From positions 1,472,322 to 1,536,321 of the forward strand of contig NZ_CP036273.1 in NCBI RefSeq assembly GCF_007747215.1: DNA of 64,000 bases. The letters are read 5' to 3'. Position 1 is the stretch's first letter; every line of letters begins with the position of its first letter. Below are positions 1 through 64,000 of this stretch, one piece after another. The stretch comes from Urbifossiella limnaea (lineage in GTDB: Bacteria; Planctomycetota; Planctomycetia; Gemmatales; Gemmataceae). The notes under the pieces were generated by a model, which made no database searches, had not been told where the DNA came from, and worked only from the letters and a program-made list of their open reading frames with translations. Made by a program: the position numbers and the translations under genes.

Positions 1-1
1 C

Positions 2-3000
2 CTGACCGAGCGAGTCCGCTCCCAGGTCGGGGCGTCGTTCGCCGCCGCCGACACCCCGCTCACCATCCCGGACACGATCAACAGCCCGGCCGTCTCGCAG
101 ATCGTCGTCCCCCAGCTGGCCGGAAGCCCCACGACCGACCGGGTCCGGCTGACGCTTGGTTTTGACCACCCCCGGCCGACCGATCTGCTGGGCGAGCTAA
201 TCACCCCGACCGGGCAGGTGATCGCTCTCAATCCAATCGTGGACCCACTCTTCGGGATCCTGAGCAACGGGGTGTTTACCCTGCCGCTCACCGCGGTCGC
301 CACCGGCACCCCGCTGACCGGGCAGTGGACCCTGCGTCTGACCGACACCCAAAGCGGGCCGGTGTCCGCGACCGTTCCGATGCTGGTGCACTTCCAGCTC
401 GACTTCGTGGACGCCGCCGGGGAGGTGGCCCAGGTCGTCCGGCTGGGGAACTGGATGGACCAGGACGCCGACGGCACCCAGCGCGAGCGGGGGCCGGCCG
501 GGGCCGGGAACAACCTCGGGGCCGAGAACGACACGTACACCGCCCCCGGGACGGTCAACGACGTCCCGTTCGCCGGGCCGTACGACTCGACCACCCGGCC
601 GCTCATCCAGCCCGGGGCGCACGTCACCGACGTGTACCCGGGCGGGCAGTTCGCGACCGCCGTCACCGTGACCCGGGACAGCGCCAGCCAGCTGACGGTG
701 ACCCTGGACCGGGAGATCGACCCGGACACCCTCACCGTCGCCGGGCTGACCGTCCTCGGGCCGACCGGGTCGGTGCCCCTGACCGGGGCGACCATCACCC
801 CGACCAACGTCGTGAACTTCGGCACCCGGACGTTCACCATCACCCTGACGAACGCCTTCGCCGCCGCCGGCCAGTACAGCGTCCTCCTCGGCAACTCGGT
901 GTACGTGGCCGACAACACCGTCCTCAACGGGACGGTGAACGACGTGTACGTGCGGTTCGACCGGGACATCGACCCGGCCTCGTTCCGCCCCGGGAACGTG
1001 CTCCGGATGACCGGCCCGACCGGGGCGGTCCCGCTGGCCGTGGTGTCGGTCACCCCGGTGGCCGAGGACCGCAGCGCGCTCCCGGCCGGGACGGTGGCGG
1101 CCCGGCTGTTCCGGGTGACGTTCGACCAGCCGCAGCTGGTGTTCGCCCAGGCGGCCCCGGTGGCCGCCCTGACCGTCACCCTCACCCTGTCGTCCGCCCC
1201 GTCGGTCGGGCCGCTCGCCCTGGCCGACCTGCTGGTGACCGGGCCGAAGGGGAAGGTGGATCTGACCGGGGCCACCCTGACCCGGACCGCGACCAGCCCG
1301 CAGCACGTGTACACGCTGACGGTCCCGGCCGCCACCGCCGGGGCGTACGCGAGCGCTGCTTACCCGGCCGGCCAGTACACGGTCAACATCACCCCGACCC
1401 CGAACCGGGTAACCCGGACCGTCACCACCCAGACCCAGCAGCTGTCGTTCACCCTCGACCAGCCACCGCTGAGCGGCCAGCCGCTGACCATCGGGTCGAT
1501 CTTCCGCGTGTCCCGGCCGGACGGGGCGATGAGCCTGAGCGGCGTCACCCTCCAGGCGAACTCGCTGACCAGCTACACCCTGACGTTCCCCAACCCGCTG
1601 GACCAGGACACGTACACCATCGAGCTCACGCCGGCGGCCCTCCGCGGGGCGGCGGTGGCCGGGACCGGGGTCCGCGTGTCCGGGCCGTACATGATCGAGT
1701 TCGGGAACCTCCCGACCGCGGCGAACCCGGACACCGCCCCAATCCGGGCCGCCGACCGGCCGCAGCTGGTCACCGAGCTGGCGGCCGCCACGACCACGCT
1801 GACCGTCACCCTGTCGGCCGGGGCGCTGACCGGCCCCGCTAACGTCGTCCGGGTGTACGGGCCGACCGCGACGATCCCGGCGGTCATCGGGGTCACCCCG
1901 ATCGGCGGGAGCACGTATCAACTGACGTTCGCCGGCCTCCTGCAGCCCGGGCAGTACGTCGTCGACTTCACCGCGGGCGTCCGAGTGGCCTCGAGCCCCG
2001 GCCGGGTGTGGGCGGTGGACAACAACCTGAACGCCGGGCTCGACCTGCTGACCGGGCGGACGGTAGCCGGCGGGTCGCTTCAGCCGGTGTCCTACCAGAC
2101 CCAGGGGCAGGCTCCGGCGGTGCCGATTTCCGCCGCGACGGCGGCCGGCCCGTCGGTGTCCGAGCTCCCGCTGGTGATCAGTGACGACTTCACCATCCAG
2201 CAGAACCTGCTGAACCAGATCCGGCTGGGGATGAACATCTCCTTCCCGGATGTGACTCAGCTGCGCGTCGAGCTCATGCCGCCGACCGGCAGCCCGGTCC
2301 CGTCGGTCCTGTTGTTCAGCGGGGCGGACCGGGTCGCGCAGGGCGGTGGGGCCGGGGCGAACTTCACCAACACCCTGCTGACCGACCGGATCGGCCTCCC
2401 GTCGGTGTTGCTCGCGGCGGCCCCGTTCACCCCGACCACCGGGAGCGGCTTCACCCCGCAGAACCCACTCGGCGTGCTGGCCGACCCGACAACCCCGACC
2501 GGAGCCCTGGGGACGTGGCGGCTGCGGGTGACGAACTTCAGCACCGCCCAGGCCGGGCAGATCACCAACTGGTCGCTGGTCCTGCCACGGGCGGTCCCGG
2601 CGAGCGGGCTCGGGGAGCAGACGGCGGACCGGTTCCAGGCCGGGTTCCGGGTGCTGACGACCGACCCCACCAACGACCTGACCCGGGACGCCTGGACCCC
2701 GGTCGGGCCGGCGTCGGCCAACGAGGGGGCGAACGCCGGCCGGGCCAACGCGGTCGTGGCCGACCCGTCCGACCCGAGCGGAAACACGGTGTACGTGGGC
2801 GGGGCCAGCGGCGGGGTGTGGAAGACCACCAACTTCCTGACCAGCGACATCGACGGCCCCCAGTGGGTGCCGCTGACCGACTTCGGTGTGACCTCGGGGG
2901 TCAACATCCAGTCCATGGCCCTGTTCCCCCGGAACGGCGACCCGAACCAGACGATCGTCTTCGCCCTCACCGGGGACGGTAACAGCCGGAACCTGTCGGA

Positions 3001-6000
3001 CATCACCGAGGCGACCGACCGGGGCCGGGCGGCGGCCGGGGTCGGGCTCCTGCGGTCCACCGACGGCGGCCGGACCTGGGTGCTGCTGGACAGCACCAAC
3101 AACCGGTCCAGCGACCTGACCCTCCCGCCCGGGTCGGTCGGCAATTTCAGCGACTCGAACCGGAACCACCTGTTCGCTGGGGCCAGCGGGTTCAAGCTGG
3201 TGGTCGATCCCACCCTGTCGCCGACAGGCGGGGTGATCGTGTACATGGCCGTACAGGGGAACGCGCAACAGGCCGGGGTGTGGCGGAGCCTCGACGGCGG
3301 CCTCACCTGGACCCGGATCCAGCAGGGCCAGGCGACCGACGTGGCGCTCGCCTCCGGCAGCGGGGTGGTCACCGGCTCGGTGACCGCCCCGGCGGTCGGC
3401 AACCTGCAGCGGCTGTACGCCGCGTTCGGCCCGGGTAACCCTGGGGACGTGGCGGCTGGGGTGTACACCACGAACTCCGCCCCCACGGCAGGGTCGCTGA
3501 CCCTGATGGCCGGTAACGGCGCCGGCCAACTGCCGGACCTCCGGAACGTGACCGGCGGGACGGGCGGGACTCCGGTCACCGTCCAGAACAACCCCGCCCC
3601 GACGAACATCGGCCGGGTCGTCATCGCGACCCCGGCCCTGACCGGGTCGACGTTCCAGAACTTCAACTACCGGGACTGGACGTACGCCCTGGTGGTCACC
3701 CCGAACGGGAGCCTCGGCGGGCTGTACGTGACCAAGGACGCCGGGCTGAACTGGACCCGGGTGGTGATGCCGATCCGCGGGGTGTTCGGGACGAACAACG
3801 AGAACCAGCTGGACTACGACCTGTTCGCCAGCCCCTACAACAGCGAGCCGGCGCCGAACTTCACCCAGTCCTCCAATGGCTTCTACGACGTGAGCCTGGC
3901 GGTGGACCCGCAGAACCCGAACGTCCTGTACCTGGGCGGGGTCGGGATCGGGACGGGCGGGCGGCTCCTGCCGAACGGGACGAAGGCCCTGCCGAACTTC
4001 GTCGGCGACGGGTCGATCGTGGGCGGGACGATCCGGATCGACCTGACCGGGATCAAGGACACCCAGGCCCTCATCAACAACAACAACTCGGACCCCAACG
4101 GCGGGACGTTCGGGAACAGCAATTTCCAGAGCGCCGCCAACGGCGGGATCGTCACCACCGGGCTGGACTCCGGCAAGATCGTGCCCGGCAACGACCCCAG
4201 CGGGACCCCGCTCGATAGCGACTACTTGAACGTCCGCCGGGACCCGAACAACCCGTTCACGACCAGCTCGACCCTGCTGGTGTCGCAGATCAACGCCCTG
4301 GTGAACAACGGGACCGACGCCAGGTGGCGGCCGTTCACCGAGATCCTCGCCGTCGGCACCGTCCGGGACCCGGGAACCACCCTGACCGAGCGGAACGGCC
4401 TGTCGAACATCCACGCCATCTTCCCGTTCGTGGACCCGGTGAGCGGGCAGACCCGGCTCATCTACGCCGGGGACCAGGGCGTGTTCACCGGGGTGGACCG
4501 GGGCGACGGCCTGCTGACGTACCGCCTCGGGTTCGACCGGCAGGTGGCCGGCACCCGTAACGGCAACCTCCAGCTCACCCAGGTGGTGAGCGGGGCAGTC
4601 CAGCCGAGCCAGCTGGCCGCCGACGTGGCCGGGGCCCTGTTCTACGCCATGGCCCAGGACAACGGGTTCCTGGTGTCCGACCCGCGGATCCTGGAGAACG
4701 GGAACACCAACTGGCGGGGTCCGGCCGGGGACGGGGCGTGGGTGGAGGTCGATCCGACCGGGTCGGGCCTGTCGATCCAGTACCGGTCCCCGCTCAACTT
4801 CGGGCTCGACCTGTACTCCCGGAGCAACCCGCTCCGCGGGCTCCCTCAGGAGTTCCTCCGACTGTTCAACCCGCAGCTGGTGGCCACCACCGGGGAGCCG
4901 GCGTTCGGCGGCGGCAGCCCGTCCACCTTCGGCCTGATCCAGGCTGGCGACTTCCCGCCGGCCGGGACGGTCGGCATCAACGGCGGGCAGTGGCTCCCGG
5001 GGTCGGCCGCCGGGAACGTCCCGTTCGGGTATGGGGTGCCGTTCGCGATCAACCCGGTCAACCCGCAGGGGCTGGTGATCATGTCGACCGACGGCCGGGT
5101 GTTCCGGTCGACCGACGGCGGGGCCAGCTGGAACTTCAGCACCATCGTCGTCAACGGCATCAACACCGGCGGGTCGGTCCTCGACGCGACCGGGCCGGGG
5201 GCGCTGGCGTTCGGGGCCGACGACCCGAACAACCCGGCCCAGGCGAACACCTTCATCTACATCGGGTCGGCCGGGACCGGGCAGGCCGGCGGGGTGGTCT
5301 ACTTCAGCCTCGACGGCGGCTCGAACTGGACGACCACCGCGGCGCTGGACGGCAGCCCGATCCGGCGGATCGTCCCGAACCCGGCCCCGGGCAGCCGGGA
5401 GGTGTACGTCGTCACCAACGAGGGGGTGTACTACAAGCAGGACGTCACCGTGCCCGGGGCGTGGACGGACATCACCGGGAACCTGTTCGGTCTCACCCGG
5501 GCGGTCTTCGGCAACTCGACCGACCAGGCGTTCATCCTGCCGGACCCGAACGGCCCGCTAGGCTTGACCCGGGTTCTCAACACCCTGGCGGTCGACTGGC
5601 GGTATGCCGACCCGACGGTCGACCCGCAGGCCCCCCCGCAGCTGTACGTCGGCGGGGTCGGCGGGGTGTTCAAGTCGGAGGACAACGGAACGACCTGGCG
5701 TCTGTACCCGGAGATCTCCCAGGACGGGGCGGTTGCCGAGGGCGGGAACCTGCCGATGGTCGAGGTGACCGACCTCGACCTGTCGATCGGAAACCTGAAC
5801 CCGGTCAACGGGCGGTACGAGAGCGGCGGGCTGAACCTGCTTCTGGCGTCCACCTACGGCCGCGGCAGCTGGGCCATCCGGCTGAACAACGACGTCCCGA
5901 CCCGGCTCGCCGACGTCGGCGGCCCGGCCGTGTCCTTCATCATTAACCCGACCCCCAACGGGCCGACCTCCAACCAGCTCGTGGTGCAGTTCAACGGGCC

Positions 6001-8263
6001 GGTCCTCGAGACCACCGCCCTGGATGTGAACAACTACCAGTTGCTGCCGGTCGACGCGCTGGGGGCCCCGACCGGGAGCGCCATCCCGATCCAGTCGGTC
6101 GCCCCGGTCCCGGGGGTGCCTGACCGGTACACGGTGACGTTCCAGAACGTCAGTATCCCGAACACCCTGTTCCGGTTCACGGTCGGGTACAACTCCCCGT
6201 CCAGCGGGGTACCCACCATCACCGGGCTCGACGGGGTGCCGATGAACCAGGACGCGGACGCGACCAGCGGGGAGGCGTTCGTCGACCAGTTCGTCACCGT
6301 CCTCACCCTGAACGCCCCGGCGGGGGTGAACCAAACACTGTACGTCTCACCGATCTCCCAGCAGGTCGTGGCCGGGACCGCGGGGAGCGTGAGCGTCGAG
6401 GTCCGCGACCCGTCCACCGGTGGCGTGATCACCGGGCTGAACGGCACCCTGACCGTTACCTGGGTCGGCCCAGGCCCGGTCACGCTGACCCAGAACGGAA
6501 GCCCCGTGTCTGGGAACACGGTGAACGTAGTCAACGGGGTGGCGAGCTTCACCGTGTCCGCGACAACGGCCGGGCCGTACTCGTTCACCGTCTCGTCTGG
6601 GACCAATGTGACGGCCGGTCAGACCTCGTTCTCGGTCGCCGTTATCGCAGGCACGGCCAGCCAGGTCACCCTCTCCCCCGCGGTGACGCCCAACGCGGCG
6701 GCCGGTACCGGGGTGGCACTGACGATCGGGTTCGAAGACCAGTTCGGCAACGCCACCACCTTCGCCGGGGCCGTCTCGATCCTGTACCAGGGGAATGTGG
6801 GGCCGGGCAGCCCGGGCGCGGTGGTCGTCGACCCACAGGTGCCGTCGTCCGCCACGTTCACGGTGTTTCCCACGCAGACCGGCCAGTTGGTGGTGACCGC
6901 GGACGCGGGCGTGACCACCACCCCGGGGCAGGCGACCATCAACGTCGTCCCCGGCGCAGTGGCCTCACTGATGGTCAGCGTCAGTCCGTCCCCGGCGACC
7001 GCCGGCCTCCCGGCCACGGTGACCCTCCAGGCGTTCGACGCCAACGGGAACGCGGCGACCAACGCGAACGGGCCGGTCACCCTGACCGGAATCCCGGCCG
7101 GGTCGGTCGTCTCCCCGAACCCGCCGGCCCTCGTGAACGGGGTCGCGTCGTTCCAGTTGACGATCCCGACCTCCGGGACGTACTCGCTGGCGGCCCAGTT
7201 CGGGGCGGTGTCGCAGCCGTTCAACCTGGTGGTGGGGCCCGCCCCACTGCCGCCGACCCCCACCGACCAACTGACCGGGGTGTTCGCCGCGGCCACCGGG
7301 GTGGACGGCACCCCGTTCGTCCAGGTGTACCAGGCCAACGGGTCCCTGCTGACCACGCTGCTACCGTTCCCGCCCGGGTACGCCTCGGAGGTGGACGCCG
7401 GCAGCCCCGGGTTCACCGGCGGCATCCGCGTGTCGGTCGCCGACGTGACCGGCGACGGGATCGCGGACTACGTGGTCGGCTCCGGCCCCACGATCACCGC
7501 GACCGTGCAGGTGATCGACGGGGCGACGAACCGCACGATCCTGACGCTGAGGCCGTTCGCCGACTTCAAGGGCGGCGTGTTCGTCAGCACCGGTGACCTG
7601 ACCGGCGACGGCATCGCCGACATTGTCATCACCCCGGACCAGGGCGGCGGCCCGCGGGTGACGATCATCGCGGGCAAGACGTTCACCCAGGTGGCGAACT
7701 TCTTCGGCATCGACGACGCGAACTTCCGCGGCGGCGCCCGCGCGGCGATGGGCGACGTCAACGGCGACGGGTTCGCCGAGCTGGTGGTGAGCGCCGGGTT
7801 CGGCGGCGGGCCGCGCATCTCGATCTACGACGGGGCGGCTCTGGCCCAGGGCACGCGGCTGAACGTGATCGGCGACTTCTTCCTGTTCGAAGAGGCGCTG
7901 CGGAACGGGGCGTACGTGGCCGTCGGCGACGTGAACGGGGACGGGTTCGCCGACCTGATCGGCGGGGCCGGCCCCGGCGGCGGCCCGCGGGTGCTCATCC
8001 TCGACTCGGTGACGATGCTCCAGCGCGGCCCGGAGGCGGCGCTGTCCGCGCCGCTGTTCAACGGCTTCCTGGGTGACATTAACAACCGCGGCGGCGTCCG
8101 GGTGGCGGCCAAGAACCTGAACAACGACCGGCTCACCGACCTCCTGATCGGTGCCGGCGAGGGCGGCGGGTCGCGGGCGGAGGCGTACAGCGGCGACGGG
8201 TTCGGCCTGCTCCAGAGCATCGACCTGCTCCCGGGCTACACCGGCGGGGTGTTTGTGGGGTAA
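2..8263 (+). CDS. Giant secreted multidomain protein: P-domains, BNR/VPS10-like repeats, Ig-like and FG-GAP repeats (5' partial)
   Basis: The frame is open to the left window edge, so the start and any signal peptide lie outside; about 2,753 codons are visible. The first ~145 residues and nt ~2178-2590 each resemble a proprotein-convertase P-domain (beta-sandwich ending in a GTWRLRVTN-type strand). Between them lie repeats resembling Ig-like/SwmB domains. Nt ~2690-5890 encode a propeller rich in BNR/Asp-box motifs (STDGGRTW, SLDGGLTW, STDGGASW, SEDNGTTW). Further Ig-like domains follow to ~7230, then FG-GAP/integrin-alpha-like repeats (VTGDGIADYVVG, VNGDGFAELVVS, VNGDGFADLIGG). Gly, Thr and Asn are abundant and there is no membrane anchor at the C-terminus. 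The likely role is a cell-surface or secreted binding protein; catalytic activity cannot be shown. The architecture is clear, the specific function is unknown. Confidence 0.85.
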   Translation: MTERVRSQVGASFAAADTPLTIPDTINSPAVSQIVVPQLAGSPTTDRVRLTLGFDHPRPTDLLGELITPTGQVIALNPIVDPLFGILSNGVFTLPLTAVATGTPLTGQWTLRLTDTQSGPVSATVPMLVHFQLDFVDAAGEVAQVVRLGNWMDQDADGTQRERGPAGAGNNLGAENDTYTAPGTVNDVPFAGPYDSTTRPLIQPGAHVTDVYPGGQFATAVTVTRDSASQLTVTLDREIDPDTLTVAGLTVLGPTGSVPLTGATITPTNVVNFGTRTFTITLTNAFAAAGQYSVLLGNSVYVADNTVLNGTVNDVYVRFDRDIDPASFRPGNVLRMTGPTGAVPLAVVSVTPVAEDRSALPAGTVAARLFRVTFDQPQLVFAQAAPVAALTVTLTLSSAPSVGPLALADLLVTGPKGKVDLTGATLTRTATSPQHVYTLTVPAATAGAYASAAYPAGQYTVNITPTPNRVTRTVTTQTQQLSFTLDQPPLSGQPLTIGSIFRVSRPDGAMSLSGVTLQANSLTSYTLTFPNPLDQDTYTIELTPAALRGAAVAGTGVRVSGPYMIEFGNLPTAANPDTAPIRAADRPQLVTELAAATTTLTVTLSAGALTGPANVVRVYGPTATIPAVIGVTPIGGSTYQLTFAGLLQPGQYVVDFTAGVRVASSPGRVWAVDNNLNAGLDLLTGRTVAGGSLQPVSYQTQGQAPAVPISAATAAGPSVSELPLVISDDFTIQQNLLNQIRLGMNISFPDVTQLRVELMPPTGSPVPSVLLFSGADRVAQGGGAGANFTNTLLTDRIGLPSVLLAAAPFTPTTGSGFTPQNPLGVLADPTTPTGALGTWRLRVTNFSTAQAGQITNWSLVLPRAVPASGLGEQTADRFQAGFRVLTTDPTNDLTRDAWTPVGPASANEGANAGRANAVVADPSDPSGNTVYVGGASGGVWKTTNFLTSDIDGPQWVPLTDFGVTSGVNIQSMALFPRNGDPNQTIVFALTGDGNSRNLSDITEATDRGRAAAGVGLLRSTDGGRTWVLLDSTNNRSSDLTLPPGSVGNFSDSNRNHLFAGASGFKLVVDPTLSPTGGVIVYMAVQGNAQQAGVWRSLDGGLTWTRIQQGQATDVALASGSGVVTGSVTAPAVGNLQRLYAAFGPGNPGDVAAGVYTTNSAPTAGSLTLMAGNGAGQLPDLRNVTGGTGGTPVTVQNNPAPTNIGRVVIATPALTGSTFQNFNYRDWTYALVVTPNGSLGGLYVTKDAGLNWTRVVMPIRGVFGTNNENQLDYDLFASPYNSEPAPNFTQSSNGFYDVSLAVDPQNPNVLYLGGVGIGTGGRLLPNGTKALPNFVGDGSIVGGTIRIDLTGIKDTQALINNNNSDPNGGTFGNSNFQSAANGGIVTTGLDSGKIVPGNDPSGTPLDSDYLNVRRDPNNPFTTSSTLLVSQINALVNNGTDARWRPFTEILAVGTVRDPGTTLTERNGLSNIHAIFPFVDPVSGQTRLIYAGDQGVFTGVDRGDGLLTYRLGFDRQVAGTRNGNLQLTQVVSGAVQPSQLAADVAGALFYAMAQDNGFLVSDPRILENGNTNWRGPAGDGAWVEVDPTGSGLSIQYRSPLNFGLDLYSRSNPLRGLPQEFLRLFNPQLVATTGEPAFGGGSPSTFGLIQAGDFPPAGTVGINGGQWLPGSAAGNVPFGYGVPFAINPVNPQGLVIMSTDGRVFRSTDGGASWNFSTIVVNGINTGGSVLDATGPGALAFGADDPNNPAQANTFIYIGSAGTGQAGGVVYFSLDGGSNWTTTAALDGSPIRRIVPNPAPGSREVYVVTNEGVYYKQDVTVPGAWTDITGNLFGLTRAVFGNSTDQAFILPDPNGPLGLTRVLNTLAVDWRYADPTVDPQAPPQLYVGGVGGVFKSEDNGTTWRLYPEISQDGAVAEGGNLPMVEVTDLDLSIGNLNPVNGRYESGGLNLLLASTYGRGSWAIRLNNDVPTRLADVGGPAVSFIINPTPNGPTSNQLVVQFNGPVLETTALDVNNYQLLPVDALGAPTGSAIPIQSVAPVPGVPDRYTVTFQNVSIPNTLFRFTVGYNSPSSGVPTITGLDGVPMNQDADATSGEAFVDQFVTVLTLNAPAGVNQTLYVSPISQQVVAGTAGSVSVEVRDPSTGGVITGLNGTLTVTWVGPGPVTLTQNGSPVSGNTVNVVNGVASFTVSATTAGPYSFTVSSGTNVTAGQTSFSVAVIAGTASQVTLSPAVTPNAAAGTGVALTIGFEDQFGNATTFAGAVSILYQGNVGPGSPGAVVVDPQVPSSATFTVFPTQTGQLVVTADAGVTTTPGQATINVVPGAVASLMVSVSPSPATAGLPATVTLQAFDANGNAATNANGPVTLTGIPAGSVVSPNPPALVNGVASFQLTIPTSGTYSLAAQFGAVSQPFNLVVGPAPLPPTPTDQLTGVFAAATGVDGTPFVQVYQANGSLLTTLLPFPPGYASEVDAGSPGFTGGIRVSVADVTGDGIADYVVGSGPTITATVQVIDGATNRTILTLRPFADFKGGVFVSTGDLTGDGIADIVITPDQGGGPRVTIIAGKTFTQVANFFGIDDANFRGGARAAMGDVNGDGFAELVVSAGFGGGPRISIYDGAALAQGTRLNVIGDFFLFEEALRNGAYVAVGDVNGDGFADLIGGAGPGGGPRVLILDSVTMLQRGPEAALSAPLFNGFLGDINNRGGVRVAAKNLNNDRLTDLLIGAGEGGGSRAEAYSGDGFGLLQSIDLLPGYTGGVFVG

Positions 8264-8287
8264 CCCGGACGCGAACGGTGTGAACGC

Positions 8288-8314
8288 GAACGCCCGGGAG
8301 TACCCCGGGCGTTC
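8288..8314 (+). terminator. Hairpin terminator after the giant surface gene
   Basis: A perfect 11-bp stem (gaacgcccggg / cccgggcgttc) with loop agtac starts 25 bp after the stop codon at 8263 and is followed by cgtcattt. The same stem sequence recurs after the two glycine-rich genes (48965, 50157), so it looks like a reused terminator type. Confidence 0.7.
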
Positions 8315-8362
8315 GTCATTTCGCTGCAACGAGTCGGCACCCGCTGCTAGCAGCCGCGGGCG

Positions 8363-8941
8363 TCACTTCCCCGCGGCCGGCTTGATGCGGATGTTGCGGT
8401 AGTCCATCTGCCCGCGGTCGGCCTCCAGCCCGATCGGCCCGGTCGGCGGCAGCTTCAGCGCCGCCTCCAGCACCTCGCCGTTGCAGGTGCAGTGCGCGCT
8501 CGGGCCCTTCACCACCACGACGACTTCGTTCCAGTCCTGGGCCTTGTACTTCGTCAGGCTCTTGTACGGCCCCGCCACGGGGTAGTCGCGCACCTGGAGT
8601 TGCGGCCCGCGCACGAACAGCCCGCTGTCCGCGTTCACCGCGGCGCGGAACTCGACCCTGAGCTCGAAGTCGGTGCCGAACGCCTGCTTCGTCCACAGCT
8701 GCTTCAGGCCCTTGCCGGGGTTCACCGTCAGAACGCCGTCCTTCGCCGTATACCGGCCGTCGGAGGCCGCGGTCTTGCCGTCGAACGACTCGAACTTGTC
8801 GCCGGCCTTGTAGCCCCAGCCGGTCAGGTCCTTGCAGTTGAACAGAGACACCCAGCCGTCGGCGGGCTGGGCGGCAGGCACCTGCGGGACGACGGCGACT
8901 GCGAGGGCGGCGGCGGCGGCCGCGGCGAACGGGCGGATCAT
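8363..8941 (-). CDS. DUF1080 / 3-keto-disaccharide hydrolase-family secreted protein
   Basis: A 192-residue protein with an N-terminal signal peptide (MIRPFAAAAAAALAVAVV, cleavage near AAQPADG). It is followed by the family opening DGWVSLFNCKDLTGW and the jelly-roll pattern of DUF1080 (PF06439): FELRVEFRA, SGLFVRG, DWNEVVVVVKG, CTCNGEVLEA and GPIGLEADRGQMDYRNIRI. DUF1080 proteins are concanavalin-like beta-sandwiches, often in sugar catabolism or surface binding in planctomycetes. The ATG at 8941 is chosen because it opens a normal signal peptide and has GGAG 8 nt upstream; the frame stays open further upstream without coding character. The gene converges on the giant surface gene. Confidence 0.85.
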   Translation of the reverse strand: MIRPFAAAAAAALAVAVVPQVPAAQPADGWVSLFNCKDLTGWGYKAGDKFESFDGKTAASDGRYTAKDGVLTVNPGKGLKQLWTKQAFGTDFELRVEFRAAVNADSGLFVRGPQLQVRDYPVAGPYKSLTKYKAQDWNEVVVVVKGPSAHCTCNGEVLEAALKLPPTGPIGLEADRGQMDYRNIRIKPAAGK

Positions 8942-9158
8942 GGTCGGCTCCGGGGAAAGGGAGCCGCGATTGTCGCACGCCGCGGCCGGCCGCGGGAGGG
9001 AGAATCGGGACGACATTCGCATCGGGCGCATTGTGTGCACGGCTCCCCCCGGGGGGGTCGAGGCACGCATTGAGTCAAAGACACGAATTAGTGATTGATC
9101 GATGGCGGGGCGGGTAACAATGCGGAAGGTGCGGCGGGGCGGGTGGTTGCGGCAAGGC

Positions 9159-9359
9159 TCAGACGCCAGCTTGCTCCATCGCACGCATCACCGAGCTGTA
9201 CTGCCGGGCCGTTGTGGTGCGGTCCACGACGCCGAGGGCGTGGACGACGCCGGGCAGGAAGAACAGGCAGGTGAGGGCGAGGTTGGCGACGAGCTCGGAG
9301 CGGGCGCCGGCGACGAGGACGGCGGCGGGGGGGCAAACGAAGGCGAGTACGGAACGCAT
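9159..9359 (-). CDS. YqaE/Pmp3-family small membrane proteolipid
   Basis: A 66-residue protein matching the Pmp3/YqaE family (PF01679): SVLAFVCPPAAVLVAG, then a second hydrophobic helix NLALTCLFFLPGVVHALGV with the typical PG(V/I)xHA motif. Two membrane helices are predicted. Family members modulate membrane potential or salt stress in yeast and plants; the bacterial role is poorly known. The ATG at 9359 follows a strong GGAGGAGT Shine-Dalgarno. The C-terminal tail (TTTARQYSSVMRAMEQAGV) is longer than in many relatives. Gene 9572 is divergent. Confidence 0.85.
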   Translation of the reverse strand: MRSVLAFVCPPAAVLVAGARSELVANLALTCLFFLPGVVHALGVVDRTTTARQYSSVMRAMEQAGV

Positions 9360-9510
9360 GAGATACTCCTCCGGGCAGCACGCGGCGGCTACCTGAAAGA
9401 CACTGTAACGCGGGGTTCGTTAACGGGTGCTGATAGAAGTTGTGACAAAGCGGTGACAGTCGCGGCGGGCCGCGGGGCGGTTCGGCGTCGTCCGGCGGGG
9501 GGGTTGTGCG

Positions 9511-9516
9511 TACAAT
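9511..9516 (+). promoter_or_regulatory. Possible -10 box (TACAAT) upstream of the 9572 gene
   Basis: TACAAT lies 55 bp before the ATG at 9572 in otherwise GC-rich divergent DNA. No convincing -35 is visible. Confidence 0.3.
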
Positions 9517-9571
9517 GGCGGAGCGACCCGTCGGGCGACACTGCCGTCGCCCGCCCGTGGGCGGGAGAGCC

Positions 9572-9853
9572 ATGAAGATTACGATGTACCACCGGACGTT
9601 CCCGGTGAAGGACGCCCCGGTGGCGGTGTCGCTGGTGCCGTACGCGGCGTCGCAGAAGCACACGTACACCGCCAACGGCAAGATTTACGACGCGGTGCTC
9701 AAGGAAATCCAGGTGGTCGTCCCCGACGACGCCAAGCTCGACGTGATGAAGAACCTGCTGTGCTGGGCCGGCGAGAAGGGGCCGATGAAGTCGACGGCCC
9801 GCGAGGTGTACGACTTCGCCACCGCCGGCACGTCGGGGTTCAAGCTCGCGTAG
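9572..9853 (+). CDS. Small conserved hypothetical protein
   Basis: A 93-residue soluble protein (MKITMYHRTFPVKDAPVAVS ... STAREVYDFATAGTSGFKLA). The start is the ATG at 9572, with GGGAG upstream. No signal peptide, membrane helix or recognised catalytic motif. Codon use matches neighbouring genes, so it is probably real. I do not recognise the family. It is divergent from the YqaE gene and followed by a long hairpin. Confidence 0.6.
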   Translation: MKITMYHRTFPVKDAPVAVSLVPYAASQKHTYTANGKIYDAVLKEIQVVVPDDAKLDVMKNLLCWAGEKGPMKSTAREVYDFATAGTSGFKLA

Positions 9854-9865
9854 TTTTCAGCCGAC

Positions 9866-9943
9866 GAGTGGCGCGGCGTCAGCCCGCCGGTGCGGCCCCA
9901 AAAGCACTTGGGGTTGCACCGGCGGGCTGACGCCGCGCCACTC
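9866..9943. repeat. Long intergenic hairpin, 28-bp perfect arms
   Basis: Arms at 9866-9893 and 9916-9943 (starting gagtggcgcggcgtcagccc) pair perfectly. The 22-nt loop itself contains cccca...tgggg. It lies between two convergent genes and may terminate both. A single unpaired, diverged copy of one arm (24 of 28 bases) is at 43757-43784, so the arm is a dispersed sequence. Confidence 0.85.
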
Positions 9944-9999
9944 CCCGAATCACCCGGGTAGCTTCAGCCCCTTCGCCAGCGCGATGGTCAGGGCGTCGG

Positions 10000-11325
10000 T
10001 CACGGGTTGCCTTCCGGGCGTGCTACCCAGACGCGGCGGGCAGCGACCAGGCGGGCGCAAACGGCGGCGGTCAGCAGCAGGAACGCGGCCGTGTGCGTGC
10101 CGTACACCAGCGCCAGGTCGGCCGCGTCCTCGGTCAGCATCCCGGGCACCGTCGTCAGCAGCGCCACCGCCGCCAGCACGCCGGTCAGCCACCGGCGCAC
10201 GCCGGCCGACGTGTCCGGCGCGAACAGCCAGGCCGTCAGCACCGCGAACGGCAGCAGCAGCGTGACCGCGTGGTGCTTCCAGGTGCGCTCGCTGAACAAC
10301 AGCATGCCGATCACCATCAGCGCGCACTCGGCCGCGACCCACGGCCCGCCGCGGGCCGCCCGCGGGGCGCGGCACAGTAGCACCACCACGACGCCGAACG
10401 CGACCACGCAGCCCTGCACGACGCGGCGCGCGACGGGGGTGCCGATGTCGGCGACGTTGTGGAACGCGACCCCGGTCGGGATGTTGTCCGGGTACTCGAC
10501 GAACGACGGGCTGTGCGTCAGCAGCCGGTACACGACGCCGGGGATCGACTGGTTCGGGTGCTCGCTCGTGACGCGGTTCTCGACCAGCGCCGGCCGCACC
10601 ATCAGCTTGTACCAGTCGGCCAGCAGTTCGGCGTTGCGCTCGAAGCCGAACACGGCGCCGGGCACGATCGCCAGCCACAGCACGAGCCCGGCGGCGGTCG
10701 CGGCGAGGGCGCGCCAGCGACGCTTCCAGCCGAAGTACGCCACGAAGATGAGCGGCGTCACTTTGCAGGCGATGGCCAGCGCCAGCACCACGCCGGCGCC
10801 CACGTCGCGGCCGCGGCGGTGCAGTTCCAGCGTCGCGGCGACGAGGAACAGGATGAAGATGTTGACGTTGTTGTGCGACAGGTCGCCGAGCAGCGGCGGC
10901 AGCGCGAGGACAACCGCGAGCGCGTGTGCGGCGGAAAGGCCCGGGGCGGTCGTTCCCGGGGGTTGAACCAACCGAAAGACCCACACCGCGGCCAGTACCG
11001 CCATCGCCACCTTGGTGTAGAACCACGCGAGCGCCCCGGCGAGCGGCGGCAGGTCGGCGAACGGCTTGAGCACGACCGCCATCACCGGCGGGTTCGGGTA
11101 CTCGTGGACGCCGACGTACACGTTGCCGCCGGCGAACACCTCGTGGATCATCGCCCGCCAGCGGAGGAAGGCGCTGCGCGTCTGCTGGCCGTTGTCGGCG
11201 GGCCTGGCGGCTTTCGCGGCGTACTTCAGGCTCATGCCGACGACCAGCAGCGCCAGCGCGGCGACGAACGCGAGCCGGAGCCGGGCGGCGGGGGCGGTCG
11301 GGGGGCGGAGCGCGAACAGGGGCAT
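10000..11325 (-). CDS. GT87/DUF2029-family integral membrane glycosyltransferase
   Basis: A 441-residue polytopic protein with about ten hydrophobic helices. The HEVFAGGNVYVGVHEYPNPPVMAVVLKPF segment (positions ~60-90) and ALAWFYTKVAMA match the DUF2029/GT87 family of polyprenyl-phosphate-mannose-dependent membrane mannosyltransferases. A conserved extracytoplasmic loop (VTSEHPNQSIPGVVYRLLT, ~210-230) fits. It probably transfers a sugar from a lipid carrier to an extracytoplasmic glycan; donor and acceptor are unknown. It is followed on the same strand by the 9866 hairpin. Confidence 0.75.
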   Translation of the reverse strand: MPLFALRPPTAPAARLRLAFVAALALLVVGMSLKYAAKAARPADNGQQTRSAFLRWRAMIHEVFAGGNVYVGVHEYPNPPVMAVVLKPFADLPPLAGALAWFYTKVAMAVLAAVWVFRLVQPPGTTAPGLSAAHALAVVLALPPLLGDLSHNNVNIFILFLVAATLELHRRGRDVGAGVVLALAIACKVTPLIFVAYFGWKRRWRALAATAAGLVLWLAIVPGAVFGFERNAELLADWYKLMVRPALVENRVTSEHPNQSIPGVVYRLLTHSPSFVEYPDNIPTGVAFHNVADIGTPVARRVVQGCVVAFGVVVVLLCRAPRAARGGPWVAAECALMVIGMLLFSERTWKHHAVTLLLPFAVLTAWLFAPDTSAGVRRWLTGVLAAVALLTTVPGMLTEDAADLALVYGTHTAAFLLLTAAVCARLVAARRVWVARPEGNP

Positions 11326-11400
11326 GGGGCGCGTCCTTGCGGGGGCCGCGGACTGTAACCTGTGCGCGAAGTCCGGGGGAAGTGCGCTTCTAACTGCCGA

Positions 11401-11444
11401 GCCGCTTGCGGCTTAGCGCGGGGCAGCGCTAAGCCGCAAGCGGC
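11401..11444. repeat. Palindrome of the GCCGCTTGCGGCTTAGC family (copy 1)
   Basis: Arms 11401-11418 (gccgcttgcggcttagcg) and 11427-11444 are perfect reverse complements around an 8-nt loop. It sits just after the stop of the PIG-L gene (minus strand). The arm recurs at 60785-60830. Confidence 0.85.
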
Positions 11445-11452
11445 AAAACCCA

Positions 11453-12238
11453 TCACCCCATCGGCAGGTGGCCCTGCCCCACCGGCACGTCCGGCGGCGC
11501 CGTCGGCTTGCTGCCGTGGACGAGCGTGACCAGGTCCGGCGCCCCGACCGGGTGCGGCAGCGCGAACAACTCGCCGTAGCGGAATCCGCACCGCGCCCCG
11601 TGGTAGCCGTTGGCCGAGCCGATCATGTGCTTCACCCGCTCGAACCGCTCCGCGTCGAACTGCGACTCGTACGCGCGGATCGACTCCAACTTCGCGTCGA
11701 ACGTGTCCGAGATGTCCACGACGAACGTGCTGTGCCAGCTCCGCTGCTCGGCGTCGAACGGGAACGGGCAGTACACCAGGTGCGGCACCCGGTACGGCTT
11801 CGTGCCGTCGAACCGCTCGTCCCACTTCGTGAGCTGCGAGTAGAACCGCGCCGCCTCGCCGAGGAGGTGGCCCTGGTGGTGGTCCGGCGACGCGGCCGGG
11901 GTGCGGCCGGCCCCGACGATGAGGATGCCGGGCCGGTACGTGCGGAACACCGTCGCCAGCTTGAAGCGGTTCTCCGGCGAGTCCATCAGCACGCGGTTCG
12001 GCAGTTCGACGTTGATCCGCAACGGGCTCCCGAGCGCGACGCGGGCCGCCTCCGCTTCCTTCTTGCGCGTGTCGAGGCTGCCGCGCGGGGTGGGTTCGCC
12101 GCTGGTCAGGTCGGCCATGCCGACCTTGTAGCCCTGCTTCACCAGCTTGGCGATGGTGCCGCCGCAGAGGATTTCGAGGTCGTCGGGGTGCGGGGCGACG
12201 GCCAGCACGTCGAGCCGGTCGGGAAGCGCGTCGGGCAT
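11453..12238 (-). CDS. PIG-L family (LmbE-like) zinc-dependent deacetylase, BshB1-like
   Basis: A 261-residue protein with the PIG-L signature VAPHPDDLEILCGGTIAKL near the N-terminus (His, Asp, Asp of the zinc/catalytic site) and the downstream SPDHHQGHLLGEAARFYSQ motif with the third ligand histidine. Layout and length resemble the bacillithiol-type N-acetylglucosaminyl malate deacetylase BshB1, but no other bacillithiol gene is in the window, so the substrate is uncertain; any N-acetyl sugar conjugate is possible. I prefer the ATG at 12238 over the in-frame GTG at 12247, because GAGGAG lies at the right distance for it. Confidence 0.85.
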   Translation of the reverse strand: MPDALPDRLDVLAVAPHPDDLEILCGGTIAKLVKQGYKVGMADLTSGEPTPRGSLDTRKKEAEAARVALGSPLRINVELPNRVLMDSPENRFKLATVFRTYRPGILIVGAGRTPAASPDHHQGHLLGEAARFYSQLTKWDERFDGTKPYRVPHLVYCPFPFDAEQRSWHSTFVVDISDTFDAKLESIRAYESQFDAERFERVKHMIGSANGYHGARCGFRYGELFALPHPVGAPDLVTLVHGSKPTAPPDVPVGQGHLPMG

Positions 12239-12261
12239 CGGGAACACTCCTCAGAACAGAA

Positions 12262-12380
12262 GCAGGATGGCCACAAAAAGGCACGAAACGACACAAAAAG
12301 GAACACCGATCAAAGACAGAATTCAAGACGTCTGCTGTCTTACTTTTGTGTCTTTTCGTGCCTTTTTGTGGCCATCCTGC
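12262..12380. repeat. A/T-rich inverted-repeat element, copy 1 of 3
   Basis: Arms 12262-12298 and 12344-12380 match at 36 of 37 positions (core ggccacaaaaaggcacga). They flank a 45-bp centre containing aaggaacaccgatcaaagac. Much richer in A/T than the surrounding genes. It lies between the PIG-L and LRR genes. Reading through it creates false N-terminal extensions such as MATKRHEKTQK. Confidence 0.9.
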
Positions 12381-12392
12381 TTTCCGCAAGTT

Positions 12393-13073
12393 CTACCGCC
12401 GCACCTGGCGGAGGTTCGGCATCTCGTCGGCGAACGCCTCCGCGGCCTTCGCCGTCACCCGCGTGCCGGCCGCGGTCATGTCGCGGAGGCCCTCCAGCGT
12501 CTTCAACTCCATCAGCCCCGCGTCCGTCAGGCCGGTCTTCGTCAGGTACAGGTTTTCCAGCCGCACCAGCGTCCGCACGTGGGCCATCGCCTTGTCCGTC
12601 AGCCGCGGGTTGTCCGACAGGTCGAGCGTCTCCAACCGCGTCAACTTCTCCAACTCGGCGGCGCCCTTGTCGGTGATCTGCGCCTCCGGCATGATCAGCA
12701 CCCGCAGCTGCGACAGCGTGGCGATCTCGACCAGCTCCTTGTCGGTCACGCCGGACCGGTTCAGCTTCAGCCGCCGCAGGTTCGGCAGCGCCTTCAGCGC
12801 GGCGAAGCCCTTCGAGGTACACGCGGTGGCGTCGAGAATCTGAATCTCGCCGACCTCCTTGTGCTTCGCCAGTGTGATCAACGCGCCGTCGCCGGCGGCG
12901 AGGAACTTGACCGACACCCGCGAGCCGACCGGGAGCGTGGGGTCGAGTCCGGCCGAAGCCTTCGCCAGCATCGCGGACTTCAGCGCCGCCTGTTCGCCGG
13001 GCGTGGCCGGGGGTTGCGCGGAGCCGGTGGTAGCAAAAAGCAGCACGGCGAGCGGCGGCAGAGCACGGCGCAT
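12393..13073 (-). CDS. Secreted leucine-rich-repeat protein
   Basis: A 226-residue protein with a signal peptide (MRRALPPLAVLLFATTGSAQ). It is followed by about six cysteine-poor LRRs of ribonuclease-inhibitor type (LPNLRRLKLNRSGVTDKEL, LSQLRVLIMPEAQITDKGA, LTRLETLDLSDNPRLTDKA, LVRLENLYLTKTGLTDAGL). Such proteins are abundant in Gemmataceae and are presumed to mediate binding; no partner is evident. The start at 13073 is chosen because it gives the signal peptide; the frame runs open further upstream. Divergent from the sigma-54 activator. Confidence 0.8.
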   Translation of the reverse strand: MRRALPPLAVLLFATTGSAQPPATPGEQAALKSAMLAKASAGLDPTLPVGSRVSVKFLAAGDGALITLAKHKEVGEIQILDATACTSKGFAALKALPNLRRLKLNRSGVTDKELVEIATLSQLRVLIMPEAQITDKGAAELEKLTRLETLDLSDNPRLTDKAMAHVRTLVRLENLYLTKTGLTDAGLMELKTLEGLRDMTAAGTRVTAKAAEAFADEMPNLRQVRR

Positions 13074-13333
13074 GGTGCGAATCCCTGGTGGGCCGGACCC
13101 CCGGATTGTAGGTCGCGGCAGCACCCGCCGGCCGCGTTTCGGCCCGTGGCACAATTCCCCCCGCCGGTTCCGTCCCCGCGCGAACGTTCAACTCGCGCCG
13201 TCGGAATTCTCGGCATCTTCGGCCCGACCGGTTGCACCGGCGCGGATTGTAAACTTCGTTTGGTTAACGGCCGGTCGGCCTGGACGCACGGCGTTCGGGC
13301 ACGGCAACACCGGCCGGCAACGGACCACGCCCC

Positions 13334-14767
<1,434 letters not shown>

Positions 14768-14793
14768 TCTTTCGCCGCGGAACTGCACCGGGT

Positions 14794-14799
14794 TAGACT
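14794..14799 (+). promoter_or_regulatory. Possible -10 box (TAGACT) of glmS
   Basis: The context ggttagact lies 33 bp before the glmS ATG in the short gap after the sigma-54 activator. It resembles TATACT/TACACT boxes at similar places before other genes in the window. No clear -35. Confidence 0.3.
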
Positions 14800-14831
14800 C
14801 CGCCGCGCCCACACGCGGATGGAGCCACGTC

Positions 14832-16664
14832 ATGTGCGGGATCGTCGGGTTCACCGGCACGCGGGAGGCGTCGCCGGTGCTGCTGGAAGGGTTGCGCCGC
14901 CTCGAGTACCGCGGCTACGACAGCGCCGGCCTCGTCACCGGCACCGGGGCCGACTTCCACCTGCGGAAGAAGGCCGGCCGGCTCGCCGAGTTGGCCCGCG
15001 AAGTGATCGCCCGGCCGGCGCCCGGGTGCTACGGCATCAGCCACACCCGCTGGGCCACGCACGGCGGCGCGACCGACCGCAACGCCCACCCGCACCTCAG
15101 TACCGACCACGACATCGCCGTCGTCCACAACGGCGTCATCGAGAACTACGCCGCCCTCAAGCAGCAGCTCGTCGCCGACGGCGTCGCGTTCCGCAGCGAC
15201 ACCGACACCGAAGTGCTGGCCCACCTCATCGCCCGCTGCTACGACGGCGACCTGCTCCAGGCCGTGCTGCAAGCGACGGCGATGGTGAAGGGCACGTACG
15301 GCCTCGCGGTGATGAGCCGCGCCGAACCCGGCGTCATCGTCGGCGCCCGGCTCGGCAGCCCGCTCGTCGTCGGCATCGGCGCCGACGGCCACTACCTCGC
15401 CTCGGACGCGTCGGCGCTGGCGGGCTTCGCAGAAAAAGTGGTTCACCTCGGCGACCGGCAGGTCGTGCAGCTCGACGAGACGGGGTACGTCGTCCGCACC
15501 CGCGACTTCGACGCGGTGGACATGCCGGCGCTCGACATCGCCGGCTTCCTCGGCGACGGCGACGCCGAGCTGGGCGACTTCCCGCACTACATGCTGAAGG
15601 AGATTTACGAGCAGCCGGAGGCGCTGGAGAACGCCATGCGCGGCCGGCTCGACGTGGGCGACGCGACGGCCCACTTCGGCGGCCTGAACCTGTCGGCGCA
15701 GCAGCTGCGGCAGATCGACCGCGTCATCTTCACCGCCTGCGGCACGAGCTACCACGCGGGAATGGTCGGCGAGTACCTGTTCGAGGAGCTCGCGCGGGTG
15801 CCGGCCGAGGTGGAGTACGCCAGCGAGTTCCGCTACCGCAACCCGCCGATCGACCGGAACACGCTGATCTTCGCCATCACCCAGAGCGGCGAGACGGCCG
15901 ACACCCTGGCCGCGCTCCGCGAGAGCAAGCGGATGGGGCACACCACGCTGGCCATCTGCAACGTGGTCGGCAGCAGCATCGCCCGCGAGGCGGACGGCGG
16001 CGTGTACCTGCACGCCGGCCCCGAGGTGGGCGTGGCGAGCACGAAGGCGTTCACCACGCAGTGCGCCGTGCTGGCGATGCTGGCCCTGTACCTCGGCCGC
16101 AGCCGGCACCTGTCGGCGGCGCAGGGCGAGAAGATCATCGCGGACCTGCAAGCGCTTCCCGACGTGCTGCGCGAGACGCTGCGGTGCCACGACCGGGTGA
16201 AGGCCATCGCCGCGAAGTACGCCGACGCGCGGAACGTGCTGTACCTCGGCCGGCAGTACCTGTACCCGGGCGCCCTCGAAGGGGCGCTGAAGCTGAAGGA
16301 GATCAGCTACATCCACGCCGAGGGTTACCCGGCGGCGGAGATGAAGCACGGGCCGATCGCGCTGGTGGACGAGCAGACGCCGAGCGTGTTCCTGGTGCCG
16401 CGGGGGGCGGTGTTCGACAAGGTGATGTCGAACATGCAGGAGATCAAGGCCCGCGGCGGCCCGGTGATCGCGGTGGCGAGCCACGGCGACCGCGAGGTGG
16501 CCGCCGTCGCCGACGACGTGATTCCCGTCCCGGACGTGCCCGAGTACTTGCAGCCGATCGTGACGGCGATCCCGCTGCAGTTGCTGGCCTACGAGATCGC
16601 GCTGCTGTGCGGCTGCGACGTGGACAAGCCGCGGAACCTGGCCAAGAGCGTGACGGTGGAGTGA
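14832..16664 (+). CDS. glmS: Glutamine--fructose-6-phosphate aminotransferase (isomerizing)
   Basis: A 610-residue full-length GlmS that makes glucosamine-6-phosphate from fructose-6-phosphate and glutamine for cell-envelope aminosugars. The N-terminal Ntn glutaminase begins with catalytic Cys after Met (CGIVGFTG), with LRRLEYRGYDSAG, GISHTRWATHG and DHDIAVVHNGVIENY. Two SIS isomerase domains follow (FTACGTSYHAG, ITQSGETADTLAALR, LKEISYIHAEGYPAAEMKHG) and the C-terminus DKPRNLAKSVTVE is family-typical. Start and length agree with the family. The leader is too short for a glmS ribozyme. Confidence 0.98.
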   Translation: MCGIVGFTGTREASPVLLEGLRRLEYRGYDSAGLVTGTGADFHLRKKAGRLAELAREVIARPAPGCYGISHTRWATHGGATDRNAHPHLSTDHDIAVVHNGVIENYAALKQQLVADGVAFRSDTDTEVLAHLIARCYDGDLLQAVLQATAMVKGTYGLAVMSRAEPGVIVGARLGSPLVVGIGADGHYLASDASALAGFAEKVVHLGDRQVVQLDETGYVVRTRDFDAVDMPALDIAGFLGDGDAELGDFPHYMLKEIYEQPEALENAMRGRLDVGDATAHFGGLNLSAQQLRQIDRVIFTACGTSYHAGMVGEYLFEELARVPAEVEYASEFRYRNPPIDRNTLIFAITQSGETADTLAALRESKRMGHTTLAICNVVGSSIAREADGGVYLHAGPEVGVASTKAFTTQCAVLAMLALYLGRSRHLSAAQGEKIIADLQALPDVLRETLRCHDRVKAIAAKYADARNVLYLGRQYLYPGALEGALKLKEISYIHAEGYPAAEMKHGPIALVDEQTPSVFLVPRGAVFDKVMSNMQEIKARGGPVIAVASHGDREVAAVADDVIPVPDVPEYLQPIVTAIPLQLLAYEIALLCGCDVDKPRNLAKSVTVE

Positions 16665-16682
16665 CGGCGGGACCGGAGGTTG

Positions 16683-16785
16683 GCCACATAAAGGCACGAA
16701 AAGACACAAAAAGGAAGACCGAGCCAAGAACCGGACTGTTCTTTGCCTTGATCCCTTTTTGTGTCTTTTCGTGCCTCTTTGTGGC
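16683..16785. repeat. A/T-rich inverted-repeat element, copy 2 of 3
   Basis: Arms 16683-16714 and 16754-16785 match at 30 of 32 positions (gccacataaaggcacgaaaa). The interior contains ggaagaccgagcc, shared with copy 3. It lies between glmS and the methyltransferase gene, immediately after the glmS stop codon. Confidence 0.9.
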
Positions 16786-16821
16786 GATACTGCTTGGCTT
16801 TGGTTCTGTATCCCACTCTAC

Positions 16822-17601
16822 ATGCTTCCCGACTGGCAGCTTCCCGCCGGCGTCGATCGCGGTTTGTGGGACTACCTCCGCGCCGCCGACATGGTCGCCG
16901 GGTACGACGCCCAAATGGCCGCGTCGCCGCTTGCCCGCGCGGATGTCGCGTTCTGCGAACGAGCCTTCCCGACGCCCGGCCGGCTCATCGACCTGGGCTG
17001 CGGCACCGGCCGGCTGTGCGTCCACTTCGCGGCGAAGGGGTACGCCTGCGTCGGCGTCGACCTGTCGGAGCCGATGCTGGCGCAGGCCCGTGCGAATGCC
17101 GCGGCGGCCGGGGTGAGCGTCGAGTGGAAGGCCGCGAATCTCGTCGAGCTCGGCGAGCTGTCCGGTGGGTCGTTCGACTACGCGGCGTGTCTGTTCAGCA
17201 CACTCGGCATGGTCCGCGGCGCGGAGAACCGCGCAAAGGTGGTCGCCAACGCCTTTCGGCTGCTGAAGCCGGGCGGGCAGTTCGTGCTGCACGTCCACAA
17301 CCGCTACTTCCGCGGGCTGGGTAGCGGTGTCGTGTGGCGGCAGCGCTGGCGCACGCTGCTGGGCCGCGCCGACGCCGGCGACGTGACGATGCCGCAGGCC
17401 TACGGCGGGGCGCCGCTGACGCTCCACCACTTCACCCGCCGCGGCGCCGTGCGACTGCTGGAAGCGGCGGGCTTTCGGGTGGTCGAGGTGGCGGCGGTTG
17501 GCGTGGACGGCGCGCCGGCGCGGGGCGCGTATGGGTATCTCATGCTGGCCGAGCGGGGCCGCGTCAGCGCCCCGTGCGACGGCGCTGTGAACCACGTTTG
17601 A
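16822..17601 (+). CDS. SAM-dependent class I methyltransferase
   Basis: A 259-residue protein with a Rossmann-fold methyltransferase core: motif I LIDLGCGTGRLCVHFAAKG (residues ~54-72), acidic motif II GVDLSEPML, and post-I SFDYAACLFSTLGMV with the later KPGGQFVLHVHN strand. The HNRYFRG segment is like that of small-molecule methyltransferases of type 11/25. Substrate unknown. The ATG at 16822 is used because the frame upstream is only the palindromic element. The last ~35 residues form an accessory strand region. Confidence 0.85.
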   Translation: MLPDWQLPAGVDRGLWDYLRAADMVAGYDAQMAASPLARADVAFCERAFPTPGRLIDLGCGTGRLCVHFAAKGYACVGVDLSEPMLAQARANAAAAGVSVEWKAANLVELGELSGGSFDYAACLFSTLGMVRGAENRAKVVANAFRLLKPGGQFVLHVHNRYFRGLGSGVVWRQRWRTLLGRADAGDVTMPQAYGGAPLTLHHFTRRGAVRLLEAAGFRVVEVAAVGVDGAPARGAYGYLMLAERGRVSAPCDGAVNHV

Positions 17602-17647
17602 CGTGATCGAATCGCGTCGGCACGGGGGGGCGCTCAAGCGACCCCGC

Positions 17648-18925
17648 TCAACTCGGCTTCACGACAAACCGACTCCCCACCACCGCCGCGACGAGCAGCC
17701 CGCCCGACAGATAGAACGCGCCGTCGAGCGTGCCGGTGGCGTCCTTGATGAACCCGGCGATCTGCGGGACGAAGAACGCGATCCCCCAGCCGAGGAACAC
17801 CAGCCCGTAGTTCAGGCCCAGGTTCTTCGCGCCGAAGAAGTCGGCCGTCCACGCCGGCATCAGGGCCAGCGTCCCGCCGTACTGCCAGTACACCACGCCG
17901 ACCATGAGGAACAGCAACCACACGTTCTCGGCGGCGATCACGGCCGGCAGCGCGAAAAGGCACCCCGCGGCAGCCAGGCCGTTCAGGCCGAAGGCGTTCA
18001 CCCGACCGACGCGGTCCGAGTAGGTGCCGGTGCCAACCCGGCCGCTCGCGTTCACGATGCCGCCGTAGGCCGCCAGCAGCCAGGCGTTCGCGGCGAAGAA
18101 GGCGATGCCGCTCGCCGTCTTGTTCAGGATCGGGGCCGCGTTGGCGATCACCAACAGCCCCGCCTGCGCCGACCCGACGAACAGGGCGACCAGCGCCGGG
18201 AACTGCCACGTCCGCACCACCTGCGACGCCGGCACGTCCGCGATCGCGGGCTTCGCAGCGGCCGCGCTGCCGACGGCCGCGCCCGGCGGCACGTAGTCAC
18301 TCGGCGGCATCTTCAGGAACTGCGCGGCGAGAACGATGACGGTGGCGAACAGGACGCCGAGGGCGACGAAGCTGGTGGTCAGCCCGCCTTCGGCGATTAA
18401 CTGCTTTGCCAGCGGGGCGATGTACACCGCGGCCCCGCCGTAGCCGCCGACGACGAGCCCGACGATCAGCCCGCGACGGTGCGGCCCGAACCAGCGCACG
18501 GCCGCCGGCGTTGCCGCCGCGTACCCGAGCCCCATGCCGATGCCCCCCAACAGCCCGAATCCGACGACCAGGCCGAGGTAGCTCTTCATCACGCCGGCGA
18601 CGACGCACCCGAGGCCGAGGCAGAGCCCGGCGAGGGTGGCGCCGGCGCGCGGGCCGTAGCGGTCCTGGAGCCGTCCGCCGGGGATCATGAACAGGGCGAA
18701 CGTGAACCCGCAGATGGCGTAGGCCCACGTCGCCTCGGCGTCCGACAGGTAGTGCCAGCCGGCGTTCGCGCCGGTCATCGGGTCGCCGGGCGAGCTTCCC
18801 TTCGGGGCGAGGAGCGCGCCCTTCCAGACGCTCCACGCGTAGAGGATGCCGAGGCACAGGTTCACCGCCACGCCGGCCCCGGTGACCACCCACGCCCGGC
18901 CCGGCACCCGCCCCGGCTGTCCCAT
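17648..18925 (-). CDS. MFS transporter, oxalate/formate antiporter (OFA) type
   Basis: A 425-residue, 12-helix major facilitator. OFA-type features are LCLGILYAWSVWKGAL in helix 1, the extended first loop, FMIPGGRLQDRYGPR (motif A-like) after helix 2, GIGMGLGYAAATPAAVRWFGPHRRG, and the second-half motif NASGRVGTGTYSDRVGR. OFA members exchange small carboxylates such as oxalate/formate or lactate; substrate not determined here. The ATG at 18925 has CAGGAGT at the right distance; an upstream in-frame Met at 18961 lacks this. It converges on the methyltransferase gene. Confidence 0.85.
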   Translation of the reverse strand: MGQPGRVPGRAWVVTGAGVAVNLCLGILYAWSVWKGALLAPKGSSPGDPMTGANAGWHYLSDAEATWAYAICGFTFALFMIPGGRLQDRYGPRAGATLAGLCLGLGCVVAGVMKSYLGLVVGFGLLGGIGMGLGYAAATPAAVRWFGPHRRGLIVGLVVGGYGGAAVYIAPLAKQLIAEGGLTTSFVALGVLFATVIVLAAQFLKMPPSDYVPPGAAVGSAAAAKPAIADVPASQVVRTWQFPALVALFVGSAQAGLLVIANAAPILNKTASGIAFFAANAWLLAAYGGIVNASGRVGTGTYSDRVGRVNAFGLNGLAAAGCLFALPAVIAAENVWLLFLMVGVVYWQYGGTLALMPAWTADFFGAKNLGLNYGLVFLGWGIAFFVPQIAGFIKDATGTLDGAFYLSGGLLVAAVVGSRFVVKPS

Positions 18926-18976
18926 CGCGTACTCCTGGGAGAAGGGGACACGATACCACACCGCGGCCCGAGCGGA

Positions 18977-18982
18977 TACACT
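18977..18982 (+). promoter_or_regulatory. Possible -10 box (TACACT) of the SMP-30 gene
   Basis: GGATACACTTCG lies 26 bp upstream of the ATG at 19009, with a GGAGG ribosome-binding site between. It resembles the box before the 20056 gene. Confidence 0.35.
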
Positions 18983-19008
18983 TCGCTCACCTCCCGGAGG
19001 CCCGCCGC

Positions 19009-19980
19009 ATGCGCCCGCTCGTCCTCTCGCTGCTCGTCCTCCCCGCCGCGTTCGCGCAAGACGCCGACCCGATCTTCGAACCCGGCGCGAAGCTCACCGT
19101 CCTCGCCGCGAAGGACTCGGCCGGCGAAGGCCCGGCGTGGGACCCCGAACTCGGCGTCCTCACCAGCGGACACGCCGGCGTACACCGCTTCTCGCCCGAC
19201 GGCACCTCGTCGGTCTGGCGCGAGAAGGCCGGCACCAACGGCCTCCTGTTCGACCGCCAGGGCCGGCTCATCGCCTGCGAGCCGGTGGCGCGCCGCGTCA
19301 CCCGCACCGACCGCGACGGCAAGGTGACCGTGCTCACCGACTCGTTCGGCGGCAAGAAGTACAACCAGCCGAACGACCTGACCGTGGACTCGAAGGGCCG
19401 CGTCTACTTCTCCGACCCGCGCTACGGCCCGCGCGACGACATGCAACAGCGCGATGCCGCCGGCAACACCATCGAGGGCGTCTACCGCATCGACCCGGAC
19501 GGCCGCGTTCACCGCGTGATCGGCCGCGAAGTCGAACGCGCCAACGGCGTGCTCGTGTCGGCGGACGACAAGTTCCTGTTCGTGGCGGACAACAACAACG
19601 GCGTCGGCGGCGCCCGCAAGCTGTGGCGGTTCGACCTGAAGCCGGACGGCACGGTCGGCGACAAGAAGCTGCTGTACGACTGGGGCACCGGCCGCGGCCC
19701 GGACGGCGTGAAGCAAGACGCGAAGGGTCGGCTGTACGTCGCCGGCGGGCTGAACAAGCCGAACCCGCCCGCCGAGCCCGCCGCCGACGTGAAGGGCGGC
19801 ATCTACGTCATCGACCCCGCCGACGGGAAGAAGCTGGCGTTCCTTCCGGTGCCGACGGACGAGGTGACGAACTGCGCCTTCGGCGGCGCCGACCGGCGGA
19901 CGCTGTACGTGACCGGTGGCGGCGTGTTGTACTCGACCCGCACCACGACGCCGGGCCGCGTGCTATGGCCGGTGCGGTAA
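19009..19980 (+). CDS. Secreted SMP-30/gluconolactonase-family protein
   Basis: A 323-residue protein with a signal peptide (MRPLVLSLLVLPAAFAQ). It is followed by a six-bladed SMP-30/gluconolactonase/LRE propeller with the metal-site motifs AGEGPAWDPE (Glu), KYNQPNDLTVDSKGRVYFSD (Asn, Asp) and VERANGVLVSADDKFLFVAD (Asn). Such enzymes hydrolyse sugar lactones; the planctomycete exported forms are largely untested. A good GGAGG precedes the ATG. The next gene, an exported haem dehydrogenase, starts 75 bp downstream on the same strand, suggesting related extracytoplasmic sugar metabolism. Confidence 0.88.
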   Translation: MRPLVLSLLVLPAAFAQDADPIFEPGAKLTVLAAKDSAGEGPAWDPELGVLTSGHAGVHRFSPDGTSSVWREKAGTNGLLFDRQGRLIACEPVARRVTRTDRDGKVTVLTDSFGGKKYNQPNDLTVDSKGRVYFSDPRYGPRDDMQQRDAAGNTIEGVYRIDPDGRVHRVIGREVERANGVLVSADDKFLFVADNNNGVGGARKLWRFDLKPDGTVGDKKLLYDWGTGRGPDGVKQDAKGRLYVAGGLNKPNPPAEPAADVKGGIYVIDPADGKKLAFLPVPTDEVTNCAFGGADRRTLYVTGGGVLYSTRTTTPGRVLWPVR

Positions 19981-20012
19981 CGGCCCCGATTTCCACCCGC
20001 CCACGGATCGGG

Positions 20013-20018
20013 TACACT
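20013..20018 (+). promoter_or_regulatory. Possible -10 box (TACACT) of the haem dehydrogenase gene
   Basis: The context gggtacactac lies 37 bp before the ATG at 20056, inside a 75-bp gap between codirectional genes. Confidence 0.35.
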
Positions 20019-20055
20019 ACCCGCCCACCCCCCGCGCCTCCCGGGAAACCTCCCC

Positions 20056-23000
20056 ATGACCCGTTGGCTCGCCGCCGCCCTCCTGCTGATCGCCGCCGGC
20101 CCCGCCGCCGCGCAGCTGCCGCCCGACAAAACCCTCGCCTCCATGAAGGTTGCCGACGGCCTCCAGGTCGAGCTGTTCGCCCACGAACCGATGGTCATCA
20201 ACCCGACCAACCTCGACGTGGACCACAAGGGCCGCGTCTGGGTCGCCGAGGCCGTGAACTACCGCCGCAAGGGGTTCGGCCGCCCGATGCTCCGCAACGA
20301 GGGCGACCGCATCCAGGTGCTCATCGACGAGACGGGCGCCGGCAAGGCCACGAAAGCCGTCACGTTCTACCAGGGGCAGGAACTGTACGGGCCGCTCAGC
20401 GTCACGGTCATCCCGCAGGCCGACGGCAAGGTGTTGCGGGTGCTCGTCTGCCAGTCGCCGGACATCCTCGAATTCTGGGACAAGGACGGCGACCTGAAGG
20501 CCGACGGCCCGCCGACGAAGTTCCTCACCGGCTTCCGCGGCTTCGACCACGACCACGGCGTCCACGGCCTCACCGTCGGCCCGGACGGCAAGCTGTACTT
20601 CACCGTCGGCGACAGCGGCGTGGGCGGGTTGCAGTCGAAGGACGGCAAGGGGCGCAAGTGGGAGTCGAACACCACCGACTGCCGCGCCGGTACCGTGTGG
20701 CGGTGCGACCAGGACGGCACCAACCTCGAACTCGTGGCCCACAACTTCCGCAACAACTACGAGGCCTGCGTCGACTCGTTCGGCGAGGTGTGGCTGAGCG
20801 ACAACGACGACGACGGCAACCAGCAGACGCGCATCTGCTACGTGATGCCCGGCGGCAACTACGGCTACAACCCGCGCGGCCCCGGCCAGACGCACTGGCA
20901 CGAGGAGCAGCCGGGGATCGTCCACAAGGCGATGCGGACGGGGTTCGGCAGCCCGACCGGGATCACGTTCTACGAGGGCTCGCTGCTGCCGGAGAAGTAC
21001 CGCGGCCACCTGCTCCACTGCGACGCCGGGCCGCGCGAGGTGCGGGCGTTCTTCCGCAAGCCGAAGGGCACCGGCTACGAGCTGGACAAGGAGGTGATCC
21101 TGACCAGTTCCGACACCTGGTTCCGCCCGAGCGGCGTGCGGGTGGCGCCGGACGGCAGCGTGTTCGTGTGCGACTGGTACGACCCCGGCGTCGGCGGCCA
21201 CGGCATGGGCGACTGGAAGATGGGCCGCGTCTTCCGCATCTACCCGTCCGGCCACGACGGCTACAAGGTGCCGGAGGTGAAGCTCGACACGAAGGAGGGC
21301 GTGCTGGCGGCGCTCGGCTCGCCCAACCAGGCAACGCGCACAGCGGTGCTTACGAAGCTAGAATCCATGCCACCCGCTGCCGCGGTTGGACAGGTAGTGG
21401 ATGGACTAACACGCTCGTCAACGATCTCTCAGGCCCGGGCGTTCTTTACATTGGATCAACTAACCGCTCGCCGACGAGACGGCCAGCAAGCCAATCTGCC
21501 AGCCGGGGCAGAGGCCAAGCTGGTAGACTTTCTCCGATTTAAGGCAGAAGACCGCCAATTCGGAACGGCCATGGCCCGCACCCAAGCCATGGACAAGTAT
21601 CCCCTCGGCTTCGGGTCCGGCGAGGAGCAAGATTGGACGAAGTGGGTCGAAACACGTGACCCCGCTATGGTCCGGGAATTCCTGGTCACACTGCGGTTGG
21701 TTCCGACCCAATACGCGAAGAAGTATGTGCCGCTCGCTGCCAAGAGGTACGACGGCCAGGATCACTTCTACCGGGCCGCGCTGAACATCGCCTGCGGCAC
21801 CGACCCGGCCCGGCGCGACGCCATCCTCGCCGACTTCGACAAGCACTTCCCGACGTGGGACGACAAGGTCGCCGACCTGGTATGGGAGCTGCGGCCGAAG
21901 TCGGTCCTGCCGCGGCTGCCGGCGCTCCTCACCGACGCCAAGCTCACCGCCGCCCAGAAGGCGCGCGTCGTGGACATCCTCGCCGTCAGCGACGACCCGA
22001 AGGCTGGCGCCGCCATGCTGTCCGTCCTCCGGGGCGACGCCGCCCCCGAGGTGAAGGCGCGGGCGCTCGACCAACTCCGGCTGTTCCTGCCGACGAAGTG
22101 GAACGGCCTCCGCACCAGCCCCGACCTCACCGCCGCCATCGACGGGTTGCTGAACACCCCCGCCACGCGGCTCACCGGCCTCCAGCTGATCGCCGCCGCG
22201 GGCAACACCAGCCGCGCCCCGGTCGTGACCGCGATTGCCGACGACAAGGCCGCCGCCGCGGAGGTCCGCACCGAGGCCGTACGCACGCTCGGCAAGCTGA
22301 AGTCGGCCGCGTCCGTGGACGCGCTGGCGGCGCTGGCGAAGGCCGGCCCGCCGGTCGGCACCGAAGCCGTGAACGCCCTCGGCGGGCTCGTCGGCACGAG
22401 CCCCAAGCTCGACGACACCGCCACCAAGGCGCTGACGGCGCTGCAAGGGCTGGTCGAGAGCAAGGACGCCCAGCGGGCGGCGCTCGGGGCGCTCGCCGGC
22501 ACTCGCGCCGGCACCGTCTGGCTGCTCGACCAGCACGCCGCGAAGAAGCTGCCGGCGCCTCTCGTGGCTGAGGCCGGGCAGCTGCTCCGCAACAGCCCGT
22601 TCCAGGGCGAGCGGAACCGCGCGATGGTGCTGTTCCCCGCCCCCGGTCGGCTCGACCTGAAGAACCTGCCGCCGATGGCCACGCTTGTTGCCCGCACCGG
22701 CGACGCCGCCCGCGGCAAGGCGGTGTGGGACGCCTCGCTCACTGGCGCGGCGCAGTGCGCCAAGTGCCACACCGTCCGCGGCGTCGGCGGGCAGGTCGGG
22801 CCGGACCTGTCGATGATCGGCAAGAAGGCGAGCCGCGAGAACCTGTTCGACTCGATCCTCGACCCGTCGAAGGCCATCGCCGACCAGCACACGTCGTACA
22901 CCCTCACCACCGCGGCCGGGCTGACCGTGACCGGGCTGCTGGTGAACGACACCCCGCAGGCGGTCACCCTCCGCGACGCCAACGGCAAGGACACGTCGAT

Positions 23001-23604
23001 CCCGAAGGCGGACATCGACGGCGAGGTGCGGAAGTCGAAGGTGTCGCTGATGCCGCAGGACGTGGTGGCGGCGCTGAGCGCCGACGAGCTGGTGGACCTC
23101 GTCACCTACATGCAGACGCTCCAGACCGCGGCGTACACGCCGGAGGCGTTCCGCGTCGCGGGGCCGTTCCCGGCCGCGACGATGACCGAGGCGCTGGCGA
23201 AGGAACACGGCCCCGAGAAGGCGGCGTTCGACCCGGCGGCGAAGTTCGGCGCCGTGGCGTGGCGCACGATCCGGCCCGACACGAAGGGCTACGTCGATCT
23301 CGCGGGGCTGCACGGCATCGCGGGGAAGCAGTCGGCGAGCTACCTGGTCGCCGAGATCGACTCGCCCGACGAGCAGAACGCGCAGGTGCTGCTGGGCATC
23401 GACGACAGCGCGGTCCTGTGGCTGAACGGCCGCGAGGTGTTCCGCCACGCGGACATGCGTGCCGCGGCGCCGGGCCAGCACACGGTAGCGGTGCGGCTGA
23501 CGAAGGGGAAGAACACCGTGCTGCTGAAGGTGGCCAACGGCGACAATCCGCACGGGGCATACTTCACGCTGTTGAGCGGGACCGAGGTGCGTGCCGCGAG
23601 ATAA
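20056..23604 (+). CDS. PVC-type membrane-associated dehydrogenase with HEAT-like region and CxxCH haem domain
   Basis: A 1,182-residue exported protein. A signal peptide (MTRWLAAALLLIAAGPAAAQ) is followed by an NHL-like propeller with DVDHKGRVWVAEAVNYR and DHDHGVHGLTVGPDGKLYFTVGD (~30-400). A HEAT-repeat-like helical region follows (~410-860), then a cytochrome-c-like domain with CAKCH at 901-905 and GPDLSMIGKKASRENL (TIGR02603-type), and a C-terminal jelly-roll (~1035-1182, LLGIDDSAVLWLNGREV). This is the planctomycete dehydrogenase family TIGR02604, probably oxidising sugars or alcohols in the periplasm. Residues ~425-570 (nt ~21330-21770) have distinctly lower GC and many A/T-ending codons, suggesting replacement by recombination. 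Confidence 0.9.
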   Translation: MTRWLAAALLLIAAGPAAAQLPPDKTLASMKVADGLQVELFAHEPMVINPTNLDVDHKGRVWVAEAVNYRRKGFGRPMLRNEGDRIQVLIDETGAGKATKAVTFYQGQELYGPLSVTVIPQADGKVLRVLVCQSPDILEFWDKDGDLKADGPPTKFLTGFRGFDHDHGVHGLTVGPDGKLYFTVGDSGVGGLQSKDGKGRKWESNTTDCRAGTVWRCDQDGTNLELVAHNFRNNYEACVDSFGEVWLSDNDDDGNQQTRICYVMPGGNYGYNPRGPGQTHWHEEQPGIVHKAMRTGFGSPTGITFYEGSLLPEKYRGHLLHCDAGPREVRAFFRKPKGTGYELDKEVILTSSDTWFRPSGVRVAPDGSVFVCDWYDPGVGGHGMGDWKMGRVFRIYPSGHDGYKVPEVKLDTKEGVLAALGSPNQATRTAVLTKLESMPPAAAVGQVVDGLTRSSTISQARAFFTLDQLTARRRDGQQANLPAGAEAKLVDFLRFKAEDRQFGTAMARTQAMDKYPLGFGSGEEQDWTKWVETRDPAMVREFLVTLRLVPTQYAKKYVPLAAKRYDGQDHFYRAALNIACGTDPARRDAILADFDKHFPTWDDKVADLVWELRPKSVLPRLPALLTDAKLTAAQKARVVDILAVSDDPKAGAAMLSVLRGDAAPEVKARALDQLRLFLPTKWNGLRTSPDLTAAIDGLLNTPATRLTGLQLIAAAGNTSRAPVVTAIADDKAAAAEVRTEAVRTLGKLKSAASVDALAALAKAGPPVGTEAVNALGGLVGTSPKLDDTATKALTALQGLVESKDAQRAALGALAGTRAGTVWLLDQHAAKKLPAPLVAEAGQLLRNSPFQGERNRAMVLFPAPGRLDLKNLPPMATLVARTGDAARGKAVWDASLTGAAQCAKCHTVRGVGGQVGPDLSMIGKKASRENLFDSILDPSKAIADQHTSYTLTTAAGLTVTGLLVNDTPQAVTLRDANGKDTSIPKADIDGEVRKSKVSLMPQDVVAALSADELVDLVTYMQTLQTAAYTPEAFRVAGPFPAATMTEALAKEHGPEKAAFDPAAKFGAVAWRTIRPDTKGYVDLAGLHGIAGKQSASYLVAEIDSPDEQNAQVLLGIDDSAVLWLNGREVFRHADMRAAAPGQHTVAVRLTKGKNTVLLKVANGDNPHGAYFTLLSGTEVRAAR

Positions 23605-23616
23605 ACCAAGACTGAA

Positions 23617-23722
23617 TGGCCGCAAAAAGGCACAAAAGACACAAAAGGGAAGACCGAGCCGGGACAGAACTCTGGTTTTGATCGGTCTTCCGTTTTGTGT
23701 CTTTTGTGCCTTTTTGCGGCCA
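23617..23722. repeat. A/T-rich inverted-repeat element, copy 3 of 3
   Basis: Arms 23617-23657 and 23682-23722 match at 40 of 41 positions (tggccgcaaaaaggcacaaa). The interior contains the ggaagaccgagcc stretch shared with copy 2. It lies 12 bp after the haem dehydrogenase gene and ends 21 bp before the next ATG. Confidence 0.92.
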
Positions 23723-23743
23723 ATCCTCTTCCGGAGTACCCCC

Positions 23744-25096
23744 ATGCCCCGCGTTTCCCGCCGCGCGTTCGCCGCGAGCGCAGCCGCGCTCCCCGCCGCC
23801 AGCTACGCGCAAATCCCCGGCGCCAACGACCGCGTGCGGCTCGGCTGCATCGGCGTCGGCAACCGCGGCGACCAGCTCCTCGACGCCTTCCTCACCCACG
23901 CGGACCAGCAGGTCGTCGCCGTCGCCGACGTGAACGCGCCGTACCTCCCCGCCGCGGCCGCGAAGGTGGCGAAGGCGAGCGGCTCCAGCCCCGACACGGT
24001 GAAGGAGTACCGCCGCGTCCTCGACCGCCGCGACGTGGACGCGGTTGTGATCGCCACGCCCGACCACTGGCACGCGCTGCAGTTCGTGGACGCCTGCCAC
24101 GCCGGCAAGCACGTCTACTGCGAGAAGCCGCTGAGCCTCACGATCTCGGAAGGCCGCCGCATGGCCGACGTGGCCCGGCAGACGCGCCGCGTCACGCAGG
24201 TCGGCCTGCACCGACGTAGCTCGCCGCTCGTCGCCGAGGCGGTGAAGCTCATCCGCGACGGCGCCATCGGCAAGGTGACGGTGGCAAAGTGCTACCACCA
24301 CCGGAACGAGACGCCGATGGGCATCGGCGCCCCCGCCGACGGGGAGCCGCCCGCCGGCCTCGACTACGAGCTGTGGCTCGGGCCGGCGCCGAAGGTGCCG
24401 TTCAACCGGAACAAGGTGCTGTACAAGTTCCGCTGGTTCTGGGACTACAGCGGCGGCCAGCTCACGAACTTCGGAACGCACTACCTCGACGTCATCCAGT
24501 GGGCGCTCAACCAGGAGGCGCCGAAGGCGGTGGCGTGCCTGGGCGGCCGGTTCGGGACGGAGGACAACCGCCAGATCCCCGACACGCTCGAGGCGGTGTG
24601 GCAGTACGACGGCTGCCTGGTGACGTTCAGCCAGTTCAACTGCAACGCCGCGGCGGGGAACGTGAAGTCGGGCACGATCGAGTTCCGCGGCACCCAGGGC
24701 ACGCTCGTCCTCAACGACGCGGCGACGGTGCTGGAGATCCTCCCCGAGAACGTCCGCGTGGAGGAGTTGCCGGCGCTGAGCCCGCTGGAGCGCGAGGCGA
24801 ACGCGAAGCAGGGCCGGGCCGTGCGTCAGGCGCGGATGCCGGACGTCCGCAGGGCTGCCGGCGACCCGACGCCGCTCCACGCCCGCAGCTTCCTCGACGG
24901 CGTGAAGACCGGCTCGGCGACGACGTGCCCGGCGGAGGTCGGCCACCGCTCGACGACGGCGACGCTCCTGGCCCGGGTGGCGCTCATGCAGGGGAAGACG
25001 CTGCAGTGGGACGCGAAGGCCGAGCGGATCACGAACGACGCCGACAGCAACCGGCTGCTGGGCTACGAGTACCGGGCGCCGTACAAGCTGGGGTGA
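23744..25096 (+). CDS. Gfo/Idh/MocA-family oxidoreductase with Tat signal
   Basis: A 450-residue protein. A twin-arginine leader (VSRRAFAASAAALPAASYAQ) is followed by an NAD(P)-binding Rossmann fold with GCIGVGNRGDQLLDAF (~31-46), the ATPDHWHALQFVDACHAGKH segment, the catalytic EKPLSL motif, and a C-terminal alpha/beta domain with NFGTHYLDVIQWAL. These enzymes oxidise or epimerise sugars with nicotinamide cofactor; exported Tat forms are common in planctomycetes. The ATG at 23744 follows CCGGAGTACC; upstream in-frame Mets lie inside the palindromic element and are not credible starts. Confidence 0.9.
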   Translation: MPRVSRRAFAASAAALPAASYAQIPGANDRVRLGCIGVGNRGDQLLDAFLTHADQQVVAVADVNAPYLPAAAAKVAKASGSSPDTVKEYRRVLDRRDVDAVVIATPDHWHALQFVDACHAGKHVYCEKPLSLTISEGRRMADVARQTRRVTQVGLHRRSSPLVAEAVKLIRDGAIGKVTVAKCYHHRNETPMGIGAPADGEPPAGLDYELWLGPAPKVPFNRNKVLYKFRWFWDYSGGQLTNFGTHYLDVIQWALNQEAPKAVACLGGRFGTEDNRQIPDTLEAVWQYDGCLVTFSQFNCNAAAGNVKSGTIEFRGTQGTLVLNDAATVLEILPENVRVEELPALSPLEREANAKQGRAVRQARMPDVRRAAGDPTPLHARSFLDGVKTGSATTCPAEVGHRSTTATLLARVALMQGKTLQWDAKAERITNDADSNRLLGYEYRAPYKLG

Positions 25097-25137
25097 CCGT
25101 CCCGGTCACCCGGCCCCGGCGGCGCGGTCGGGTGACC
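25091..25137. terminator. Compact bidirectional terminator with three alternating complementary octamers
   Basis: GGGTGACC (25091-25098), GGTCACCC (25104-25111) and GGGTGACC (25130-25137) let the middle copy pair with either neighbour. The stop codons of the two convergent genes (TGA at 25094-25096 plus strand; 25106-25108 minus strand) lie within these arms, and only 9 bp separate the genes. Confidence 0.6.
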
Positions 25138-26695
25138 AACCGGCGCACGCGCACGCGGCCAGCGCCTGACCCAACTCGGCGGCCGACCCGTGCCGCTCGG
25201 CCGGGGGCTTCGCCAGGCACCGGGCCACCACCGCGGCGAGGTCGGCTGGCACGTCCGCGCGCACGTCCGCCAGGGGCGGCGCGGGCTCCGCGCGGTGCGC
25301 GGCCAGGAGCTGGCCGAGCCCCTTCGCCTGGAAGGGCGGCCGCCCGGCGAGCGCGAAGAACGCCACCGCCCCCAGGCTGTACACGTCGCTGCGGGCGTCC
25401 ACGTCGGCCTCGCCGGCCGCCTGTTCCGGACTCATGTACGCCGGCGTCCCCATGACCGTGCCCGCCCGCGTGAGCCGGGCGTCCGGGTCGGCCGAGAGGT
25501 CCTGCACCAGCCCGAAGTCGAGCAACTTCGCCACGTCTCGCTCCCCGCCGAGGGCGGCGACGATGACGTTCCCGGGCTTGAGGTCGCGGTGGACGAGCCC
25601 GGCCGCGTGCGCCTCGGCCAGTGCCCCGCACAGCTGCCGCAGGAGGTACACGGCCCGCCCCGGGGGGAGGGGGCCGGCGTCGCGGACGAGCGCCTCCAGG
25701 GTCGGGCCGTCGAGGTACTCCATGACGAGGTAGAAGCTGCCGTCGTCGGCCCGGCCGTAGTCGTAGACGCGGACCGTGTTGGCGTGCGACAGCCCGGTGA
25801 CGGCCCGGACCTCCCGCTCGAACCGGGCGGCGGCGGCCGGGTGGGCGGCGGCCTCGGGGCGGACGAACTTGACGGCGCACGGCCGCTTGAGCAGCGCGTG
25901 CTCGGCCAGCCACACCTCGCCCATGCCGCCCTCGCCGAGCTTCCGCTTGAGGGCGTACTGGCCGACCCGCTCGGCCCGCCGCTCGGCCTCGAACGCCCGC
26001 CGCTGGAGGGCCGACACCCGCGCGGCCGCGAACACCGCGATGGCCGCCGGGAACGCCAGGAGCGCCGCCGCCTGGACGAGCAGCGGGACGAGGTCGTCGC
26101 GGAGCCCGGGGGTGGTCCACGCGGCCGCGGCCGCCGCCAGGAACGGCACCGCGGCGATGGCCGCCACCGCGCTCAGGCTCCGCCGCCGGGTGTTCGGGAC
26201 GAGCACCCCGTAGGCGACAATGGTGGTGGTGAACAAGGGCAGGGTGGCCAGCCCGTAGAACCCGACGGTGATCTGCGGGTCGGGGGTGAGCCAGGCGGTA
26301 TGCGCCAGCATCACGTACCGGAGCCACCCGAAGAAGGCGACGAGGGTGGCGAAGTGGACGAACTCCCACCCGCGGAGGGCGCGGAGGGTGAGCCCGGGCC
26401 GCAGCCACAGCACCACCGCCCCGCCCAGGCACTCGGCAAACGGCGGGGCCAGGAGCCACGGGTTCCCCTGGTCCGGGCGGAACAGCGGGTTGTTGTTCGG
26501 GGTGGACCAGCTGAGAACCTGGAGGAGGCCGACGCACAGCAGCGCGAGGAGGTGGACGAGGATCAGCCGCGACCGGAGGAGGACGCGGACTTCGTCGTCG
26601 AACCCCGGGCCGGCGGTCGGCCCGGCGGCCCAGGGGGCGGTGGCGGCCGGCAGGGCCGCCGCGGTCACGGTCGGCGCGGCGCTCGGGGCGGTCAT
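25106..26695 (-). CDS. Ser/Thr protein kinase with N-terminal six-helix membrane domain
   Basis: A 529-residue protein. Residues ~44-228 contain six hydrophobic helices with short loops. A Hanks-type kinase follows at ~247-515: glycine loop GEGGMGEV (254-261), Lys276 in CAVKFV, catalytic HRDLKPGN (369-376), DFG 393-395, and TPAYMSPEQ activation segment/P+1 loop. This order, membrane module first and kinase at the C-terminus, is the reverse of the common PknB layout. It suggests that the membrane domain senses a lipid or ion signal and passes it to the cytoplasmic kinase. No extracellular domain is evident. Targets unknown. Confidence 0.9.
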   Translation of the reverse strand: MTAPSAAPTVTAAALPAATAPWAAGPTAGPGFDDEVRVLLRSRLILVHLLALLCVGLLQVLSWSTPNNNPLFRPDQGNPWLLAPPFAECLGGAVVLWLRPGLTLRALRGWEFVHFATLVAFFGWLRYVMLAHTAWLTPDPQITVGFYGLATLPLFTTTIVAYGVLVPNTRRRSLSAVAAIAAVPFLAAAAAAWTTPGLRDDLVPLLVQAAALLAFPAAIAVFAAARVSALQRRAFEAERRAERVGQYALKRKLGEGGMGEVWLAEHALLKRPCAVKFVRPEAAAHPAAAARFEREVRAVTGLSHANTVRVYDYGRADDGSFYLVMEYLDGPTLEALVRDAGPLPPGRAVYLLRQLCGALAEAHAAGLVHRDLKPGNVIVAALGGERDVAKLLDFGLVQDLSADPDARLTRAGTVMGTPAYMSPEQAAGEADVDARSDVYSLGAVAFFALAGRPPFQAKGLGQLLAAHRAEPAPPLADVRADVPADLAAVVARCLAKPPAERHGSAAELGQALAACACAGWSPDRAAGAG

Positions 26696-26760
26696 CGGGT
26701 GTCACCTGGGGCGGCCGGGGCGGGCGGGCCCGACGCGGCGGGGTCGAATCGCCGGCCGCC

Positions 26761-27297
26761 TCACGCCCCCTTCGGGCGGAAGGCCGTCACCACCGCCTCG
26801 TTCGTCGTCAGGCGCGGCCCGCCGATCAGGTCCACGCAGTACGGCACCGCCGGCATCACCGCCAGCAGGCACTCGCGGATCGCCGCCGGCTTCCCCGGCA
26901 GGTTCACGATCAGCGTCTTGCCGCGAACCCCCGCCGTCTGCCGCGACAGGATCGCCGTCGGCACACTCCGCAGCGACACCGCCCGCATTAACTCGCCGAA
27001 GCCGGGCAGCAGCTTCTCGCAGACCGCCTCGGTAGCCTCGGGCGTCACGTCGCGCGGGGCCGGGCCGGTGCCGCCGGTCGTCACCACCAGCGCGCAGCCC
27101 TCCTGGTCGCACAGCTCCGTCAGGTTCAGCTCGATGGTGTGCAGCTCGTCCGGCACGACGCGCCGGACCGGCTCCCACGCGCCGGTCAGCATCTCGGTGA
27201 GAGCGTCGAAGACGGCGGGGCCGCCGCGGTCCTCGTACTCGCCGCGGCTGGCCCGGTCGGAGACGGTGAGGATGCCGATCTTGGGGGGCATGGGCAT
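26761..27297 (-). CDS. Molybdopterin adenylyltransferase / MoaB-MogA family
   Basis: A 178-residue protein with the MoCF fold: KIGILTVSDRASRGEYEDRGG at the N-terminus, ALVVTTGGTGPAPRDVTPEA as the MPT-binding motif, and VRGKTLIVNLPGKPAAIRE. MogA adenylylates molybdopterin before molybdenum insertion; MoaB is a close relative with the same or lost activity. Both MPMPPKIG (27297) and MPPKIG (27291) are possible starts, with no clear Shine-Dalgarno because the palindrome at 27296-27420 touches the start codon. No other molybdenum-cofactor gene is nearby. Confidence 0.88.
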   Translation of the reverse strand: MPMPPKIGILTVSDRASRGEYEDRGGPAVFDALTEMLTGAWEPVRRVVPDELHTIELNLTELCDQEGCALVVTTGGTGPAPRDVTPEATEAVCEKLLPGFGELMRAVSLRSVPTAILSRQTAGVRGKTLIVNLPGKPAAIRECLLAVMPAVPYCVDLIGGPRLTTNEAVVTAFRPKGA

Positions 27298-27420
27298 TCG
27301 GGAGTCGGGATTCGGGATTCGCGGTCGAGCCGAACCCGGCGCGACCCCTGGGTATACTAACCGCCCGGGAGGGGTGGCGAACGTCCGTCTGCCCCGAATC
27401 CCGAATCCCGAATCCTGAAT
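27296..27420. repeat. Inverted repeat of GGGATTC heptamers
   Basis: Arms 27296-27321 and 27395-27420 match at 24 of 26 positions; each arm is tandem copies of gggattc/gaatccc. It occupies the divergent gap between the MoaB/MogA gene and the alcohol dehydrogenase gene and overlaps the minus-strand start codon region. Confidence 0.85.
27353..27358 (+). promoter_or_regulatory. Possible -10 box (TATACT) of the alcohol dehydrogenase gene
   Basis: GGGTATACTAA lies in the loop of the 27296-27420 palindrome, 74 bp upstream of the ATG at 27433. Best hexamer match in the gap; -35 not evident. Confidence 0.35.
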
Positions 27421-27432
27421 CCTCCCAGACCC

Positions 27433-28638
27433 ATGCGTACCTGGTCCTTCCAGTCGGCCGGCAGCCTCCTCTTCGGCCGCGGCGCGGCCGGGCACCTCCC
27501 CGACGTCGCCCGCGGCCTCGGCGCCGGCCGCGTCTTCGTCGTCGCCGACCCCACCCTCCAGAAGGTCGGCACCCTCGACGCGGTGGTCAAGCCGATCCTC
27601 GCCGCGGGGATGATGGTCGAGACGTTCCTGGTCGAGAAGCCGGAGCCGGCGGTGGAGGTCGTGCGGGCCGCGGCGGCGAAGGCGCGGGCGGCCGCGCCGG
27701 CCGTGATCCTCGGCCTCGGCGGCGGGTCGAACATGGACGTCGCGAAGCTGGTGTCGCTGGTGCTGGCGCACGGCGGCGACCCGCTCGACTACACCGGCGA
27801 CTGCCGCGTCCCCGGCCCGATCCTGCCGACGATCGGCGTGCCGACCACCGCCGGCACCGGCTCCGAGGTGTCGGCCGCGGCCGTGTTCGGCGACTCGGCG
27901 CGGCAGATCAAGGTGAGCTGCCTCAGCCCGTTCCTGCGGCCCGACGCGGCGGTCGTGGACCCCCTGCTGAGCGCGTCGTGCCCGCCGAAGGTGACGGCCG
28001 ACAGCGGCATCGACGCACTGACGCACGCGATCGAGGCGTTCACCGCGATCGACAACGACCTGTTCCCGCTGCCGAGCGGCGAGAAGACGGTGTACCAGGG
28101 GAAGAACCCCATGGCCGACGTGATGGCGAAGGAGGCGATCACGCTGGTCGGCAAGTACCTGCGGCGGGCGGTGGCGAACGGCGACGACCTGGAGGCCCGC
28201 GACGGCATGGCGCTGGCCGGCACGCTGGGCGGGCTGGCGTTCTCGAACGCGGGGGTGGCGCTGGTCCACGCGATGGAGTACCCGGTGGGCGGCGCCGTCC
28301 ACGTGTCGCACGGGGCCGGCAACGGCCTGCTGCTGCCGTTCGTGATGGAGTTCAACCGCCCCGCGGCGGTGCGGACACTGGCGAAGCTGCCGGCGCTGCT
28401 GGGCGCGCCGGACGCGGACGAACCGGACGAGGACGCGGCCGTGCGGGCGGTGGCGATGGTGGCGAAGCTGCGGGAGGACATCGGCATCCCGACGCGGCTG
28501 CGCGACATCGGGGTGACGGAGGCGATGCTGCCGGGCTTCGCGGAGAAGGCGTTCGCGATCAAGCGACTGATGCGCGTGAACCCGCGGACGCCGCAGTCGG
28601 CGGCGGAGATCGAGGCCGTGTACCGGGCGGCGTTCTGA
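27433..28638 (+). CDS. Iron-containing alcohol dehydrogenase (group III)
   Basis: A 401-residue protein of the Fe-ADH family. The NAD(P)-binding N-terminal part has VILGLGGGSNMDVAKLVSL and PTTAGTGSEVSAAAVF. The metal-binding part has SGIDALTHAIEAFTAIDND and VHVSHGAGNGLLLPFV, the His/Asp ligand motifs. Length is typical. Likely oxidises or reduces a small alcohol or semialdehyde; substrate not predictable. It begins right after the GAATCCC palindrome and converges on the DoxX gene with a 21-bp gap. Confidence 0.92.
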   Translation: MRTWSFQSAGSLLFGRGAAGHLPDVARGLGAGRVFVVADPTLQKVGTLDAVVKPILAAGMMVETFLVEKPEPAVEVVRAAAAKARAAAPAVILGLGGGSNMDVAKLVSLVLAHGGDPLDYTGDCRVPGPILPTIGVPTTAGTGSEVSAAAVFGDSARQIKVSCLSPFLRPDAAVVDPLLSASCPPKVTADSGIDALTHAIEAFTAIDNDLFPLPSGEKTVYQGKNPMADVMAKEAITLVGKYLRRAVANGDDLEARDGMALAGTLGGLAFSNAGVALVHAMEYPVGGAVHVSHGAGNGLLLPFVMEFNRPAAVRTLAKLPALLGAPDADEPDEDAAVRAVAMVAKLREDIGIPTRLRDIGVTEAMLPGFAEKAFAIKRLMRVNPRTPQSAAEIEAVYRAAF

Positions 28639-28659
28639 CCCCGCTCGGGAGCTTTTCCG

Positions 28660-29034
28660 TTACACGCACGGCCCCGCGAGCCGGCGCGACGCCGGCCGCA
28701 GCGCCCACGACGCCACCGCGAGCGCCAGCATCACCGCCGGCGGGATCAGGTCCGTCGGCGGGTCGTTAATCGACAGGTGCGCCGCTACCGCGCCCGTCAG
28801 GTTGATCACGAAGCCCGCGTACGCCCACTCCTTCGCCCGCGGCAGGCCCGGCAGCAGCACCACCACCGCCCCTGCTAGCTTCCAGAAACCCAGGATGCGG
28901 AAGAAAGACGACGGGTAGCCGAGCTTTGCCGTCTCCTCGTCGAAGCCCGCCGGTTGCACCAGGTCGCCGAACCCGCCGGCCAGGTAACCCAGGCCGAGCA
29001 GCACCGTCGTCACCCAGTACGCGATCGTGCGCAT
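28660..29034 (-). CDS. DoxX-like small membrane protein
   Basis: A 124-residue, four-helix protein: AYWVTTVLLGLGYLAGGFGDL, LGFWKLAGAVVVLLPG, EWAYAGFVINLTGAVAAHL and PPAVMLALAVASWALRP. This matches DoxX-like proteins, including the conserved K in the second helix region (GFWKLAGA). Function poorly defined; some members pair with oxidases or thiol chemistry. The ATG at 29034 opens the first helix; longer upstream frames overlap the promoter of the divergent kinase. Confidence 0.75.
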   Translation of the reverse strand: MRTIAYWVTTVLLGLGYLAGGFGDLVQPAGFDEETAKLGYPSSFFRILGFWKLAGAVVVLLPGLPRAKEWAYAGFVINLTGAVAAHLSINDPPTDLIPPAVMLALAVASWALRPASRRLAGPCV

Positions 29035-29125
29035 CTTTGACGCCCTCCCGGTTCCGCGGTCTGTGCGGGCGTATACCCGCAACCGCCGGGGCGGTCAACT
29101 TCAACGGCGCGCCGCGCGCCGTAAG

Positions 29126-30856
29126 ATGACCCGGCCGCCGGAGCCGGAACCGATGCCGGATGCCCCGTCCGACCACACCCTGCCGTCCGCCGGCGCCGGC
29201 GACCTCGCCGACCTGTCCGGTCGCACCCTCGGCGGCTTCCAGCTCGTCCGCAAGATCGGCGCCGGCGGCATGGGGCAGGTCTACCTCGCCCGCCAGCTGT
29301 CGCTCAAGCGGCCCGTCGCGCTCAAGCTCCTGAAGGCCGACCTCACCAAGAACCCCACCGCGCTCAAGCGATTCGAGGCCGAGGCGCACGCCGTCGCCAA
29401 GCTGAACCACCCCAACATCGTCCAGGTCTACGAGTTCGGCGAGCACGACGGCCTCCGCTACATGGCGCTGGAATACGTCGAGGGGCGCAACCTCCGCGAG
29501 TACCTCGCCCGCAAGGGGCCGCCCGAGCTGGCCGTCGCCCTCAGCATGATGCGGCAGATCGCCACGGCCCTGACCCGCGCCCACGAGCAGGGGCTCGTCC
29601 ACCGCGACATCAAGCCGGAGAACATCCTCGTCACCAAGCGCGTCGAGGTGAAGGTCACCGACTTCGGCCTGTCGCGGTTCTTCGCCCCCGGCGAGGCGCT
29701 CAACCTCACGCAGTCGGGCGTCACCCTCGGCACGCCGCTGTACCTGTCGCCGGAACAGGCCCAGGGGAAGGCCGTCGACCACCGCAGCGACCTGTACTCG
29801 TTCGGCGTCACCGCGTACCACCTGCTCGCCGGCGAGCCGCCGTTCCGCGGCAGCACGGCCGTCGAGGTGGCGCTGAAGCACGTCACCGACCGGCCGCCGC
29901 CGCTCGCCGGGCTGCGCCCGGACCTGCCGGCGGACCTGTGCGGACTCGTCCACAAGCTGATGGCGAAGGAACCGGGCGACCGCTACCAGTCGGCCCGCGA
30001 GGTGCTGCGCGACCTGGCGAAGGTGAAGGAGGGGCTGACGCTCGGCCTGCCGCCGCGGCCGCCGGGCGCGCCGCTGCCGCCGACGCCGTCCGGCCCGCAG
30101 CCGACGGCGTTGACGCTGTCGGGCACGGTGAGCGGGTCGGCGGCGACGCTCGGCTTCTCCGGGGTGGTGCCGGTCGCGCCGCCGGTGCGGTGGGGCCGGT
30201 GGGTGGCGGCCGGGCTCCTGGCGGTGGTCGCGGCGGCCGGCGGGGCGGCAGGGTACGCGGCCCTTCACCCGCCGCCGGCGCCGCCGACCCGGCCCGCGCC
30301 CCCGCCGCTCGTGGGGCTGCCCGACGTGCGGCCGCCAGAGCGGATCACCACGGCCCGGGAGCGCGAGCTGGTCGCGGCGCTGGACCGCCGCAAGACGCCG
30401 CCGGACGAGTGGAACGCGGCCGCGATCGAACTGGCGCTCCTGTACCTCCGCGAAGGCCGGCTGGACGACGCCGACGCGCGGTTCGAGCAACTGGAGAAGG
30501 CGCCGTTCGTGCTGCCGGTGGCGACGGCCGAGGCGAAGCTGGCGGGTAAGCTCGGCCGCGGCGTGGTGCTGGCGTACCGCGACGGCGACCCGAAGCACCC
30601 GGACGCGGCGAAAGAATCGACGGCCGCGTTCCAGGCCGCGCTGGCGCTGCCGATCCCGGCCGGCGTGGCGAAGGCGAAGGCGGACAAGGGGAGCCCGCCG
30701 CCGGCAGTGGTTTGGGCGCAGGGCTTCTTGTACCGGCACCCGGACCTGGCTCACGCGGTGGCGGAAGCGCTGACCCGCGACGCGGCCAACGGGGTGCGAC
30801 TGCCCCCACCGCTGGAGGCGCTGCGGGCGCCTCGCGCCGCGGGCAAGTCAGGGTGA
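29126..30856 (+). CDS. Ser/Thr protein kinase with single transmembrane helix
   Basis: A 576-residue PknB-like kinase. The kinase domain spans ~38-300 with glycine loop GAGGMGQV (45-52), AxK Lys67, HRDIKPEN (159-166), DFG 179-181 and GTPLYLSPEQ. A proline-rich linker follows, then one membrane helix (~357-380) and an extracytoplasmic tail (~400-576) with a short tetratricopeptide-like pair of helices (AIELALLYLREGRLDDADARFEQLE). The start is taken as MTRPPEPEP (29126); MPDAPSDH at 29153 is an alternative. Divergent from the DoxX gene. Confidence 0.9.
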   Translation: MTRPPEPEPMPDAPSDHTLPSAGAGDLADLSGRTLGGFQLVRKIGAGGMGQVYLARQLSLKRPVALKLLKADLTKNPTALKRFEAEAHAVAKLNHPNIVQVYEFGEHDGLRYMALEYVEGRNLREYLARKGPPELAVALSMMRQIATALTRAHEQGLVHRDIKPENILVTKRVEVKVTDFGLSRFFAPGEALNLTQSGVTLGTPLYLSPEQAQGKAVDHRSDLYSFGVTAYHLLAGEPPFRGSTAVEVALKHVTDRPPPLAGLRPDLPADLCGLVHKLMAKEPGDRYQSAREVLRDLAKVKEGLTLGLPPRPPGAPLPPTPSGPQPTALTLSGTVSGSAATLGFSGVVPVAPPVRWGRWVAAGLLAVVAAAGGAAGYAALHPPPAPPTRPAPPPLVGLPDVRPPERITTARERELVAALDRRKTPPDEWNAAAIELALLYLREGRLDDADARFEQLEKAPFVLPVATAEAKLAGKLGRGVVLAYRDGDPKHPDAAKESTAAFQAALALPIPAGVAKAKADKGSPPPAVVWAQGFLYRHPDLAHAVAEALTRDAANGVRLPPPLEALRAPRAAGKSG

Positions 30857-30879
30857 TCGGTATCACCCCCACCCGGGCG

Positions 30880-31743
30880 CTACCCGGCACCCGGATCGCC
30901 CACCCCCAGCAACTCGGCGGCGTTCGTCCGCACGGTGGCGCAGAACTGCTCCAGCGGCAGGTCGTCCGGGTCGTACGCGAACGGCTGCTCCACCTCCTCC
31001 GCGGTCAGCTCGATCCCTAGCAGGAAGTACACGATCACCGCCTGCACCAGCAACGCCCACACTCCGAGGACGTGCACGAGGTGCCACGGCAGCAGCAAGA
31101 AGCTGAACAGCAGCCCGTGCCGCAGGAGCGCCAGGAACGTCCCCGGCAGCGGCGTGTTCCGCACCTTCTCGCACGCCCCGCACACGTTCATGTAGGCGGT
31201 CGCGTGCGGGTCGAGCGCCAGCTGGCCGAACCCGTCGATCCGCCCCTCGGCCTTCCACCGGCGGATCAATGCCAGGACGCGCCCGGCCAGTTCCGCGGGC
31301 ACGTGCGCCGGCGTCGCGGCGTCCGTCCCGAACCCGGGCACCTCCTGGAGCTTCACCCCCTCCCGCAGGTGCCGCATGAGCGCGAACGGGAAGCCGGCGA
31401 CGAGGTCGAACAGCTCGCGCCGGTCGGCGGCGGGCGGGTCGGCGAGACGGATGGCTTTCAGACACAGGTTGCGGCTGTGGTTCGTCAGCTCGCCCCACAG
31501 GCAGCGCCCTTCCCACCAGCGGTCGTAGGCGGCCTTCGTGCGGAACCCGACGAGGGCGCCGAGTACGAGGCTGTTGATGAGGCTGGTGGCCGCCAGCCAC
31601 CCGCCCTGCATGTCGGGGTTGGAGGGGTACAGGAAGTAGACGGCGGCGGTGTACGCGGTGGTGACGACGAGGATGCGCTGAAGCCGGCGCAGAACCGCGG
31701 CCGGCCACACCCAGGAGTAGATGTTGCGGTAGGGCTCGGGCAT
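30880..31743 (-). CDS. Bestrophin-family (YneE-like) membrane channel protein
   Basis: A 287-residue protein with four hydrophobic segments and bestrophin hallmarks: LGALVGFRTKAAYDRWWEGRCLWGELTNHSRNL (the RTxxAYxRWWE motif near helix 2) and a late LLPWHLVHVLGVWALLVQAVIVYFLLGIELTAEEVEQPF segment. Bacterial bestrophins form pentameric ion channels. The DPDDLPLEQFC C-terminus is family-typical. It converges on the upstream kinase gene. Ion selectivity cannot be inferred. Confidence 0.85.
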   Translation of the reverse strand: MPEPYRNIYSWVWPAAVLRRLQRILVVTTAYTAAVYFLYPSNPDMQGGWLAATSLINSLVLGALVGFRTKAAYDRWWEGRCLWGELTNHSRNLCLKAIRLADPPAADRRELFDLVAGFPFALMRHLREGVKLQEVPGFGTDAATPAHVPAELAGRVLALIRRWKAEGRIDGFGQLALDPHATAYMNVCGACEKVRNTPLPGTFLALLRHGLLFSFLLLPWHLVHVLGVWALLVQAVIVYFLLGIELTAEEVEQPFAYDPDDLPLEQFCATVRTNAAELLGVGDPGAG

Positions 31744-31750
31744 TTTTCGG

Positions 31751-31826
31751 GACTGTGGGACTGTGGGACTGTGGGACCGGGCGGGGGAGGGGGCGTCAGG
31801 TTCCCACAGTCCTTCGCCCCCACAGT
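31751..31826. repeat. Tandem/inverted GGGACTGTG repeat
   Basis: Three tandem copies of gactgtggg (31751-31778) are followed by two inverted copies (cccacagtcc at 31803-31812, ccccacagtc at 31817-31826). It fills the gap between the bestrophin and LRR genes and abuts the LRR stop codon. Confidence 0.75.
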
Positions 31827-31827
31827 C

Positions 31828-33105
31828 TCACTCGTTGTACGACACCGCCCGACCGAACCGCTCCGCCAGCGCCCGCCGCGCCGCCGCACCCAGCGGCCGC
31901 GCCGCCGCGCCCCGGTCGCGCAGCTCCAGCCGCACCAGCTCGCCGAGGTGCGGCGACTCCGCCAGCGCGAGCGCCCCCGCGTCGGTGAGGCCGCAGTCCT
32001 TCAAGTTCAGCTCCACCAACCCCGCGAGGTGACGACTCCCCGCCAGCGCCTCGGCGCCGCGGTCCTCCACCGGGTTCCCCGACAGGTCCAGCACGCGCAG
32101 GCCGCGGGCGTTCCGGCTCTCGGCCAGCACCCGCACCGCGCTCGGCCCCAGCCGGTTGTCCGACAGGTCGAGCCGCCGGACGCCCGCGAACCCGCCCGTC
32201 GAGGTCAGCGCCTTCACCCCCGGCACGCCCGGCAGCGTCCCCGCCAGCTCCAGCACCTCGAGCCGCTTCACGGCGCCGCTCTCGACCAGTGCCGCCACGC
32301 CGTCGGTCTTCAGTCCCTTGTTCTCGCTCAGGTCGAGGTGCTCGACGGTGGCCATCAGTGGCAGCGCGAACAGGTGTGCCGCGTCGGCCGCGGGGAGGTC
32401 GGCGAGCGACAGGTTGAGGTGCCGCAGCTGCCCCGGCCGGTCGGCCGCGGCGAGCGCGTCGACGAGCAGCGCCGGCGGCAGGGCGTTGTTGTGCAGCGTC
32501 AGCGCCCGCAGCCGGGGGAACAGGTCGGACGCGGCCAGGTGCGCCAGCCCGCCGGGGCCGATCCCCTGGTGCTCGAACGCCAGCTCTTCGAGGCCCACGG
32601 CGTGCGGCGAGCGGACGAGCGGCCGCAGGTCGTCGGCGTCGAGCGGGAAGGTGGTGAATTCGAGCCGGCGGAGGCGGGCGAGGACCGGGGCGCCGGCGAG
32701 TTCGAGCAGGTCGGGCCGGGCACGGTCGTCGAACGCGACGGCCTGCACGGGGGCGAATGACAGCAGTCTGTCACCGCCGGCGGCGACGGCCTCGGCGGAC
32801 AGGGCACCCACGAGCCAGGGGAAGCCGCGGCGGAACTGGTGGGTGCGCCAGGTGAGGCCGTCGGGGAGGGGCTTGGGGAGGGTGTGGGCCATGCCCCAGC
32901 CGCGGAACACGTCGGGGTCGAGGTGGCGGCACTTGGCCCAGAGCGGGTGGTAGTCGGGGACGCGGGCGAGTTCGACCTGGGTGCGGACGAAGGCGGCGCG
33001 GTGCGGGTCGCCGGCGTCGTCGAGGAAGTCGGCGAAGACGAGGCGCGGGGTGTCGTCGTCGGGGCGGTCGCACACGGCGGCGAGCAGGGCGGCGTGGTCG
33101 GTCAT
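31828..33105 (-). CDS. TIGR02996 repeat-companion domain fused to leucine-rich repeats
   Basis: A 425-residue cytoplasmic protein. The N-terminal ~45 residues (ALLAAVCDRPDDDTPRLVFA then DFLDDAGDPHRAAFVRTQVEL) are the TIGR02996 domain first described in Gemmata, typically placed before LRR or WD repeats. The rest is ~10 RI-type LRRs (VEHLDLSENKGLKTDGVAAL, VRRLDLSDNRLGPSAVRVLA, LRVLDLSGNPVEDRGAEALA, LVELNLKDCGLTDAGALALA). No signal peptide. Presumed protein-binding scaffold. The ATG at 33105 opens the conserved domain; the upstream Met at 33147 does not belong to it. Confidence 0.85.
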   Translation of the reverse strand: MTDHAALLAAVCDRPDDDTPRLVFADFLDDAGDPHRAAFVRTQVELARVPDYHPLWAKCRHLDPDVFRGWGMAHTLPKPLPDGLTWRTHQFRRGFPWLVGALSAEAVAAGGDRLLSFAPVQAVAFDDRARPDLLELAGAPVLARLRRLEFTTFPLDADDLRPLVRSPHAVGLEELAFEHQGIGPGGLAHLAASDLFPRLRALTLHNNALPPALLVDALAAADRPGQLRHLNLSLADLPAADAAHLFALPLMATVEHLDLSENKGLKTDGVAALVESGAVKRLEVLELAGTLPGVPGVKALTSTGGFAGVRRLDLSDNRLGPSAVRVLAESRNARGLRVLDLSGNPVEDRGAEALAGSRHLAGLVELNLKDCGLTDAGALALAESPHLGELVRLELRDRGAAARPLGAAARRALAERFGRAVSYNE

Positions 33106-33151
33106 GGGGAGTGAGTCTATACCGGTCGCGCGGGCGAGGGGTAGCACAGTA

Positions 33152-33193
33152 GCGGCGTGGCGCGAAGCCGCGAGCGGTTTCGCGCCACGCCGC
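33152..33193. repeat. Intergenic palindrome (gcggcgtggcgcgaa arms)
   Basis: A 15-bp perfect stem (33152-33166 with 33179-33193) encloses a 12-nt loop that contains ccgcgagcgg. It sits just after the SMR gene (minus strand) and ahead of the LRR gene start; terminator-like. Confidence 0.75.
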
Positions 33194-33202
33194 CGACAAC
33201 CC

Positions 33203-33523
33203 TCACCCCGGCGCCAGCACCTTCAGCCCGACGATCCCCCCGACGATCAGCCCCGCGCACGCCAGCCGCCCGGCGGTCGCGGGCTCATCGAAAAGCGCGA
33301 TCCCCAGCACCACCGTGCCGACCGCCCCGACGCCCGTCCACACGGCGTAGGCCGTGCCCAGAGGTAGCGTCCGCAACGCCACCCCGAGCAGCCCGAGACT
33401 CACGGCCATCGACGCCGCCGTGGCGACCGTCGGCCACAGGCGGGTGAACCCGTTCGTGTACTTCAGCCCGACGGCCCAGCCGATCTCGAACAGACCGGCG
33501 AGCAGGAGAACGACCCACGCCAT
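33203..33523 (-). CDS. sugE: Small multidrug resistance (SMR) transporter, guanidinium exporter Gdx/SugE type
   Basis: A 106-residue, four-helix SMR protein. The N-terminus [20 protein letters not shown] carries the essential Glu13 and is followed by [12 protein letters not shown], characteristic of the SugE/Gdx subgroup rather than Emr[19 protein letters not shown] is the helix-3 signature. Gdx proteins exchange guanidinium for protons. The function is supported by the two-hairpin ACGA-loop leader directly upstream. ATG at 33523 with GGAGG at normal spacing. Protein ends LKVLAPG. Confidence 0.93.
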
Positions 33524-33541
33524 GACACGCCTCCGCGTGCG

Positions 33542-33591
33542 GGCGGGGTCGTCCCCACCGAGTTGTTGACGAGCGCGGGGTCGTCCCCGCG
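33542..33591 (-). promoter_or_regulatory. Guanidine-II (mini-ykkC) riboswitch candidate
   Basis: On the minus strand two successive hairpins share the core GGGGACGACCCC. The 5' hairpin (33591-33574) has 7 bp, the 3' hairpin (33559-33542) has 7 bp including one G-U pair, and both have ACGA loops, separated by a 14-nt linker. The GGAGG of sugE follows within 10 nt. Two small stems with ACGR tetraloops ahead of a SugE exporter is the defining guanidine-II architecture: guanidinium stabilises loop-loop pairing and frees the ribosome-binding site. Not tested here. Confidence 0.85.
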
Positions 33592-33630
33592 TGGGCGAGC
33601 GAGAGAGAATACCCGTCCCGCCCGGAGGCC

Positions 33631-35334
33631 TTACCGCCCCTCGAAGTCCCGCGCGAACGCCGCCGGGGTCAACTCCGCGCCGGTGGCGTGGCGCGTCAGC
33701 CCCTTCCAGTCGAGGGTGCGGCCGGGGGCGAACACCTTGTCCTTCATGAACCGCCCGACGCGCGCGTCACCCACGTAGATCACCTTCCGCGGGTCCGGCT
33801 CTTTGTACACGTCCCGCGCGATGGCGTGGTGGACCTGCGAGGCGAACAGCTGGCCCATCATGTAGTTGTGGTAGTACACCGGCGCCGAGCAGACGTGAAT
33901 CTTGCTCGCGAAGTCGGGGGCGTTACGGTTCGCCGGCTTCTTCACCCCCTGGTACCGCTCCACCAGGTCCCACCACAGCTTGTTCAGGTCCTGCGCCGGG
34001 TTCTCGTACATCCCCTTCTCGAACCGCAGCATCACCTGGCACCACCGGCTGAAGATCAGCAGCTGGTTCCGCCGCGTCCGGCTCGCGGCCTCCTCGAACG
34101 CGACCGGCGTGGCCAGCGGCAGGCCCATCTTCTCGATCCACGCCCGCGACTTGCTGAACCGCTCGAACTGCATCGCCACGCCCTCGGTGCTGAGGATGTG
34201 CGCCTCCGCCCGCAGCACGTACGGCAGCTTGTTCGGGATGTTCTTGCTGCTGTACACCGCGTGCCCGAGCTCGTGGAGCATCGTGCCCGCCCAGTACTCG
34301 TTCGGCTGGATGTTGGCGAGCACCCGCACGTCGCCCTCGCGGTCGATGTCCGTGCAGAAGGCGTGCGGGCTCTTGCCGGGCTTCTCCTGAAGGTCGCTCC
34401 GGACGAGTACGTCGTCGATCGGCAGCCCGATGCCGCGGTAGAAGTCGGAGCAGAGCTTGGGAATGTCCGCCCGCACGAACGGCGCGTCGAGGTTGGCCTC
34501 GAACACGGTCGGCGCTTCCTGGAAGAACGGGTCGTGGTAGTGCCACGCCTGGAGGGCGTTGGCCGCGACGCCGTACCGCTTGGCGAGCCGCTCGTCGATC
34601 TCGGCCTTGGCCGCCTCGAACGGCCCCTTCGTGAGCGCGTCCAGGTCGTCGAACAGCTTGATCAGCTCGGCGCCGTCCTGCTCGCTGAGCTTCAGTTGCA
34701 GCGCGTGGTAGTTGGCGAACCCGAGCGCCTTCGCGGCCTCGTTCCGCAGCCCGACCAGCTCCTTGAGGTCGTTCTCGACGACGGCCCCGACGCGCTTGCT
34801 GGCCTCCCACACGGCCTGCCGCTGGGCCGAGTCGTTGGAGTTCTTCAGGACGTTCCGCACGTCGCTGTCCGACAACTCGCGGCCGTCCACCCGCGCGCGG
34901 AAGACGTTGAACTGCTGCTCGACGGCGTTCGCCTTGCCGGTGATGCGGCGGAGCAGGTCCGGGGCGACCTGCTTCTCCAGGTACGCGAGGTACAGCAGCT
35001 CGACCTGCCGGGCGAGGATGGGGTCTTGAATCTGGTTGGCGTCCTTGGCCGTCTTCAGCGCCCGCAGCCGGCCGAAGGTGGCGCGGTCGGCGAGGGCGGC
35101 GTCGATGGCGTTCTGCGCCTCTTCCTTCTTCTTGAAGTCGTCGTCGCGGCCGGAGATGTTGGCGCGCCACCACGCGTGGCCCGCGGCGATCTCCAGCGGC
35201 TTGATGCGGGCCTCGTGGTCGGCGATGAACTTCTTGGCGTCGTCGTCGGGGGCGGCGAGGGCGGCATCGGGGGTGACGGCTCCGGCCACGGCGGCGCCTC
35301 CAGCGAGTAGGAAGGAACGGCGGTCGGGACCCAT
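33631..35334 (-). CDS. M2-family (ACE-like) peptidyl-dipeptidase with Tat signal
   Basis: A 567-residue exported zinc peptidase. It has a twin-arginine leader ([19 protein letters not shown]), then the all-helical M2 fold: [25 protein letters not shown], the zinc motif [13 protein letters not shown] (HExxH), and the downstream glutamate ligand region [13 protein letters not shown]. The C-terminal [20 protein letters not shown] is family-typical. It removes C-terminal dipeptides from peptides. The ATG at 35334 has GGAGAG upstream; MRRAV at 35349 is less likely. Confidence 0.9.
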
Positions 35335-35404
35335 AACAGCTCTCCGCAATAAGGGCGGGCACTCGCCCGGGATTCACTGTCTACTGGCCACTGCCCACGG
35401 TCCA

Positions 35405-36310
35405 CTACGTCGAGTAGACCCATTTTCCGAGCAGCAGCGCCGGGGGCAACAACAAAAGGATGCCCAGCCCCGGCAGCCCGACGAACGCGACCGCCAGCAC
35501 GGCGTCGAGCCCGACCAGGCCGAGGACGCAGCGCTTGATCGCCGCCTGCACCTCCTTCGGCCCGGGGCTGCGGATCGCCCGGCGGATCGGCACCCCGACC
35601 ACGAACCCGAACGCCACCAGCAGGTACGGGAACAGGATCGCGCTCGGCCCCGGCTCGACCGACACCCGCGCCCGCAGCACCAACGCTAGCACCAGTGACA
35701 GCCCGATGACACACGCGGCCGCGGTCAGGTGCCGGCGGCTGCTCTCGGTGGCTTCCGTGCGGGCGAACCACGTCACGCCGACGATGTACACGCCGACGAC
35801 GCCGGCGGTGTGGAGCCGCAGCGGCAGGGGGAAGGCGTCGGCCGGGATGGCGGACAGGCCGAGGAGCACGTTCAGGAAGCGACACGCGGCCATCGCCACC
35901 GGGCCGAGCGGGGTGCGCTTCAGCCAGGCGTCGTACAGCAGCACCGCGGCGCCGAGCCCGACGCCGAGCAGCGGCGACCCCGCGACGAACGTGAGGCCAA
36001 CCCCCACCAGGGTCAGCACACCGGCGAGCACGCCTGCGGTGCGAACGGTGATGCGGCCCGACGGCAGCGGCCGGAACGGCCGGTCGCGGCGGTCTTCGGC
36101 GAGGTCGAACACGTCGTTCCAGACCATCCCCGCGAGGTACAGGCACCCCGACGCCAGCGCCAGCAACGCGAGCGTGGTGAGGTAGGCGCTGGATTCCCAG
36201 CCGGCGTACACGGCGGCGCCGACGCACCCGGCGAGGGCGGTGTCGGCGAACGCGGTGAAGACGTTCGGCAGGCGCAGGAGCTGGGCGAACGCGAGGAAGC
36301 GCGGGTGCAT
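35405..36310 (-). CDS. UbiA-family membrane prenyltransferase
   Basis: A 301-residue polytopic protein. The first aspartate motif is GMVWNDVFDLAEDRRDRPFR with PLPSGRI (NDxxDxxxD); the second is the region LLYDAWLKRTPLGPVAMAACR. Eight to nine helices. UbiA enzymes attach polyprenyl chains to aromatic or sugar-phosphate acceptors (quinone, haem O, DPPR). No quinone gene is adjacent, so the substrate is open. The ATG at 36310 is used since sequence upstream is the GAATGAC repeat. Confidence 0.85.
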   Translation of the reverse strand: MHPRFLAFAQLLRLPNVFTAFADTALAGCVGAAVYAGWESSAYLTTLALLALASGCLYLAGMVWNDVFDLAEDRRDRPFRPLPSGRITVRTAGVLAGVLTLVGVGLTFVAGSPLLGVGLGAAVLLYDAWLKRTPLGPVAMAACRFLNVLLGLSAIPADAFPLPLRLHTAGVVGVYIVGVTWFARTEATESSRRHLTAAACVIGLSLVLALVLRARVSVEPGPSAILFPYLLVAFGFVVGVPIRRAIRSPGPKEVQAAIKRCVLGLVGLDAVLAVAFVGLPGLGILLLLPPALLLGKWVYST

Positions 36311-36331
36311 GGGGAAAGTGTACTTGCTGCG

Positions 36332-36396
36332 CGAATGACGAATGACGAATGACGAATGACGACAGCAGCGGTTCGTCATTCGTCATTCGTCATTCG
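36332..36396. repeat. Tandem and inverted GAATGAC heptamer repeat
   Basis: Tandem gaatgac units (36332-36362) are mirrored by inverted units at 36373-36396; 24-bp arms pair perfectly around a 10-nt loop. It lies in the divergent gap between the UbiA gene and aconitase. Confidence 0.88.
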
Positions 36397-36459
36397 GCGG
36401 CCGGTTGCCGCACCCGCCGCGCCCTTCAACAATACCCCCATCAGACCCCCAGGTGACCC

Positions 36460-39168
<2,709 letters not shown>

Positions 39169-39183
39169 AGTCCCCCCCGGTCT

Positions 39184-39241
39184 GGTGGGACCGGCGTCCT
39201 GCCGGTCGGCGCGCCCGGCCCGGCGGGACGCCGGTCCCACC
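39184..39241. repeat. Palindrome with ggtgggaccggcgtcctgcc arms
   Basis: Arms 39184-39205 and 39220-39241 match at 21 of 22 positions (the odd one is G-U in RNA) around a 14-nt loop. It starts 15 bp after the aconitase stop; terminator-like. Confidence 0.85.
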
Positions 39242-39269
39242 AAACCCGGGCGTCGCCCAGGTGCCTGCC

Positions 39270-39749
39270 ATGCTGATGTACTTCGACCGGTTCGCCCGTG
39301 ACCTCGACCGCATGGACATGGACGGGTTCGCCTGTCTACTCCTGGTGGTCGGGTTCATCCTGTGGGTCGGCCTGCTGGCGACGATCACCCGGGTGCTCGG
39401 CAAGGTCAGCCCCGAGAACCGGCGGATGGAGCCGGGCGAGGTGTGGGTGAACCTCATCCCCGTGGTCAACCTGGTGTGGCCGGTCGTGACCGTGGAGCGC
39501 GTCGGCGAGTCGATCCGCGCCGAGCTGGCGTCCCGCGGGCTGGTTCGGAAGAAGGACGCCTTCGGCAAGACGTCCGGCATCATCGCGCTGGTGCTGCTCG
39601 GCGTGTTCTTCGTGCTCGCCCCGGCGGCGATCGTCACCTTCCCGTTCGCGTTCCTGTACGGGATCGTGTACTGGGTGCAGCTGAACGGCTACGCCAAGCG
39701 GATGCGCGAGGGGCCGCGCGAGCCGGTCGTGGTCGACGAGGGCTGGTGA
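39270..39749 (+). CDS. Small membrane protein, tandem paralogue A
   Basis: A 159-residue protein with three hydrophobic segments: ACLLLVVGFILWVGLLATI, VNLIPVVNLVWPVVTV and GIIALVLLGVFFVLAPAAIV. The central motif RRMEPGEVWVNLIPVVNLVW and the acidic C-terminus VVVDEGW are shared with the next gene (RRMEPGQVWLNFIPVFNVVW; VLVDEGW), showing tandem duplication and divergence. The pattern is like DUF4328-type membrane proteins but I am not certain of the family. No function known. Confidence 0.7.
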   Translation: MLMYFDRFARDLDRMDMDGFACLLLVVGFILWVGLLATITRVLGKVSPENRRMEPGEVWVNLIPVVNLVWPVVTVERVGESIRAELASRGLVRKKDAFGKTSGIIALVLLGVFFVLAPAAIVTFPFAFLYGIVYWVQLNGYAKRMREGPREPVVVDEGW

Positions 39750-39762
39750 CGCGGGGGCTCCC

Positions 39763-40233
39763 GTGGACGGCGACGACCTGCTGTTCCTGTTCTTCTTCGT
39801 GTTCGTCGTCGGCTTCGCCGTCGGCCTGGTGCTGCTGTTCCGCTTCCTCTCGGCGCTGCAGCGGGCGCTGCGCCGCGTCCACCCCGACCTCCGGCGGATG
39901 GAGCCGGGGCAGGTGTGGCTCAACTTCATCCCGGTGTTCAACGTCGTGTGGGCGCCGGTGACCGTGGTGCTGGTCGCCGAGTCGCTGCGGAACGAGTACC
40001 GCGCCCGGGGCCTCGACGCCCCCGACGCGGACTACGGCCGGACCTCCGGGCTCACGCTGCTGACGCTGCTGGCGACGGGGTGCCTGTTCTACCCGGCGTT
40101 CCTCACGTACCCGGTGGCGCTGGTGGTGTGGGGGCGCTACTGGTTCGTGGTGAATCGGTACGCCCGGGAACTCCGATCGGGCGAGGGGCGCGAGCGGCCG
40201 GCGGCCGCCGTACTCGTGGACGAGGGGTGGTGA
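39763..40233 (+). CDS. Small membrane protein, tandem paralogue B
   Basis: A 156-residue protein with GTG start 13 bp after paralogue A. Hydrophobic segments are LLFLFFFVFVVGFAVGLVLLF, LNFIPVFNVVWAPVTVVLVA and LTLLTLLATGCLFYPAFLTY. It shares the RRMEPGxVWxNxIPVxNxVW block, the SLRNEYRARGL/SIRAELASRGL block and the C-terminal VDEGW with paralogue A. Probably cotranscribed. It ends 6 bp from the convergent uvrC stop. Confidence 0.68.
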   Translation: MDGDDLLFLFFFVFVVGFAVGLVLLFRFLSALQRALRRVHPDLRRMEPGQVWLNFIPVFNVVWAPVTVVLVAESLRNEYRARGLDAPDADYGRTSGLTLLTLLATGCLFYPAFLTYPVALVVWGRYWFVVNRYARELRSGEGRERPAAAVLVDEGW

Positions 40234-40239
40234 GCCGGC

Positions 40240-41559
40240 TCACTCCCCCGTCAGCCGCTTGCGGCGCAGCATGTGGTGGTAGTGCTGCGCGAACCGGTGC
40301 GCCTCGTCCCGCACGTACTGTAGCAGCCGCAGCGCCGCCGAGTGCCGGCTCAGCTTGATCGACTCCGCCTCCCCCGGCCGGAAGATTTCCTCCTCCTGCT
40401 TCGCCAGCGAGATCACGCACGGCGGCTCCACCCCCAGCGCCTGGAACGACGCGACCGCGGCGTTGAGCTGCCCCTTGCCGCCGTCGATGAGGAGGATGTC
40501 GGGGAACGATTCGTCCTCGTCGCTGAGGCGGCGGAAGCGGCGCGTCACCACCTCGCGCATGGAGGCGAAGTCGTCCACGCCCTCGACGCTCTTGATCTTG
40601 AAGCGGCGATACCCGGCCTTGAACGGCAGCCCGTCCAGGAAGCTCACGAGTGACGCGACCGTGTCGGTGCCGCTGATGTGGGCGATGTCCATCCCCTCGA
40701 TCGTCCGCGGCGTCTTCGCCAGACCCAGCACCTTGCGCAGGCCGACGAGCCCCTTCTTGGGGTCGATCGGGAACACCTCGGGCTGCACGTCCTTGTCCAC
40801 GTCGCCGCGCAACTCCAGCTTCTGAAGCGACGCGATCTCGTCGCGCAGCCGCTTCGCCTTCTCGAAGTTGAAGTCCGCGGCGGCGCCCTCCATCTCCTTC
40901 GTCATGCGGCGGACCAGCCGGCCCTTCTTCCCCTCCAGCACGAGGATCAGCTTCTTCACTTGCCGCCGGTACTCGTCGCGGCTGACGCGGAAGTTGCAGG
41001 GGGCCGTACACTGGCGGATGCTGTGGAGCAGGCACGGGCGGAACCAGCGCCAGCGGTCGTCGCCGCTCTTGATGTTCAGCGTGCAGGTTCGGAACTGGAA
41101 CACGCGCTGGAGCACCTGCACCGCCTGCCGCAGGGCGCCGGCGCTCGTGAACGGGCCGTACAGCCGCACGCCCTTCCGCCGCGGGGTGCGGGTGATCTCG
41201 ACGCGCGGGTACTCCTCGCGGGTGCGGATTTGCAGGTACGGAAACGTCTTGTCGTCCCGCAGGTCCTTGTTGAACCGCGGCTTCAAGTCCTTCACCATCC
41301 GCGCCTCGGTCAGCAGCGCGGCGATCTCGTCCTCGGTCGTGATGTAGTCCACGTCGGCGACGAGGCCGACCCAGTCCTTCACCCGCGGGTCGGTCTTGGC
41401 CTGCGCGAGGAAGTACGACCCGGCCCGGCTGCGCAGATTCTTCGCCTTGCCGACGTAGATGACGGTGCCGGCGGCGTCCTTCATCAGGTACACGCCGGGG
41501 GCGGCGGGGAAGGTGCGGACCTTTTCGGCGGGCGTCGGCGCGGCGGCTGGCTCGTCCAT
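40240..41559 (-). CDS. uvrC: Excinuclease ABC subunit C lacking the C-terminal HhH region
   Basis: A 439-residue UvrC, nucleotide-excision-repair nuclease that incises both sides of the lesion with UvrAB. It has a GIY-YIG domain (GVYLMKDAAGTVIYVGKAKNLRSR, ~22-45), the Cys-rich CLLHSIRQCTAPC segment, a UVR motif (FNFEKAKRLRDEIASLQKL), and an RNase H-like nuclease with EGMDIAHISGTDTVASLVSF and DILLIDGGKGQLNAA. It stops at HRFAQHYHHMLRRKRLTGE, exactly where other UvrCs continue into tandem HhH DNA-binding motifs. Typical UvrC is ~600 residues. The ATG at 41559 is chosen over open upstream frame without homology. Confidence 0.92.
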   Translation of the reverse strand: MDEPAAAPTPAEKVRTFPAAPGVYLMKDAAGTVIYVGKAKNLRSRAGSYFLAQAKTDPRVKDWVGLVADVDYITTEDEIAALLTEARMVKDLKPRFNKDLRDDKTFPYLQIRTREEYPRVEITRTPRRKGVRLYGPFTSAGALRQAVQVLQRVFQFRTCTLNIKSGDDRWRWFRPCLLHSIRQCTAPCNFRVSRDEYRRQVKKLILVLEGKKGRLVRRMTKEMEGAAADFNFEKAKRLRDEIASLQKLELRGDVDKDVQPEVFPIDPKKGLVGLRKVLGLAKTPRTIEGMDIAHISGTDTVASLVSFLDGLPFKAGYRRFKIKSVEGVDDFASMREVVTRRFRRLSDEDESFPDILLIDGGKGQLNAAVASFQALGVEPPCVISLAKQEEEIFRPGEAESIKLSRHSAALRLLQYVRDEAHRFAQHYHHMLRRKRLTGE

Positions 41560-41774
41560 GGCGGCGGTTCCGGCGGGGTGGGCAAGCCCATTGTAAGCGG
41601 GCCCGCCCGGAGAAGCCGCACACCCGTTCAGGTCGTGGCGGCGCAGCTTGCCCCGCTTCGCCAACCGATCCCGCCCGCACGACCGGCGTTTTCCTCATCC
41701 CCGGCGCATCCGGCAGCCGATCTTATCAGAGACGACCCGCCACGGGGTCGGGCCAGTCGATTGCCGGGGGTGCG

Positions 41775-43622
41775 ATGATCCGCCGCGTCCGCCATGCCGC
41801 CGGGGTCGGCCTGCTGCTACTCGCCGCCGACCCGGCGCTGGCGCAGACCGACCCGCCGCCGGCGCCGCCGCGCGACCCGATCGACCGCCTCCTCGAACCG
41901 AGCCGCCCCACGCCCGCGGCCGCCACCGAGCCGCCGCCGCCGGTGACCGAGAAGGCGCCCGCGCTGCCGACGATCGGCTTCGCCGGCCCGAGCGGCATCG
42001 TCCCGCGGTCGGGGTGGAACGAAGAGTACGAGACGATGGAGGACCGGTGGCGCATCGGGTTCCCCGAGTGGGACCGGTACGGCCTCGGCTACCCCCAGGT
42101 GTTCGACTACCCGTACCGGCCCGGCCGCTGGTTCGACCCGTACAACCAGAACGTGCTGAAGGGCGACTACCCGATCCTCGGGCAGCACGTCTTCCTGAAC
42201 ATGACCGGCACCGCCGTCCACCTGTTCGAAGGCCGCTCGCTGCCGACCGCGACCACGCCGTTCGAGAGCACCGCCCGCGAGGGGACGCGCGACTTCTTCG
42301 GCCGCCCCGGGCAGTTCATCCACAACGAGCTGTACACCCTCTCCTTCGACCTGTTCCGCGGCGACGCCGCCTTCAAGCCGGTGGACTGGCGCGTCAAGCT
42401 GACCCCGGCGTTCAACGTGAACGTGGTCAGCGTGCAGGAGCTGGCGGTGATCTCGCCGGACGTGCGCGACGGCACCATCCGCAACCGCACGTGGGGCGCC
42501 TTGCAGGAGTGGTTCGCCGAGTACAAGATCGCCGACCTGAGCGAGCAGTACGACTTCGTCAGCGTCCGGGCCGGGTCGCAGCCGTTCGTGTCCGACTTCC
42601 GCGGCTTCATCTTCAGCGACACGAACCGCGGCGTCCGCGTGTTCGGGAACTACGACGGCAACCGCACGCAGTACAACCTGGCGTACTTCCGGCAGCAGGA
42701 GAAGGACACGAACAGCGGCCTCAACACGTTCGAGGACCGCAACCAGAACATCGCCATCGCCAACGTCTACCGGCAGGACTTCCTGTTCCCCGGGTACACG
42801 GCGCAGGCCAGCTTCCATTACAACAACGACGGCCCCGACGTGCAGTTCGACCGCAACCGGTTCCTGGTGCGCCCCGACCCCGTCGGCGTGTTCCAGCCGC
42901 ACCGCGTCGAGGCGTACTACATGGGCCTCGCCGGCGACGGTCACGTCGGGCGCTACAACATCTCGCACGCCGCGTACTGGGTGGTCGGCCGCGACAGCAG
43001 GAACCCGCTCGCCGGCGCCCCGCAGAGCATCTCGGCGGCGATGGGGGCGATCGAGCTGAGCTACGACCGCGACTGGGCGCGGTTCCGCGTCAGCGGCTTC
43101 TACGCCAGCGGCGACGGCAACCCGAACAACGGCCGGGCCACCGGCTTCGACGGCATCATCGACCAGACGAACTTCGGCGGCGAGTTCAGCTTCTTCCGCC
43201 GCAACCGCATCCCGCTGTTCGGCGTCGGCCTGACCAACGACCAGAGCCTGTACACGAACCTGCGGTCGAGCCGGCTTCAGGGGCAGAGCAACTTCGTGAA
43301 CCCCGGCCTGTGGCTCTTGAACACCGGCGTGGACTTCGACATCACGCCGCGGTTCCGGCTGGTGAACAACGCCAACTACATGCTGTACGACAAGACGGCG
43401 ACGCTGGAGACGTTCACGTTCCAGAGCGAGATCGACCGCGACATCGGGTTCGACCTGTCGAGTGGGTTCGAGTGGCGGCCGCGGCTGAACAACAACGCGA
43501 TCGTGCTGGGCGGGCTGTCGATGTTCCTGCCGGGGGGCGGCTTCCGCCAGCTGTACAACAAGCAGAACGACCGCGTGGACCCGCTGCTCAGCGCCTTCGC
43601 CGAGGTGGTGCTGCAGTACTGA
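41775..43622 (+). CDS. Probable outer-membrane beta-barrel protein
   Basis: A 615-residue protein with a signal peptide (MIRRVRHAAGVGLLLLAADPALAQ), a proline-rich linker (~25-65), and a long region of alternating beta strands rich in Tyr, Phe and Asn (FRVSGFYASGDGNPNNGRAT, FGGEFSFFRRNRIPLFGVGL, RFRLVNNANYMLYDKTATLE). It ends in a strand closing with an aromatic residue (AFAEVVLQY), as barrel proteins do for BAM recognition. Strands of ~10 residues with Asp/Asn-rich turns support a barrel. I do not recognise a named family. The 215-bp upstream gap is divergent with uvrC. Confidence 0.7.
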   Translation: MIRRVRHAAGVGLLLLAADPALAQTDPPPAPPRDPIDRLLEPSRPTPAAATEPPPPVTEKAPALPTIGFAGPSGIVPRSGWNEEYETMEDRWRIGFPEWDRYGLGYPQVFDYPYRPGRWFDPYNQNVLKGDYPILGQHVFLNMTGTAVHLFEGRSLPTATTPFESTAREGTRDFFGRPGQFIHNELYTLSFDLFRGDAAFKPVDWRVKLTPAFNVNVVSVQELAVISPDVRDGTIRNRTWGALQEWFAEYKIADLSEQYDFVSVRAGSQPFVSDFRGFIFSDTNRGVRVFGNYDGNRTQYNLAYFRQQEKDTNSGLNTFEDRNQNIAIANVYRQDFLFPGYTAQASFHYNNDGPDVQFDRNRFLVRPDPVGVFQPHRVEAYYMGLAGDGHVGRYNISHAAYWVVGRDSRNPLAGAPQSISAAMGAIELSYDRDWARFRVSGFYASGDGNPNNGRATGFDGIIDQTNFGGEFSFFRRNRIPLFGVGLTNDQSLYTNLRSSRLQGQSNFVNPGLWLLNTGVDFDITPRFRLVNNANYMLYDKTATLETFTFQSEIDRDIGFDLSSGFEWRPRLNNNAIVLGGLSMFLPGGGFRQLYNKQNDRVDPLLSAFAEVVLQY

Positions 43623-43677
43623 TTCGGACCGCGATTCTTGTTTCCGGCCGGGGTGGGTCGATTCCCGGAACCATGTC

Positions 43678-43699
43678 ACCGACTCATAAAAAAGTCGGT
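43678..43699 (+). terminator. Possible terminator of the barrel gene
   Basis: A 7-bp stem (accgact/agtcggt) with an A-rich 8-nt loop, 55 bp after the stop codon at 43622. No T-run follows. Confidence 0.4.
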
Positions 43700-43756
43700 T
43701 CGGACGAGCCGTAAGGCGCGGGCCGAACCGAAACCCTGACCCAGTCACGTCTTGGC

Positions 43757-43784
43757 GAGCGGCGCGGCGTTAACCCGCCGGTGG
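43757..43784. repeat. Solitary diverged copy of the 9866 hairpin arm
   Basis: This 28-base stretch matches the left arm at 9866-9893 at 24 positions, but no complementary arm is nearby, so it cannot form the same hairpin. Confidence 0.6.
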
Positions 43785-43959
43785 AGACACTATCGCCATC
43801 GGCGGCGTCACCCGGCGCCGGAAGCGGAAGCGCCCGCGGCTCGACTCACCGGAACTGCGGCTGCGCGGCCGCCGGGCGCTGTGCCCGCGGGTCGAGGACA
43901 TCGCCCCGCTCATGCTGAGCCTGGCGTGAAGTCGGCCCGGAGCGTTGTGGGATGTGACA

Positions 43960-44111
43960 CGCCTTCCGAAAACCGCCTATCACCCGGCGAGCCGGGAGCG
44001 TGAGCGACCGGAGTGCGTGATCCGTCTGGGACGCGAAGGCGCGAGTTCGGGGTACGTCTCCGATCGCTCACGCTCCCGGCTCGTCGGGTGGAAGCATGCT
44101 CTCGGAAGGCG
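43960..44111. repeat. Nested inverted repeat (gagccgggagcgtgagcga family)
   Basis: Inner arms 43981-44013 and 44058-44090 match at 31 of 33 positions; outer 10-bp arms cgccttccga (43960-43969) and tcggaaggcg (44102-44111) also pair. The whole 152-bp unit could fold into one long interrupted hairpin. It ends 21 bp before the small gene at 44133. Confidence 0.85.
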
Positions 44112-44132
44112 GATGACTTCGGAATTTTACCC

Positions 44133-44348
44133 ATGACACCCCCACACCTGCCGCTGGCCGAGGTCACCCGCCGGGCGATCGCCCTCCTTTACCGGGAACT
44201 CGGGCCGGCCGCCGCGGCCCGGTTCATGGGCCAGTTCACCGACGGCTCCGGCGACTACACGGCCGAACGAGTCGATCAGTTCGCCGGCCGCACCGTCGTC
44301 GAGCTGGCCGCCGACATCCGCGATACAGCCGCCCCGAAAACGCAATAA
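44133..44348 (+). CDS. Small conserved hypothetical protein (GDYTAER motif)
   Basis: A 71-residue soluble, mostly helical protein: EVTRRAIALLYRELGPAAAARF, MGQFTDGSGDYTAERVDQF, then ELAADIRDTAAPKTQ. The QFxxGSGDYTxER core is seen in short hypothetical proteins of many bacteria; function unknown. The ATG at 44133 is preferred because upstream frame is the inverted repeat. It ends at a strong convergent terminator. Confidence 0.65.
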   Translation: MTPPHLPLAEVTRRAIALLYRELGPAAAARFMGQFTDGSGDYTAERVDQFAGRTVVELAADIRDTAAPKTQ

Positions 44349-44374
44349 GCCCGGGGGCGGTCGCCCCCGGGCTT
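44347..44374. terminator. Strong bidirectional hairpin terminator
   Basis: Arms aagcccgggggcg (44347-44359) and cgcccccgggctt (44362-44374) pair perfectly between two convergent genes; the arm overlaps the stop codon of the 44133 gene. Confidence 0.8.
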
Positions 44375-44392
44375 CGCGCTTCCCGCCTCAGC

Positions 44393-46096
44393 CTACGGCC
44401 GGATCACCTCACCGCCGTTGCGGGTGAAGTACGCCCGCAGGTCGGCGTCGCTCAGCCCCGCCCGGTTGATCCACCGCACCGACCCGTCGCCGAACAGCGC
44501 GCTGAACTGGCCCGGCCGGCCCGGCGTGTCGAACCGCGGGATCGCGCCCTTCTCGGGGATCAGCAGGTCGTCCGGCTTCATCCACGCCACCGGGTCGCCG
44601 CTCTCCACCACCATGATCGTGTTCGACAGCCCGTCCGTGAACCCCGCGAAGTTCAGCGACTTCACCGCCGGGTCGAACGCCATCCCCTTACCCTTCACGC
44701 CGCGGTAGTGGCTCACCCCGTAGCCGCCCTCCACCTGCACGTTCGTGGCGTTCGGGCTCATGAACACCTTCATCTGCGTCATCGCCAGCTGCTTGTTCGC
44801 CGGCGAGTCCCACGCCTCGTCGCGCTTCACCTGGTTGTACACCGCCTGCTGCTCCAGGTACGGCAACAGCTCGACGCGCCAGCTCAGGATCGCCTTGCCC
44901 GTCTTGTCCTTGATGTCGGCCGGGAACTTGCCGTTCGCGTCGTGGTAGTTGTGGATCGCCAGGCCGATCTGCTTCAGGTTGTTCGAGCTGCTCGCCCGGC
45001 CGGCCGCCTCGCGCACCTTCTGCACCGCCGGCAGCGCGAACCCCAGGCCGATCGCGCTCGCGGCGCCAATTCCGGTGAACTCCTTCGGCACCGTCACCGT
45101 CACGGCCAGGTCGTTGCCGGTGCGGGTGACGAGCTTCGGGTCGGCGAGGAAGTCGTCGGCCCGGCCGATGGCGCCGAGCGCGAACGTGGCGCCGATCACC
45201 TCGGGCAGCTCCTCGGCCTTGCGGGGCAGCTCGGCGTCGGGGTCGTTTAGCTTCTTCTCCATCTCGACCTTGGCCTTCGCCAGCTCGGAGCGGCCGAGCT
45301 TCACCAGGTCCTTCACCGCGGTCTGGGCGGCGTCGGCGGCGGCGGCGTCCTTGTACCCGGCCTTCACGCTGATCACGGCGTCCTTCCCCAGGTCGAGGGT
45401 GACGACGACGGTCTCGGCCTTGAGGATCGGCTCGACGCCCGGCGGCAGGTCGCCGAACGCGCCCGGGGGGATGGGGAGCGCGGCCACGTTCGCCGCGGCC
45501 ACGACCGCCTTGCCGGACGCGGCGAGCTTCAGGGCCGGGGCCAGCGCCCCCGCCTTCGCCACCGGCCGCGACAGGTACTCGGTCATCGCCTCCTTCTCGG
45601 CGATCACGACGGTCTGGTTGTCGGGCATGTACAGGGCCACGTTGTCGCCGCCGGGCGACGTGTAGATCGTCTTGCCGCCGGACTTGCGGGCGCGGCCGTT
45701 CGGCAGGTACGTCTTGGCCACGTCGGCCGGGTTGAACGGCGCCGAGAAGCTGACGATGCCGACCGGCTGCGGCCCCTTCTCGGCGCTCATGAACACGAAC
45801 CCGGTGGCGCGGGCGAGGCTGGTCGGGGCGGGGACGAACTGCTTGTCCAGGTCGGCGATGGCCTTCGCCCCGGCCCGCTCGAACGTCTTGCGGAGCTCGG
45901 CGAACACGTCGCTCTTCCAGACGTCCGCGGCGCGGACGTGGACGAACCCGGCGGCGTCGGCCGGGACGAGGGCCAGCTCCGGGGCGGCGCCGGCCGGCTG
46001 CGCCGCCGCCTCGGGCGTGGGGCTGAGGGCGCACGCCGCGGCGGCGAGTACGGCGGCCACGGCCGCGGTGCGCCGGGCCAGGCGGGGGAGTGTCAT
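44393..46096 (-). CDS. Large DUF1559-containing secreted protein A
   Basis: A 567-residue protein with a signal peptide (ALP-rich, cleavage near AAAQPAG). Residues ~35-340 are a conserved N-terminal domain of unknown function ([22 protein letters not shown] ...). The C-terminal part starts at [33 protein letters not shown] and is the DUF1559 globular domain, with [33 protein letters not shown] and [12 protein letters not shown]. Unlike standard DUF1559 pseudopilins it lacks the [14 protein letters not shown] class III leader and helix. It is a paralogue of the next gene and probably faces the periplasm or cell surface. Confidence 0.85.
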
Positions 46097-46113
46097 GGGG
46101 GAGTCTCCAGAAC

Positions 46114-46177
46114 GTTAGGCCGGGGCGCGAGCCCCCGTAGGGTCGAGGCAGCACCGGAGCTCGCGCCCCGGCCTAAC
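46114..46177. repeat. Palindrome with gttaggccggggcgcgagc arms
   Basis: Arms 46114-46132 and 46159-46177 are perfect 19-bp complements around a 26-nt loop, located between the two DUF1559 paralogues. Confidence 0.85.
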
Positions 46178-46228
46178 AACCGAACAACCGTCGAAGGGGA
46201 GCCGAAGACAACTCGTGGGGCGCCTCCG

Positions 46229-47809
<1,581 letters not shown>

Positions 47810-48111
47810 GGGGACCCCTCGGGGGCGGGCGACGGACGGGGATTCGCCGGGGGCGGACGAGAATTTCGGCGGCGGCGCCAACCCCGGCCGCCCCGGGGCG
47901 TTGTACGGATGACGCCCGGCCCGGGGTGACGTTTCACCGGTCGGTGCAATCACTACCCCCGGCCCCCGGGGCCGGAACCCGTCGCTATTACCGGGTCGGC
48001 CGGCGGCTCCGCGGTTGTATCCGCCCGTGGAGTGGGTACCCTGGATAATACGGACTGCCCCGCCCGCCGGGCCGGCTCCGTACCGCGCACCGCGCACCGC
48101 CAAGGACTCCC
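47810..48111. other. 302-bp divergent intergenic region
   Basis: It lies between the minus-strand DUF1559 B gene and the plus-strand glycine-rich gene. No gene seen. The plus-strand promoter is probably near 48044-48049 (tggataata, GATAAT as -10, 62 bp before the ATG); no matching -35 is clear. Confidence 0.4.
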
Positions 48112-48942
48112 ATGTTCCGTTCGCTCCACCGGCCGTTCGGCTACCTGGCCCTCGGGCTCGGGTTGGCGTCGGTCCTGCCGCTGACCGGGCTCGTCAGCCC
48201 GTCGGCGGCCCGCGCCCAGAACAACGGCAACTTCCGCGGTTCGTTCCTGGGATACCAGGCGCCCGGCGCGCTGCGGCCGAACGGCAACAGCCAACAAAAC
48301 ATCCTCGGCAACCAGGGCGGCGGTCAGAACCAGGGCGGCGGTCAGATCCAGGGCGGCGGCGGCGGTCAGATCGGCGGGTTCGGCGGCGGCGGTGGCGGTC
48401 AGATCGGCGGGTTCGGCGGCGGCGGTGGCGGTCAGATCGGCGGGTTCGGCGGCGGCGGCGGGCAGATCGGCGGGTTCGGCGGCGGCGGCGGCGGCGGCGG
48501 CGGGTTCGGCGGCGGCGGCCAGATCGCCGGCGGCGGCGGGCTCGGCCTCGCCGGCGGCGGCATTCGTCAGTTCCCGACCATCTCCGGCGGCTACCTCGGC
48601 AACGGCGGCGGCCTCGGCGGTGGTGGCGGCGGCGGGTTCGGCGGCGGCGGTTTCGGCGGCGGCGGCCAGATCGGCGGTTTCGGCGGCGGCGGCCAGATCG
48701 GCGGTTTCGGCGGCGGCGGCCAGATCGGCGGTTTCGGCGGCGGCGGCCAGATCGGCGGTTTCGGCGGCGGCGGTCAGATCGGCGGCTTCGGCGGCGGCGG
48801 TCAGATCGGCGGTTTCGGCGGCGGTCAGATCGGCGGTTTCGGCGGCGGCGGCCAGATCGGCGGTTTCGGCGGCGGCGGCCAGATCGGCGGCTTCGGCGGC
48901 GGCGGCGGCAAGATCGGCTTCGGCGGCGAGTACGGGATCTGA
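48112..48942 (+). CDS. Secreted glycine-rich repeat protein A (GGGGQIGGF repeats)
   Basis: A 276-residue protein. A signal peptide (FGYLALGLGLASVLPLTGLV, cleavage near ARAQ) and a unique stretch NNGNFRGSFLGYQAPGALRP are followed by two arrays of G3-5-QIGGF repeats, with a conserved island GLAGGGIRQFPTISGGYLG between them. The C-terminus is GGKIGFGGEYGI. Glycine-rich, low-complexity sequence of this kind is usual in surface, adhesive or structural proteins; no enzyme motif. Paralogue B follows on the same strand, with 177 bp of identical DNA (48124-48300 against 49293-49469). Confidence 0.82.
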   Translation: MFRSLHRPFGYLALGLGLASVLPLTGLVSPSAARAQNNGNFRGSFLGYQAPGALRPNGNSQQNILGNQGGGQNQGGGQIQGGGGGQIGGFGGGGGGQIGGFGGGGGGQIGGFGGGGGQIGGFGGGGGGGGGFGGGGQIAGGGGLGLAGGGIRQFPTISGGYLGNGGGLGGGGGGGFGGGGFGGGGQIGGFGGGGQIGGFGGGGQIGGFGGGGQIGGFGGGGQIGGFGGGGQIGGFGGGQIGGFGGGGQIGGFGGGGQIGGFGGGGGKIGFGGEYGI

Positions 48943-49280
48943 CCAACTGTGACGCGGGAACGCGAACGCCCGGGGTGAACCCCCGGGCGTTTGCATTCCC
49001 ACGTCGGCTCGCGCCTCCAACCGCAGGCCGGTGAGCCGGACCACTGCGGTCAGTTCGTTGGTCAGCACCCCCGGTGACGCCGGGTGAGATGCCGCCGTCG
49101 GTTGTGACCCCTTGGCCGGCGCAACCCCTCTCACCGTCTCCCGGGGACGAAACCTCGCCCGGCCGACATCACTGCCGCCAAATACTCTGTTGCACCCGCC
49201 CAAAAATTGGTTAACCTTGAAATTACGGATCGGTCCGCTCGTTCGGACAACATCCCCCTCGCTCCGTAACGAGGTCACCC
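48943..49280. other. 338-bp gap between the two glycine-rich genes
   Basis: No gene seen. It contains the terminator of gene A (48965-48991) and, at ~49178-49235, an A/T-richer patch (ttgcacccgcccaaaaattg then ttaaccttgaaattac) that is the likely promoter area of gene B. Confidence 0.45.
48965..48991 (+). terminator. Terminator of glycine-rich gene A
   Basis: A perfect 11-bp stem aacgcccgggg/ccccgggcgtt with loop tgaac, 22 bp after the stop codon; same family as 8288 and 50157. Confidence 0.75.
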
Positions 49281-50132
49281 ATGTTTCGCTCTCTCCACCG
49301 GCCGTTCGGCTACCTGGCCCTCGGGCTCGGGTTGGCGTCGGTCCTGCCGCTGACCGGGCTCGTCAGCCCGTCGGCGGCCCGCGCCCAGAACAACGGCAAC
49401 TTCCGCGGTTCGTTCCTGGGATACCAGGCGCCCGGCGCGCTGCGGCCGAACGGCAACAGCCAACAAAACTTCCTCGGCAACCAGGGCGGCGGCCAGAACC
49501 AGGGCGGCGGCCAGAACCAGGGCGGGTTCGGCGGCGGCGGCGGCCAGATCGGCGGGTTCGGCGGCGGCGGTGGCCAGATCGGCGGGTTCGGCGGCGGCGG
49601 TGGCCAGATCGGCGGGTTCGGTGGTGGTGGTCAGATCGGCGGCTTCGGCGGTGGCGGGCAGATCGGCGGGTTCGGCGGCGGCGGTTTCGGCGGCGGCGGC
49701 CAGATCGCCGGTGGCGGCGGGCTCGGCCTCGCCGGCGGCGGCATTCGTCAGTTCCCGACCATCTCCGGCGGCTACCTCGGCAACGGCGGCGGCCTCGGCG
49801 GTGGTGGAGGCGGCGGCTTCGGGGGCGGTGGTTTCGGCGGCGGCCAGATCGGTGGCTTCGGCGGCGGCGGTTTCGGCGGCCAGATCGGCGGTTTCGGCGG
49901 CGGCCAGATCGGCGGTTTCGGCGGCCAGATCGGCGGTTTCGGCGGCGGCGGCCAGATCGGCGGTTTCGGCGGCCAGATCGGCGGTTTCGGCGGCGGCGGC
50001 CAGATCGGCGGTTTCGGCGGCCAGATCGGTGGCTTCGGCGGCGGCGGCCAGATCGGCGGTTTCGGCGGCCAGATCGGTGGCTTCGGCGGCGGCGGCGGCA
50101 AGATCGGCTTCGGCGGCGAGTACGGGATCTGA
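49281..50132 (+). CDS. Secreted glycine-rich repeat protein B (GGGGQIGGF repeats)
   Basis: A 283-residue paralogue of protein A with the same signal peptide and NNGNFRGSFLGYQAPGALRP region, the same central island IRQFPTISGGYLG and the same terminus GGKIGFGGEYGI. Repeat number and spacing differ: the second array alternates GGQIGGF and GGGGQIGGF units. Near-identical DNA in the non-repetitive parts indicates recent tandem duplication or ongoing gene conversion, while the repeats expand and contract. Likely cell-surface structural role; inferred from composition only. Confidence 0.82.
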   Translation: MFRSLHRPFGYLALGLGLASVLPLTGLVSPSAARAQNNGNFRGSFLGYQAPGALRPNGNSQQNFLGNQGGGQNQGGGQNQGGFGGGGGQIGGFGGGGGQIGGFGGGGGQIGGFGGGGQIGGFGGGGQIGGFGGGGFGGGGQIAGGGGLGLAGGGIRQFPTISGGYLGNGGGLGGGGGGGFGGGGFGGGQIGGFGGGGFGGQIGGFGGGQIGGFGGQIGGFGGGGQIGGFGGQIGGFGGGGQIGGFGGQIGGFGGGGQIGGFGGQIGGFGGGGGKIGFGGEYGI

Positions 50133-50156
50133 CCCGCCGCGAGCCTGAGAAACGAC

Positions 50157-50183
50157 AACGCCCGGGGCGATCCCCCGGGCGTT
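50157..50183 (+). terminator. Terminator of glycine-rich gene B
   Basis: A perfect 11-bp stem aacgcccgggg/ccccgggcgtt with loop cgatc followed by cttcgttt, 24 bp after the stop codon, convergent with the cupin gene. Confidence 0.75.
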
Positions 50184-50202
50184 CTTCGTTTCCGGACCGC
50201 GG

Positions 50203-50673
50203 TCAGCCGTGGCCCGGCACAAGGATCGTCAGCCCGTAGCGCGGGGCGGCCGCCAGTAGCCGGGCGATCTCGTCCGGTGCCGGGGGCGGTGCGGTCGTGG
50301 CCCCGTCCGGCAGTGGCACGCCGACCTCGAAGAACATGTCTTCCACTCCCGCGGGTGCCACCGAGATGAGCATCCGCGCCGGCCGGTCGCCCTCGTTCTT
50401 GAAGGCGTGCGGAGTCCCGGGCAGGGCGTTGATAAACGCCCCCGGCCCGGCGACCGTCCGCTCCCCGGCCACGGTGAACGTGACCTCGCCCTCCAGGATG
50501 TAGAACCCCTCTGCCTCGCGGGAGTGGACGTGGGGCGGCGGCCCCCCGCCGGGCGACACCCACGCCTCCCACAGGGCGTAGCGGCCGCCGGTGTCGGCCC
50601 CGGTCGCCAGGAACCGGTACACGTCGCCGACGACGGCGACGGTGCGCCCCGCGGCGGGCTGGGGTGTGGTCAT
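50203..50673 (-). CDS. Cupin-domain protein
   Basis: A 156-residue single-domain cupin: PPPHVHSREAEGFYILEGEVTFTV contains the first cupin motif (HxH...E, metal ligands), and PGTPHAFKNEGDRPARMLI the second (His). Cupins of this kind include dioxygenases, isomerases and sensors; substrate unknown. It is last in the minus-strand cluster behind the thiol/seleno-peroxidase-like gene, so an oxidative or halogen/thiol-related role is possible but unproven. Gap to the upstream gene is 52 bp. Confidence 0.85.
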   Translation of the reverse strand: MTTPQPAAGRTVAVVGDVYRFLATGADTGGRYALWEAWVSPGGGPPPHVHSREAEGFYILEGEVTFTVAGERTVAGPGAFINALPGTPHAFKNEGDRPARMLISVAPAGVEDMFFEVGVPLPDGATTAPPPAPDEIARLLAAAPRYGLTILVPGHG

Positions 50674-50725
50674 ACGTCAGGGCTCCGGGGGCGCGGCGAC
50701 TGCCCCGCCGCGGGGCGCGGGGAGT

Positions 50726-51049
50726 TTACTTCTTCGGCGCCGGGGTGAACACGTTGTCGCGCTCCAGCGGCAGCTGGAAGGCGTCGGCCACCCGCGTCAT
50801 GTAGTTGCACCAGCACACGTACCACGTCAGGTCGGCGGCCCGCGCGGCGCCGAACACCCGCACCAGCTCCGCCCGGTCGGCAGCGCTAAACGCCGCCGGC
50901 TCGCGGCTCAGCTTGTAGGCCAGCCCCAGCGCCGCGCGCTCGGCCGGCGGGAAGTCCGACCAGTCGCCCGTCGCCAGCCGCCGCACCCGGGCGGCCACCT
51001 CGTCCTGCTTCAAGCCCGCGACCGCGAGCAGCATTTCGCTGTGGCCCAT
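50726..51049 (-). CDS. C-terminal AhpD-like segment after the in-frame UGA
   Basis: 107 codons that continue the frame of the 51050-53080 gene directly after UGA: MGHSEMLLAVAGL, then WSDFPPAERAALGLAYKL and NYMTRVADAFQLPLERDNVF. In AhpD/carboxymuconolactone-decarboxylase relatives the helix reads C-x-Y-C-M-G-H-x-E-M, so this piece lacks the catalytic cysteines and is unlikely to be a gene of its own even though its first codon is ATG. Coding bias equals that of the upstream part. Best read as residues 678-784 of a selenoprotein; the alternative is a broken gene tail. Confidence 0.75.
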   Translation of the reverse strand: MGHSEMLLAVAGLKQDEVAARVRRLATGDWSDFPPAERAALGLAYKLSREPAAFSAADRAELVRVFGAARAADLTWYVCWCNYMTRVADAFQLPLERDNVFTPAPKK

Positions 51050-51052
51050 TCA
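51015..51052 (-). promoter_or_regulatory. Candidate selenocysteine UGA and bacterial SECIS hairpin
   Basis: UGA at 51052-51050 replaces the second Cys of C-F-Y-C. Downstream, CUCGC-GGUC-GCGGG (51028-51015) forms a 5-bp stem with a 4-nt GGUC loop; the loop begins 27 nt after UGA. Known bacterial SECIS elements place a small stem-loop with an early loop G about 16-37 nt after UGA, and the E. coli fdhF element also exposes GGUC. The SelB/SelA/SelC/SelD genes are not in this window. Confidence 0.6.
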
Positions 51053-53080
51053 GTAGAAGCAGTCGTTGGTCCGCGTCACCACCCAGAACATCGTGTTGGT
51101 GAAGACGCGGTCCACCTTCGACTCCTCGTAGAACGCCCCCAGGCAGGCGAACCACGCCCGCGTCATCCCCGGCTGGTAGCCGCTGCTCACCGTGTTCCAC
51201 AGGATCGTTTCCGCCTGCATCTTCTCGCGGCCGGTGAGCCCTTCGAACCGCTCCTTCCCCGGCAGCGGGATGCGCAGGGTGCGCGCCTTCTGCGCCGCCA
51301 GGGCCGAGCCGAGCGCGTCGGCGCCGCCCTTCGACCACGCCGGGCTGATCCGCGGGCCGGCGTGCGCCGCGGCCTTCACGTCGTCCCACGGCGGCCGCGC
51401 GGGCGAACTCGGCGCGGCCAGCAGTGCCGGGTCGACGGCCACCGGCAGCGGCGGGTCGGCCCGCGGCTCGGTGCCGAGGCCGCACACGATGCGGTTGTGG
51501 AAGTTGCAGTAGGCGACGGTGTGGACCAGCGCCGTCGTCCGCTCCGGGCCGTACTGCTTCAGCACCGCGGCGAACTCGGCGTCGGTGATGGCGTGCCCTT
51601 CGAGCGACAGCTTGCGGGCGAACGCCACCGCCGGCGCGTCCGCGCCGGGCTCGGCGGTCACGCCCATGCGCGCCAGGTCGCCCGTCGCGGTGGCGACGCC
51701 GTACTTGCTGCCGAGGGCGGCGGCGCAGGCCAGGCGCACCCGCGCGGCGAGGACGTTCCCCAGCGGGTTGTCGGCCCGGTGGAGGTAGTCCAGCTCCAGC
51801 ATCTTCGCCGTGGTCTTCGGCATCGGCCCGGCCAGCTGCGCGGCCCAGCCCGGGAGCGGGAGGTGGTCCAGCGCGCCGCGCACGTCCTTCGGCGGCGCCG
51901 CCTCGAGCAGCGCCATGCACAGCGCCTGCTCCATCTCGCCGGCCTTGAACCCGAACGGCCCGCGGCCGCTCTGGAAGCCCACCTTCCCCTTGGTGTCGAT
52001 GACGTAGAACCGCGCCGGCATGCCGCTGTAGAGGTTCCCCGCGGTGTCGGCGATGTCGTCCACCAGCACCTTCATCCCCGGCTTCAGCTTCGCCTGGAAC
52101 TGCTCGCACACCCGGCCGCGCTCCGCGGTCGTGGTCGGCTGCTTGACGGCGACGCCGACGCGGGTGTTCGACTCCATCTTCCAGCCGTCGAGCGGGTGCG
52201 CCTCGCGGACGTACACCATCACGAACGTGGCCTTGTCCTTGTAGCGCTCGCGCAGCGCGTCCGCCTCGGGGAAGATGGCGCGGAACGGGCCGCACGTGAA
52301 GTTGCCGAACACCAGCACCACCGGCTTCGGCCCCACCAGCTTCGACAGCGTTACCGTGTCGGCGCCGTCGGCCGTCTTCAGGGTGAAGTCGGGGGCCGCG
52401 TCGCCGACCGCCGGGCCTTCCTGGAGCGAGCCGACTTCGCTGCCGTACAGCCCCTTCACGAGCATCGGGATGCTCGGCCCGTCGCCGGGCATGAACGCGC
52501 CGCCGGGGCCGGCCGACAGCAGCGCCGCGCGGAAGTCGTCGGGCGTGAAGGCGTCCTTGCCGCCGGTCGCGCGCTTGAGGAAGGCGTCAAAATCCTCGCG
52601 GGACAGCTTGGAGTCGCCGTCCGCGTCCATGCGGCGGAACAGGCGGTTGACCATGCCCGTCTGCTGGACGTAGGGGTTGCGGTCGGACCAGTCGAGGTCG
52701 AACGGCGTGACCGCGCCGTCGCCGTCGCGGTCGAGGCGGGCGAACAGCTCGGGCGGGCCGGCGAACCTGGCACGCGGCAGCGCCTGGGCGTCCGGCGGCA
52801 GGTCGTGCTTCGCGGCGAGCCACTTCCAGGTGTAGCGGCTCCTGGCGGGGCCGAACCAGCCCTCGCCCGGCCCCATCTGCGACCCCTTGAGGATCGCCAG
52901 GAGCATCTTCACCGCCTCGGGCTTGCGCTTGTCGTCGTACTCCTTCTCGATCTCCGCGGCGGTCGCGGCGGCGGCCTTCGCGTCGGCGTACTTGGCGGGG
53001 TCGAGCTTCGGCAGCACCACCGGCGGGTCGGCGGCACCGGCGACGCCGGCCAACAGGAGCAGGGTCAGGGTCGCTCTCAT
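51050..53080 (-). CDS. EF-hand / deiodinase-like thioredoxin-fold / AhpD-like protein, segment before the in-frame UGA (candidate selenoprotein)
   Basis: 676 residues up to UGA. Signal peptide (MRATLTLLLLAGVAGA); two EF-hand loops (DRDGDGAVTPFD ~117-128, DADGDSKLSRED ~152-163). A type-I iodothyronine-deiodinase-like thioredoxin fold follows (~220-400), with VLVFGNFTCGPF (Cys263 where animal deiodinases have Sec) and VYVREAHPLDGW. Then a first, cysteine-poor AhpD-like region (~430-540) and a second one (~580 on) ending NTMFWVVTRTNDCFY at UGA. The start at 53080 overlaps the previous stop codon as ATGA, implying translational coupling. Likely a periplasmic redox enzyme acting on thiols, peroxides or halogenated compounds; the activity is inferred from folds only. 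Confidence 0.85.
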   Translation of the reverse strand: MRATLTLLLLAGVAGAADPPVVLPKLDPAKYADAKAAAATAAEIEKEYDDKRKPEAVKMLLAILKGSQMGPGEGWFGPARSRYTWKWLAAKHDLPPDAQALPRARFAGPPELFARLDRDGDGAVTPFDLDWSDRNPYVQQTGMVNRLFRRMDADGDSKLSREDFDAFLKRATGGKDAFTPDDFRAALLSAGPGGAFMPGDGPSIPMLVKGLYGSEVGSLQEGPAVGDAAPDFTLKTADGADTVTLSKLVGPKPVVLVFGNFTCGPFRAIFPEADALRERYKDKATFVMVYVREAHPLDGWKMESNTRVGVAVKQPTTTAERGRVCEQFQAKLKPGMKVLVDDIADTAGNLYSGMPARFYVIDTKGKVGFQSGRGPFGFKAGEMEQALCMALLEAAPPKDVRGALDHLPLPGWAAQLAGPMPKTTAKMLELDYLHRADNPLGNVLAARVRLACAAALGSKYGVATATGDLARMGVTAEPGADAPAVAFARKLSLEGHAITDAEFAAVLKQYGPERTTALVHTVAYCNFHNRIVCGLGTEPRADPPLPVAVDPALLAAPSSPARPPWDDVKAAAHAGPRISPAWSKGGADALGSALAAQKARTLRIPLPGKERFEGLTGREKMQAETILWNTVSSGYQPGMTRAWFACLGAFYEESKVDRVFTNTMFWVVTRTNDCFY

Positions 53081-53643
53081 GGCGTGCCTCCGGGGGCGGG
53101 GGTGCGGAACTGGCTGCCGTAGCCCTTCGTGGCGATGCGGGCGCCGATCTCGTCGTACACGGCGGGGTCGGCGGGGGCGACGGTGGCGAGGCCGTCGACG
53201 TAGCGGTTGAACATCGAGAACATGGCGGCGATCAGCACCGTGTCGTGGATCGCCCGGTCGTCGGCGCCGGCGTCGCGGGCGCGCCGCACGTCGTCGGCGG
53301 TGACGAGCCGGCCGTCGCGCCGCACCTTCGCGGCGATGGCCAGCAGCGCCCGCATCTCGTCGTCCAGGTCGGCCGCGGCGGGGTCGGCGAGGACGGCGTC
53401 CACGAGGGCGGCGCGGGGGCCGTACAGGTGGCGGGCGGCGGCCGCGTGCGAGTTGCAGCAGAACTCGCACTCGTTGCCGCGCGACACGAACGCGGCGATG
53501 AGTTCGCGCTCGGCGGCGGTGAGCGTCGAGGGGCCGTGCATGACGGCGTTGGCCAGGTCGTTCAGCGGCCGCTCGGACGCCCGGAAGGCGGCGAGGAGGC
53601 CGATGATCCCCGGCTGGCCGCCGGGCAGGCTGACGTGCGGCAT
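53077..53643 (-). CDS. Carboxymuconolactone decarboxylase/AhpD-family peroxidase-related protein
   Basis: A 188-residue all-helical protein of the uncharacterised peroxidase-related class: LTAAERELIAAFVSRGNECEFCCNSHAAAA with the redox pair Cys59-x-x-Cys62 and His66, then AADLDDEMRALLAIAAKVRRD and the second-repeat helix NRYVDGLA. AhpD-like proteins reduce disulfides or hydroperoxides using the CxxC pair. It overlaps the deiodinase-like gene by ATGA and follows the lipoprotein gene by 3 bp, so all three are one operon. It keeps Cys where the downstream protein has UGA. Confidence 0.88.
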   Translation of the reverse strand: MPHVSLPGGQPGIIGLLAAFRASERPLNDLANAVMHGPSTLTAAERELIAAFVSRGNECEFCCNSHAAAARHLYGPRAALVDAVLADPAAADLDDEMRALLAIAAKVRRDGRLVTADDVRRARDAGADDRAIHDTVLIAAMFSMFNRYVDGLATVAPADPAVYDEIGARIATKGYGSQFRTPAPGGTP

Positions 53644-53646
53644 CGG

Positions 53647-54024
53647 CTACTCCATCGCGCGGAAGACGGTCAGCTTCGGGTCGGTGCCGACGACGTAGCT
53701 CACCGTCTTCTTCACCGGCGAGCCCTGCGGCGGGCGGACGGTCAACTGCACCTTCACGCGCAGGTTCGCGTCCTCCGCCTTGCCGTCGTCGAGGACGGCG
53801 TAGTCGTCCAGCTTCGCGCCGGCCATCCAGTCGAAGTCCTGGGCCACGATCGGCGGGCTGGCCTCGGCCAGCGAGCCGATCGGCCGGCCGGCCTTCCAGG
53901 CGTCGAGCGCCGTGCGGAGCGCGGCGCGGGCCGTGTCCGGCACCACCGGCGCGGCCACCGGCGGCCCGACGGAGCAGCCGGCGAGGAGCAGCGCGGCGAG
54001 GGCCGCGAGGCGGTTAGTTGTCAC
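53647..54024 (-). CDS. Small lipoprotein
   Basis: A 125-residue protein with a lipobox ([13 protein letters not shown]; acylated Cys17) and a compact mature part: [38 protein letters not shown] and [39 protein letters not shown] start at 54024 overlaps the end of the upstream pseudopilin gene by 11 bp, so it is translationally linked to it. Similar small proteins are often found beside DUF1559 genes in planctomycetes; function unknown. Confidence 0.8.
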
Positions 54025-54946
54025 TCGCCACCTCCCCGCCGTTGCGGCTGCCGAGCGCCCGCCACGTCGTCAGGTCGATCGCGTTCCTGGCGAACCGCAC
54101 GGTGCCGTCGCCGTACAGCACGTTCACCCCGCCGGTGTGCCGGCTGCTCGGCGGCATGGTGGACTTGCCGACGACGAAGAACCCGCACGACCGGCCGTTC
54201 GGCGGCGAGATGTGCTGGTAGCGGTGCTGGTGGCTCATCCACGGGGCGCCCATGAACAGCGGGAACTGGTTCGCCAGGTTGCTCGTGTCCACGCCCTGGC
54301 ACGTGTTGTAAGCGGCGACCGCGTCGGCCGGGTCGGACGGGTTGAAGAACACGTCCTCCACCGGGCTGATGATGGCGTTGCTGCCGTCGGCCAGCAGCCG
54401 CTCGCTGAAGAAGGCGGTGTTGCTGGTGCCGTCGATCACGTCGGCGAAGCGGGAGAAGTAGTTCACGTAGAACGGCCCGTTCGCCAGCTGCGGCTGGGGG
54501 ATGACGAACGGCGTCATCGAGCCGGTGTTGGCCAGGTAGTTCGTGGCCCCGCCGAGCGCCGGCATCGGGTTCTCGCGGTCGGACGGGCAGCGGAACCCGG
54601 GGAGCACGGTGTTCCGCGCGGCGTCGTTGGCCGGGTCGTTGATCGGCAGGTTGAAGTTGATGAGCCGGTAGACGTTGTCCTGCTCCATCTGCGGCAGGAT
54701 TTGCGTGAGCACCGAGAACACCCCGGATGGGTTCGGGGCGATGGGCAGCCCGCCGTTCGGGAAGCGGTTGTTGGCGTCGTGGAAGCTGTGGACGGCGAGG
54801 CCGATCTGCTTCAGGTTGTTCTGGCACTTGGCGCGGGCGGCGGCCTCGCGGACCTTCTGCACGGCCGGGAGGAGCAGGCCGATCAGGATGGCGATGATGG
54901 CGATGACGACCAGCAGTTCGATGAGCGTGAAGGCGCGGCGGGACAT
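54014..54946 (-). CDS. DUF1559 pseudopilin-like protein with type IV prepilin leader
   Basis: A 310-residue canonical DUF1559 protein. The prepilin-type leader is [20 protein letters not shown] with Glu5 of the mature helix, then [34 protein letters not shown]. The globular domain has [42 protein letters not shown] and the C-terminal H[15 protein letters not shown] block. It should be processed by a prepilin peptidase and assembled or anchored in the membrane. First gene of the minus-strand cluster running to the cupin gene. Confidence 0.92.
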
Positions 54947-55070
54947 GGTCCCCTCCGACGGAGCGACGGACGGCGGTGGACGGCCCGCACCCCGCGCGTC
55001 GGGGTGGGACCGATGGAATGAGTTCGGGGCACCCCGCGGAGGGGCGCGGGCCGACGGCGCGGGAGCGCGG

Positions 55071-55439
55071 TCAGCCGGCGCGCGGCGGGTGGAACACGCC
55101 GACGGAAGGGCCGTCGGGGCAGGCGTCGGAGGTGGGGGGCGGGAAGGGCGACCCGGCCGCAGCCGGCGGGTCGAGGGCGCCGAGGGTCACGGCGTCTTTC
55201 GGGCTGCCGATCGTCGGCGGGGCGACCGGGGCGATCGGGGCACGGGTGGGGGCGCCGTGACACCCCGGCCCGTGGCACGGCTCCGGCGCGGCCGGGTGGT
55301 CGGTGGCTTCGGTGCCGTCGCGGACGACGACGTAGTCGCCGCACCCGGCCGCCGCGGCGGCCGGGGTGGAGGCGACGGCGGCGGCGGCCAGCACGGCCGC
55401 CGCCCAGCCGCGGACCGATTGCAGCAGGGGGCGCAACAT
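55071..55439 (-). CDS. Small secreted proline- and cysteine-containing protein
   Basis: A 122-residue protein with a signal peptide ([20 protein letters not shown], cleavage near AAAAGCGD). The mature part is [11 protein letters not shown], then [12 protein letters not shown], and a proline-rich tail ending PPRAG. Four cysteines in two closely spaced groups suggest a small disulfide-linked or metal-binding module; not a lipoprotein by lipobox. I do not recognise the family. Codon use is ordinary. It lies alone between the pseudopilin and propeller genes, all on the minus strand. Confidence 0.55.
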
Positions 55440-55501
55440 CGAATCTTGGAAGCGTAGCGGCCGGGACGGGCGAACGCAATCAGAAACCCGGCCCGCCGGC
55501 G

Positions 55502-56809
55502 TCACTTCTTCCCGATGGCGTACAGGTGCGTCTTCGTCCGCACGATCAGCGTGTCGCCGACCAGCGCCGGCGACGCCATGCAGCCGGCGTCGAGGTCGTT
55601 CGTCGCCACCACCTCGTAGTCGCCGGCCGCGCGGATCACCGTCGCCTTGCCCGACTCGTTGAACAGGTACACGAGCCCGGCCGCGGTCACCGGCGACGCC
55701 GTGTACTGGCCGTTCAGACGCTCAGTCCACCGCTGCTTGCCGGTCTTGGCGTCGAGGCACGTCGCCACGCCGCCGTCGCTCACCAGGAACAGCAGGTCGT
55801 TCACCAGCAGCAGGCTCGGCCGCGTGGGGATGTTCTTGTCCGTGTCCCACGCCACCGCGTCCTTGCCCGGCGTGCCGGTCACGTCCGACTTCAGCGCCAT
55901 CAACTGCCCCGGGTAGCCGGTCACGAGGAACGTCAGCCCGAAGCCCGCGACCGGCGGCGCGGCCACGTTCATGGTCCCCTTCTTGAGGTGGTGGAACCGC
56001 CACAGTTCGGCACCGCTCCTCGGGTCGTAGGCGATCGTGGCCTCGGCGCTGGGGCACACCAGCTGCGCCTTGCCGTTCACGGTCAACACGCGCGGCGTGG
56101 CGTAGGCCTTCTTGAGGTCGCCGTTGTCGGTGGAGTAGCGGATGCGGCGGTCCTGCCGCCACACGGTCGAGCCGGTGTGCTTGTCCAGGGCGACGACGTA
56201 CTGCTGGTCGAACCCGTCGAAGATGAGGAACACCCAGCCTTCGTAAACGAGCGGCGACGACCCCGGGCCGCGGAAGTGGTCGCACTTCAGGTCGCGGCGC
56301 TCCCAGATCACCTTGCCGCTGGCCGCGTCGAGGCACCACGTGCCGTGGCTGCCGAAGTGGGCGTAGACCTTGCCGCCGTCGAGCGCCGGCGTCGGCGAGG
56401 CGTAGCTGTTGAAGTCGTGGCAGAAGGCCGGGTCGGCTTCCTCGCCGAGCTTGACGTCGTGGAGCACCTTGCCGGTGGCGAGGTCGTGGCAGACGGCGAA
56501 GAAGGTGACGTGCTTGACCGCCCCCTTGTTCGGCCCGCCGGTGGTCGGCACCTTCACCTTCTCGTTGCCGCGCACCTCGTCGGCGGTCGTCACCCACACC
56601 CGGCTGTCGGCGACGACCGGCGACGCCCAGCCCTTGCCGTGGACGGGCGCCTTCCACAGCACGTTCTGCTTTTCGGACCAGGTGGTCGGCGGGTTCTTGG
56701 CGTCGGCGACGCCGTCGCCGGTGGGGCCGCGGAAGGCGGGCCAGCGGTCGGCGGCGGCGGCGGGGGACGCGGCCAGCGCGAGGGCGGCGGCGGCGAGCAG
56801 GTGGCGCAT
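55502..56809 (-). CDS. Secreted PQQ-binding-like beta-propeller protein
   Basis: A 435-residue protein. A signal peptide (MRHLLAAAALALAASPAAAA) is followed by DRWPAFRGPTGDGV, the usual opening of planctomycete quinoprotein-like propellers. It contains PQQ-enzyme repeats: VLWKAPVHGKGWASPVVAD, CLDAASGKVIWERR, VALDKHTGSTVWRQD, AYDPRSGAELWRFHHL and CLDAKTGKQRWTERL. No catalytic calcium/Asp constellation of true PQQ dehydrogenases can be confirmed, so it may be a non-enzymatic scaffold. The ATG at 56809 gives the signal peptide. Divergent from the DUF1501 gene. Confidence 0.88.
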   Translation of the reverse strand: MRHLLAAAALALAASPAAAADRWPAFRGPTGDGVADAKNPPTTWSEKQNVLWKAPVHGKGWASPVVADSRVWVTTADEVRGNEKVKVPTTGGPNKGAVKHVTFFAVCHDLATGKVLHDVKLGEEADPAFCHDFNSYASPTPALDGGKVYAHFGSHGTWCLDAASGKVIWERRDLKCDHFRGPGSSPLVYEGWVFLIFDGFDQQYVVALDKHTGSTVWRQDRRIRYSTDNGDLKKAYATPRVLTVNGKAQLVCPSAEATIAYDPRSGAELWRFHHLKKGTMNVAAPPVAGFGLTFLVTGYPGQLMALKSDVTGTPGKDAVAWDTDKNIPTRPSLLLVNDLLFLVSDGGVATCLDAKTGKQRWTERLNGQYTASPVTAAGLVYLFNESGKATVIRAAGDYEVVATNDLDAGCMASPALVGDTLIVRTKTHLYAIGKK

Positions 56810-56905
56810 GGGCTGCGGGGGGTGGGAGGGAGTTCGGGGGCGGGTGGGGGTAGCGTACCCCACGCGGCGGGCGCGGGGAAGGGGCGTGCCCTCCCGAGTC
56901 GAGCC

Positions 56906-56938
56906 TTGACCGCCACCCGCCGGTCGGGCATACCTAAT
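56906..56938 (+). promoter_or_regulatory. Probable sigma-70-type promoter of the DUF1501 gene
   Basis: TTGACC (56906-56911, five of six matches to the -35 consensus) is followed after ~18 bp by ATACCTAAT (56930-56938). It ends 35 bp before the GTG start at 56974. Confidence 0.5.
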
Positions 56939-56973
56939 CGTACCCGCCGGCCCCGCCCGTCCGAGACCCGCCC

Positions 56974-58287
56974 GTGCTCACCATCTCCAGCGGCCCGCCC
57001 ACCCGCCGCCAGTTCCTCCGCGCCGGCGGGCTCGGCGTCGCCGGCGTCACGCTCCCCGCGCTGCTCCGCGCCGACACCACGGGCCGCCCGAAGTCGGTGA
57101 TCTACGTCGTCCTGTAGGGCGGCCCGTGCCACATCGACACCTGGGACCCGAAGCCCGACGCCCCCGCCGAGTTCCGCGGCCCGTTCGGCACCATCCCGAC
57201 GCGACTCCCCGGCGTCCGGCTGTGCGAGCTGTTCCCGCTGCAGGCGAGCATCCTCGACAAGGCCGCGGTCCTGAACGGCGTGCGGTCCGTCGAGAACGAC
57301 CACTACCTGAGCGAGGTGTACACCGGCCTGCCGCGGGGTGCGGGGAATCGGCCGGCGTTCGGGTCGGTCGCCAGCCGGCTGCTCGGCACGACGGCCCGGC
57401 TGCCGGCCTACGTCAGCCTCCACCGCGTCGAGGCGAACGACCGGTTCGACTACGAGCGGCCGTACTACGCGGGATCCCAACACGCGCCGTTCCGCCCGTT
57501 CGGCGACGCCCTCGACGACCTCCGGCCGGTCCGCTCACTGGACGCGTTGGCCGACCGCCGGGCCGTGCTCGCCGGCCTCGACCGGATGCGCCGCGAACTC
57601 GACGCCACCGGCCAGGCCGCGGCGCTCGACCGTTTCCAGGCGCGGGCGCTGGAACTGGTCACGTCGCCGCAGGCCCGCGAGGCGTTCGATCTGTCCAAGG
57701 AGCCGCGGAAGAACGTCGACCGCTACGGCCGCGGCAAGTTCACCCACCAGACGGTGAAGTCGCTCGTCTACGACTGGGACGCGAAGCCGTTCGTCCTGGC
57801 GCGCCGGCTGGTGGAGGCGGGGGTGCGGGTGGTGACGGTGCAGGTCGGCAGCTGGGACCACCACAGCGGCGCGGAGTCGGACATCTTCCTGTCCTACCGC
57901 ATGTGCCTGCCGGCGCTCGACCGGAGCGTGTGGGCGCTGGTGACCGACCTGGAGGACCGCGGCCTGCTCGACGACACGCTGGTGGTGGTGCTCGGCGAGT
58001 TCGGGCGGACGCCGAAGGTGACGTACCCCGGCCCCGGCCGCGAGCACTGGGCGGACGCCGGCAGCGCGATCGTGTTCGGCGGCGGGATGAAGGTCGGGCA
58101 GGTGATCGGCCGGACGGACGCGCGGGCGGAGCGGTCGGTGAGCGGGACGATGACGTTCCAGAACGTGGTGGGGACGATTTATCACGCCCTCGGCATCGAC
58201 CCGGTGACGGCGTCGCTGCCCGACCTCAGCGGCCGGCCGACGTACCTGCTGGACCAGGGCCGGCCGATCCCGGAGTTGGTGGGATAA
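56974..58287 (+). pseudogene. DUF1501 Tat-exported protein gene interrupted by an amber codon
   Basis: One frame of 438 codons from GTG 56974, broken only by TAG at 57115-57117 (codon 48). Before it lies a Tat leader TRRQFLRAGGLGVAGVTLPA and the start of the family core (KSVIYVVL); after it GGPCHIDTWDPKPDAPAEFR continues in frame, where homologues read L-Q/W-GGPS/CH-x-D-T-W/F-D. The body (DHHSGAESDIF, VVVLGEFGRTPKV) and length are typical of DUF1501, a sulfatase/phosphatase-like exported family. A CAG-to-TAG or TGG-to-TAG change explains it. An internal ATG at 57280 could give a 335-residue product without leader or first strand. A sequencing error cannot be excluded. Confidence 0.8.
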
Positions 58288-58291
58288 GACG

Positions 58292-58309
58292 CGGGCCGGC
58301 GCCGGCCCG
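58292..58309. terminator. Palindrome between convergent genes
   Basis: A perfect 18-bp palindrome (cgggccggc/gccggcccg) 4 bp after the DUF1501 stop and 13 bp before the kinase stop; possible bidirectional terminator. Confidence 0.45.
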
Positions 58310-58322
58310 GCGGGCGGGTCCG

Positions 58323-59834
58323 TTAGCCCAGCAGCTTCATCAGGGCCATCCCGGCGCCGGCCAGGGCGGCTCCGCCGACCGCGGCCAGGATCATCCGCCA
58401 CGGCGCCTTCGCCCGCGCCGGTTCGGTCACGTCGGCCCGGAACGGATGCGACGCCCCCGCCGGCCGCATCCCCGCCGGCGTCTGCTCCACCCGCGCCGCC
58501 GCGGTCTCGGCCGACGGGTGGGCCGTCGGCAGCCGCGGCGGGAGTCCGGGCCGTACGCCCGACCCCGAACGCCTTGCCGGCGTCGCTGGAGCCCCCCACG
58601 GGTTCCCCGCCGCGGGCGCCGGGGCGAACGGTGCAGGCGCCGGGCCGAACGGCGAGCGCGCCGCCGCGACCGCGGTCCGGGCCGCCGGTTCCTGGTCCGT
58701 CGCCACGCCGACCGGTTCCGGCGCATCCTCCTCCGGCTGCGCCCCTTCCGACGCCGCGGGGCTCAGCACCGGCATCTCCTCGGCCGCCGGCAGCGGCACC
58801 ACCTTCGGCACGATGCCCTCCAGTTCCGCGGCCACCTGGGCCGGCGTCTGGTAGCGGGCCTTCGGTTCCTTCGCCATCATCCGGGCGACGAGCGCCGCCA
58901 CGTCGTCGGGCACGTCCGGGCGGATCTCCTTGATCGGCGTCGGCTCCTTCGTGCGGTGCCACAGCAGCTTCTGCGACACCGTGCCGGTCGGGAACGGCGG
59001 GTGGCCGGCGAGGAGGAAGTAGTACGTCGCCCCGAGGCCGTAAATGTCCGCGCGGATGTCCACGGCGTGGCTGTTGGCCACCTGCTCGGGCGCGACGTAG
59101 TCGGCCGTGCCGAGGACGATCTTGTCGTCGTACTTGATCGTCAGTTGGTCGGTGTGGTCGCGGAAGAACCGGGCCAGCCCCATGTCCAGCAGCTTGGCCG
59201 TGCCGCGGCGGTCGATCAGGATGTTGCCCGGCTTGATGTCGCGGTGGATGATGCCGGCGCGGAACGAGCTGTCGAGCGCGAGCGCCACCTGGCGGACGTA
59301 GCTGGCGGCGCGGCCGAGGTCCATCGGGCCGAACTTCTTGACCACGTCCAGGAGGTTGGTGCCGTCCACGTAGTCCATGACGAGGAAGTGGAGGTTGCCG
59401 TCCTGGTCGATGTCGTGGGTGCGGACGATGTTCGGGTGCTGGAGGCTGCCGGCGGCGCGGGCCTCGCGGTAGAACCGGCCGAGGGCCGCCGGCTGGTCGG
59501 CCTTGGCCGGCGGCAGCACCTTCACGGCGACGCGCTTCTTCATGAACAGGTGTTCGCACAGGAACACCTGCCCCATCCCGCCGACGCCGACCCGCTCGAG
59601 CAGCTTGTACTTGCCGATGGTGAACCCGCGCCACTTCCCGAGCAGGAACTGCTCCGCCTGGAAGTTGGTGAGGACGCCGTCGCGGACCATGTCCTCGGCG
59701 AACTCGCGGGGGTCGGTGGGGAGTCCCCGGGCGAACTCGCGGCGCTCGAGGTAGTTCGACAGCACCACCTCGTCCACCATGCCGCTCTTGCGAATGAGCT
59801 GCACGAGTTCTTCGACCGAGTTGGGGACGGACAT
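58323..59834 (-). CDS. Ser/Thr protein kinase with planctomycete N-terminal domain and C-terminal membrane anchor
   Basis: A 503-residue protein. Residues 1-70 are a helical N-terminal module (LVQLIRKSGMVDEVVLSNYL, DGVLTNFQAEQFLLGKWRGF) common to planctomycete kinases. The kinase domain follows at ~76-340: GVGGMGQV (83-90), Lys105, HRDIKPGN (197-204), and DMG at 217-219 instead of DFG. A Pro/Ala-rich linker and one C-terminal membrane helix (MILAAVGGAALAGAGMALMKLLG) finish the protein. DMG still keeps the metal-binding Asp. The ATG at 59834 starts the conserved module; open upstream frame is ignored. Confidence 0.9.
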   Translation of the reverse strand: MSVPNSVEELVQLIRKSGMVDEVVLSNYLERREFARGLPTDPREFAEDMVRDGVLTNFQAEQFLLGKWRGFTIGKYKLLERVGVGGMGQVFLCEHLFMKKRVAVKVLPPAKADQPAALGRFYREARAAGSLQHPNIVRTHDIDQDGNLHFLVMDYVDGTNLLDVVKKFGPMDLGRAASYVRQVALALDSSFRAGIIHRDIKPGNILIDRRGTAKLLDMGLARFFRDHTDQLTIKYDDKIVLGTADYVAPEQVANSHAVDIRADIYGLGATYYFLLAGHPPFPTGTVSQKLLWHRTKEPTPIKEIRPDVPDDVAALVARMMAKEPKARYQTPAQVAAELEGIVPKVVPLPAAEEMPVLSPAASEGAQPEEDAPEPVGVATDQEPAARTAVAAARSPFGPAPAPFAPAPAAGNPWGAPATPARRSGSGVRPGLPPRLPTAHPSAETAAARVEQTPAGMRPAGASHPFRADVTEPARAKAPWRMILAAVGGAALAGAGMALMKLLG

Positions 59835-59997
59835 GCGGGCACCGTGGCGGGCTGAGGGGGCGCGTCCCGAGGCCGCCCGGATGAATTCGGGCGGGGGCGG
59901 AATTCCTGTCGCAACGGTAGAACACCTTCGGCCCGGACGCAAACCGGCCGGCCGCGCCGGGTTGCGGGACGTGGGGCGAGCTCAGGGAACGAGAAAG

Positions 59998-60017
59998 CCG
60001 GGCTCGGACGTGCCCGG
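59998..60017 (-). terminator. Probable terminator of the lipoyl-transferase gene
   Basis: On the minus strand, cccggg-type stem (ccgggc/gcccgg, 6 bp, 8-nt loop) is followed by tttctcgtt, starting 12 bp after the stop codon at 60029. Confidence 0.5.
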
Positions 60018-60028
60018 GCCGGGCGGCG

Positions 60029-60757
60029 TCAGCGCTTGCCGTTCCAGGTGGGGTCGGCGTACTTCTCGGCCCGAATCTTCGCCGTGCGGGCGCGCTCCAG
60101 CGGCGTCCAGTCGTCGGTCTCCACGGCGCACCCGGCGGCGACCGCCACCCGGCCGGCCAGCCGGGCGGCCAGTTGCGGCGCCGCCACGAGCTCGCGGCCG
60201 GCGAAGTCGTTGATGCCGGCCAAGTGCGGGGCGTGCGGGCTGCGCCACAGCAGGATGCTGCCGTGCTGCAGCAGCGCCCCCTTCCACTTCCGCTGGGCGC
60301 TGCCGGCCACCTTCGACCCCTCCACGAGCAGGTCGCCGGCCGTCTGGTCGAGGAAGCACAGCACCTCGCCGAGCTTCTGCTCCTCGCCGCACAGAACGGC
60401 CTTCGCCGTCAGCCCGGCGTCGGCCAGCTCGTCGCGCAGCAGGTGGTGCATCCGGCAGACCCACGGCTCGCCGGTGTGCCACTCGGCGGCCGGCGGCAGG
60501 GCCAGTGCGTAGGTCAGCTCGTGGTGGTGCAGGATGGCCGCGCCGCCGGTGGAGCGGCGGACCCACGGCACGCCCGGCGTGGCGGCGCGGGCCTCGGCCG
60601 GCTGGAAGTAGCCGAGCGACAGCGTCGGCTCGGTCCAGGTGTAGAAGCGGAGCGAGGCGATGCCGGCGGCAGCGGACACGAGCAGCGCCTCGTCGGCGGC
60701 CATGTTGGTGGCCCCGTCGGCGGTGGCGAACGGCAGCAGGCGGAGGGTGCGAGCCAT
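60029..60757 (-). CDS. Lipoate/biotin A/B ligase-family protein (octanoyl/lipoyl transferase)
   Basis: A 242-residue protein of the LplA/LipM/LipL group. NMAADEALLVSAAAG and SLRFYTWTEPTLSLGYFQP form the N-terminal strand-helix region. VRRSTGGAAILHHHELTYALALP is the RRxTGGGAVxH lipoate-binding motif, and GSKVAGSAQRKWKGALLQHGSILL contains the catalytic-type Lys. It has no C-terminal accessory domain, consistent with an octanoyltransferase rather than ATP-dependent LplA. Which it is cannot be fixed from sequence; no lipA is nearby. Confidence 0.82.
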   Translation of the reverse strand: MARTLRLLPFATADGATNMAADEALLVSAAAGIASLRFYTWTEPTLSLGYFQPAEARAATPGVPWVRRSTGGAAILHHHELTYALALPPAAEWHTGEPWVCRMHHLLRDELADAGLTAKAVLCGEEQKLGEVLCFLDQTAGDLLVEGSKVAGSAQRKWKGALLQHGSILLWRSPHAPHLAGINDFAGRELVAAPQLAARLAGRVAVAAGCAVETDDWTPLERARTAKIRAEKYADPTWNGKR

Positions 60758-60784
60758 GACGGAATTGTAGACGTGAAATGCGAT

Positions 60785-60830
60785 GCCGCTTGCGGCTTAG
60801 CGGCGTACACGCCGCTAAGCCGCAAGCGGC
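60785..60830. repeat. Palindrome of the GCCGCTTGCGGCTTAGC family (copy 2)
   Basis: A 20-bp perfect stem (60785-60804 with 60811-60830) and 6-nt loop, between the esterase and lipoyl-transferase genes. The first 18 bases of its arm are identical to the arm at 11401. Confidence 0.88.
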
Positions 60831-60837
60831 GCCGCGC

Positions 60838-62307
60838 TCACAGCCCGCCGCGGGCGGCCATCGCGTCGAGCCGCTCGCGGCGCGTCCACCCGCCGCTCCG
60901 GTGCGTGCCGCGCAGCTCGATCAGCACCCGCCCGTCGAACGCCGGTTCGCGCAGCAGCCCCACCGCGGCGTTGAACCGGTGCACCGCCGCGTTCAGGTAG
61001 TAGTCGTCGGCGTCGCCCACCCAGATGTTCACCTTCCCGCCGGCGAGCTTCGGGCCGAGGTCCTTCCAGTTGGCGACGATGTAGCGGGTCAAGTCGTACT
61101 TCTTCCAGTGCTCCAGCACGGTCTTGTCGATCGCCCCCGTCTTGCCGTCCCACACCGGCACCGGCAGGCCGTCGGCCCCGCGCGGGCCGTACACCGCGTT
61201 CCAGCTCGCCCAGTCGCGGCCGCCCAGCTCCCACCGACCACCCTTGCCCAGCACGCGGTCCAGCTGCGCCTCGTGGCGGACGGTCGAGACCACGTCGCCG
61301 TCGAGGGTGCGGGTGCTCGGCCGTTCGAAGCCGAAGCGGTTCACGAAGGCGTTCTTCTCGGCGTACAGGTCGATCAGCTCGAACCGCTCGAACGTCAGCG
61401 AGTCGGGGCACTGGCTCCAGCAGCCGTTGAACGTGTCCGGGTAGTACAGCTGCAGCGCCAGCGACACCCAGCCGCCGGTGCTGGCCCCGCAGGTGAACCG
61501 CTTGCCGGCGCCGCCGCAGCGGTACGTCTTCTCCAGGAACGGGATCACCTCCTGAATCAGGGCGTCGCCGTAGGGGCCGTTGTTGGCCGAGTTCACCTGG
61601 TACGGGTCGCCGAACGGCCCGGCGCCGTCCGGCACCACCTGCACGAACCGCTTGTCCGGCTGCGTCCGCCGCGCGTCGGTGTAGCGGGTGCCGAAGCCGC
61701 CCACGTCGAGGATCAGGCCGTAGTGCTTGTCAGTATCGGTGTCGAAGCCCGGCGGCAGGACGACGCCGACGCGGTAGGTCATCGGCCGGCCGTGGAATTC
61801 GCTCAGCCGCTTCGACGGCAGCGCCAGGTACTTGTGCGTCGCGGTGTCCTTCGGCTTCCGCTCGGTGAACGTCTTGTCGAGCGTGAGGTTCACCGTGGTG
61901 CCGGCCGCGGCGTCGAGCTTCACGCGGACGGGGGCCGAGTACAGGTTGCCGGGGGCGTCCGGGAGGTTCACATCGCGGTTGGTGGCGAGGATGGCCTGCA
62001 CCGTGTACTCGCCGGCCGGCAGGTCGTTCATCGCCGGCGCGATCGGAAACACGTCGGACGCCGCGTCCAGCGTAGCGGTGCGGCCGGCGGCGAGGTCGGC
62101 GCCGAGGACGGGCAGCACGGGCGGCTTGTACTCGGTGAAGTCGGGGGCGCCGTTCTTCGGCCCGACGCCGACGAGCAGCCGGCCGGGTTGCGCCGGCAGC
62201 GCCGGGTCGATGCTGACGGTGAAGCGGAGGCCGGGCCGGGCGGCGGGCTGGGCGGCGACCGCGGACGCGACGACGAGCGCCGCGAGGACGGCGAGGCGGG
62301 TGGGCAT
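60838..62307 (-). CDS. Secreted alpha/beta-hydrolase (putative esterase, Esterase D/Fes-like)
   Basis: A 489-residue protein. A signal peptide (MPTRLAVLAALVVASAVAAQ) and an N-terminal beta domain (~25-165) are followed by an alpha/beta-hydrolase fold with RVGVVLPPGFDTDTDKHYGLILDVGGFG, nucleophile elbow TCGASTGGWVSLALQLYYPD (GxSxG) and a late His candidate in ELRGTHRSGGW. This resembles the PF00756 esterase family (feruloyl esterase, enterochelin esterase, mycolyltransferase relatives). An insert between nucleophile and acid is larger than usual. Substrate unknown; the export signal suggests external esters. Confidence 0.82.
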   Translation of the reverse strand: MPTRLAVLAALVVASAVAAQPAARPGLRFTVSIDPALPAQPGRLLVGVGPKNGAPDFTEYKPPVLPVLGADLAAGRTATLDAASDVFPIAPAMNDLPAGEYTVQAILATNRDVNLPDAPGNLYSAPVRVKLDAAAGTTVNLTLDKTFTERKPKDTATHKYLALPSKRLSEFHGRPMTYRVGVVLPPGFDTDTDKHYGLILDVGGFGTRYTDARRTQPDKRFVQVVPDGAGPFGDPYQVNSANNGPYGDALIQEVIPFLEKTYRCGGAGKRFTCGASTGGWVSLALQLYYPDTFNGCWSQCPDSLTFERFELIDLYAEKNAFVNRFGFERPSTRTLDGDVVSTVRHEAQLDRVLGKGGRWELGGRDWASWNAVYGPRGADGLPVPVWDGKTGAIDKTVLEHWKKYDLTRYIVANWKDLGPKLAGGKVNIWVGDADDYYLNAAVHRFNAAVGLLREPAFDGRVLIELRGTHRSGGWTRRERLDAMAARGGL

Positions 62308-62358
62308 GGCTCGGCTCGGGCGGGGCGGGGAGGGCGACGTGATTGTAGCGGGATCATC

Positions 62359-62428
62359 CGAGCCGGCCCCGTCAGGGGTCGGAGCGCCCGGCGTGCGGAA
62401 CGCTCCGACCCCTGACGGGGCCGGCTCG
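62359..62428. repeat. Palindrome with cgagccggccccgtcagggg arms
   Basis: Perfect 28-bp arms 62359-62386 and 62401-62428 around a 14-nt loop, directly after the metG stop codon on the minus strand and upstream of the esterase gene; probably terminates metG. Confidence 0.88.
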
Positions 62429-62442
62429 AACGGAGGATCGTC

Positions 62443-64000
62443 TCACGCGATGCGCGGGAACAGCGGCTTCGGCTTGCCGTCCACGACCTCCGCCGTCACC
62501 CGCAGGTCGTCCGGCTGCGCCGACAGCACGGCCGCGTCGGCGTACGTCACCTCGGCCCACGACTTCGGGAAGTTGAAGCTCGTGTAGATGGCCTCCGCCG
62601 CCCGCGGGATGAACGGCTTCAGCAGGATGCTCGCCACCCGCAGCGACTGCACCGCGTTGAACAGCACCCGCGCGGCCGCGTCCTTGTCCGTCTTCACCAG
62701 CTTCCACGGGGCGTTCGTTTCGAGGTACTGGTTCGTCGGCGTCAGGAAGTCCTGCACGACCGCCTGCAACGCCAGGTTGTACCGGCACCCCTCGACGTGC
62801 CCGCGCACCGTCTCGACGAACGCCGCCAGGTCGAGCCCCGGCACGACCGGCTCGGGCGCCTTGCCGGCCGTGTTCGGGAACACGCTGCTGTAATTCTTCG
62901 TCACGAGCGTGAGCGCCCGGCTGAGCATGTTGCCGAGGTTGTTCGCCAACTCCGAGTTGTACACCTCCTCGTACCGCTGGCCGCTGTAGTCGCCGTCGCT
63001 CGGGTACGGGCACTCGCGCATGAAGAAGTAGCGGTAGGCATCGGAGCTCGACTTCGCGATCAGCTCCACCGGGTCCACGATGTTGCCGAGCGTCTTCCCC
63101 ATCTTCTCGCCGTTGTTGTTCACGAACCCGTGGCTGAACACCAGCCGCGGTGCCTCCAGCCCGGCCGCCCACAGCATCGCCGGCCAGATGTGGGCGTGAA
63201 ACCGCGTGATGTCCTTGCCGATGAAGTGCGTGTCGCACGGCCACAGCCGCGCGAACAGCTCGGGGTCGTCGGCGTACCCGATGCCGGTGATGTACGTCAG
63301 CAGCGCGTCGAACCACACGTAGATGGTGAACTCGGGGTCGAACGGCAGCCGCACGCCCCACTCCTCGCCGTGCCGCGAGATGTTCAGGTCGTCCAGCCCC
63401 TCGGCCTCGATGAAGCCGATCATCTCGTTCCGCCGGCTGTCCGGCTGCACGAACCCCGGGTTGTCCTTCAGGTACGCCAGCAGCCGGTCCTTGAACGACG
63501 ACAGCCGGAAGTACCAGCACGGCTCGGTGCGCCGCACGAGTGGCCGCTTGTGGTTCGGGCACAGGCCGTCGTTCGCGGCGTGGACCTTGTCGCTCTTGAA
63601 CTCCTCGCAGCCGGCGCAGTACCACCCCTCGAAGTCGCCCTTGTAGATGTGGCCGTTGTCGTACACCTGCTGCGCGAACTTGCGGGCGCAGGCCTTGTGC
63701 CGCTCGCTGCTCGTCTGCACGAACACGTCGTAGGAGATGTCCAGCGCGTCCCACACCTCGCGGAACTGGCGGGCCATGTCGTCGCAGTACGCCTGCGGCT
63801 CCGACCCCAGTTCCTTGGCGCGGTCGGCAACCTTCAGCGTGTTCTCGTCGTTCCCCATCAGGAAGAACACGTCGTACCCTTCCATCCGCCGGTAGCGGGC
63901 CTGCACGTCCGCGCCGACCTTCTCGAACGCCGTGCCGATGTGCGGCCGGCTGTTCGGGTAGTCGATCGCGGTCGTCTGGAACCACTTCCGGCGCGGCTCG
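62443..64000 (-). CDS. metG: Methionyl-tRNA synthetase (5' partial)
   Basis: The frame is open to the right window edge; 518 codons are visible including the C-terminal end. Class I HIGH site is PHIGTAFEKVGADVQARYRR near the edge; the KMSKS loop is GEKMGKTLGNIVDP. A zinc-binding insert (CAGCEEFKSDKVHAANDGLC) and the AIYTSFNFPKSWAEV anticodon-binding helix region are present. The usual FLTGTDEHG segment reads FLMGNDENTLKVAD, as in a distinct MetRS subgroup. It ends at KPLFPRIA without the C-terminal tRNA-binding (OB) domain. An upstream GTG at 63906 is not the true start, since the HIGH motif lies before it. Confidence 0.95.
   Translation of the reverse strand, partial: EPRRKWFQTTAIDYPNSRPHIGTAFEKVGADVQARYRRMEGYDVFFLMGNDENTLKVADRAKELGSEPQAYCDDMARQFREVWDALDISYDVFVQTSSERHKACARKFAQQVYDNGHIYKGDFEGWYCAGCEEFKSDKVHAANDGLCPNHKRPLVRRTEPCWYFRLSSFKDRLLAYLKDNPGFVQPDSRRNEMIGFIEAEGLDDLNISRHGEEWGVRLPFDPEFTIYVWFDALLTYITGIGYADDPELFARLWPCDTHFIGKDITRFHAHIWPAMLWAAGLEAPRLVFSHGFVNNNGEKMGKTLGNIVDPVELIAKSSSDAYRYFFMRECPYPSDGDYSGQRYEEVYNSELANNLGNMLSRALTLVTKNYSSVFPNTAGKAPEPVVPGLDLAAFVETVRGHVEGCRYNLALQAVVQDFLTPTNQYLETNAPWKLVKTDKDAAARVLFNAVQSLRVASILLKPFIPRAAEAIYTSFNFPKSWAEVTYADAAVLSAQPDDLRVTAEVVDGKPKPLFPRIA

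Follow-up and report, generated by a model that had tools for sequence, protein, structure and literature searches.

Does the TGA codon that interrupts a long reverse-strand frame of Urbifossiella limnaea end the protein, or is it read as selenocysteine (Sec) within a longer one? We addressed this in a 64,000-nucleotide stretch of DNA (here called the window; features in Table 1). Translation bore out the initial annotation in that the frame from 53080 to 50726 has a single TGA (51052-51050), within the motif CFY-UGA-MGH; the frame comprises 784 codons, with the one internal TGA at residue 677 and a terminal TAA. Genetic code table 11 truncates the protein at residue 676, and the active site is lost. 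On the comparative evidence below, we consider it very probable that this UGA is read as Sec and that the gene encodes one 784-residue selenoprotein. The fusion protein is probably exported, as judged from its first residues. An ATGA overlap joins the gene to an upstream AhpD-like gene that itself terminates in TGA.

Table 1. Features of the locus, in window coordinates
Feature	Position	Strand	Details
Predicted fused selenoprotein gene	50726..53080	(-)	784 residues including Sec677, then TAA; from translation and relatives with the same UGA
Candidate N-terminal export signal	53033..53080	(-)	First 16 residues; by eye from the translation
Deiodinase-family part (NF038285), thioredoxin-like fold	51902..52939	(-)	Residues 48-393; 521.3 bits (cut-off, 250)
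EF-hand region, two DxDxDG-like loops	52571..52750	(-)	Residues 111-170; PF00036, 27.2-27.4 bits (cut-off, 25.4)
Tandem AhpD-like (CMD) domain	50729..51811	(-)	Repeat 1 without Cys pair, repeat 2 with CxxU; from alignment and model
UGA codon, predicted Sec677	51050..51052	(-)	Second position of CxxU, C674-F-Y-U677-M-G-H680
Bacterial SECIS-like hairpin	51014..51029	(-)	6-bp stem (+21 to +26 with +31 to +36); GGUC loop 51023-51020 (+27 to +30)
Upstream AhpD-like gene, CEFC motif	53077..53643	(-)	TIGR01926, 94.3 bits (cut-off, 81.8)

The UGA column and the selenocysteine machinery

An order-wide search at E 1e-20 gave matches in 45 of 102 genomes, of which a single one, weakly matching, lay outside the family; a plasmid search gave no match. 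We aligned 70 distinct relatives independently of the CxxU motif. The column at the UGA contained UGA in 44, Cys in 23, and Ser or Ala in 3, the last being degenerate repeats of paralogues (24-27% identity). All 44 distinct UGA relatives had UGA at column 677 only, with no other stop within the match, and the same TGA was present in a separate assembly at ~81% identity (L053). Relatives carry UGA or Cys at this column and not random lesions. Among Cys-type relatives, two draft records (L056 and L072) show frame breaks. Weak, distant matches carry stops elsewhere, one of which (G094:C5:183424) marks where a paralogue naturally ends.

The region after the UGA is conserved among UGA relatives down to 36% identity and is under purifying selection (dN/dS, 0.39; bootstrap, 0.22-0.65). 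This conservation, together with the fact that UGA is the sole stop in the matches of UGA relatives and always falls in the same column, argues against a true stop, that is, a pseudogene or a 676-residue truncated protein followed by dead sequence. A true stop would agree with table 11, in which TGA means termination, and with the TGA at the end of the overlapping upstream gene, but we regard it as extremely unlikely.

For closer comparison, sequences with the motif C-x-Y-U/C-[MLQ]-G-H were picked from the window and from loci L053-L077 and L106-L145, with identical sequences counted once. This gave 45 UGA and 27 Cys sequences, of which 3 and 11, respectively, came from paralogous tandem-CMD genes. 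An ATG directly follows the TGA in the window and in 38 of the 45 UGA sequences, as would be expected if translation terminated and reinitiated at TGA-ATG to yield two chains, the second of 107 residues. However, 7 of the 45 have CTG or CTC there, the 27 Cys sequences read straight through with Met (16) or Leu (11) at the same place, and no Shine-Dalgarno-like stretch was seen by eye ahead of the ATG. Reinitiation would also split the CxxC/U motif and leave the conserved hairpin described below unexplained, and we consider it very unlikely.

UGA is reassigned in some bacteria, and an in-frame UGA without lesions could also be decoded as Trp, as Gly, or by near-cognate read-through. The 26 distinct aligned non-UGA relatives (23 Cys and 3 Ser/Ala) include none with Trp or Gly, the upstream gene terminates in TGA, the genome has the full Sec machinery, and the hairpin travels with the UGA; such decoding is hardly credible here. 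We rejected all three of these alternatives: pseudogene, reinitiation, and code reassignment.

The same genome encodes all four components required by a Sec reading: selA (542.6 bits), selB (370.3 bits, parts joined), and selD (384.1 bits), each above its cut-off, and a tRNA-Sec (78 bits) with anticodon TCA. By a hand tally, 30 of the 32 genomes that carry a CFY-U copy also have selA; this co-occurrence is uninformative because selA is nearly universal, being above cut-off in 85 of 95 family genomes. Of the two CFY-U genomes without selA above cut-off, G045 has selB, and in G083 (59% complete) no selB scores above cut-off either. Both selA and selB are below cut-off in G094 (100% complete), where the full-length copy is the Cys form.

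A conserved hairpin downstream of the UGA

The hairpin CUCGC-GGUC-GCGGG described in the initial annotation was found 22-35 nt after the UGA, with its loop at +27 to +30. The GGUC-loop hairpin is real, but the five pairs described give just -5.3 to -5.5 kcal/mol, and a sixth pair (+21 with +36) is needed for the stem to pass -7.5 kcal/mol. The 20-nt local hairpin has a 4-nt GGUC loop, 6 bp, a distance of 26 nt from the UGA, and a folding energy of -9.9 kcal/mol. The Escherichia coli fdhF SECIS likewise has a GGUC loop. Our hairpin fits all of the bSECIS constraints set out in the consulted part of PMC13188914 (loop of 3-9 nt with G in the first two positions, stem of 4-16 bp, 16-37 nt from the UGA, and ≤ -7.5 kcal/mol).

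A 6-bp hairpin with a GGUC loop at +27 was present in 45 of 45 UGA sequences, and the energy threshold of -7.5 kcal/mol was reached by 45 of 45 UGA versus 0 of 27 Cys sequences; a loose test of hairpin shape was passed by 9 of the 27 Cys sequences. Across the 45 UGA sequences, all stem cells were paired (270 of 270), and 13 cells were altered on both sides, versus a shuffled mean of 2.4, indicating compensatory change. As a control, shifting the partners by one to three columns left 33-54% paired. Third-base entropy at the fourfold codons from +8 to +11 was 0 to 0.16 bits, compared with 1.16 to 1.73 bits in the other 11 fourfold columns (44 sequences; L133 was too short and was left out). At +9, Ala was found in 45 of 45 UGA sequences, whereas the Cys sequences had Glu (16 of 27) or, in the 11 paralogous ones, other residues. 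The hairpin hardly varies at positions where synonymous changes would cost nothing, and so offers a clear comparative example of how a SECIS can shape the protein.

The case for Sec and the SECIS is a comparative one because plain folding gave no signal: for 44-48 nt of the window, the z score was +0.2 to +0.4, and a different minimum-energy fold was preferred. When the same genome was searched for a UGA followed by the hairpin core at exact spacing, two places were returned, and the pattern read backwards returned one. Since the reversed pattern also gave a match, the second place (L147) was dismissed as chance.

The initial inference that Sec is inserted is therefore backed by the Sec machinery, the UGA/Cys column, and the covarying hairpin. 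On this reading, SelB and Sec-tRNA-Sec would decode the UGA at 51052-51050 as Sec, guided by the hairpin at 51029-51014.

Two redox-type domains and their possible function

The N-terminal part was correctly recognized as a deiodinase-like domain with Cys in place of Sec (PF00837, 87.4 bits, cut-off 27; NF038285 is likewise well above its cut-off). Its best Foldseek matches are DIO3 and DIO2; mouse DIO3 also matches by sequence (E 5.6e-19), and the two share EAHPxDGW. The deiodinase Sec position, which holds Sec in iodothyronine deiodinases, is occupied by Cys263 (TGC codon 52294-52292). The same difference separates this part, a full NF038285 match, from the bacterial deiodinase-like selenoproteins (PF00837/NF038285). 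Two EF-hands had also been proposed: two loops are visible and PF00036 exceeds its cut-off (residues 144-170), but the pair model PF13499 falls short (27.4 versus 30).

The assignment of the C-terminal part to AhpD/CMD holds by the fold of the predicted model (pTM, 0.88) but not by profile scores, with PF02627 at 17.8 of 23, TIGR01926 at 40.4 of 81.8, and NF041238 at 26.6 of a curated cut-off of 175. In the model, repeat 2 has the helical AhpD-like fold, with CFYUMGH providing CxxU and a nearby His, and resembles single AhpD-like proteins at Z of about 14-16 (up to 16.4). Repeat 1 has the sequence KYGVA in the window, where Cys relatives have CxYx. The fold of the whole tandem domain resembles human Sestrin2 (12-13% identity; the three best entries give Z 21.8-22.1 over 250-257 residues). 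The active Cys of Sestrin lies in the first AhpD-like repeat, whereas here repeat 1 has no Cys pair and the predicted Sec is in repeat 2. AhpD-/CMD-like CxxU selenoproteins from the Sargasso Sea and GOS share the AhpD-type domain, the UGA on the second Cys, and a bSECIS just downstream; the present protein differs in scoring below the TIGR01926, PF02627, and NF041238 cut-offs, in having two repeats with the motif in the second alone, and in its fusion to a deiodinase-family domain. Compared by its table row in PMC13188914, consulted in part, the arsenite methyltransferase/AhpD selenoprotein NF041537 is also an AhpD-containing fusion with CxxU, but its partner is a methyltransferase.

We propose that repeat 1 would serve as a structural partner within the tandem domain and that repeat 2, whose motif is evident, would form a Cys674-x-x-Sec677 redox pair near His680. 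In such thiol/selenol reduction, the selenolate would attack an oxidized substrate, and a selenenylsulfide would then form with Cys674. The thioredoxin-fold domain with Cys263 may supply the reducing power or form an active site of its own, a role suggested by repeated fusion and gene adjacency. The likeliest substrates are peroxides or oxidized thiols outside the cytoplasm, with about an even chance that this role is correct, and peroxide or disulfide reduction appears likelier than dehalogenation.

Reductive dehalogenation comes into question because both halves resemble thiol/selenol dehalogenases, the N-terminal part the animal deiodinases (DIO3 and DIO2 are its best solved relatives) and repeat 2 the CMD-family debrominase Bmp8 (the best solved sequence match among those listed for the Sec repeat; E 1.5e-8). 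PMC7918430 describes Bmp8 as homologous to decarboxylases and also capable of dehalogenation; it removes bromine reductively, with a proposed cysteine disulfide (PMC5577590). It shares the AhpD/CMD fold with repeat 2, to which it is related here by sequence, but is a single repeat of about 195 residues, Cys-based, and acts on a bromopyrrole (PMC5577590), whereas the present domain is a tandem with predicted Sec. In the fold comparison, Bmp8 (Z 15.0) ranks no higher than plain AhpD-like proteins. Of 14 neighboring ORFs scanned, 6 had no family match, and none of the others had a selenium or halogen function. Furthermore, according to PMC1088965, the deiodinase-like proteins of bacteria probably have a different function. 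We therefore judge a reductive dehalogenase to be unlikely. Equally doubtful is a two-center enzyme in which the deiodinase-like domain and a Bmp8-like selenium domain would together dehalogenate a substrate reductively or form a selenol/thiol relay of two coupled steps; if true, Sec/Sec, Cys/Sec, and Cys/Cys versions would show what selenium adds at each of two sites per chain.

Fusion of the two parts and its implications

The relatives include separate genes as well as Cys/Cys, Cys/Sec, and Sec/Sec fusions; Sec codons at both sites were found in five of the fused genes inspected (L124, L128, L129, L130, and L135). At least 7 changes between fused and separate states were counted on the C-terminal tree, after removal of L133, L139, a single row of L056, and L066 because of contig edges, a frame break, or parts on opposite strands; the N-terminal tree, in which all rows were kept, gave 13. 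A single fusion origin was rejected at a borderline level only (AU test, p 0.046), for a group named after the tree was seen. The occurrence of separate and variously fused relatives suggests that the deiodinase-like and AhpD-like parts work together.

AhpD-like selenoproteins and deiodinase-like selenoproteins are each already known. Their fusion is absent from the 119-family table in the consulted part of PMC13188914, and the literature searched yielded nothing linking deiodinase, Gemmata, and selenocysteine; within that inventory and literature, the initial statement that no selenoprotein of such architecture has been described holds. The relatives form an unusual natural series in one bacterial family, in which either of the two active sites may carry Sec or Cys and the parts may be fused or split. 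Two questions thereby become testable: the reason selenium is retained at one site and given up at another, and the role of bacterial deiodinase-like proteins.

Reading frame, Sec column and selenocysteine machinery

As the initial annotation had proposed, one frame of 784 codons runs through a single in-frame TGA to a final TAA; the motif around the TGA translates as C674-F-Y-UGA-M-G-H680. One contig of 7.8 Mb makes up the whole genome. The adjacent upstream gene overlaps the candidate selenoprotein gene by ATGA and terminates at TGA, and three DUF1559 (SBP_bac_10) genes lie nearby. With the closest relative of the window gene (L053, from a separate assembly) as reference, dN/dS was 0.26 for the N-terminal part, 0.33 for the C-terminal part before the UGA, and 0.39 (bootstrap, 0.22 to 0.65) 3' of the UGA. 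The stretch downstream of the UGA is constrained protein sequence under purifying selection. From the sequence evidence, we infer that the UGA is translated as selenocysteine (Sec) at codon 677.

The C-terminal part was matched in 50 of the 95 family genomes (E, 0.001), many of the matches being weak. BLAST alignment (E, 1e-15), in which the motif was not used, gave 70 distinct matches spanning the Sec column (codon 677). The UGA/Cys pairs sought among homologues were found there: 44 matches have UGA, 23 have Cys, and 3 have Ser or Ala, the last being degenerate paralogue repeats (24 to 27% identity). In all 44 UGA relatives, this was the sole UGA within the match. Paralogous tandem AhpD-like genes at three loci carry UGA in CYYULGH or CFYULGH with the same hairpin, and a Cys paralogue occurs in the window's own genome.

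That genome also has the Sec machinery for which a search had been suggested. The genes selA (542.6 bits), selD (384.1 bits) and, with its parts joined, selB (370.3 bits) score above curated cutoffs, and ARAGORN agrees with a tRNA-Sec match (78 bits; anticodon TCA). A second Rfam match above the cutoff (51 bits) is tRNA-Ser according to ARAGORN. Sec machinery has been reported from Gemmata obscuriglobus (PMC4807772). By hand tally of the inspected loci, a CFY-U copy occurs in 32 of the 95 family genomes, 30 of which have selA over the cutoff; this is weak evidence because 85 of all 95 do. Of the other two, G045 has selB and G083 (59% complete) shows neither. In G094 (100% complete), where selA and selB are not over the cutoff, the full-length copy is the Cys form.

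The hairpin downstream of the UGA

The codons 3' of the UGA, CTC-GCG-GTC-GCG, are almost frozen (offsets +8 to +11), with third-base entropies of 0 to 0.16 bits versus 1.16 to 1.73 bits at the other 11 fourfold columns (n = 44). A possible RNA structure here is a six-pair stem with a GGUC loop. The five-pair stem first described is present, with its loop at +27, but five pairs alone reach only -5.3 to -5.5 kcal/mol. For the RNA analyses, sequences were chosen by motif: 45 with UGA and 27 with Cys, all distinct. All 270 stem cells of the UGA sequences were paired, and shifting partners by one to three columns lowered pairing to 33 to 54%. Both-sided changes occurred in 13 stem cells (shuffled mean, 2.4): 12 in the outer pair (GC, CG, UA, UG, AU, and GU seen) and one inner C-G to G-C; three of the six pairs were invariant. 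Local 20-nt hairpins at or below -7.5 kcal/mol were found in 45/45 UGA sequences (one exactly at -7.5) and 0/27 Cys sequences (lowest, -6.1); 9/27 Cys sequences passed a loose hairpin-shape test. The values fall within the limits for a bSECIS that a figure legend in PMC13188914 sets out. As counter-evidence, folding 44 to 48 nt of the window gave no excess stability and preferred a different fold. A second UGA followed at equal distance by the hairpin core in this genome (L147) is probably due to chance, because a control pattern likewise gave one match.

Domains, fusions and separate relatives

The N-terminal part fully matches NF038285, deiodinase family protein (521.3 bits; cutoff, 250), with Cys263 at the deiodinase Sec position, bearing out the suggested deiodinase-like thioredoxin fold with Cys for the animal Sec; an EF-hand region precedes this fold. 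The top-scoring solved relative of the N-terminal part is mouse DIO3 (E, 5.6e-19), which is also the best Foldseek match of the full-length predicted model (pLDDT, 83.3; pTM, 0.65). Deiodinase-like proteins of roughly 210 to 250 residues, with a single TGA somewhere in the gene, occur in many family genomes; in G055, without selA or selB over the cutoff, the deiodinase-like copy has no TGA. A tandem AhpD-like domain makes up the C-terminal part; it scores below the cutoffs of PF02627, TIGR01926, and NF041238 and is therefore not assigned to them. Its separate model (pLDDT, 84.8; pTM, 0.88) resembles Sestrin2 over the whole length (Z, about 22) and single AhpD-like proteins over repeat 2 (Z, about 14 to 16).

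Counted over the inspected loci and the window, there are 15 distinct fused genes, classed by the residues at the deiodinase/AhpD-like sites: three Cys/Sec, five Sec/Sec, and seven Cys/Cys. The Sec/Sec relatives have two in-frame UGAs, in SFTUGPF or SFTUGPY (deiodinase Sec position) and in CFYUMGH; they are candidates for double selenoproteins, and their two hairpins differ. The hairpin 3' of the deiodinase UGA (96.4% of cells paired in these relatives and their kin; one pair alternating A-U/G-C) is only suggestive because the sequences are so few (n = 8).

Coordinates of the features in the window and in related loci
Feature	Locus	Position
Candidate selenoprotein gene (Cys/Sec fusion)	window	53080-50726 (-)
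In-frame TGA	window	51052-51050
Putative SECIS hairpin	window	51029-51014
DUF1559 genes	window	44393-46096; 46229-48103; 54014-54946
Cys/Sec fusion	L053	
Cys/Sec fusion, cut by contig end	L127	
Sec/Sec fusion	L124	393-2699
Sec/Sec fusion	L128	2651-4945
Sec/Sec fusion	L129	6706-9000
Sec/Sec fusion	L130	4-2391
Sec/Sec fusion	L135	2572-5037
Cys/Cys fusions	L055, L057, L059, L142-L145	
Short AhpD-like gene, CFYUTESH (UGA), 3' of deiodinase-family gene	L030	2967-3332
Short AhpD-like gene, CFYUTESH (UGA), 3' of deiodinase-family gene	L186	2876-3229
UGA paralogue, tandem AhpD-like	L058	3410-4438
UGA paralogue, tandem AhpD-like	L137	4160-5146
UGA paralogue, tandem AhpD-like	L138	3471-4469
Cys paralogue	own genome	G000:C1:7781372
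Second UGA and hairpin core	L147	G000:C1:4370337-4370372
Short deiodinase-like genes with TGA (examples)	G020:C42; G022:C77; G006:C6	

In four same-genus genomes (G001, G003, G004, and G005), the deiodinase-family and Sec parts are separate genes; G001 additionally carries a fused Cys copy. Two genomes, G001 and G011, have a separate deiodinase-family gene with a short CFYU-bearing AhpD-like gene directly downstream of it. The C-terminal tree nests the window gene and L053, with full support, in a group whose other members are unfused Sec proteins and implies at least seven fused/separate and at least two Sec/Cys changes. A single origin of the fusion was borderline rejected (AU P = 0.046), the tested group having been named after the tree was seen. 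Lists from 2005 and 2008 contain AhpD-like, CMD-like, and deiodinase-like selenoproteins (PMC1088965, PMC2398784). The fusion is absent from the 119 families tabulated in 2026 (PMC13188914, section 7), and the fusion section of PMC2398784 names no deiodinase-AhpD fusion. As far as these sources go, the fusion is thus new and its kinds of parts are known.

Proposed chemistry

Beyond the established features (UGA/Cys column in a CxxC/U motif, conserved hairpin, machinery genes, and purifying selection), Sec677 would form a selenenylsulfide with Cys674, and Cys263 and the CxxU site may cooperate. The protein may be exported, judging the signal by eye. Both halves resemble known dehalogenases, and the debrominase Bmp8 is the best solved sequence match listed for the Sec repeat (E, 1.5e-8), but by fold Bmp8 does not stand out; reductive dehalogenation is a real, though rather improbable, alternative. 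It seems most likely that the protein would act as a thiol/selenol reductase on peroxides or oxidised thiols.
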